From positions 1 through 22,458 of IMG/VR virus record IMGVR_UViG_3300027759_000459: 22,458 bases of DNA. One strand, given 5' to 3'. The position numbers and the translations under genes were made by a program. Numbering within the stretch: position 1 is the stretch's first letter; each line of letters begins with the position of its first letter. This stretch comes from a virus. The notes below the pieces were generated by a model, which saw only the letters and a program-made list of their open reading frames with translations, made no database searches and was not told the DNA's origin. This document shows, piece after piece, positions 1 through 22,458 of the stretch.

Positions 1-662
1 ACATCGTAAGGTTGATTGTTTGTACTAGCTGGTGGAAATTGACTAGGGTTAGGATATCCTTGAGATGAACTAGTTGATGGTACGTCAGGAATTCCCCATT
101 CAGCGTCTACTTCTAAGTGACCGAATAGCCCTTCTAGTGAGAAGCCTTTCACTTTGCCAGCTTTTACGTAGTTTTGCCAAACGTCTTCGTTGTTTATTTT
201 CATCATACACATCCAAGTCCCAGTAGGAAATTTCATTCCGTACACATTACTCTTATCTTTTTCTGGGTTTGCTATAATCCAAGATTCTACTACAGAAACA
301 TCTGGGATGCTCTTCTCTGTGTGTTCTATTGTTGCGTTGTTGTTTCTTTGTTGTTGCATAAATAACTGAGCAGCGCGCTCTACAACAGCAGGGGTGAATA
401 CTATGGAGTACTCTTCTCCTGTTTCGTCATCATGTCTAGGTATTTCTTTGTTTGGAATCAATACTGGTCCCATTAAGATTCTCTTTTCTTTGTCTACTTC
501 AGCCAATTTAATCATTTGATGTTCTTTGCTCATATAAACAAACAACTCTTCTATTGCTGGGTCTTCTACCAAACTTATAGCAAATACTCCATTATCTAGA
601 GATTCGTCTATTTCCATCTGATATAGCTTTCTTTTTCTTAGTCTTTTCTTTTTAGGTTCCAT
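1..662 (-). CDS. XkdF-type phage serine protease (prohead protease), 3' end cut by window edge
   Basis: An open frame starts at ATG 660-662 and runs without a stop off the left edge, giving 220 visible residues. A very basic N-terminus is followed by ISLVEDPAIEE, MGPVLIPNKEIPR, a histidine at about 114 in IEHTEKS, VVESWII, PTGTWM and VKGFSLEG with a serine at about 175. This order matches the PBSX XkdF family of putative serine proteases. H114 and S175 are candidate catalytic residues by analogy, not proven. Such enzymes cleave scaffold and capsid proteins during head maturation. The visible C-terminus becomes rich in Pro, Ser and Gln. The gene starts 32 bases after the tape measure stop. A protease after the tape measure is unusual, because it normally sits beside scaffold and capsid genes. 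Confidence 0.85.
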   Translation of the reverse strand, partial: MEPKKKRLRKRKLYQMEIDESLDNGVFAISLVEDPAIEELFVYMSKEHQMIKLAEVDKEKRILMGPVLIPNKEIPRHDDETGEEYSIVFTPAVVERAAQLFMQQQRNNNATIEHTEKSIPDVSVVESWIIANPEKDKSNVYGMKFPTGTWMCMMKINNEDVWQNYVKAGKVKGFSLEGLFGHLEVDAEWGIPDVPSTSSSQGYPNPSQFPPASTNNQPYD

Positions 663-694
663 AGTATTATAATGTCAAAATTGATTTATGTTTA

Positions 695-2869
695 TTATCC
701 TCCCATTCTAGCTGCCAATGAAACTCTTCTGTCCAATTGTTGTTGGCTAGATACTTGACTGCCTATAACGTAAGTTTGAAGTGGTCTTTTACCTTGTTCA
801 GTTGCAGCACCAGTAACTATTTGTCCTATTTTCCCTTCAGAACTAACGTTGCTTTTTTCAACACTTGGTACCTGTGCTTGTGCTGGAGCTGCGAATGCTG
901 GAGTGGCAGCTTGTGAACCGCCTGAGCCAGTAGATCCTGAAGCCGCTCCACCAGCAGATTTTTTAGCAGATAATATTGCCGCTATTTGAGCTGCTGAAGT
1001 AACTCCGATTCCGACTTTTTGTAATGTAGCATTTGTTTTAACAGCAGCTAATCCAGTTCCACCAGTAGCTATAGCAGTTTTACCAGCGGCTATTTGAGCT
1101 GCACCTATAATAGCAGTAACTGGATTTGCGGCAAGAGCAATACCTGAAGCAACTGTTGCAGTACCTGTAGCTATTGTTTTAGAAAACTCTGCGCTTGCCT
1201 CTGTAGCAGCTAAGCTTACTTTTCCTATTGCTGATGCTGCGTTAATTAAAACACCAATAATAGCAAATGATTTTTGTAAATCACTTCCTTGTTCAAATAA
1301 GTTAGCTAATTGTAAAAAAGTTTGTGCAGTAGTTTCAGCTAAACTGTACCAACTCTCTTTTAGTGTATTGTTTATATTTACTACAGCGTCCTTGTAGTCT
1401 ACTTGTTTTTGTCTGTAATACTCTAATGCCTCTCCTTCAATAGTAAGTCTTTCAACTTCATCGTAAGTAGCTTGCATTTTTATTGCTGCTATTTTACCTA
1501 CAAATTCCTCTTCTGTAAATAAACCAACTTGCTTTAAATAGGTTATTTGTGCAATTTCCTTATCAGCCTTTAATTTATTAGCTTTATCTATATTCTCTAG
1601 ATCTTTTGCTAGCTTTTGTTCAAATTCTTCGTAGTCTTTAGTTGCGTATTCTGCTTTCTTTAATCTTAAAGCCTCTCTCCAAGCCTCTTCTAAAATAGTA
1701 GTGTCTTGACCAAACTTTGTCGCTAAAGCAATTTTAGCTCTATAATCATCACCAATTTTTCTAAGTTCTTGTTCTCTTTCTGGTAATAAAGAAAGTATGG
1801 CATCTTTTTCGTTCTTTGCTATAGTTTCTAAAGCAGCTTTTCTAATATCTGCTTCTTTTTTTAATTCTGCAGCAGTTTTAGCTGTGTTTTCTTGTTGTGC
1901 CTTTAATTTTCTTTCTGCAATAGAAGCTAGTAACTCTGTTTCTGACACACCAGCAGTTCTTAAATCATCGTTAGCTTTATCTCTTTTAGCTTTAGCATCT
2001 TCTACTGCTTTAAGTTCATCGTCTGTTGCTTTTTTATTTTTTGCTTTTTTCTTATCTACAATGCCTTGAAAAGTTTTTAGTTCAGATTCAGCAGAATTTA
2101 ATGCATCTTTTGCTATATCTTTTTGTTTTGCTGCTCCTGTTAAAGCTATATCGTCTAATTCTTTTTGACTAGCTCCTCTCATTTTAGCATTAGCAAGCAT
2201 TACCTTAGTGTAAGCATCGTTAATCTTTTTACTCTGATCAATAGCTTGGTCTAATTCATTGAATGAATCCTTTAATTTTTTTAATGCTGCAGCTTCTCTT
2301 TCTGTAGGATCTATCATATTATAGATAGCCTTACCACCTTCTATTAAAAGTAATATTACTCCAATTCCTAAAGCAGTATATAAAGCAGAAGTAGCTACCG
2401 CCAACGCCTTTACTCCAGTGCTTGCTGTTGCAGCAGTGGCGCCAGTTAAAGCAATAGTTCTATTGTAAACTGCAGTGATACCAGTTAACTTTAAAAAATT
2501 AGCTCCTATCTCTTTTAAATCTGCACCTAATGCAACAAACTGAGCTTTAAGATCACTAAACTTAATAGCACTAAAAGTTTTTAATACTCCTACAGTACTG
2601 TCTAATTGACCACTTACCTGACCGATAGGACCTGGTAAAGCAGACATAGTACCAAATAACTCTTTAGATTTAACGTTTACACGATCTAAAGCGTCTTTAG
2701 TTTCATTGTATTTTTGTTGTATTAGAGTCCATTCTTTTGTACCCTCTGGAACAGTTTGTAAAGCTTTCTTAAGTTCTCTAACTTGTTGTGTTAGTGTAAG
2801 AGTATCTTGATTTGCTATCTGTACCGAGTTAGAATCTACATCTACTTTAACTTTAATAGTCTTTGCCAT
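695..2869 (-). CDS. tail tape measure protein
   Basis: The 724-aa protein has the composition of a tape measure protein. A charged N-terminal helical region (about 1-75) is followed by a hydrophobic, Ala-rich segment with a membrane-like stretch at about 165-180 (LGIGVILLLIEGGKAIYNMI). A long Lys/Glu/Ala coiled coil follows at about 190-500, then a second hydrophobic Ala/Gly/Ile segment at about 535-660 and a Ser/Gly/Ala linker. Such proteins fill the tail tube, set its length and enter the host envelope during DNA delivery. At about 1.5 angstrom per residue the length suggests a tail near 110 nm (inference). It follows tail hub and fibre genes, and its start overlaps the end of a 50-aa gene by 28 bases. 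No lytic domain was recognised. The start is preceded by an A-rich leader, not a Shine-Dalgarno sequence. Confidence 0.85.
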   Translation of the reverse strand: MAKTIKVKVDVDSNSVQIANQDTLTLTQQVRELKKALQTVPEGTKEWTLIQQKYNETKDALDRVNVKSKELFGTMSALPGPIGQVSGQLDSTVGVLKTFSAIKFSDLKAQFVALGADLKEIGANFLKLTGITAVYNRTIALTGATAATASTGVKALAVATSALYTALGIGVILLLIEGGKAIYNMIDPTEREAAALKKLKDSFNELDQAIDQSKKINDAYTKVMLANAKMRGASQKELDDIALTGAAKQKDIAKDALNSAESELKTFQGIVDKKKAKNKKATDDELKAVEDAKAKRDKANDDLRTAGVSETELLASIAERKLKAQQENTAKTAAELKKEADIRKAALETIAKNEKDAILSLLPEREQELRKIGDDYRAKIALATKFGQDTTILEEAWREALRLKKAEYATKDYEEFEQKLAKDLENIDKANKLKADKEIAQITYLKQVGLFTEEEFVGKIAAIKMQATYDEVERLTIEGEALEYYRQKQVDYKDAVVNINNTLKESWYSLAETTAQTFLQLANLFEQGSDLQKSFAIIGVLINAASAIGKVSLAATEASAEFSKTIATGTATVASGIALAANPVTAIIGAAQIAAGKTAIATGGTGLAAVKTNATLQKVGIGVTSAAQIAAILSAKKSAGGAASGSTGSGGSQAATPAFAAPAQAQVPSVEKSNVSSEGKIGQIVTGAATEQGKRPLQTYVIGSQVSSQQQLDRRVSLAARMGG

Positions 2870-2994
2870 TTGCTTCTTTTTATTTTATATTTCCCCTTTG
2901 CTACCTCTATTGTTGGTGTTAATAAACTCTTATCTTTTGGAAAAGCTTTTAAAAGTTTTAGTGTTGTTTCTATATCAATTTTAAGTTCTAACAT
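2842..2994 (-). CDS. small basic protein (50 aa) overlapping the tape measure start, function unknown
   Basis: ATG at 2992-2994 overlaps the stop of the upstream 182-aa gene as TAATG. The frame runs 50 codons to TAG at 2842-2844 and overlaps the tape measure start in a different frame. The protein begins MLELKIDIETTLKLL and ends in a lysine/arginine-rich stretch. The TAATG junction, also used by clearly real neighbours, and the otherwise empty 124-base gap favour a real gene. Its position just before the tape measure is where tail assembly chaperones usually lie, but no family was recognised and it is much shorter. No good -1 slippery heptamer joins it to the tape measure: the tape measure frame has a TAA five codons before its ATG. 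It could be only a short leader that couples translation into the tape measure gene. Confidence 0.55.
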   Translation of the reverse strand: MLELKIDIETTLKLLKAFPKDKSLLTPTIEVAKGKYKIKRSKWQRLLKLK

Positions 2995-3542
2995 TAAATA
3001 AACTTTTTACTATTTACAACAAATACAGTCTCGGTATTATCTGTTACAAAAGACAACATATCAATTGCATAAGAACCACTAGTAGGAATGTAAGCAGATC
3101 CACTAACTTGTTTTACGTTAGATGAGAAACTACATGTAGTAACAGTAATAGCATTTGGAGTAGTAACTACCAAATTACCTGTCTGTCCTATTCTTGCATT
3201 ATTGAATTCAAATCTAGTTGAAGTACTTGCTCCTAACTGTACTAAGAAAAGGTTACCTAGTCTGCAATCTATACTTGCTGTAGCTGTTGCTGAAACAGTT
3301 ACTGGTGCATTTGTTGCAGATCCAGTTAATCCAAAAGATCCAGTGAATATGGAAATTCCTTGAATATAAGATGTTCCTGTTAGTTGAAAGTTACCAATAT
3401 TGTTTTGCTCTATCAATACTGAACTTGAAATCCAGTTAGCATTAAAAGGTCTAACTAAAGCTGCTGTAATAGCGTTAGCTCCGTTTGTTGTGTAGACTGC
3501 TGATGATGATGCGGCCAATGCTGCCGCGTTGCTTATTGCCAT
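2994..3542 (-). CDS. short tail-fibre-like virion protein
   Basis: This 182-aa protein is rich in Ser, Thr, Ala and small hydrophobic residues, with TGS/SGS tripeptides, and is predicted to be mostly beta. Residues 34-41 (NANWISSS) match the N-terminal region of the 1051-aa fibre encoded at 18361-21516 (NTAWISSS at 32-39). Its last 40 residues, beginning VKQVSGSAY, align without gaps to the last 40 of that fibre, beginning FKQVSGSYY. It therefore looks like a miniature fibre with the same two ends and almost no shaft. It sits between the hub-like gene and the tape measure, so a role at the tail tip or as a fibre tip or adaptor is likely (inference). A TTATAAT element lies 21 bases before its ATG, and its stop overlaps the next start. 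Confidence 0.6.
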   Translation of the reverse strand: MAISNAAALAASSSAVYTTNGANAITAALVRPFNANWISSSVLIEQNNIGNFQLTGTSYIQGISIFTGSFGLTGSATNAPVTVSATATASIDCRLGNLFLVQLGASTSTRFEFNNARIGQTGNLVVTTPNAITVTTCSFSSNVKQVSGSAYIPTSGSYAIDMLSFVTDNTETVFVVNSKKFI

Positions 3543-3561
3543 TTTATTTTATTTTTTATCT

Positions 3562-3571
3562 ATATTATAAC
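3562..3571 (-). promoter_or_regulatory. TTATAAT element before the 182-aa gene
   Basis: GTTATAATAT on the minus strand, 21 bases before ATG 3542, within the 35-base gap after the hub-like gene. Confidence 0.38.
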
Positions 3572-3577
3572 TTAATA

Positions 3578-6500
3578 TTACAATGGTACTGTGAATGTAA
3601 AGCTACCAGTTGTGTTTGTGAATGTATGATATGTGTTAGGCGCTGAATAAGTGATTGTTCCACCTGATGCTTTACTTCCAGATCCTGGATATGCAACTAT
3701 AACAACTCCATTTCCTCCTTTAGCTCCATTGATTCCTACATTACCAGTCTGGTTACCACCACCGCCTCCTCCACCTCCAAGTCCATCTGTTCCTGGTTGT
3801 GCTGCGCTTGGACTAGATATAGAACCTCTACCTCCACCTCCAATACCACCTGCACCGAATGATGCTCCTTGACTAGTGTATCCACCACCGCCGCCTCCAG
3901 CGTAGTTAGTGCCATTTACTGTCCAAGTTAAACCCGCGCCACCTGCTCCACTATTTGTTATTCCATCACCTCCAACTGCGCCTGCTCCTCCACCTCCGGC
4001 ATTAGGATAGTTAGATGCTCCACCTCCTGCTCCACCATCGTTACCACCAGTTGATGATAAACCACCACCAGCTAAGTAAGAACCACCACCGCCAGATCCA
4101 CCATTTCCACCTGCATTTCCAGCAGATCCTCCTATTCCACCACCTTGACTTGTTATTGTATGGAAAGTAGAATCAGATCCTGTTTTAGCTGCAGCTCCTG
4201 TGTATACTGCTCCAGTACCACCAACTCCAACCGAAACTGTGTATGATGATCCTGTAGGTATAGTAAAACTACCACTTCTAAGAGATCCTGCTCCACCGCC
4301 ACCACCTTGTTGTCCACCTCCACCTCCACCACCTACAACTAAGTATTGTACGTCTAATGAAGAGCTACCAGGGGTTGGAGGTGCACTACCGCTACATCCA
4401 TTGTTATAGAAATCGCTATTGTAATCACAGTTAAAGTCTCCAAAAGTTGTAGGACCAGAACCACTTGCTGGTAATGTTCCAAACTGTTGTGCTGCTAAAG
4501 CATCTGAAATAATTGGTCCTAATAGTTCAACCATACACTCACCTGTAGTAAGGTCGTAATCGTTTATTGCTCTTAAGTGGTAATAGTTACCTCTGAATTG
4601 TACTAAGTCGTTTAACTCCATATCGAAGTACTTAGCTAAAGGAATTACTGCTGATGCATTTACTAATCTAGTATTTGGAGCGTATAATAAATTTAAGTAA
4701 GTAGACCAATATGTGTCTATTAAACTATTTTCAGGAGTTGTTCCTAAAGTTGCTGTTTCGTTGTTAAATAGTAAACTTCTAGAACCTAGTGTGGGATAGG
4801 ACCCACTGATCACATTGTAATTATCGAAGTAAGGATATGTTTGTTGAGGATTTTGGCCTATCGACATTGGAGTAGCAGCGCTGTTTGTACCTTCTATATA
4901 ATATTCACTAGAGCTAACCATACCGTTATTGAATAGAAGTCTAGGAAATACTTGAGTTGGTCTATAGTTTTGATCACCTATATATAATGGAATTGCTACT
5001 GGTAAGAAACTAGAACTCGCTTGAGTGTCTGGTAAACCACTACAAGATCCATTTAAAGTCCAACTTACTTGAGAACCAACTAATTTAGGATACACTCCAT
5101 TTTGAGCGCATATAAATAAAGGAGTTGTAGTTGGAGTTATTGATTGCGTTACTGGTAATCCTTCGCAACTAGTATATCTAACTGAAGCAGCTCCTGCAGT
5201 TCCACCATAATTAATCTGATAGCTTGTACATGAATTTCCAACTGAAGATCCAGAAGTTACTGTTTGAGCCAGTTGAAATATGGGTCCGGAACCAAGTACT
5301 GTCTCAACTTTAAAGTCTCCTTCAGAAAAATAAGAACCAGTATCTAACCAAAAAGATTGACCGTAAATTCTATTGTTTTCTTGTTTGAATACTTTAGATA
5401 TATAATCCTCGTCGTTTTTGTCGCTAAAAGAAATTTTGTTTACTGCCAATGTATTTGCTGGAATAAACTCAACCTTATTCTTAATGTTTATGTATTGATT
5501 AAAATCTTGTACTTGGCCTTTTAAATACCAATCGTTAAAAGATTCTACTATCATTTGATTAGGAGTAGTCTTATCTTCGTATATTACAAGATTAAATTTC
5601 TTTTGTATTGCTCTAATAAATTCAACTAACTTAATTCCATTAGTACCAAAAGGCATATTAAGTGGAATTTCCATTACTCTATAATCAGCAGCTTGTCTTA
5701 CTTGAGTTACTTCAAATGAACAATAATCTCTACTTCCTGTTGGATTTAAAAATAGATTGTAGTTAGGAGTTACTGCAACACCACCTGAAGAGCCTGATGC
5801 AATGTATGCTTGTTGTAGTATTTTAAAACTAATAGATCCAGTTAATGGAGAGGTATTAATTGTTTCACTAACTGTAAAATTTTCTGTTACAGTTGTGCTT
5901 CCAACTCTATTCTCTGCTACTCTTGCTGTATACTCGTTTATAAGAGCTAGCACTTGATAGTCAACTTGATTTCCATTAGCATCAAAAGCATAATAATACC
6001 ATACTGGATATTGAGATTGTGCAGTAGTGGATGAATTTACTACTCTATAAGATAATTGTATTTTTGCCAAATATCTGCTAGGAATGGAAGCAAAATATTT
6101 GAATGGATTTCCTACCGTAAAGAATCCACTGTAATCGTATTCTATTGCGCCCATTGGTAAATTGGTAACAGTGTTATTAGTCAACTGATAATTGTCTGCT
6201 GATCCTAATATATCTACTACTTTTCCTTGGCCAAATGTTTCTAATTCTGCATAAGAGAATTCAGGATATCTGCTCCTAGTATTTAATAAAACGTATACAT
6301 CTTCTAACCAAGATTGATTAAAGAAACTACCAGTATAAGTAAATCCAACTTTCTCAAATATACCATCAAATAAAGCTTTTAGTCTTATAGCTGGTTTGTA
6401 ATCTGATACTGTTAATCCATCTTGGTTATCGTCTATACCAACAAAAGTTTGATTAGAAAATTGTATTCTTTTACCATAGTCAGCCATTGGATATCTTATA

Positions 6501-6997
6501 TCACCATTAAAAAGATTTCCTTCCCAACTTCCTGTAATAGCATCGTAAGAACTAGTGTGGTTAAATTTTGATAAGTTATCTAACTGATCTAAATAAAGTC
6601 TATTAGTTTCTACAGAGAAATTGCTAATAGCACCAAATAAGTTTACTTCGTAAGAGTCTACGAACTTATTCTCAACTACATTAACCTTCATTAATTGCAT
6701 GTAACCATTTACTAAATACACAGATCCAAAATCCAAATAAGCATTCACTTTTGCGTTTGAATAAAAAGTATCTGGACTGTATACAGAAATGTCGTAGTAC
6801 TGTTCGAAGAAAGCGTCGTTCTTTTTTGTACCTGGTAAAGTTATAGTTCTTGTAAAAGTTCCTGGTACTGAACCAATATCAAATAGATCAGTGATGTTAT
6901 TACTAATCTTAATTGATTCGTCTGCAAATGTATCCAAGATAACATTATCTCCTGCTACTAATTGGTACCTATAACCTTGTGTAGTAAATAAACTCAT
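3578..6997 (-). CDS. tail hub/baseplate-like protein with C-terminal glycine-rich fibre domain
   Basis: The 1139-aa protein has two parts. Residues 1 to about 870 resemble large tail-tip proteins of Bacteroidota phages: the N-terminus carries ESIKISNNITDL and TFTRTITLPGTKKNDAFFEQ, a pattern seen in these hub or Tal-like proteins. From about residue 882 the sequence changes to VQYLVVGGGG followed by a glycine-rich array with repeated GGGGGAG and GGxGG patterns. It ends in a beta-like TITYSAPNTYHTF/FTFTVPL segment. The 339-aa protein encoded at 14363-15382 has the same glycine-rich domain type. A Pro/Ser/Gly linker (APPTPGSSS) joins the two parts. The gene starts one base after the stop of the Dit-like gene. 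The first part probably forms the tail tip; the second probably binds surfaces or builds a fibre (inference). Confidence 0.7.
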   Translation of the reverse strand: MSLFTTQGYRYQLVAGDNVILDTFADESIKISNNITDLFDIGSVPGTFTRTITLPGTKKNDAFFEQYYDISVYSPDTFYSNAKVNAYLDFGSVYLVNGYMQLMKVNVVENKFVDSYEVNLFGAISNFSVETNRLYLDQLDNLSKFNHTSSYDAITGSWEGNLFNGDIRYPMADYGKRIQFSNQTFVGIDDNQDGLTVSDYKPAIRLKALFDGIFEKVGFTYTGSFFNQSWLEDVYVLLNTRSRYPEFSYAELETFGQGKVVDILGSADNYQLTNNTVTNLPMGAIEYDYSGFFTVGNPFKYFASIPSRYLAKIQLSYRVVNSSTTAQSQYPVWYYYAFDANGNQVDYQVLALINEYTARVAENRVGSTTVTENFTVSETINTSPLTGSISFKILQQAYIASGSSGGVAVTPNYNLFLNPTGSRDYCSFEVTQVRQAADYRVMEIPLNMPFGTNGIKLVEFIRAIQKKFNLVIYEDKTTPNQMIVESFNDWYLKGQVQDFNQYINIKNKVEFIPANTLAVNKISFSDKNDEDYISKVFKQENNRIYGQSFWLDTGSYFSEGDFKVETVLGSGPIFQLAQTVTSGSSVGNSCTSYQINYGGTAGAASVRYTSCEGLPVTQSITPTTTPLFICAQNGVYPKLVGSQVSWTLNGSCSGLPDTQASSSFLPVAIPLYIGDQNYRPTQVFPRLLFNNGMVSSSEYYIEGTNSAATPMSIGQNPQQTYPYFDNYNVISGSYPTLGSRSLLFNNETATLGTTPENSLIDTYWSTYLNLLYAPNTRLVNASAVIPLAKYFDMELNDLVQFRGNYYHLRAINDYDLTTGECMVELLGPIISDALAAQQFGTLPASGSGPTTFGDFNCDYNSDFYNNGCSGSAPPTPGSSSLDVQYLVVGGGGGGGQQGGGGGAGSLRSGSFTIPTGSSYTVSVGVGGTGAVYTGAAAKTGSDSTFHTITSQGGGIGGSAGNAGGNGGSGGGGSYLAGGGLSSTGGNDGGAGGGASNYPNAGGGGAGAVGGDGITNSGAGGAGLTWTVNGTNYAGGGGGGYTSQGASFGAGGIGGGGRGSISSPSAAQPGTDGLGGGGGGGGNQTGNVGINGAKGGNGVVIVAYPGSGSKASGGTITYSAPNTYHTFTNTTGSFTFTVPL

Positions 6998-6998
6998 A

Positions 6999-8147
6999 TT
7001 AGATGATCAATTTGAATGGTTGACCGATATCGAAAGTAAATGTGTATTGAATTAACTTATCGTTTACTCCAGTTTTAAATGTTAAATTGCTAGTTTTAAT
7101 AGTCAATGGTTTAACTAAACTATCTGCTTGATTGTACATCCAATACACTTCATCAGTTACCAATAACTGTTTGAATATCTCATTATAATCTTGAGGCAAG
7201 AATTCTGTATTAACAGTAATTGTTTGACTAGCATCAACAATATATCTTTGAGTTGCAGTCTGATAAGCATTATAACTTAATTGACTAGCATTCCAACTAC
7301 CTAATTGAGGTTGGTAAGTTCTTTGCTCAGTTGTAAAGTCTTGAACATTCTTGTACCAAAAATTTATCCAATCAAATTGTCCGTATCTATTTTTCCAAAG
7401 TACTCTAACTGGTGTATATTTGTAAGCACACTCAATTACGTTGTTTATCGAATATCCATTTGATTTAATGGTATAGCTTTCTAAGTCGTAGCCTGAATTT
7501 GTTAGTGCTAATGGAAAGCCTTGTTGAGTTGGTCCTGCTGGTACTCTTGCTACAGAAGCAGTTGTATTAGAAGTAGATCCTGATACAGTTCTAGTTGCAA
7601 AAGTTGTAGATCCATTTGAATAGCTACCAGTATAAGAAACATTTACGTTAGCTCCTTGGCCTACATAAACTGCGTAAAAGCCTTTGTCTGTTATTGCAAT
7701 AGACTGGCTTTGTGGTCCGTCTGTCATTAATGGCCAATATACTGATGCAGTTGGTGATGCGTTGATTGCTTCTGGAAATACAGAGTATCCGTCTAATGCA
7801 ACGTATGTGCTACCAACAACGTTAGATCCTGTAATAGAAGCTTGATATTGAAAGTTAAATGTTGGCTTAAAATATACTACTGAACTTGTAGCTTGATAGG
7901 CCAAGTTAGTAAGTGAACTGTTGACAAATCTAGAAACATCGAATATGCCATAGCCTGAAGCATTTGGATATTTTCTTAGTGAGTATTGTGCTCCTGATCC
8001 TGATGCAGATAAACTACCTGTCCAAATCTGTAAATTACAAGTATACTGAAAACTAGAACTAGCGTAAGCACCATCAATAACAGAGAACGCTATTGGACTC
8101 TGTGCTAAGTTAATTAATGGTGGTGTTTGATTTATGGTAATTGCCAT
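6999..8147 (-). CDS. probable distal tail (Dit-like) virion protein
   Basis: The 382-aa protein is beta-rich with many Tyr, Ser, Thr and Asn residues. Its C-terminal third has a tail-protein look: VLWKNRYGQFDWINFWYKN at about 248-266, then TNEVYWM-like text (actual TDEVYWMYN) and a final TFTFDIGQPFKLII. It lies directly before the hub-like gene and after head-tail joining genes, which is where a distal tail protein connecting tube to tip belongs. The assignment is by position and general look; no diagnostic motif was seen. It follows the largest non-coding gap in the window, which holds a terminator-like hairpin and two TATAAT sequences, so it may open a new transcription unit. A TAG sits immediately upstream of its ATG, fixing the start. 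Confidence 0.55.
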   Translation of the reverse strand: MAITINQTPPLINLAQSPIAFSVIDGAYASSSFQYTCNLQIWTGSLSASGSGAQYSLRKYPNASGYGIFDVSRFVNSSLTNLAYQATSSVVYFKPTFNFQYQASITGSNVVGSTYVALDGYSVFPEAINASPTASVYWPLMTDGPQSQSIAITDKGFYAVYVGQGANVNVSYTGSYSNGSTTFATRTVSGSTSNTTASVARVPAGPTQQGFPLALTNSGYDLESYTIKSNGYSINNVIECAYKYTPVRVLWKNRYGQFDWINFWYKNVQDFTTEQRTYQPQLGSWNASQLSYNAYQTATQRYIVDASQTITVNTEFLPQDYNEIFKQLLVTDEVYWMYNQADSLVKPLTIKTSNLTFKTGVNDKLIQYTFTFDIGQPFKLII

Positions 8148-8165
8148 CTATTTGAGAATTATATA

Positions 8166-8175
8166 GTATTATAAC
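8166..8175 (-). promoter_or_regulatory. TTATAAT element before the Dit-like gene
   Basis: GTTATAATAC on the minus strand, 20 bases before ATG 8147. A second TATAAT lies 10 bases before the ATG. It follows a terminator-like hairpin, the best context in the window for a real promoter. No clear -35 box was seen. Confidence 0.45.
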
Positions 8176-8202
8176 AACAAATTGTCATTTCGTACTAACC
8201 CT

Positions 8203-8223
8203 AAAAAAGTCTCATTAGAGACT
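8203..8223 (-). terminator. intrinsic-terminator-like hairpin
   Basis: On the minus strand AGTCTC-TAAT-GAGACT forms a 6-bp stem with a 4-base loop, followed directly by a run of T. The stem is short, so strength is uncertain. It lies between the tail completion gene and the Dit-like gene. The plus strand lacks a T run after the stem, so it points leftward only. Confidence 0.6.
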
Positions 8224-8297
8224 GTTAAAAGGATTGGACGTATATTCTATTAGAAAGCTAATTATAGCCTAACCATGAGCATCTGGTGTAGCAAGGA

Positions 8298-8780
8298 TTA
8301 TAGTTTAATTGATATCATGGTATCTATATCGTTCTCTATGTCTTGTACCACTGCTTCTTCTAGTACATACTCGTAAGATTTCATAGCTTCATCAAATGGA
8401 TCACTAAAAAATGGAAATGGTTTTATGCCATTCTTTGAGATTCCACGGGCTATTAAAAAGGTTTGTGCGTCTCTTGAAATATACCGACCCTTATTATTTC
8501 TCCACTGTTCTAGTCCTTTTATTTTTACCCAACTTGCTATTTTAGATATAGGTGGGAATTTAGCTCCTGCGCGTCTGCCTCCTTCAACATAATCTCCAGC
8601 ATCGTCGTAGTAAAACTCTACAGTTCCATTTGGCAATATCTCAAAAGTAATTGATTTGTATAAGTTTCCTGTAGCTACTTTGTTTTTTCTTAGTATATTG
8701 GCCTTAGCTTGAGCAGTAACATTTGAAGCCCATTCAACAAGAGTATTGTAGCTTACTGATCCTATAGTATTAGAAGCCAT
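8298..8780 (-). CDS. head-tail connector / tail completion protein, HK97 gp10-like
   Basis: The 160-aa protein has features of the HK97 gp10-like family: an early segment KVATGNLYKSITFEI, then GDYVEGGRRAGAKFPPISKI at about 63-82 and IARGISKNGIKPFPFF at about 109-124. The proline-containing RR.GAKFPPI..I..W and KPFPFF blocks are the diagnostic part. These proteins complete the neck or the head-proximal end of the tail. The ATG overlaps the stop of the upstream gene as TAATG, indicating coupled translation with the tail-terminator-like gene, a usual neighbour. Confidence 0.75.
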   Translation of the reverse strand: MASNTIGSVSYNTLVEWASNVTAQAKANILRKNKVATGNLYKSITFEILPNGTVEFYYDDAGDYVEGGRRAGAKFPPISKIASWVKIKGLEQWRNNKGRYISRDAQTFLIARGISKNGIKPFPFFSDPFDEAMKSYEYVLEEAVVQDIENDIDTMISIKL

Positions 8781-9313
8781 TAGTTACATCCATTTATTCC
8801 GCCATCTGCTTGAGCATCAGTAACGTTATAGAATAAACAGTTACTTGGATTGAAAGGTACAGTTATATTCATTACAGCAGAGAATCCCGCTAATGCGTTA
8901 TCTAGCCTTTCTTGGAATGGAGTTAGAATCACATCGTCGCTAATAGAAAATTGGTAAGGTTGTGCATTGTTCTTTATGTATACTATAATATCTGACAATG
9001 TCATCATAGAAGTATTCCAAACATCTAATAGGTTTGTAATGCCCTTATAATCTTTTGTAATACTGTTGTACTTACCGTAAGAGTCTTGTACTATATCTGC
9101 AGTTCTGTCCATTACAAGTAAATTAACATTGTAAGTCATAGCTGAGTATCCAGTAATAGTAGCATTGTTTAAAACCATGTAAGCCAAAGGAAATAAGGTC
9201 TGCTTAGCAGTATCTGCATCCATCATATCGTCTGATACATTAAATGTTTCTATATTTGGATGAGACAAACAAACAGAATTAAAGAACTGAGTAAAAGAGT
9301 ATATAGTTTGCAT
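8780..9313 (-). CDS. probable tail terminator / tail completion protein
   Basis: The 177-aa protein contains an N-terminal SHPNIETFNVSDDMMDAD stretch, a central segment with VNLLVMDRTADIVQDS and, toward the end, LTPFQERLDNALAGFSAVMNI and PFNPSNC. This pattern resembles a Bacteroidota-phage protein that lies between connector and gp10-like genes and probably caps the tail tube, like gpU-type terminators. The match is by recognition, with context as main support. It starts at ATG overlapping the stop of the 49-aa gene as TAATG, and its own stop overlaps the gp10-like start. Confidence 0.6.
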   Translation of the reverse strand: MQTIYSFTQFFNSVCLSHPNIETFNVSDDMMDADTAKQTLFPLAYMVLNNATITGYSAMTYNVNLLVMDRTADIVQDSYGKYNSITKDYKGITNLLDVWNTSMMTLSDIIVYIKNNAQPYQFSISDDVILTPFQERLDNALAGFSAVMNITVPFNPSNCLFYNVTDAQADGGINGCN

Positions 9314-9462
9314 TAGAATCTTTTATTTTTAAGTGGACCTTTGTTTAGTTTTTGGTGTATCTTACCTATAGTCACAGATTTTTTCTCTGCTACGTATTTA
9401 GCTAGCTTCTCTATGTTCTTTGCCTTTGGAGAATATCCAAGGTATATTTTCTTTTCGCTCAT
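9313..9462 (-). CDS. small basic protein (49 aa), function unknown
   Basis: ATG at 9460-9462 lies one base after the stop of the connector gene (TAATATG), and its TAA overlaps the next start as TAATG. It therefore fills the gap exactly between two structural genes, strong support for a real gene despite its size. The sequence begins MSEKKIYLGYSPKAKNI, is rich in lysine, and ends GPLKNKRF. No family was recognised. It may be a minor neck protein or an assembly factor (inference from position only). Confidence 0.65.
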   Translation of the reverse strand: MSEKKIYLGYSPKAKNIEKLAKYVAEKKSVTIGKIHQKLNKGPLKNKRF

Positions 9463-9463
9463 A

Positions 9464-9976
9464 TTAAAGTACCCATCCATTTGTGTAAGATTGGCCCATA
9501 TCAGGATAAACGTTATCTAATTGACCGTTAGATTGATTGTACTGAGGATATAGCGTGTTATTAGCAATCAAGTATGTAGTCAACCTTTCGTTGTAGAACT
9601 GTGCTGTCTGTAATTCTTTTTGTAATAAGAAATCTATGTCATTCTTAGTTGGACTAACCGCTTGCTCACTAGTATTTTTGTATATACTACCGTTTGCTAT
9701 AGTGTAAGCTAAGAATGGTAGAGCTTCACATACAGCGTAGTGCACTAAACAGTCTTTTATGTATAACTCAACAAGAGTCACATAAACACCACTTAAAGTG
9801 CCTGCTTCTATTTGATCTTGTAAGTATTCGTACAATACAGTACCACAAGTAGTCAAGATGTTTTTGTCTTGAGCTGTCTTTACAAATGGTATGATCTTTT
9901 CAGGATCGATGTTTCCACCAACGTAAGAACGTTTGATGATATCATTTCTTGATATGAATAATATATTTCTGCTCAT
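9464..9976 (-). CDS. head-tail connector (adaptor) protein, gp6-like
   Basis: The 170-aa, largely helical protein begins MSRNILFISRNDIIKRSYV and continues IDPEKIIPFVKTAQDKNI and GTVLYEYLQDQI, then a helix with LYIKDCLVHYAVCEALPFL. This resembles Bacteroidota-phage adaptor proteins of the DUF6712 / gp6-like type that bind below the portal. Its ATG overlaps the portal stop as TAATG, so the two are probably translated together, as expected for portal and adaptor. Length is normal for the family. Confidence 0.65.
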   Translation of the reverse strand: MSRNILFISRNDIIKRSYVGGNIDPEKIIPFVKTAQDKNILTTCGTVLYEYLQDQIEAGTLSGVYVTLVELYIKDCLVHYAVCEALPFLAYTIANGSIYKNTSEQAVSPTKNDIDFLLQKELQTAQFYNERLTTYLIANNTLYPQYNQSNGQLDNVYPDMGQSYTNGWVL

Positions 9977-11304
9977 TATTTAGCTATTTCGTAATTGTGT
10001 TCTAATTCCCAACTTGACCAATCTTGCTTAGAAAATCCTTGAGGTCCTGGATCAACGAAGCCAATTGTTTCGTTTGGATTGTTTGTGTCTGTGTCTGCTC
10101 CTTCTGAAGATGGCTCAACTCCTTGAGTATCTGCTACATCGTTAGGATTCTCTATAATCTCTTGTGCTCCAGCGTCACCAGCTTCTTGTTGTAATTCTGC
10201 CAAGAAACCAAATGGAATTAATGGTGCAAAGTATAGCTCTTGACCTTCGTAGCCATTGTACTCAATGATGCCCTGGATCTGCTTAACCACCTCTTCTTGC
10301 ATAGGGTTGATTACCATAGCCAAAAAGATCTCGTATGCGTTCTTGAGCTCGTCTGCGTTACTGGAGAAGCCTGATGCTGTTTTGATACCAAATAACATTT
10401 GACTTGTTACTCTGTGTGCCAACATTATCTTTCTACTAGACTCTTCTGCAATAAAATCGTACTGTTGGTGTAAATTCTCTGGTCTTAACATTTCTACTGT
10501 AGTCTTTTGCTCAGCGTTCTCGTTAAAGCTTAAGATAAACTTACCAGCGTTTGAAGTACCAGCAAATTTAGATGCTATTGTAGTTTCAAGTAAGTATTGT
10601 TCTTCTGATGCAGGTAAACCACCATTAAAATTGATGATTGTACTTGGCATGAAGTTATTCAAGATATTGTTGATGTGTAAGTTTGCTACCTCTTCCTCTA
10701 CAGCACAGTATTGAATTGAGCTATAGTAATCAGGAATACCATAGTAGAATTTACCAGGCGAATATTTCTTGAAGTATATAATTTGTGTATCGTTCTCAAA
10801 CTCCTCTTCGCCAAATGCCGGAATTCTTGTAGGTTGTATTCTTCGGTTTGACCAATCTGAAGAGTAGTAGAAACCATGAATAACTCCATCGTCACCAACT
10901 TTCTCACTTCTTAATGTGTCAACTGGAATATGATAAAAACCAATTACTGTTTCCCTATCTTCAGAGAATACACATTGAATAGCAGCATTACCAAACATTT
11001 TGTAATCGAATACAATCTTTCTAATCTCATCGTTAGTGGTTAATGTGTAAAGATAGTCCTCTAATTGTTGGAATCCCTTTTTACCTTTGATACCCTTACC
11101 ATAAATTAAATCCGTAGATCCATCTATACAAGCCTGATTTGTTGGACTAGTTTCGTATCTTTTAATAAGTGTAGTAAAGAAATCGTCAGCTCCATCGATT
11201 CCAATCTCTACGTGTTGCTTTCTACCTTTAGTTTCGGTAATCTTTGGCAGTATGTAACCTCCTGAAAGGTTAATTACTTTTACTCTTGATTCTTTTGTTT
11301 CCAT
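9976..11304 (-). CDS. portal protein
   Basis: The 442-aa protein matches PBSX/XkdE-like and phage portal proteins. It has an early region ending ACIDGSTDLIYGKGIKGKKG (about 58-77), then FDYKMFGNAAIQCVF, VIGFYHIPVDTLRS, a YFKKYSPGKFYYGIPDYYSS block at about 178-197 and AHRVTSQMLFGIKTASGFSS at about 296-315. The YGIPDYY block and the late helical MVINPMQEEVV segment are typical. Portals form the 12-fold ring through which DNA is packaged and released. The C-terminus is acidic and low in complexity (about 385-440). The protein is compact at 442 aa. It lies after the capsid and tube genes, the reverse of the common order, and its stop overlaps the adaptor start. Confidence 0.85.
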   Translation of the reverse strand: METKESRVKVINLSGGYILPKITETKGRKQHVEIGIDGADDFFTTLIKRYETSPTNQACIDGSTDLIYGKGIKGKKGFQQLEDYLYTLTTNDEIRKIVFDYKMFGNAAIQCVFSEDRETVIGFYHIPVDTLRSEKVGDDGVIHGFYYSSDWSNRRIQPTRIPAFGEEEFENDTQIIYFKKYSPGKFYYGIPDYYSSIQYCAVEEEVANLHINNILNNFMPSTIINFNGGLPASEEQYLLETTIASKFAGTSNAGKFILSFNENAEQKTTVEMLRPENLHQQYDFIAEESSRKIMLAHRVTSQMLFGIKTASGFSSNADELKNAYEIFLAMVINPMQEEVVKQIQGIIEYNGYEGQELYFAPLIPFGFLAELQQEAGDAGAQEIIENPNDVADTQGVEPSSEGADTDTNNPNETIGFVDPGPQGFSKQDWSSWELEHNYEIAK

Positions 11305-11312
11305 AATCGTTA

Positions 11313-11684
11313 TTAGTATATAATATAGTCGTTAATATTGCTAGAGCTTCCAGTGTAACTCAACATAGGCTCAGAGTTTCTAACTGTAGCAGATTCTGTA
11401 GTAGGGAATAGTTCTCCTCTGTACAAAACAGTACAATCAGTAGATCCTGATAATTGGATAACTTCTACTGTGTAAAAGTCGCTACCAGTTAAGAACATTG
11501 ATGCAGTTACTTGCAAAAAATCAAAGTTATTATAACTAGCAGTTACGTTTGTTATAGAGGTTACTTTGTTGGTGTCCTCGTTAGTTAAACCTAATCTTAC
11601 CTTAAAGCTAGACAAGCTTGCACTAGGCATAGTTCTTATACTGAAGGATTGCTTTGTGTTTGTATCTGGAGTTACTACTATCAT
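11313..11684 (-). CDS. small virion-associated protein (123 aa), function unknown
   Basis: The protein is beta-rich and carries TGS/SGS tripeptides like the fibre and tail proteins around it. It begins MIVVTPDTNTKQSFSIRTM, contains FLTGSDFYTVEVIQLSGS and ends with LYRGELFPTT and a Tyr-rich tail. The YRGELF segment recurs in small structural proteins of related phages by recollection, but no function is known. Its stop lies 8 bases before the portal start. A GTTATAATAT element lies 16 bases before its ATG. It could be a head decoration protein or a small tail-associated protein. Confidence 0.55.
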   Translation of the reverse strand: MIVVTPDTNTKQSFSIRTMPSASLSSFKVRLGLTNEDTNKVTSITNVTASYNNFDFLQVTASMFLTGSDFYTVEVIQLSGSTDCTVLYRGELFPTTESATVRNSEPMLSYTGSSSNINDYIIY

Positions 11685-11698
11685 GTTAATTGTATCAT

Positions 11699-11708
11699 AT
11701 ATTATAAC
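11699..11708 (-). promoter_or_regulatory. TTATAAT element before the 123-aa gene
   Basis: GTTATAATAT on the minus strand, 16 bases before ATG 11684, in the gap after the 40-aa gene. It may restart transcription for the portal operon downstream of the strong terminator at 11875-11909. Confidence 0.4.
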
Positions 11709-11730
11709 TGAATTCTACTATTTTGTTTTA

Positions 11731-11853
11731 TTACCTGCCCTGTCCTCTGTAGGCCTTAGGTCTACTGGAGTGCTTATTGTAGGACTTCTTGGCATGCCCT
11801 CGCTTCTTGGTGTCAGATACTACGATGGTTGATGCTACTTTTACTTTTGCCAT
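11731..11853 (-). CDS. small basic protein (40 aa) with C-terminal YRGQGR
   Basis: ATG at 11851-11853 opens a 40-codon frame ending in TAA at 11731. The protein is very basic: it begins MAKVKVASTIVVSDTKKRG, has a central KKSYNKHSSRPK stretch and ends KAYRGQGR. Small basic proteins ending in a YRGQGR-like motif occur beside capsid and portal genes in Bacteroidota phages by recollection, with no known function. The codons include more C- and G-ending triplets (AAG, ACC, GCC, TCC, AGG) than those of its neighbours. It lies just after a strong terminator, with no TATAAT element of its own. A DNA- or capsid-binding role is possible from its charge alone. Confidence 0.65.
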   Translation of the reverse strand: MAKVKVASTIVVSDTKKRGHAKKSYNKHSSRPKAYRGQGR

Positions 11854-11874
11854 TTTATTAATGTTTTAATTTAC

Positions 11875-11909
11875 AAAAAAATACCCTATCTGTTGAGACA
11901 GACAGGGTA
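11875..11909 (-). terminator. strong rho-independent terminator after the tail-tube gene
   Basis: The minus strand shows TACCCT-g-TCTGT, a 4-base loop CTCA, ACAGA-t-AGGGTA, that is an 11-bp stem with one mismatch, followed directly by seven T. This is the best terminator in the window. It would stop transcripts from the capsid and tube genes, leaving them as a separate abundant message. Confidence 0.88.
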
Positions 11910-11932
11910 CTCCCGACGTGGTTATATGAATA

Positions 11933-11945
11933 GAGACTAGGTCTC
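11933..11945 (-). repeat. small inverted repeat GAGAC-loop-GTCTC
   Basis: A 5-bp stem with a 3-base loop lies between the tail-tube stop and the main terminator. No T run follows, so it is not a terminator by itself. The GAGAC/GTCTC arms are the same five bases as in the terminator stem at 8208-8223. Confidence 0.4.
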
Positions 11946-11958
11946 GTATATCAATTTA

Positions 11959-12504
11959 CTAAGCTACAGATCCGTAAACAACTGTTGGAGCATTTGCTAC
12001 ACCAGCGAAAGGATTAGCGAAAGTTGATCCTGTTAAGAAGTTAGCAGGTAAAGGTTCTTGACCAGTGAATACCGCAGTATACCCTGATAAATCTCCGTAT
12101 GCAGTACCAGTAACAATTGTACCAGCTGTCATATCAGCACCTTCAAGCTTTCCTACTAATAAGGCGTTACCATTTCTGTCAGCAACAACGATCTGAGGTC
12201 TACCGTAAGCCAACAATTTGAATTGTTTGGTCATATCAGCAGATAATTTCTTTAAAGTCAAACTTAATTCTTGACTAAAGAAAGTAGTACCGTTATCACG
12301 ACTGGTATTTACAGTTTCAGTGTAGCCATTTGCACCTTTCAATTCGTAGTAATACGCTGTTGAAGATGTAGGGAAAGACGTTACTTCGTCGTTCGCATTC
12401 AATGCAAAGCTACCTGTAGTGTAATTAATGAAGTAAACGCCATGTAAACCAGCTATACTGTCTTTACAAGGTTCGTTTCTTCCTAATGTTATATTACAAG
12501 GCAT
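11959..12504 (-). CDS. probable major tail tube protein
   Basis: The 181-aa protein begins MPCNITLGRNEPCKDSIAGL and contains YYYELKGANGYTETVNTSRD, TTFFSQELSLTLKKL at about 74-88, KLLAYGRPQIVVADRNGNAL and a GTAYGDLSGYTAVFTGQE block at about 132-149. This matches a common Bacteroidota-phage structural protein believed to be the tail tube; the role is inferred from its fold-like pattern and single-copy abundance context. It follows the capsid gene and precedes a strong terminator, which suits a highly expressed pair. Tube genes usually lie after the connectors, so its place here is unusual. The stop is TAG, one of only two in the window. Confidence 0.65.
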   Translation of the reverse strand: MPCNITLGRNEPCKDSIAGLHGVYFINYTTGSFALNANDEVTSFPTSSTAYYYELKGANGYTETVNTSRDNGTTFFSQELSLTLKKLSADMTKQFKLLAYGRPQIVVADRNGNALLVGKLEGADMTAGTIVTGTAYGDLSGYTAVFTGQEPLPANFLTGSTFANPFAGVANAPTVVYGSVA

Positions 12505-12528
12505 GTTATTATAATTTTAATTCTATTT

Positions 12529-12562
12529 TTTTTAAATAAGGAGGCCAAATGAATGACCTCCT
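12529..12562 (-). terminator. hairpin between capsid and tube genes, possible weak terminator
   Basis: AGGAGG and CCTCCT pair in a 6-bp stem, with CA/TG pairing possible after a one-base mismatch, followed on the minus strand by TTATTT rather than a clean T run. It may cut expression of the tube gene relative to the capsid gene or protect the 3' end of the capsid message. The embedded GGAGG is about 50 bases from the next ATG, so it is not its ribosome site. Confidence 0.45.
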
Positions 12563-12574
12563 ATAATATTGATC

Positions 12575-13510
12575 TTAGTTTCTGCTTACTTGGTAAACGA
12601 TATCTGGACCAAATCCGAATGCTACACCCGCTGTATATCTCATGATAATACGAACGTTTTGAGATCCGTCTAAGTCAGCCATATCCAATACTTTAACTTC
12701 GTTTCTGTCAGACAATAAAGCCGTACCGAAGAATAAGTTAGATTTTTGAGCAGCTACTACAGCCGTTGGTGGTAAACCTGGGCAATGTAATAAAGGAATA
12801 CCTTGGAAATCCATTGGTTTCAAGCCAATAACTGTTTGGTTATTGTAACCGTTAGCGTAAGCTGAACCTCCTGCAACTGCAGTTTGGAAAGCTTTCATTG
12901 TAGCAGTAGAAACATAGATACCTAAATCTTCTTTACCGTATACAGATGTAGGGATTAAATCTACTACGCCTTGTAAAGCAGCAATTACTGTTGAAGAACC
13001 AGTGATAGAACCACTAGTTGCTAAAGAACCAGAGATAACTCCTGAACCATTCGCTCTAAATAAAGAATCGAAAGATTGGAATTGACCTGATGGAACACCA
13101 GAACCAGTCCAGATATTACTTTCAGTTTGAGCAGCTACTTGAGCAGCAACTTGACCGATCATAAATTCTGTGAAAGAAGCAGGTAAGTTATCAAATACAG
13201 AGATACCCATTTCAATAGCTTCCCAATCAGAACGGAAGTCTTTCTTACATAATTGTAAGTTAACTTGAAATTCATCAGGAGTTAAAATAGTCTCAGTTAA
13301 AGTAACTGTAGAAGTTGCAGTGAAATCACATTGCGCATCAAAGATAGCGTTGTCATTACTGTACTTTTTGATTACCTCTTTGTACTTAATATTTGGTTTG
13401 ATTGTTATGTACTCTTTATCAAGAGTTGGAGCTGATAACAAGGCAGCTGCGATATACTTACCAGAGAATTGTCCGGCATAGGTAGTGGTGATCGAAGTAG
13501 TTGTTGGCAT
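12575..13510 (-). CDS. major capsid protein, HK97 fold
   Basis: The 311-aa protein has the layout of HK97-fold capsid proteins of Bacteroidota phages. A Thr-rich N-terminus precedes YAGQFSGKYIAAALLSAPTL, then YKEVIKKYSNDNAIFDAQCD, a helix QLCKKDFRSDWEAIEMGIS at about 86-104, the TESNIWTGSG region, and a C-terminal VKVLDMADLDGSQNVRIIM and AGVAFGFGPDIVYQ block. A GSGVISGSLATSGSITGSS insert at about 153-171 adds the TGS/SGS repeats seen in many neighbours and may lie on a surface loop (inference). The length is typical. It lies directly after the scaffold-like gene, 33 bases apart, and is preceded by an A-rich leader without a Shine-Dalgarno site. Confidence 0.85.
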   Translation of the reverse strand: MPTTTSITTTYAGQFSGKYIAAALLSAPTLDKEYITIKPNIKYKEVIKKYSNDNAIFDAQCDFTATSTVTLTETILTPDEFQVNLQLCKKDFRSDWEAIEMGISVFDNLPASFTEFMIGQVAAQVAAQTESNIWTGSGVPSGQFQSFDSLFRANGSGVISGSLATSGSITGSSTVIAALQGVVDLIPTSVYGKEDLGIYVSTATMKAFQTAVAGGSAYANGYNNQTVIGLKPMDFQGIPLLHCPGLPPTAVVAAQKSNLFFGTALLSDRNEVKVLDMADLDGSQNVRIIMRYTAGVAFGFGPDIVYQVSRN

Positions 13511-13543
13511 TTTAAAAAATGTTTAACTTTGTTTATGAATAAA

Positions 13544-14308
13544 TTAAAATCTAGAGTTGTTCATTTTATTGAATACTGTAGACATTGTGTTTTGAGCTTT
13601 TGATTTAAACAATCCTTTTAAAGATTGAGTTTCTTCAACTGGAGCACCAGTGAATTTCTTTTGAGCACTCATGTTGTACTTAGAAGGTCCGCCATCGTTA
13701 GGCTTACCTTGTCCGCCAGCACCAAGTCCTTTTTTAAGTACGTCATCTACTACAGACTTTTCGTCTTTAGATTCCATACCCATTTTTTCCATGTCTTCTT
13801 TAGGTTCTACCTTAGAATAGATGTTAGCAATATCGTCTCTTAATTGCTTAATTTCTGCAGCCATAGCGTCCATTCTAGAAGCCATATCGTCTGCTGCCAT
13901 GTTGTCTTTTACATTTGGTAAATCTTTTGAATCTACGATGTTGTCTTCTTTTGGTTTAGGAGATGTAATTGCACCTACTAAATCGTTCTCTAAGTTTTGT
14001 TCTTTCATATTTAATTCTTTTCCTGGTTGTGGGGCTAAATCCATTGATGTAATGATTCCGCCTACAGTTGTGATTAAAAATAGTTTACTACCATTTTCTG
14101 TTTGTATATAAATTTTGTGTTCTGCGTCTGGAGCTAGTGCTTTGTTTCCGTCTTCGCTAACAACGAATAATACGTTGCCAACTCCGAATGAATCTGTCAT
14201 TACTGCACCGCCGTCTTCTAACTTACCGTATACACCGCTACCTAATTTAACTTGTTTGTCAAGTCCAACTAAGCTAGCGATTTTGTTGATAATACTTTGA
14301 GTATCCAT
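13544..14308 (-). CDS. scaffold-like head assembly protein
   Basis: The 254-aa protein has an N-terminal beta-rich half (about 1-95, with KLGSGVYGKLEDGG, LFVVSEDGNKALAPDAEHKI and TTVGGIITSMDLAP), then an acidic, Lys/Asp/Glu-rich middle. It has a short coiled coil at about 140-165 (ASRMDAMAAEIKQLRDDI) and a C-terminus with KKFTGAPVEETQSL. Its place directly before the capsid gene and its charged, helical character fit a scaffold. Scaffold proteins guide capsid assembly and are removed by the head protease. Phages of this type usually have the XkdF protease beside the scaffold; here it lies at the far left. A TTTATAATCT element lies 15 bases before its ATG. Confidence 0.6.
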   Translation of the reverse strand: MDTQSIINKIASLVGLDKQVKLGSGVYGKLEDGGAVMTDSFGVGNVLFVVSEDGNKALAPDAEHKIYIQTENGSKLFLITTVGGIITSMDLAPQPGKELNMKEQNLENDLVGAITSPKPKEDNIVDSKDLPNVKDNMAADDMASRMDAMAAEIKQLRDDIANIYSKVEPKEDMEKMGMESKDEKSVVDDVLKKGLGAGGQGKPNDGGPSKYNMSAQKKFTGAPVEETQSLKGLFKSKAQNTMSTVFNKMNNSRF

Positions 14309-14321
14309 ATTGTTGTTATTG

Positions 14322-14331
14322 AGATTATAAA
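14322..14331 (-). promoter_or_regulatory. TTATAAT element before the scaffold gene
   Basis: TTTATAATCT on the minus strand, 15 bases before ATG 14308, in the 54-base gap after the glycine-rich fibre gene. It would start a head-gene transcript. Confidence 0.4.
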
Positions 14332-14362
14332 AATATATTATTGTTTTGCTTCGTTTTCTAGA

Positions 14363-15382
14363 TTAAGCTGGAAGAGGATTGTCTAGATTAACTCTAAGTA
14401 TTACAATTCCTGAACCACCATTACCATAAAAAATAGGAGAAATGCCACCAGTTCTGTAATTACTACCACCAGCTCCGCCGCCTCCACCTGTTCTTTGTTG
14501 ACCATCAGAGTATGCATTACCTCCACCACCTATTCCGCCTGAACCAGTAGGATATAAAGTGTAATCGAAAGTACTTAAGTTAAGACTAGATACATAATCT
14601 GCTCCACCTCCACCTGCGTACCATGATCCACTTGTACTACCAATATAGCTAAATGATCCTGATCCTCCATTTCCTGGTCTTGCATAGGTATATAGTCCTA
14701 CAACAAAGCTAGATCCACTTGTACCTACAGATGTAGCGCCACCGCCACCACCTCCGATCCAATATGATGTAGCATTTCCGTCTGGAGGTCCTGATACAGG
14801 TCCTACAACAGAACCTGATCCACCTGCAAATCCTTGAGATCCTGTACCTGGCGCTTGTACTTGTAGATTTCCACCTCCTCCTCCACCTGATCCTCCATTT
14901 CCTGCTGGAGCGTACGCTGCATCTCTATTAACTGCCATAGATCCTGCTCCGCCTCCGCCTCCAAAAGAAACAATTGAAAAAGGCAAAGTAGATCCTGTAA
15001 TATATGATAGAGACCCACTAAATCCATAGTCAGGTGCTGATCCTGATGGTTGATACCATTGTCCACCAAAACCAACTCGTATATCATAAGGTTGATTTGC
15101 TATAGCAGTAAATGATCCGCTTAATAAACCACCACCTCCTCCTCCGCCCTGTTCAACTCCACCAGATCCTCCTCCTGCAACTATTAAGTATTCAACCCTA
15201 TAGTTTCTAGAGAATGTAATAGATCCAGTGCCTTGACTAGGTATAGCACTACCTGAATCATTATAGAATGAAAATACTGTGTCGTTACCAACATTGTATA
15301 CATCTACAGATCCAGTAGTTTTAAATAATGGGTATATTTGAGGTTGACCGAACCCTATGTAATTACCAAATGCATTAATCAT
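14363..15382 (-). CDS. glycine-rich tail fibre protein
   Basis: The 339-aa protein has a 60-residue N-terminal part rich in Gly, Tyr and Ser, then RVEYLIVAGGGSGG at about 60. This opens a glycine-rich array with repeated GGGGGGG and GGxGGSGG patterns up to a final GNGGSGIVILRV. It is a stand-alone version of the domain fused to the hub protein (YLVVGGGGG there, YLIVAGGGS here). Such glycine-rich domains are common in tail fibres of environmental phages and probably pack as polyglycine-type helices at the fibre tip (established for some phage adhesins, inferred here). It starts 8 bases after the 212-aa gene. Confidence 0.65.
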   Translation of the reverse strand: MINAFGNYIGFGQPQIYPLFKTTGSVDVYNVGNDTVFSFYNDSGSAIPSQGTGSITFSRNYRVEYLIVAGGGSGGVEQGGGGGGGLLSGSFTAIANQPYDIRVGFGGQWYQPSGSAPDYGFSGSLSYITGSTLPFSIVSFGGGGGAGSMAVNRDAAYAPAGNGGSGGGGGGNLQVQAPGTGSQGFAGGSGSVVGPVSGPPDGNATSYWIGGGGGGATSVGTSGSSFVVGLYTYARPGNGGSGSFSYIGSTSGSWYAGGGGADYVSSLNLSTFDYTLYPTGSGGIGGGGNAYSDGQQRTGGGGGAGGSNYRTGGISPIFYGNGGSGIVILRVNLDNPLPA

Positions 15383-15390
15383 TGGTTATT

Positions 15391-16029
15391 TTATTTTAAA
15401 GCAATAATAGCTAATGCTGTAGAAGAACTAGATATAGAAGCAACTAATCCAGGAATAAATCCTGATGCAGATGTAAATGATATGAATGAACCATCTACAG
15501 TTGTTATGTTTAAATCTCCTGCTACTCCTACATATAATCCTTGTGATGCAAACGGCATTTGATAAGGCCAGTTTGATTTACCTGTTCCACCAGTAAGTTG
15601 GCTGTTTAAAGTAGAAGAAGCCGATAAAGCTTGTACTAAAATTGCATTACCGTCTGATCCACCGAATGAAGCTGTAACAGCAAGAGATGTAGCTCCAACA
15701 GAAGCAGATAAAAATAAATCTTGGTTTGCTGTTAATCTAGATGCTACTATTTGTGCTGCCTGAGTATTAGATCCACTAATTGCAACGTATTGTGTACTTC
15801 CTGTACTTTGAGAAGCTGCGTTAGATGCAGAAACTGAAGCTGTTAAGAAGTAGTTATATACTCTGCCAAATGGATTAGTTACTTTAAAAGATCCAGTTGC
15901 TGTTAAGCTGCCAGAAATTTGTATAGCACCACGTGCAATTGCTGCTGGATTTAAACTACCAGATCCAACTGGTTGACCACCTGCAAATTGTAGGTTGGTG
16001 ATGTACGACTGATTATTTTCTAATTTCAT
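15391..16029 (-). CDS. virion decoration or spike-base-like protein
   Basis: The 212-aa protein starts with a short MKLENNQSYITNLQF, then a Ser/Ala/Thr-rich middle full of SGS and TGS, including VAISGSNTQAAQIVASRLTA. The C-terminal 60 residues (GLYVGVAGDLNITTVDGSFI and FIPGLVASISSSSTALAIIAL) resemble the G.AGD..V...DG domain of the RCAP_Rcc01079 spike base protein family and similar small phage proteins. The match is by eye. It probably decorates the capsid or forms the base of a spike or fibre (inference). An ATTATAATAC element lies 17 bases before its ATG. Confidence 0.5.
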   Translation of the reverse strand: MKLENNQSYITNLQFAGGQPVGSGSLNPAAIARGAIQISGSLTATGSFKVTNPFGRVYNYFLTASVSASNAASQSTGSTQYVAISGSNTQAAQIVASRLTANQDLFLSASVGATSLAVTASFGGSDGNAILVQALSASSTLNSQLTGGTGKSNWPYQMPFASQGLYVGVAGDLNITTVDGSFISFTSASGFIPGLVASISSSSTALAIIALK

Positions 16030-16044
16030 ATTATGAATTCGTTT

Positions 16045-16054
16045 GTATTATAAT
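16045..16054 (-). promoter_or_regulatory. TTATAAT element before the 212-aa gene
   Basis: ATTATAATAC on the minus strand, 17 bases before ATG 16029, within a 28-base gap. No -35 box was identified. Confidence 0.38.
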
Positions 16055-16057
16055 GAA

Positions 16058-16273
16058 TTATTTCTTTTTCATTTCTTTTTTGTAATTGGCCATCATAGGA
16101 TCCTTTTGAGTAAGCATCTTGCGGTACTCTCGGTCTCTGATTAGGCTAATTGACATTTGTTGGTAGCAAATAGCAAGCGCTTGATCTTGTTCGTATTCGC
16201 TGCCTATTTCTGACATACATCTTGGGATATAGTCGTTCTCTGTTTCTCCTGATTCTCTTTTAGGGATTGGCAT
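16058..16273 (-). CDS. small conserved phage protein (71 aa), function unknown
   Basis: The protein begins MPIPKRESGETENDYIPRCM and contains YEQDQALAICYQQM, then a Lys-rich C-terminus. The IPK..E.E.DYI.RCM....QALAICY pattern matches a small protein found beside structural genes in many phages by recollection; its role is not known. C19 and C35 are the only cysteines. It starts one base after the stop of the 81-aa gene (TAACATG), so it is translated with the adhesin block. It might be a minor virion or assembly protein. Confidence 0.55.
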   Translation of the reverse strand: MPIPKRESGETENDYIPRCMSEIGSEYEQDQALAICYQQMSISLIRDREYRKMLTQKDPMMANYKKEMKKK

Positions 16274-16274
16274 G

Positions 16275-16520
16275 TTATATTGTTGGTGCAGGTGGTAACC
16301 ACTCTGCTGTTTGTAATATTGTTAAAGTTTCTTCGTAAGTTAATGGACCAATATAGCTGGTTAAAGCCTGGATTGTGTCTGGCATGGTTTCTGTTACATA
16401 GCTAACAAATGTCTTAGTTTTATCTATAGACTGTCTGACAGTGTCCTGTGATGTTTCTACCAATTGAGAATAATCTAATCTGTCTCTTTCGTCGTAATTA
16501 AAAAATATAAATGTTCTCAT
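16275..16520 (-). CDS. small adhesin-linked protein ending EWLPPAP (81 aa)
   Basis: The protein begins MRTFIFFNYDERDRLDYSQL, has a Ser/Thr-rich middle (VETSQDTVRQSIDKTKTFVS) and ends in YEETLTILQTAEWLPPAPTI. It begins one base after the stop of the 250-aa LamG-like gene. A second small protein at 17276-17503, after the other lectin-like gene, ends EWIPPVP, so the two look like partners of the adhesins. An assembly chaperone or attachment role is inferred from this pairing. The protein type is common near tail fibres in phages but has no assigned function that I know. Confidence 0.5.
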   Translation of the reverse strand: MRTFIFFNYDERDRLDYSQLVETSQDTVRQSIDKTKTFVSYVTETMPDTIQALTSYIGPLTYEETLTILQTAEWLPPAPTI

Positions 16521-16521
16521 A

Positions 16522-17274
16522 TTATACTACACCGTATGTGTTTGCGTTTTGTTGTATCTCATCATTTGAAAGAAATCTATTATAATATAAAACTGCAGTT
16601 AAATAAAAATTACCAAAAGCTCCACTAGCTCCATTGGCCTCTCTGTTAGCTATTACAGTATATGTTGTTGGACTTGATGTTGGTCTTGTTCCAAGTAAAG
16701 TAGTAGTAGTATTTAATGAGTAAGTGCCACATCTAAATGTTGATGTACTATATTTCACTTGTTGAAATCCTGACGTCCATAATGGATATAGGTTAGCTCC
16801 ACCTGTATCTGTAACAGTGGTTCCTCCATCGGCCCAGTTATGACCTCTAACATTTCCATTGTAAGCCATATATAAGTAAGTTCCAGCTGATCCTATTCCG
16901 CCTGTTGCTAAAGTATCTTCTTCACTATTAGTTACCCATGAAATAATATTTTGTATTGTGTATTCTGGAAATGTTATTATTGAAGATAGGTATGAGTTAT
17001 TAATTTGAGCGTAGTCATTTGTACCATCAAAGTATACATATTTTGCGCCGTATCCACCATAATAGGCGCCGGATCCACCAAAAGCAGCACCATTATACAA
17101 TGTAAAATTGTATCCGTTTGGAGTTAAATCGTACCATGTGCTACCTCCACTATTTGATGCAGGATTTGTTGCATCTAAATAACATATTAAACCATCAGTA
17201 ACAATATTATAGTAGTAATTGTTACCAGTTACTCTTGGTTGTGCAAAGTTTGCTATAGGGTTATTAAAAAACAT
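16522..17274 (-). CDS. LamG / concanavalin A-like lectin domain tail protein
   Basis: The 250-aa protein carries a LamG-like lectin fold. After a short N-terminal tail come LICYLDATNPASNSGGSTWY at about 30-49, a YVYFDGTNDYAQI strand at about 84-96, a TIQNIISWVTNSEE segment and a C-terminal YTVIANREANGASGAFGNFY with LTAVLYYNRFLSNDEI. The FDGTNDY and ...AVLYYNR.LS..EI pairs are typical of such domains. It probably binds host surface glycans as part of the tail fibre apparatus. No catalytic motif was seen. It begins one base after the stop of the 75-aa gene and is followed one base later by an EWLPP small protein. Confidence 0.7.
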   Translation of the reverse strand: MFFNNPIANFAQPRVTGNNYYYNIVTDGLICYLDATNPASNSGGSTWYDLTPNGYNFTLYNGAAFGGSGAYYGGYGAKYVYFDGTNDYAQINNSYLSSIITFPEYTIQNIISWVTNSEEDTLATGGIGSAGTYLYMAYNGNVRGHNWADGGTTVTDTGGANLYPLWTSGFQQVKYSTSTFRCGTYSLNTTTTLLGTRPTSSPTTYTVIANREANGASGAFGNFYLTAVLYYNRFLSNDEIQQNANTYGVV

Positions 17275-17275
17275 A

Positions 17276-17503
17276 TTATAAAGATCCTGTTGTTGGAGGC
17301 GTTGGCACTGGAGGTATCCACTCTACTAATGGCAGAGTTTTTACCCATTGATACTCTTCTACTGTACATGCATCAATTTGTGGTTGACCCAATGTCCAAT
17401 TGTTATCGTTGTCTAAACTACAATTAAAGATCCAATTATCTGTTAAATACTGACCTTCAATTGAATCCTTTTGTTCTTGTGTTAAAATTGCTACTAGTGC
17501 CAT
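17276..17503 (-). CDS. small adhesin-linked protein ending EWIPPVP (75 aa)
   Basis: The protein begins MALVAILTQEQKDSIEGQYL, contains DNWIFNCSLDNDNNW and ends VKTLPLVEWIPPVPTPP plus TTGSL. Its ATG overlaps the stop of the 284-aa lectin-like gene as TAATG. The C-terminal EWIPPVP corresponds to EWLPPAP of the 81-aa protein, which follows the second lectin gene. Similar short proteins occur next to tail fibre genes in environmental phages; a chaperone or fibre-attachment role is inferred only. Confidence 0.5.
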   Translation of the reverse strand: MALVAILTQEQKDSIEGQYLTDNWIFNCSLDNDNNWTLGQPQIDACTVEEYQWVKTLPLVEWIPPVPTPPTTGSL

Positions 17504-18357
17504 TATCTTCCTGCTGTTGTGTTAAATGAGTTAACCATATTATATAAATTAGTTGCGTCAGTACTAGTTAAACCAGTTCCTGTTCCAGCTCCAACTGTAC
17601 AAAATCCTATTCTTCTTGGACTATAAGCTCCTCCGCCGTTTAATATTGTAAACGGACCAAATCCACTAGAGTAACTTCTTCCAGTTAAAGTAACAGTATT
17701 AGTTCCGTAACTGCTTCCATTTCTGTATGTTGCTAAATCGCCTGCGCTAATTCTACTAGTTATCCATTTACCTCTGGCGTCTGTATTACTACCATTAATA
17801 ATTGATCCATCTCCAGCGCTTGTAGCTGCATTACAAGGATACGCTATTGTAAGACCGTTAGCTCCGTACATTTGTCCATAATATTGAGTAAGATTTGGAT
17901 TACTTACATCTCCTGCTAAACCGTATTCTCTTGGATAGTTAATTCCGTTCCAAGTACCAGGACTTTCGTTTGTATTTACCCAAACCATAGTGTGGCCTTC
18001 TGATACTGAAAATTGATTTCCTGCTATTCCACTATCGCCTTGTCCATTACCGTATCCTGTAGATTGTACTCCGTCTATGTAATAAGTTAAATTTCCTGAC
18101 CAAGTAATTGTGTATAAACTTGTATTCATAAAGTTATACGCAGTCGTTGTTGAGTTACCTCCCATTAAAGGATATACTGCGGTCATCTTACTATTTAAAC
18201 CATACGTAGTTAACCCAGTTTCAAAATCTTGTAATGCAGTAATATTAGCAGAACCAGTAATTCCAGTTGCTGCTAAGAATGCAGTAGTCAATGGGTAAGA
18301 TGGAGCAGGCGCTGCTGCTGCTACTGCCTGTTTAACGAATGCGAATGGTGTAAACAT
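17503..18357 (-). CDS. tail adhesin with lectin-like fold
   Basis: The 284-aa protein has an N-terminal hydrophobic start MFTPFAFVKQAVAAAAP, then FLAATGITGSANITALQDFE, MTAVYPLMGGNSTTTAYN and a beta-rich body with many Asn, Gly, Ser, Thr and Tyr residues. The C-terminus ends ...TDATNLYNMVNSFNT. The FL.ATGI....ITAL...T..L..YG...KM.AVYP.MGG pattern recalls a recurrent phage adhesin family with a lectin-like domain that I associate with host binding; no catalytic residues were identified. The N-terminal Ala-rich stretch looks like a fibre anchor rather than a true signal peptide. It starts after the long fibre stop, 3 bases apart, and its stop overlaps the 75-aa partner. Confidence 0.5.
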   Translation of the reverse strand: MFTPFAFVKQAVAAAAPAPSYPLTTAFLAATGITGSANITALQDFETGLTTYGLNSKMTAVYPLMGGNSTTTAYNFMNTSLYTITWSGNLTYYIDGVQSTGYGNGQGDSGIAGNQFSVSEGHTMVWVNTNESPGTWNGINYPREYGLAGDVSNPNLTQYYGQMYGANGLTIAYPCNAATSAGDGSIINGSNTDARGKWITSRISAGDLATYRNGSSYGTNTVTLTGRSYSSGFGPFTILNGGGAYSPRRIGFCTVGAGTGTGLTSTDATNLYNMVNSFNTTAGR

Positions 18358-18360
18358 CTA

Positions 18361-21300
18361 TTATATTAAGTTATTAACGTTTGATACGTATAATCCTGTA
18401 CTATCGAATGAAATCAATGTAACAATATCTACTGCGTTTGCTGTAGAAGATCCTGTATAATAAGATCCTGATACTTGTTTAAATCCTGCACCAAAACTTA
18501 AAGATCCAGTTGTTGCGCCTTGAGTTACTTTTATATTTACTGTTTGACCAGGTAATTGACCACTTGCTGTGATGTAAGTGTTTGCGGATGCTGGTAAAGT
18601 TAAGTTAAAGAAGTTACCTGTTGCTAAGTTTAAACTTGCTGTGTTCGAACTTACTGATTGAGATACGGGTTGACCTACTAAAGAACCAGTAATTGTTTGA
18701 GACCCTGTTATTGAGAAAGATCCAGTTAAATTATGTGCATCTGCAAGTAAATTACCAATCTTAACTCCTGTTGCTCTTACTTCTAATTCTGTTTCTCCAG
18801 TTTCTGTGCCTCTTACATTTAATCCTATGTTTGCAGTGGTCATACCTGATGCAGATACGTGGAATGCTGTAGATCTTGATGCATCTGAAGCTCCTGTACC
18901 AATTGCAAATTTAGTAAATCTACCATCGTTTAGTAATCCATCAGCTGTATTGTTTTGACCAAATACTGCGATGTTAGCTGTTGTACTGTTTGAGTTACTA
19001 CTACCAGTTACAACTAAGTGTCTACCTATAATAGCAGAATCTAAAAGAGAAGGAGTGGAAGAAACAGTACTATTAAGTGGTGTAGAACCAGTTAATGACA
19101 ATTTGATGTTACTACCAACTATTATGTTACTACTTAATGTAGCAGTTCCAGAACTTGTAGCATTAAAAGTAATAGTCGTTGTAGCAGCAGTGGCTATTAT
19201 GTTAGCAGCTAATGTAGCATTTCCTGCTTGAGTACCTGATCCACTTAATACAAAAGTAGTACCGCTTCCAAGTAATTGAGAGTTATTAATGGTTAAACTT
19301 CCAGACTGAATATTTGCTGTTGCGGTCATAAGCAAATTACTACTATTGAAAACAACTGGAGTACTTGTTTCTGTTAATCTATTATCATTTACGGTTATCG
19401 TTGAGTTAACGTTACTATTAGCAAAATTTGGTCCTCTTCTTCCTATTGCTGAACTAAAATTAGGATTAGAACCACTAACTAAAGGCAATACTGTTATGTA
19501 AGAATTTGTACCACCAAATGCTGATGTTGCGCCTTGATTAGCGAAAACGTTGGCTAAAAATGAAGTAGTTGATATGATATTTCCAGATCCTGATACTATG
19601 AAAGATCCAGTACTTGTAGCTGATGTATGATTAACACTAATGATATTATTTAGAGCATTTTCTGATTGAGTAACGCAAGCTTCGAAAGATTTATTATTTG
19701 CTACTTTCTGACTATATAATATTATAGAACCTGAAGATATATTAGTTGATCCGCTTATTGTTAAGCTACCTGTAATTACTGCTGAACCACTAAAAGGGAA
19801 ATCTGATCCTGCATTTAAAGCGTAGGATGCAGTTGTTGCTATACTTGCAGATAAAGCAAAAGAAGAACTTATTGCAACACTAGCTGATATAGCAAAAGAA
19901 GCACTTGTTGAAAAGCTAGCAGATAAAGAAGATCCAGCAAGAGATGATGTAGCAGCGTTATTTGCAAACGATGCAGTTACATTCATTACACTAATAAAAG
20001 GCGCTACTGGCGTATCAAAGTATACATCTGTTTCTATTGATGCTGATTTGTATCCACTTGCATTATTTACAATTAATGGATATTGTCTTTGACCAAATCC
20101 TGTTGGTGAGTGTATATTATTTACTGCAATCTTATCAGCATTGTTTGCTGTTCCTGCTGTTGAAGCAAATGAAGCTGAAGTAGCATTAATAGCTGTAGAA
20201 GCTAATGTAGCGAAAGAAGCGCTTAAAGAATTAACAGCTGATGATGCAGTGTATGCATAAGAAGAACTTACTACACCGTATACACTTGCACCAGATCCAG
20301 AGAATGCTGTTGCGTTAACTTGGCCATTAAATGTAGTGCCTTGTGAACCGCCTGCTCCAAATAAAGCTACTACATTGCCACCATTATTTAGTATTTCTAC
20401 TCCATTAACCGCTGGTGCTTTTAAGTGATGAGTAATTACTGAGTTGTTAGCATCGTATACTGTGATAGATCCGCTTACGTTAACTGAACCTGTTGCCACT
20501 AAAGGACCTGATACTACATTAACTGTACCCCATAATGTTTGAGTATCGTTAGCAGCATCTCCTAATTGGTTAGATCCACTTGAGTAGATAACAGAACTTG
20601 ATTGGAACGTTACGTCTAAGAATGCTATAGATGCTGTACCCGTAATTTTTATATTAGATGCAGTAATATTGCTACTAAAAGTATTTACTCCACTAAATGT
20701 TTGGTTTGCCGATAGTACTGCATAAGAAGCCGTAGCAGTATTAAGAGCAGATATAGACGCAGAGTTACTAGTTAATCTAGTAGATGCACTTCCAGAAAAT
20801 GTGTTATAACTTGCACTTAATGCAATATAACTAGCACTTACTTGTTGAGTAGAAGAACTTACTTGTAATAAAGAAGAACTAATAGCAGATATAGATGCAC
20901 TATTTGCGGTAATTCTTGTAGAAGCACTACCTGAAAAAGTATTATATGATGAACTTAAAGCTGTATAACTAGAAGATAAGGCATTAAAAGAACCAGTACT
21001 TGCAAATGCAGTATAATCTAATCCATCCAATAATTCTGCATTACTAGCGTAACTAGAACTAATTGCAGTATTTGCAGTTCCAGCTGTATTAGCATAACTT
21101 GCGCTTGCTACAGATCCTGATACTGCTATACTTAAACTAAATTGACTACCATCTCCTTTTGTAAATGTAATAGTGTTTAAGTTTATCGAAGCTGTTTGTA
21201 TGTTTGTGGTAGCTAAACTACTTGTTGTAGATTTAAAAGCACTAGAAGCTGTATAAGCATAAGATGCACTAGTAGCGTTACTTGCACTAAAAGCGTAAGA

Positions 21301-21516
21301 TGCTGTTACTGCAAATGATGCAGATGATACTGTTCCTAGAAGTAGGGATGCTGTTTCTGCGTATCTTACTGATGCATTAGGTAGATCTTCTGGAAATGTA
21401 GAAGAGCTAATCCATGCTGTATTAAGTTGTTGTACTTGTTGTGGAGTAATTAATCCTGACGTATTGGGTACGTAGGTATTATTTGAGTCTACAATTATCT
21501 GACTTTTAGTTGCCAT
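18361..21516 (-). CDS. long tail fibre protein
   Basis: The 1051-aa protein is rich in Ser, Ala, Thr and Gly. Residues 1-60 hold NTAWISSST and probably the attachment end. Stretches at about 60-110 and 520-570 repeat SASYA/TASYA, a periodic pattern seen in trimeric phage fibres. Two copies of a 33-residue unit around SGSASTR lie in the first third. An AELLDGLDYTAF block fits the .LDG.....FA motif of fibre shafts. The C-terminal region carries TGSQTITGSL and ends with FKQVSGSYYTGSSTANAVDI, the likely tip domain, shared with the 182-aa protein. The protein probably forms a trimeric receptor-binding fibre. Its start is preceded by an A-rich leader. Confidence 0.75.
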   Translation of the reverse strand: MATKSQIIVDSNNTYVPNTSGLITPQQVQQLNTAWISSSTFPEDLPNASVRYAETASLLLGTVSSASFAVTASYAFSASNATSASYAYTASSAFKSTTSSLATTNIQTASINLNTITFTKGDGSQFSLSIAVSGSVASASYANTAGTANTAISSSYASNAELLDGLDYTAFASTGSFNALSSSYTALSSSYNTFSGSASTRITANSASISAISSSLLQVSSSTQQVSASYIALSASYNTFSGSASTRLTSNSASISALNTATASYAVLSANQTFSGVNTFSSNITASNIKITGTASIAFLDVTFQSSSVIYSSGSNQLGDAANDTQTLWGTVNVVSGPLVATGSVNVSGSITVYDANNSVITHHLKAPAVNGVEILNNGGNVVALFGAGGSQGTTFNGQVNATAFSGSGASVYGVVSSSYAYTASSAVNSLSASFATLASTAINATSASFASTAGTANNADKIAVNNIHSPTGFGQRQYPLIVNNASGYKSASIETDVYFDTPVAPFISVMNVTASFANNAATSSLAGSSLSASFSTSASFAISASVAISSSFALSASIATTASYALNAGSDFPFSGSAVITGSLTISGSTNISSGSIILYSQKVANNKSFEACVTQSENALNNIISVNHTSATSTGSFIVSGSGNIISTTSFLANVFANQGATSAFGGTNSYITVLPLVSGSNPNFSSAIGRRGPNFANSNVNSTITVNDNRLTETSTPVVFNSSNLLMTATANIQSGSLTINNSQLLGSGTTFVLSGSGTQAGNATLAANIIATAATTTITFNATSSGTATLSSNIIVGSNIKLSLTGSTPLNSTVSSTPSLLDSAIIGRHLVVTGSSNSNSTTANIAVFGQNNTADGLLNDGRFTKFAIGTGASDASRSTAFHVSASGMTTANIGLNVRGTETGETELEVRATGVKIGNLLADAHNLTGSFSITGSQTITGSLVGQPVSQSVSSNTASLNLATGNFFNLTLPASANTYITASGQLPGQTVNIKVTQGATTGSLSFGAGFKQVSGSYYTGSSTANAVDIVTLISFDSTGLYVSNVNNLI
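20741..20979 (-). repeat. two-copy 33-residue repeat inside the long fibre gene
   Basis: Two segments, 20881-20979 (first in transcription) and 20741-20840, encode nearly identical units around YNTFSGSASTR, NSASISA. Base-level identity is lower than amino-acid identity, so this is an old duplication rather than a recent one. Confidence 0.6.
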
Positions 21517-21537
21517 TTGCTTTTGTTTCTGTTATTT

Positions 21538-21825
21538 TTATTTTGCTGTGCCTTTACCGCCTTGGAATCCTATATTGAATCCTTGTGAGAATGATCCTGC
21601 ATATACAGATTGTACACCGTATATATTGCCAATTCCTTGATTAATAAGATAGCCCTTGCAGCATTTTCTACTGTAGGTGTTCTTATCTGCACAAAGACAT
21701 GCATATAATCCATTTCTAGGTACAGATCTACCGTATGAGTAAGGCATTGCTATAGTGCCTTCTGCCACTGTATCTCGTCCTCTTTCTGTAGATTTGGTAA
21801 TGTAGGTCTTTCTGTTTGAAGCCAT
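21538..21825 (-). CDS. small cysteine-containing phage protein (95 aa), function unknown
   Basis: The protein has a basic N-terminus (MASNRKTYITKSTERGRDTV), a middle with YACLCADKNTYSRKCCKGYL at about 41-60 and LINQGIGNIYGV, then a glycine-rich end. The four cysteines (C-x-C ... CC) and the following QGIG are the notable part; small proteins with a similar CxC..CC..QGIG layout occur near structural genes in environmental phages by recollection. Metal or disulphide binding is possible (inference). A GTTATAATCT element lies 17 bases before its ATG. It lies between the chaperone-like gene and the fibre block. Confidence 0.5.
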   Translation of the reverse strand: MASNRKTYITKSTERGRDTVAEGTIAMPYSYGRSVPRNGLYACLCADKNTYSRKCCKGYLINQGIGNIYGVQSVYAGSFSQGFNIGFQGGKGTAK

Positions 21826-21840
21826 AGTAAGGTTATCTAC

Positions 21841-21850
21841 AGATTATAAC
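21841..21850 (-). promoter_or_regulatory. TTATAAT element before the 95-aa gene
   Basis: GTTATAATCT on the minus strand, 17 bases before ATG 21825, in the short gap after the frameshifted gene's stop at 21871. It may start transcription of the fibre block. Confidence 0.42.
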
Positions 21851-21870
21851 TACAAAAGACATTTTTATTT

Positions 21871-22152
21871 TTACGATGGGTTCCTAGGCAGCTTCATCCT
21901 ATTGGATTCAAATACTGCAAAGTCTCTTTTATAGGCTAAATTAGTTAAGCATGCGTGGATGTTGAGTCTTGTAACGTCGTCAAACTTTGTGAGATCGTTT
22001 CCTGCAATGACTGCAATTGTGGCGTAAAAACCCCATTTTCTGCCAAAATTTGAGCTTCCGTTGAGGTCGGTTGATCTATTATCCTCTTCGTCTGATTCTT
22101 CGAAAAGGTCAGGATACCTATCATTAAGTCCATCTGTAAACGCAAAAAAAAA
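21871..22152 (-). CDS. -1 frame extension of the chaperone-like gene, without its own start codon
   Basis: The -1 frame relative to the gene at right is open from just after a TAG at 22153-22155 to TAA at 21871-21873, 93 codons. It has no ATG, GTG or TTG except one ATG nine codons before the end, so it cannot be started independently by usual codons. It reads as protein: an acidic linker (FEESDEEDN), then FGRKWGFYATIAVIAGNDLT, KFDDVTRLNIHACLTNLAYK and a basic end. A GWY..I..LA.GD..K.D.V.....A...L.Y segment is a pattern I know from C-terminal parts of chaperone-like proteins in Bacteroidota phages. It is therefore probably made by -1 frameshifting at the T9 run (22144-22152). It overlaps the zero-frame C-terminus for about 200 bases. 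Confidence 0.75.
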   Translation of the reverse strand, partial: FFFAFTDGLNDRYPDLFEESDEEDNRSTDLNGSSNFGRKWGFYATIAVIAGNDLTKFDDVTRLNIHACLTNLAYKRDFAVFESNRMKLPRNPS

Positions 22153-22458
22153 CTAAGAGCACCGAATACAATGTCCATGGTAAGTTTCTGTTTAAACATT
22201 TCTATGACATCTTGATCTATAGAATTATAGGATTGTATTGAGTACTTACCCTTTTTATCTTCTACTATTGGTCTGTATAGTATTGTCATTATCTCGGCTA
22301 TGTTTTGCCACATGTCTTTAGAATATTCAGATAAATCTACATATTCGCCATAACTCATATCGTCAAGATTAGGAATAAAACCATATTTTGTATTACCAAG
22401 TTCGAAGTGCTTTACTAACTCATGCTTTTTACTGGACTCTATTAGTTTTAAAACATCT
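21945..22458 (-). CDS. tail assembly chaperone-like protein (zero frame), 5' end cut by window edge
   Basis: The frame is open from the right edge to TAA at 21945, giving 170 visible residues; the first in-window ATG is at 22358, but 33 in-frame codons lie upstream, so the start is probably outside. It contains KYGFIPNLDDMSYGEYVDLS, WQNIAEIMTILYRPI, YNSIDQDVIEMFKQKLTMDI and VFGALSFFLRLQMDLMIG, then a Gln/Ser/Thr-rich tail. The IP.LD.MSYGEYVDL and ..AVLYRP patterns resemble a family frequent in Bacteroidota phages and possibly tail assembly chaperones (family recollection, no search). After the T9 run the zero frame continues for 67 codons, overlapping the -1 frame. Confidence 0.65.
   Translation of the reverse strand, partial: DVLKLIESSKKHELVKHFELGNTKYGFIPNLDDMSYGEYVDLSEYSKDMWQNIAEIMTILYRPIVEDKKGKYSIQSYNSIDQDVIEMFKQKLTMDIVFGALSFFLRLQMDLMIGILTFSKNQTKRIIDQPTSTEAQILAENGVFTPQLQSLQETISQSLTTLQDSTSTHA
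22144..22152 (-). promoter_or_regulatory. programmed -1 frameshift site (T9 slippery run)
   Basis: Nine T in a row on the minus strand, read AGT TTT TTT TTG in the zero frame. This holds the heptamer T-TTT-TTT, which allows perfect re-pairing of both tRNAs after a -1 slip. The -1 product continues as FFFAFTDG. RNA polymerase slippage on the same run would give the same switch. No stimulatory stem or pseudoknot was verified. Confidence 0.7.

Follow-up and report, generated by a model that had tools for sequence, protein, structure and literature searches.

A nine-T run, a conserved -1 frame change and a long dual-coding overlap in a gene of phages related to flavobacterial phages

The stretch of DNA analyzed here (the window) comprises all 22,458 nucleotides of the viral record IMGVR_UViG_3300027759_000459 of IMG/VR. 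Its minus strand carries a run of nine T at 0.3 kb from the contig end, which is the only homopolymer of nine or more nucleotides in the window. The record ends inside the gene that holds this run (hereafter the slippery gene), and an alignment with relatives indicated that some 58-60 N-terminal residues are absent. The zero frame is open from position 22457 to its own stop, about 66 codons beyond the run. The -1 frame is preceded by a TAG that directly abuts the run, which leaves the run itself or a point beyond it as the only places of entry; no start codon occurs in this frame before the ATG of MKLPRNPS, close to its end. The codon phasing of the run, the opening of the -1 frame behind the TAG and its lack of an early start codon had all been described in the original prediction and were recovered from the sequence (Table 1).

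Table 1. Features of the slippery gene in the window.
Feature	Position	Strand	Description and basis
Slippery run T9	22144-22152	minus	zero frame AGT TTT TTT TTG; contains T_TTT_TTT and T_TTT_TTG
TAG stop of the -1 frame	22153-22155	minus	0 nt between TAG and T run
Zero-frame product (predicted short form)	21945-22457	minus	5' end cut by contig end; stop codon 21947-21945; open reading frame list, PHROG match, alignment
C-terminal domain of the predicted long form (-1 frame)	21871-22152	minus	93 codons plus stop TAA (21873-21871); alignment, PHROG match, AF2
Dual-coding overlap of zero-frame tail and -1-frame domain	21945-22143	minus	stop avoidance; fourfold-site conservation across relatives
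Third-frame TAA	22124-22126	minus	20 nt past the run; would end products of the other slip direction; sequence

A PHROG search connected the zero-frame product to phrog_32199 (E=6.4e-9) and the -1-frame domain to phrog_38404 (E=0.0044), with a query that was off by one residue (FFFALTDG for FFFAFTDG). In the AF2 model the -1-frame domain is mostly helical. The zero-frame product was modelled with good confidence (pLDDT 81, pTM 0.70), except for the part past residue 194, which was poorly predicted; this end of the zero-frame tail is probably disordered.

We have collected relatives by using the -1 domain and the zero-frame part as separate queries against viral and bacterial sequences. The relatives on viral contigs number in the hundreds (284 were reported in one search and at least 574 in another) and include the isolated Nonlabens phages P12024L and P12024S. 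The gene was also found in bacterial genomes, including those of Flavobacteriaceae such as Galbibacter pacificus CAA-3 and Flagellimonas onchidii XY-359; within a set of 399 Flavobacteriaceae genomes, three had it. Profiles of both halves identified the two of them together in 348 of 352 loci, the remaining four being short loci (1.8-2.0 kb) with one half only. The relation between the halves appears completely general: in each of the 348 loci the T run is followed by the C-terminal domain in the -1 frame, and an in-frame fusion was found in none. Two products with a shared N-terminus and a conserved frame change, as in genes of the G/GT type, are thus predicted for all 348 loci. It had been suggested that the -1 frame looks like real protein, and its recurrence in all of these relatives, which goes far beyond chance, bears this out; no relative with one continuous frame was encountered. 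The annotation of phage P12024L treats the halves as separate hypothetical proteins, and its sequence at the frame switch is CATACTTTTTTTTTATC. Among phages related to flavobacterial phages, the slippery gene is a real, widespread and unannotated gene with a programmed -1 frameshift, from which, judging by the sequences, two protein products would be made. The families phrog_32199 and phrog_38404, which are listed separately and unlinked in PHROG and have no function assigned, are to be read as the two halves of one frameshifted gene. The connection joins two families of unassigned function into a single gene, which is split or overlooked by annotation pipelines.

A member of the family was also observed on a contig that had been assigned to an Epsilonproteobacteria genome bin (JAHZJZ010000222.1). 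It groups with the viral contigs of the family, and the contig is probably of phage origin and misbinned in that assembly.

The length of the run is strictly bounded from below. It measures nine T in 302 and ten T in 46 of the 348 loci, and is never shorter. The 122 non-redundant loci all hold the in-phase heptamer T_TTT_TTT (a core of TTTTTT plus a wobble T), but the FF that is conserved in both frames would be enough to fix this heptamer. The two T beyond the heptamer are distributed one per side in most loci, and otherwise are both on the left or both on the right. More specifically, where codon 1 lacks its middle T (AGT, GGT, AAT, GCT), codon 4 starts with TT, and where codon 4 lacks its initial T (CTG, CTC, ACT, ATT), codon 1 is TTT. 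Shuffling of codon 4 among the 122 sequences produced on average 13.4 runs of fewer than nine T, versus none in reality, and zero short runs were obtained in none of 20,000 shuffles, a procedure that ignores the kinship among loci. Parsimony on the protein tree required five changes for the exception at codon 1 (left) and three for that at codon 4 (right), and therefore the compensation is not a single inherited case. In line with this, the window was placed apart from the other clade with the same type of exception when a smaller set was used for a careful tree. A homopolymer of at least nine nucleotides that is kept by selection, which is a characteristic of transcriptional slippage, is therefore found throughout the family. 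Outside the slip site runs of nine T are infrequent, with 44 unique contexts in 1.4 Mb, and most of the contexts listed lie about 500-590 nt upstream, near or before the gene start. Indeed, a second run of nine T at that distance from the slip run recurs in many relatives (e.g. L021, L038 and L072), and it is possibly the tail of the terminator of the preceding gene.

The frameshifting of tail assembly chaperones is a textbook case of ribosomal frameshifting. For the slippery gene, a programmed -1 slip of the ribosome on T_TTT_TTT, of the lambda G/GT and P2 E/E+E' kind and with the extra T being incidental or mildly stimulatory, is a conceivable explanation that we nevertheless regard as rather unlikely. 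The heptamer is invariably in phase, and the phage chaperone frameshifts examined to date have been ribosomal (PMC5009743); the same review mentions cases that lack stimulators. However, a ribosomal slip leaves unexplained why runs of seven or eight T are absent and why several lineages made up for the loss of a T on one side with a T on the other. Moreover, the stimulators that are common in ribosomal -1 frameshifting, though not obligatory, were not found: downstream of the run no RNA structure stood out (mean z -0.06 to 0.33 versus shuffled sequence), and a Shine-Dalgarno-like signal was present in only 38 of the 348 loci and is not conserved. Bacterial transcriptional slippage is known to occur on runs of nine A or T (PMC5009743), and T runs of more than eight nucleotides are active in programmed transcriptional realignment (PMC3711429). 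The strict minimum of nine T, the compensation between the sides and the lack of a structure or a conserved Shine-Dalgarno-like signal together favour transcriptional over ribosomal slippage, and we consider it probable that the slip at the T run is transcriptional. This evidence, though indirect, is strong, and it is new for a gene of this kind. Of the frameshift that was originally proposed, the expression of the -1 frame is thus supported by all 348 relatives, whereas the ribosomal mechanism has become less likely than the transcriptional slippage that had been named as an alternative.

In the transcriptional scheme, RNA polymerase would sometimes slip on the run of nine or ten T and leave one extra U in the mRNA, and normal translation of this mRNA would yield the long form. 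The short protein would then consist of the N domain and the zero-frame tail, and the long protein of the same N domain and the different C domain encoded in the -1 frame. Ribosomal slippage on the heptamer inside the run may play a part as well. The two proteins would probably act like G and GT, with many short forms and few long ones during tail assembly. If true, the same outcome as that of ribosomal chaperone frameshifting can be reached at the level of transcription. We found no report of transcriptional slippage in phage tail genes in the open-licence literature, which is weak evidence of absence. The run has been kept at nine T or more through repeated codon changes, and the family offers hundreds of natural variants for testing.

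Three other explanations of the arrangement can be considered. The -1 domain could be a separate gene with a start of its own, and P12024L is in fact annotated with two coding sequences. However, 67 of 90 non-redundant loci have no start codon in the -1 frame before codon 15 past the run and the T run itself encodes the start of the domain, with the TAG just before it in the window, which makes a separate gene most improbable. Phase variation, in which changes in the length of the T run in the DNA would toggle between a fused and an unfused gene, is even harder to defend: homopolymers are prone to slipped-strand changes (PMC3711429), but no locus shows the fused state and the alleles with ten T retain the -1 offset. 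The weakest explanation is an assembly or sequencing error, with one T missing at a contig end of low coverage, which the position of the site might suggest but which is contradicted by the same frame relation in the finished isolate P12024L and in genomes of Flavobacteriaceae, for one of which the contig name states 413x coverage. The -1 relation in all 348 loci, none of them fused, excludes the last two explanations for the family.

A clear signature of selection was found in the overlap between the two frames. In the relatives the zero frame continues past the run for mostly about 50-86 and typically 53-62 codons before its own stop, with a mean of 55 codons over 90 non-redundant loci; a few lineages have a short tail of only 15-25 codons. 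When the -1 protein was kept and its codons were sampled according to the usage in the upstream part, the simulated opening had a mean of 14 codons, and the difference was significant (p<0.05) in 90% of the 90 loci. A stricter permutation of codons within each sequence retained this significance in 48% of them. For the window alone, the avoidance of zero-frame stops had p<0.001 by codon usage and p=0.022 by permutation. Moreover, the identity across relatives at fourfold sites that code the same residue is 0.71 in the overlap, against 0.45 upstream and 0.50 beyond the zero-frame stop. The conservation thus drops at this stop, and it is uneven within the overlap, where one bin is at 0.48. The avoidance of stops and the conservation of fourfold sites together imply that the overlap is dual-coding in most of the family. 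The original prediction of about 200 dual-coding bases, based on a zero frame that continues for 67 codons, agrees with the length that we found, and the selection on both frames that it called for examining is evident. The long dual-coding overlap is a new feature of the slippery gene, and the family constitutes a large natural set of a region in which both frames are under selection. The third frame closes almost at once past the run, with a stop within 30 nt in 89 of the 90 loci. This stop was dropped as evidence for slippage, since it is partly forced by the residues of the other two frames.

A comparison with known systems reveals common as well as distinct elements. Like lambda G/GT, the slippery gene is a gene in the tail module of a tailed phage with a -1 frame change and two products that share one N-terminus, the products here being predicted from the genes. 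However, lambda slips on GGGAAAG with five zero-frame codons left, whereas the slippery gene has nine or ten T and a long dual-coding tail. Moreover, lambda G and T are flanked directly by the major tail and tape measure genes, whereas the slippery gene follows that of the large terminase (TerL) and is separated from the tape measure gene by four genes. With P2 E/E+E' it shares a T-rich slip site (TTTTTTG) and the -1 direction, and the related phrog_166 is weakly matched by members of the family; yet the run of P2 has six T, is followed by six zero-frame codons and belongs to the gene directly before the tape measure gene. Two long overlapping C-termini are indeed unusual by these standards, as had been remarked. 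Thermus dnaX and Shigella mxiE and spa13 also switch frame at a homopolymer of about nine A or T (PMC3711429, PMC5009743), but they are not phage structural genes, and the slippery gene has a conserved C-terminus in both frames over a long overlap.

The genomic context links the slippery gene to the phage structural genes. In the Galbibacter prophage (L106) the order is TerL, the slippery gene, four genes of unassigned function, the tape measure gene (matching phrog_1538 with E=2e-7), a protease, a capsid-like gene and one more conserved gene. Phage P12024L likewise has its large terminase gene directly upstream. The prophage gene is inside the tail module, but not at the chaperone position between the major tail and tape measure genes, directly before the latter, and for this reason the slippery gene was not filed as a chaperone of the G/GT type. 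The order in the window differs from that in the prophage; the two genes that come next in the prophage have counterparts in the window, assigned to the same PHROGs, at 8780-9313 (phrog_30964) and 8298-8780 (phrog_29822). On the minus strand of the window the portal gene (9976-11304, phrog_33693) is preceded by a capsid-like gene (12575-13510, phrog_11320), and tail-type genes follow.

A relation to known chaperones is hinted at by the sequences. Nine of 31 members match phrog_166 weakly (best E=0.001), and the profile of phrog_166 matches P2 gpE (E=4e-7). A direct hhalign comparison of the family with P2 gpE gave no match, the Pfam search matched no family, chaperone families included, and sequence and fold searches of the PDB revealed nothing similar. 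A fold search of BFVD returned many uncharacterized phage proteins and one weak match to an annotated tail assembly chaperone (E=0.03, TM 0.34-0.39). Considering the location in the tail module and this weak similarity, a chaperone-like role of the product in tail assembly seems fairly likely. The earlier designation as a tail assembly chaperone gene thus holds for the phage-structural setting, whereas the chaperone identity itself is plausible. We are similarly inclined to see the whole as a programmed -1 frameshift gene that would produce a chaperone-like protein pair, mostly through slippage of RNA polymerase. The fuller proposition, that a widespread lineage of such phages uses slippage of RNA polymerase, in place of ribosomal frameshifting, to control the ratio of two tail-assembly proteins, with two functional and selected C-termini in the same 150-250 bases, may be right or wrong with about equal chance.

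Elsewhere in the window, two different long structural-type proteins on the minus strand (3578-6997 and 14363-15382) have the same kind of glycine-rich stretch (EYLIVAGGGSGG and QYLVVGGGGGGG, respectively), as if it were a module shared between tail genes. A third long gene on this strand (18361-21516) encodes a protein of 1051 residues that consists largely of degenerate repeats rich in A, S and T and resembles a tail fibre.
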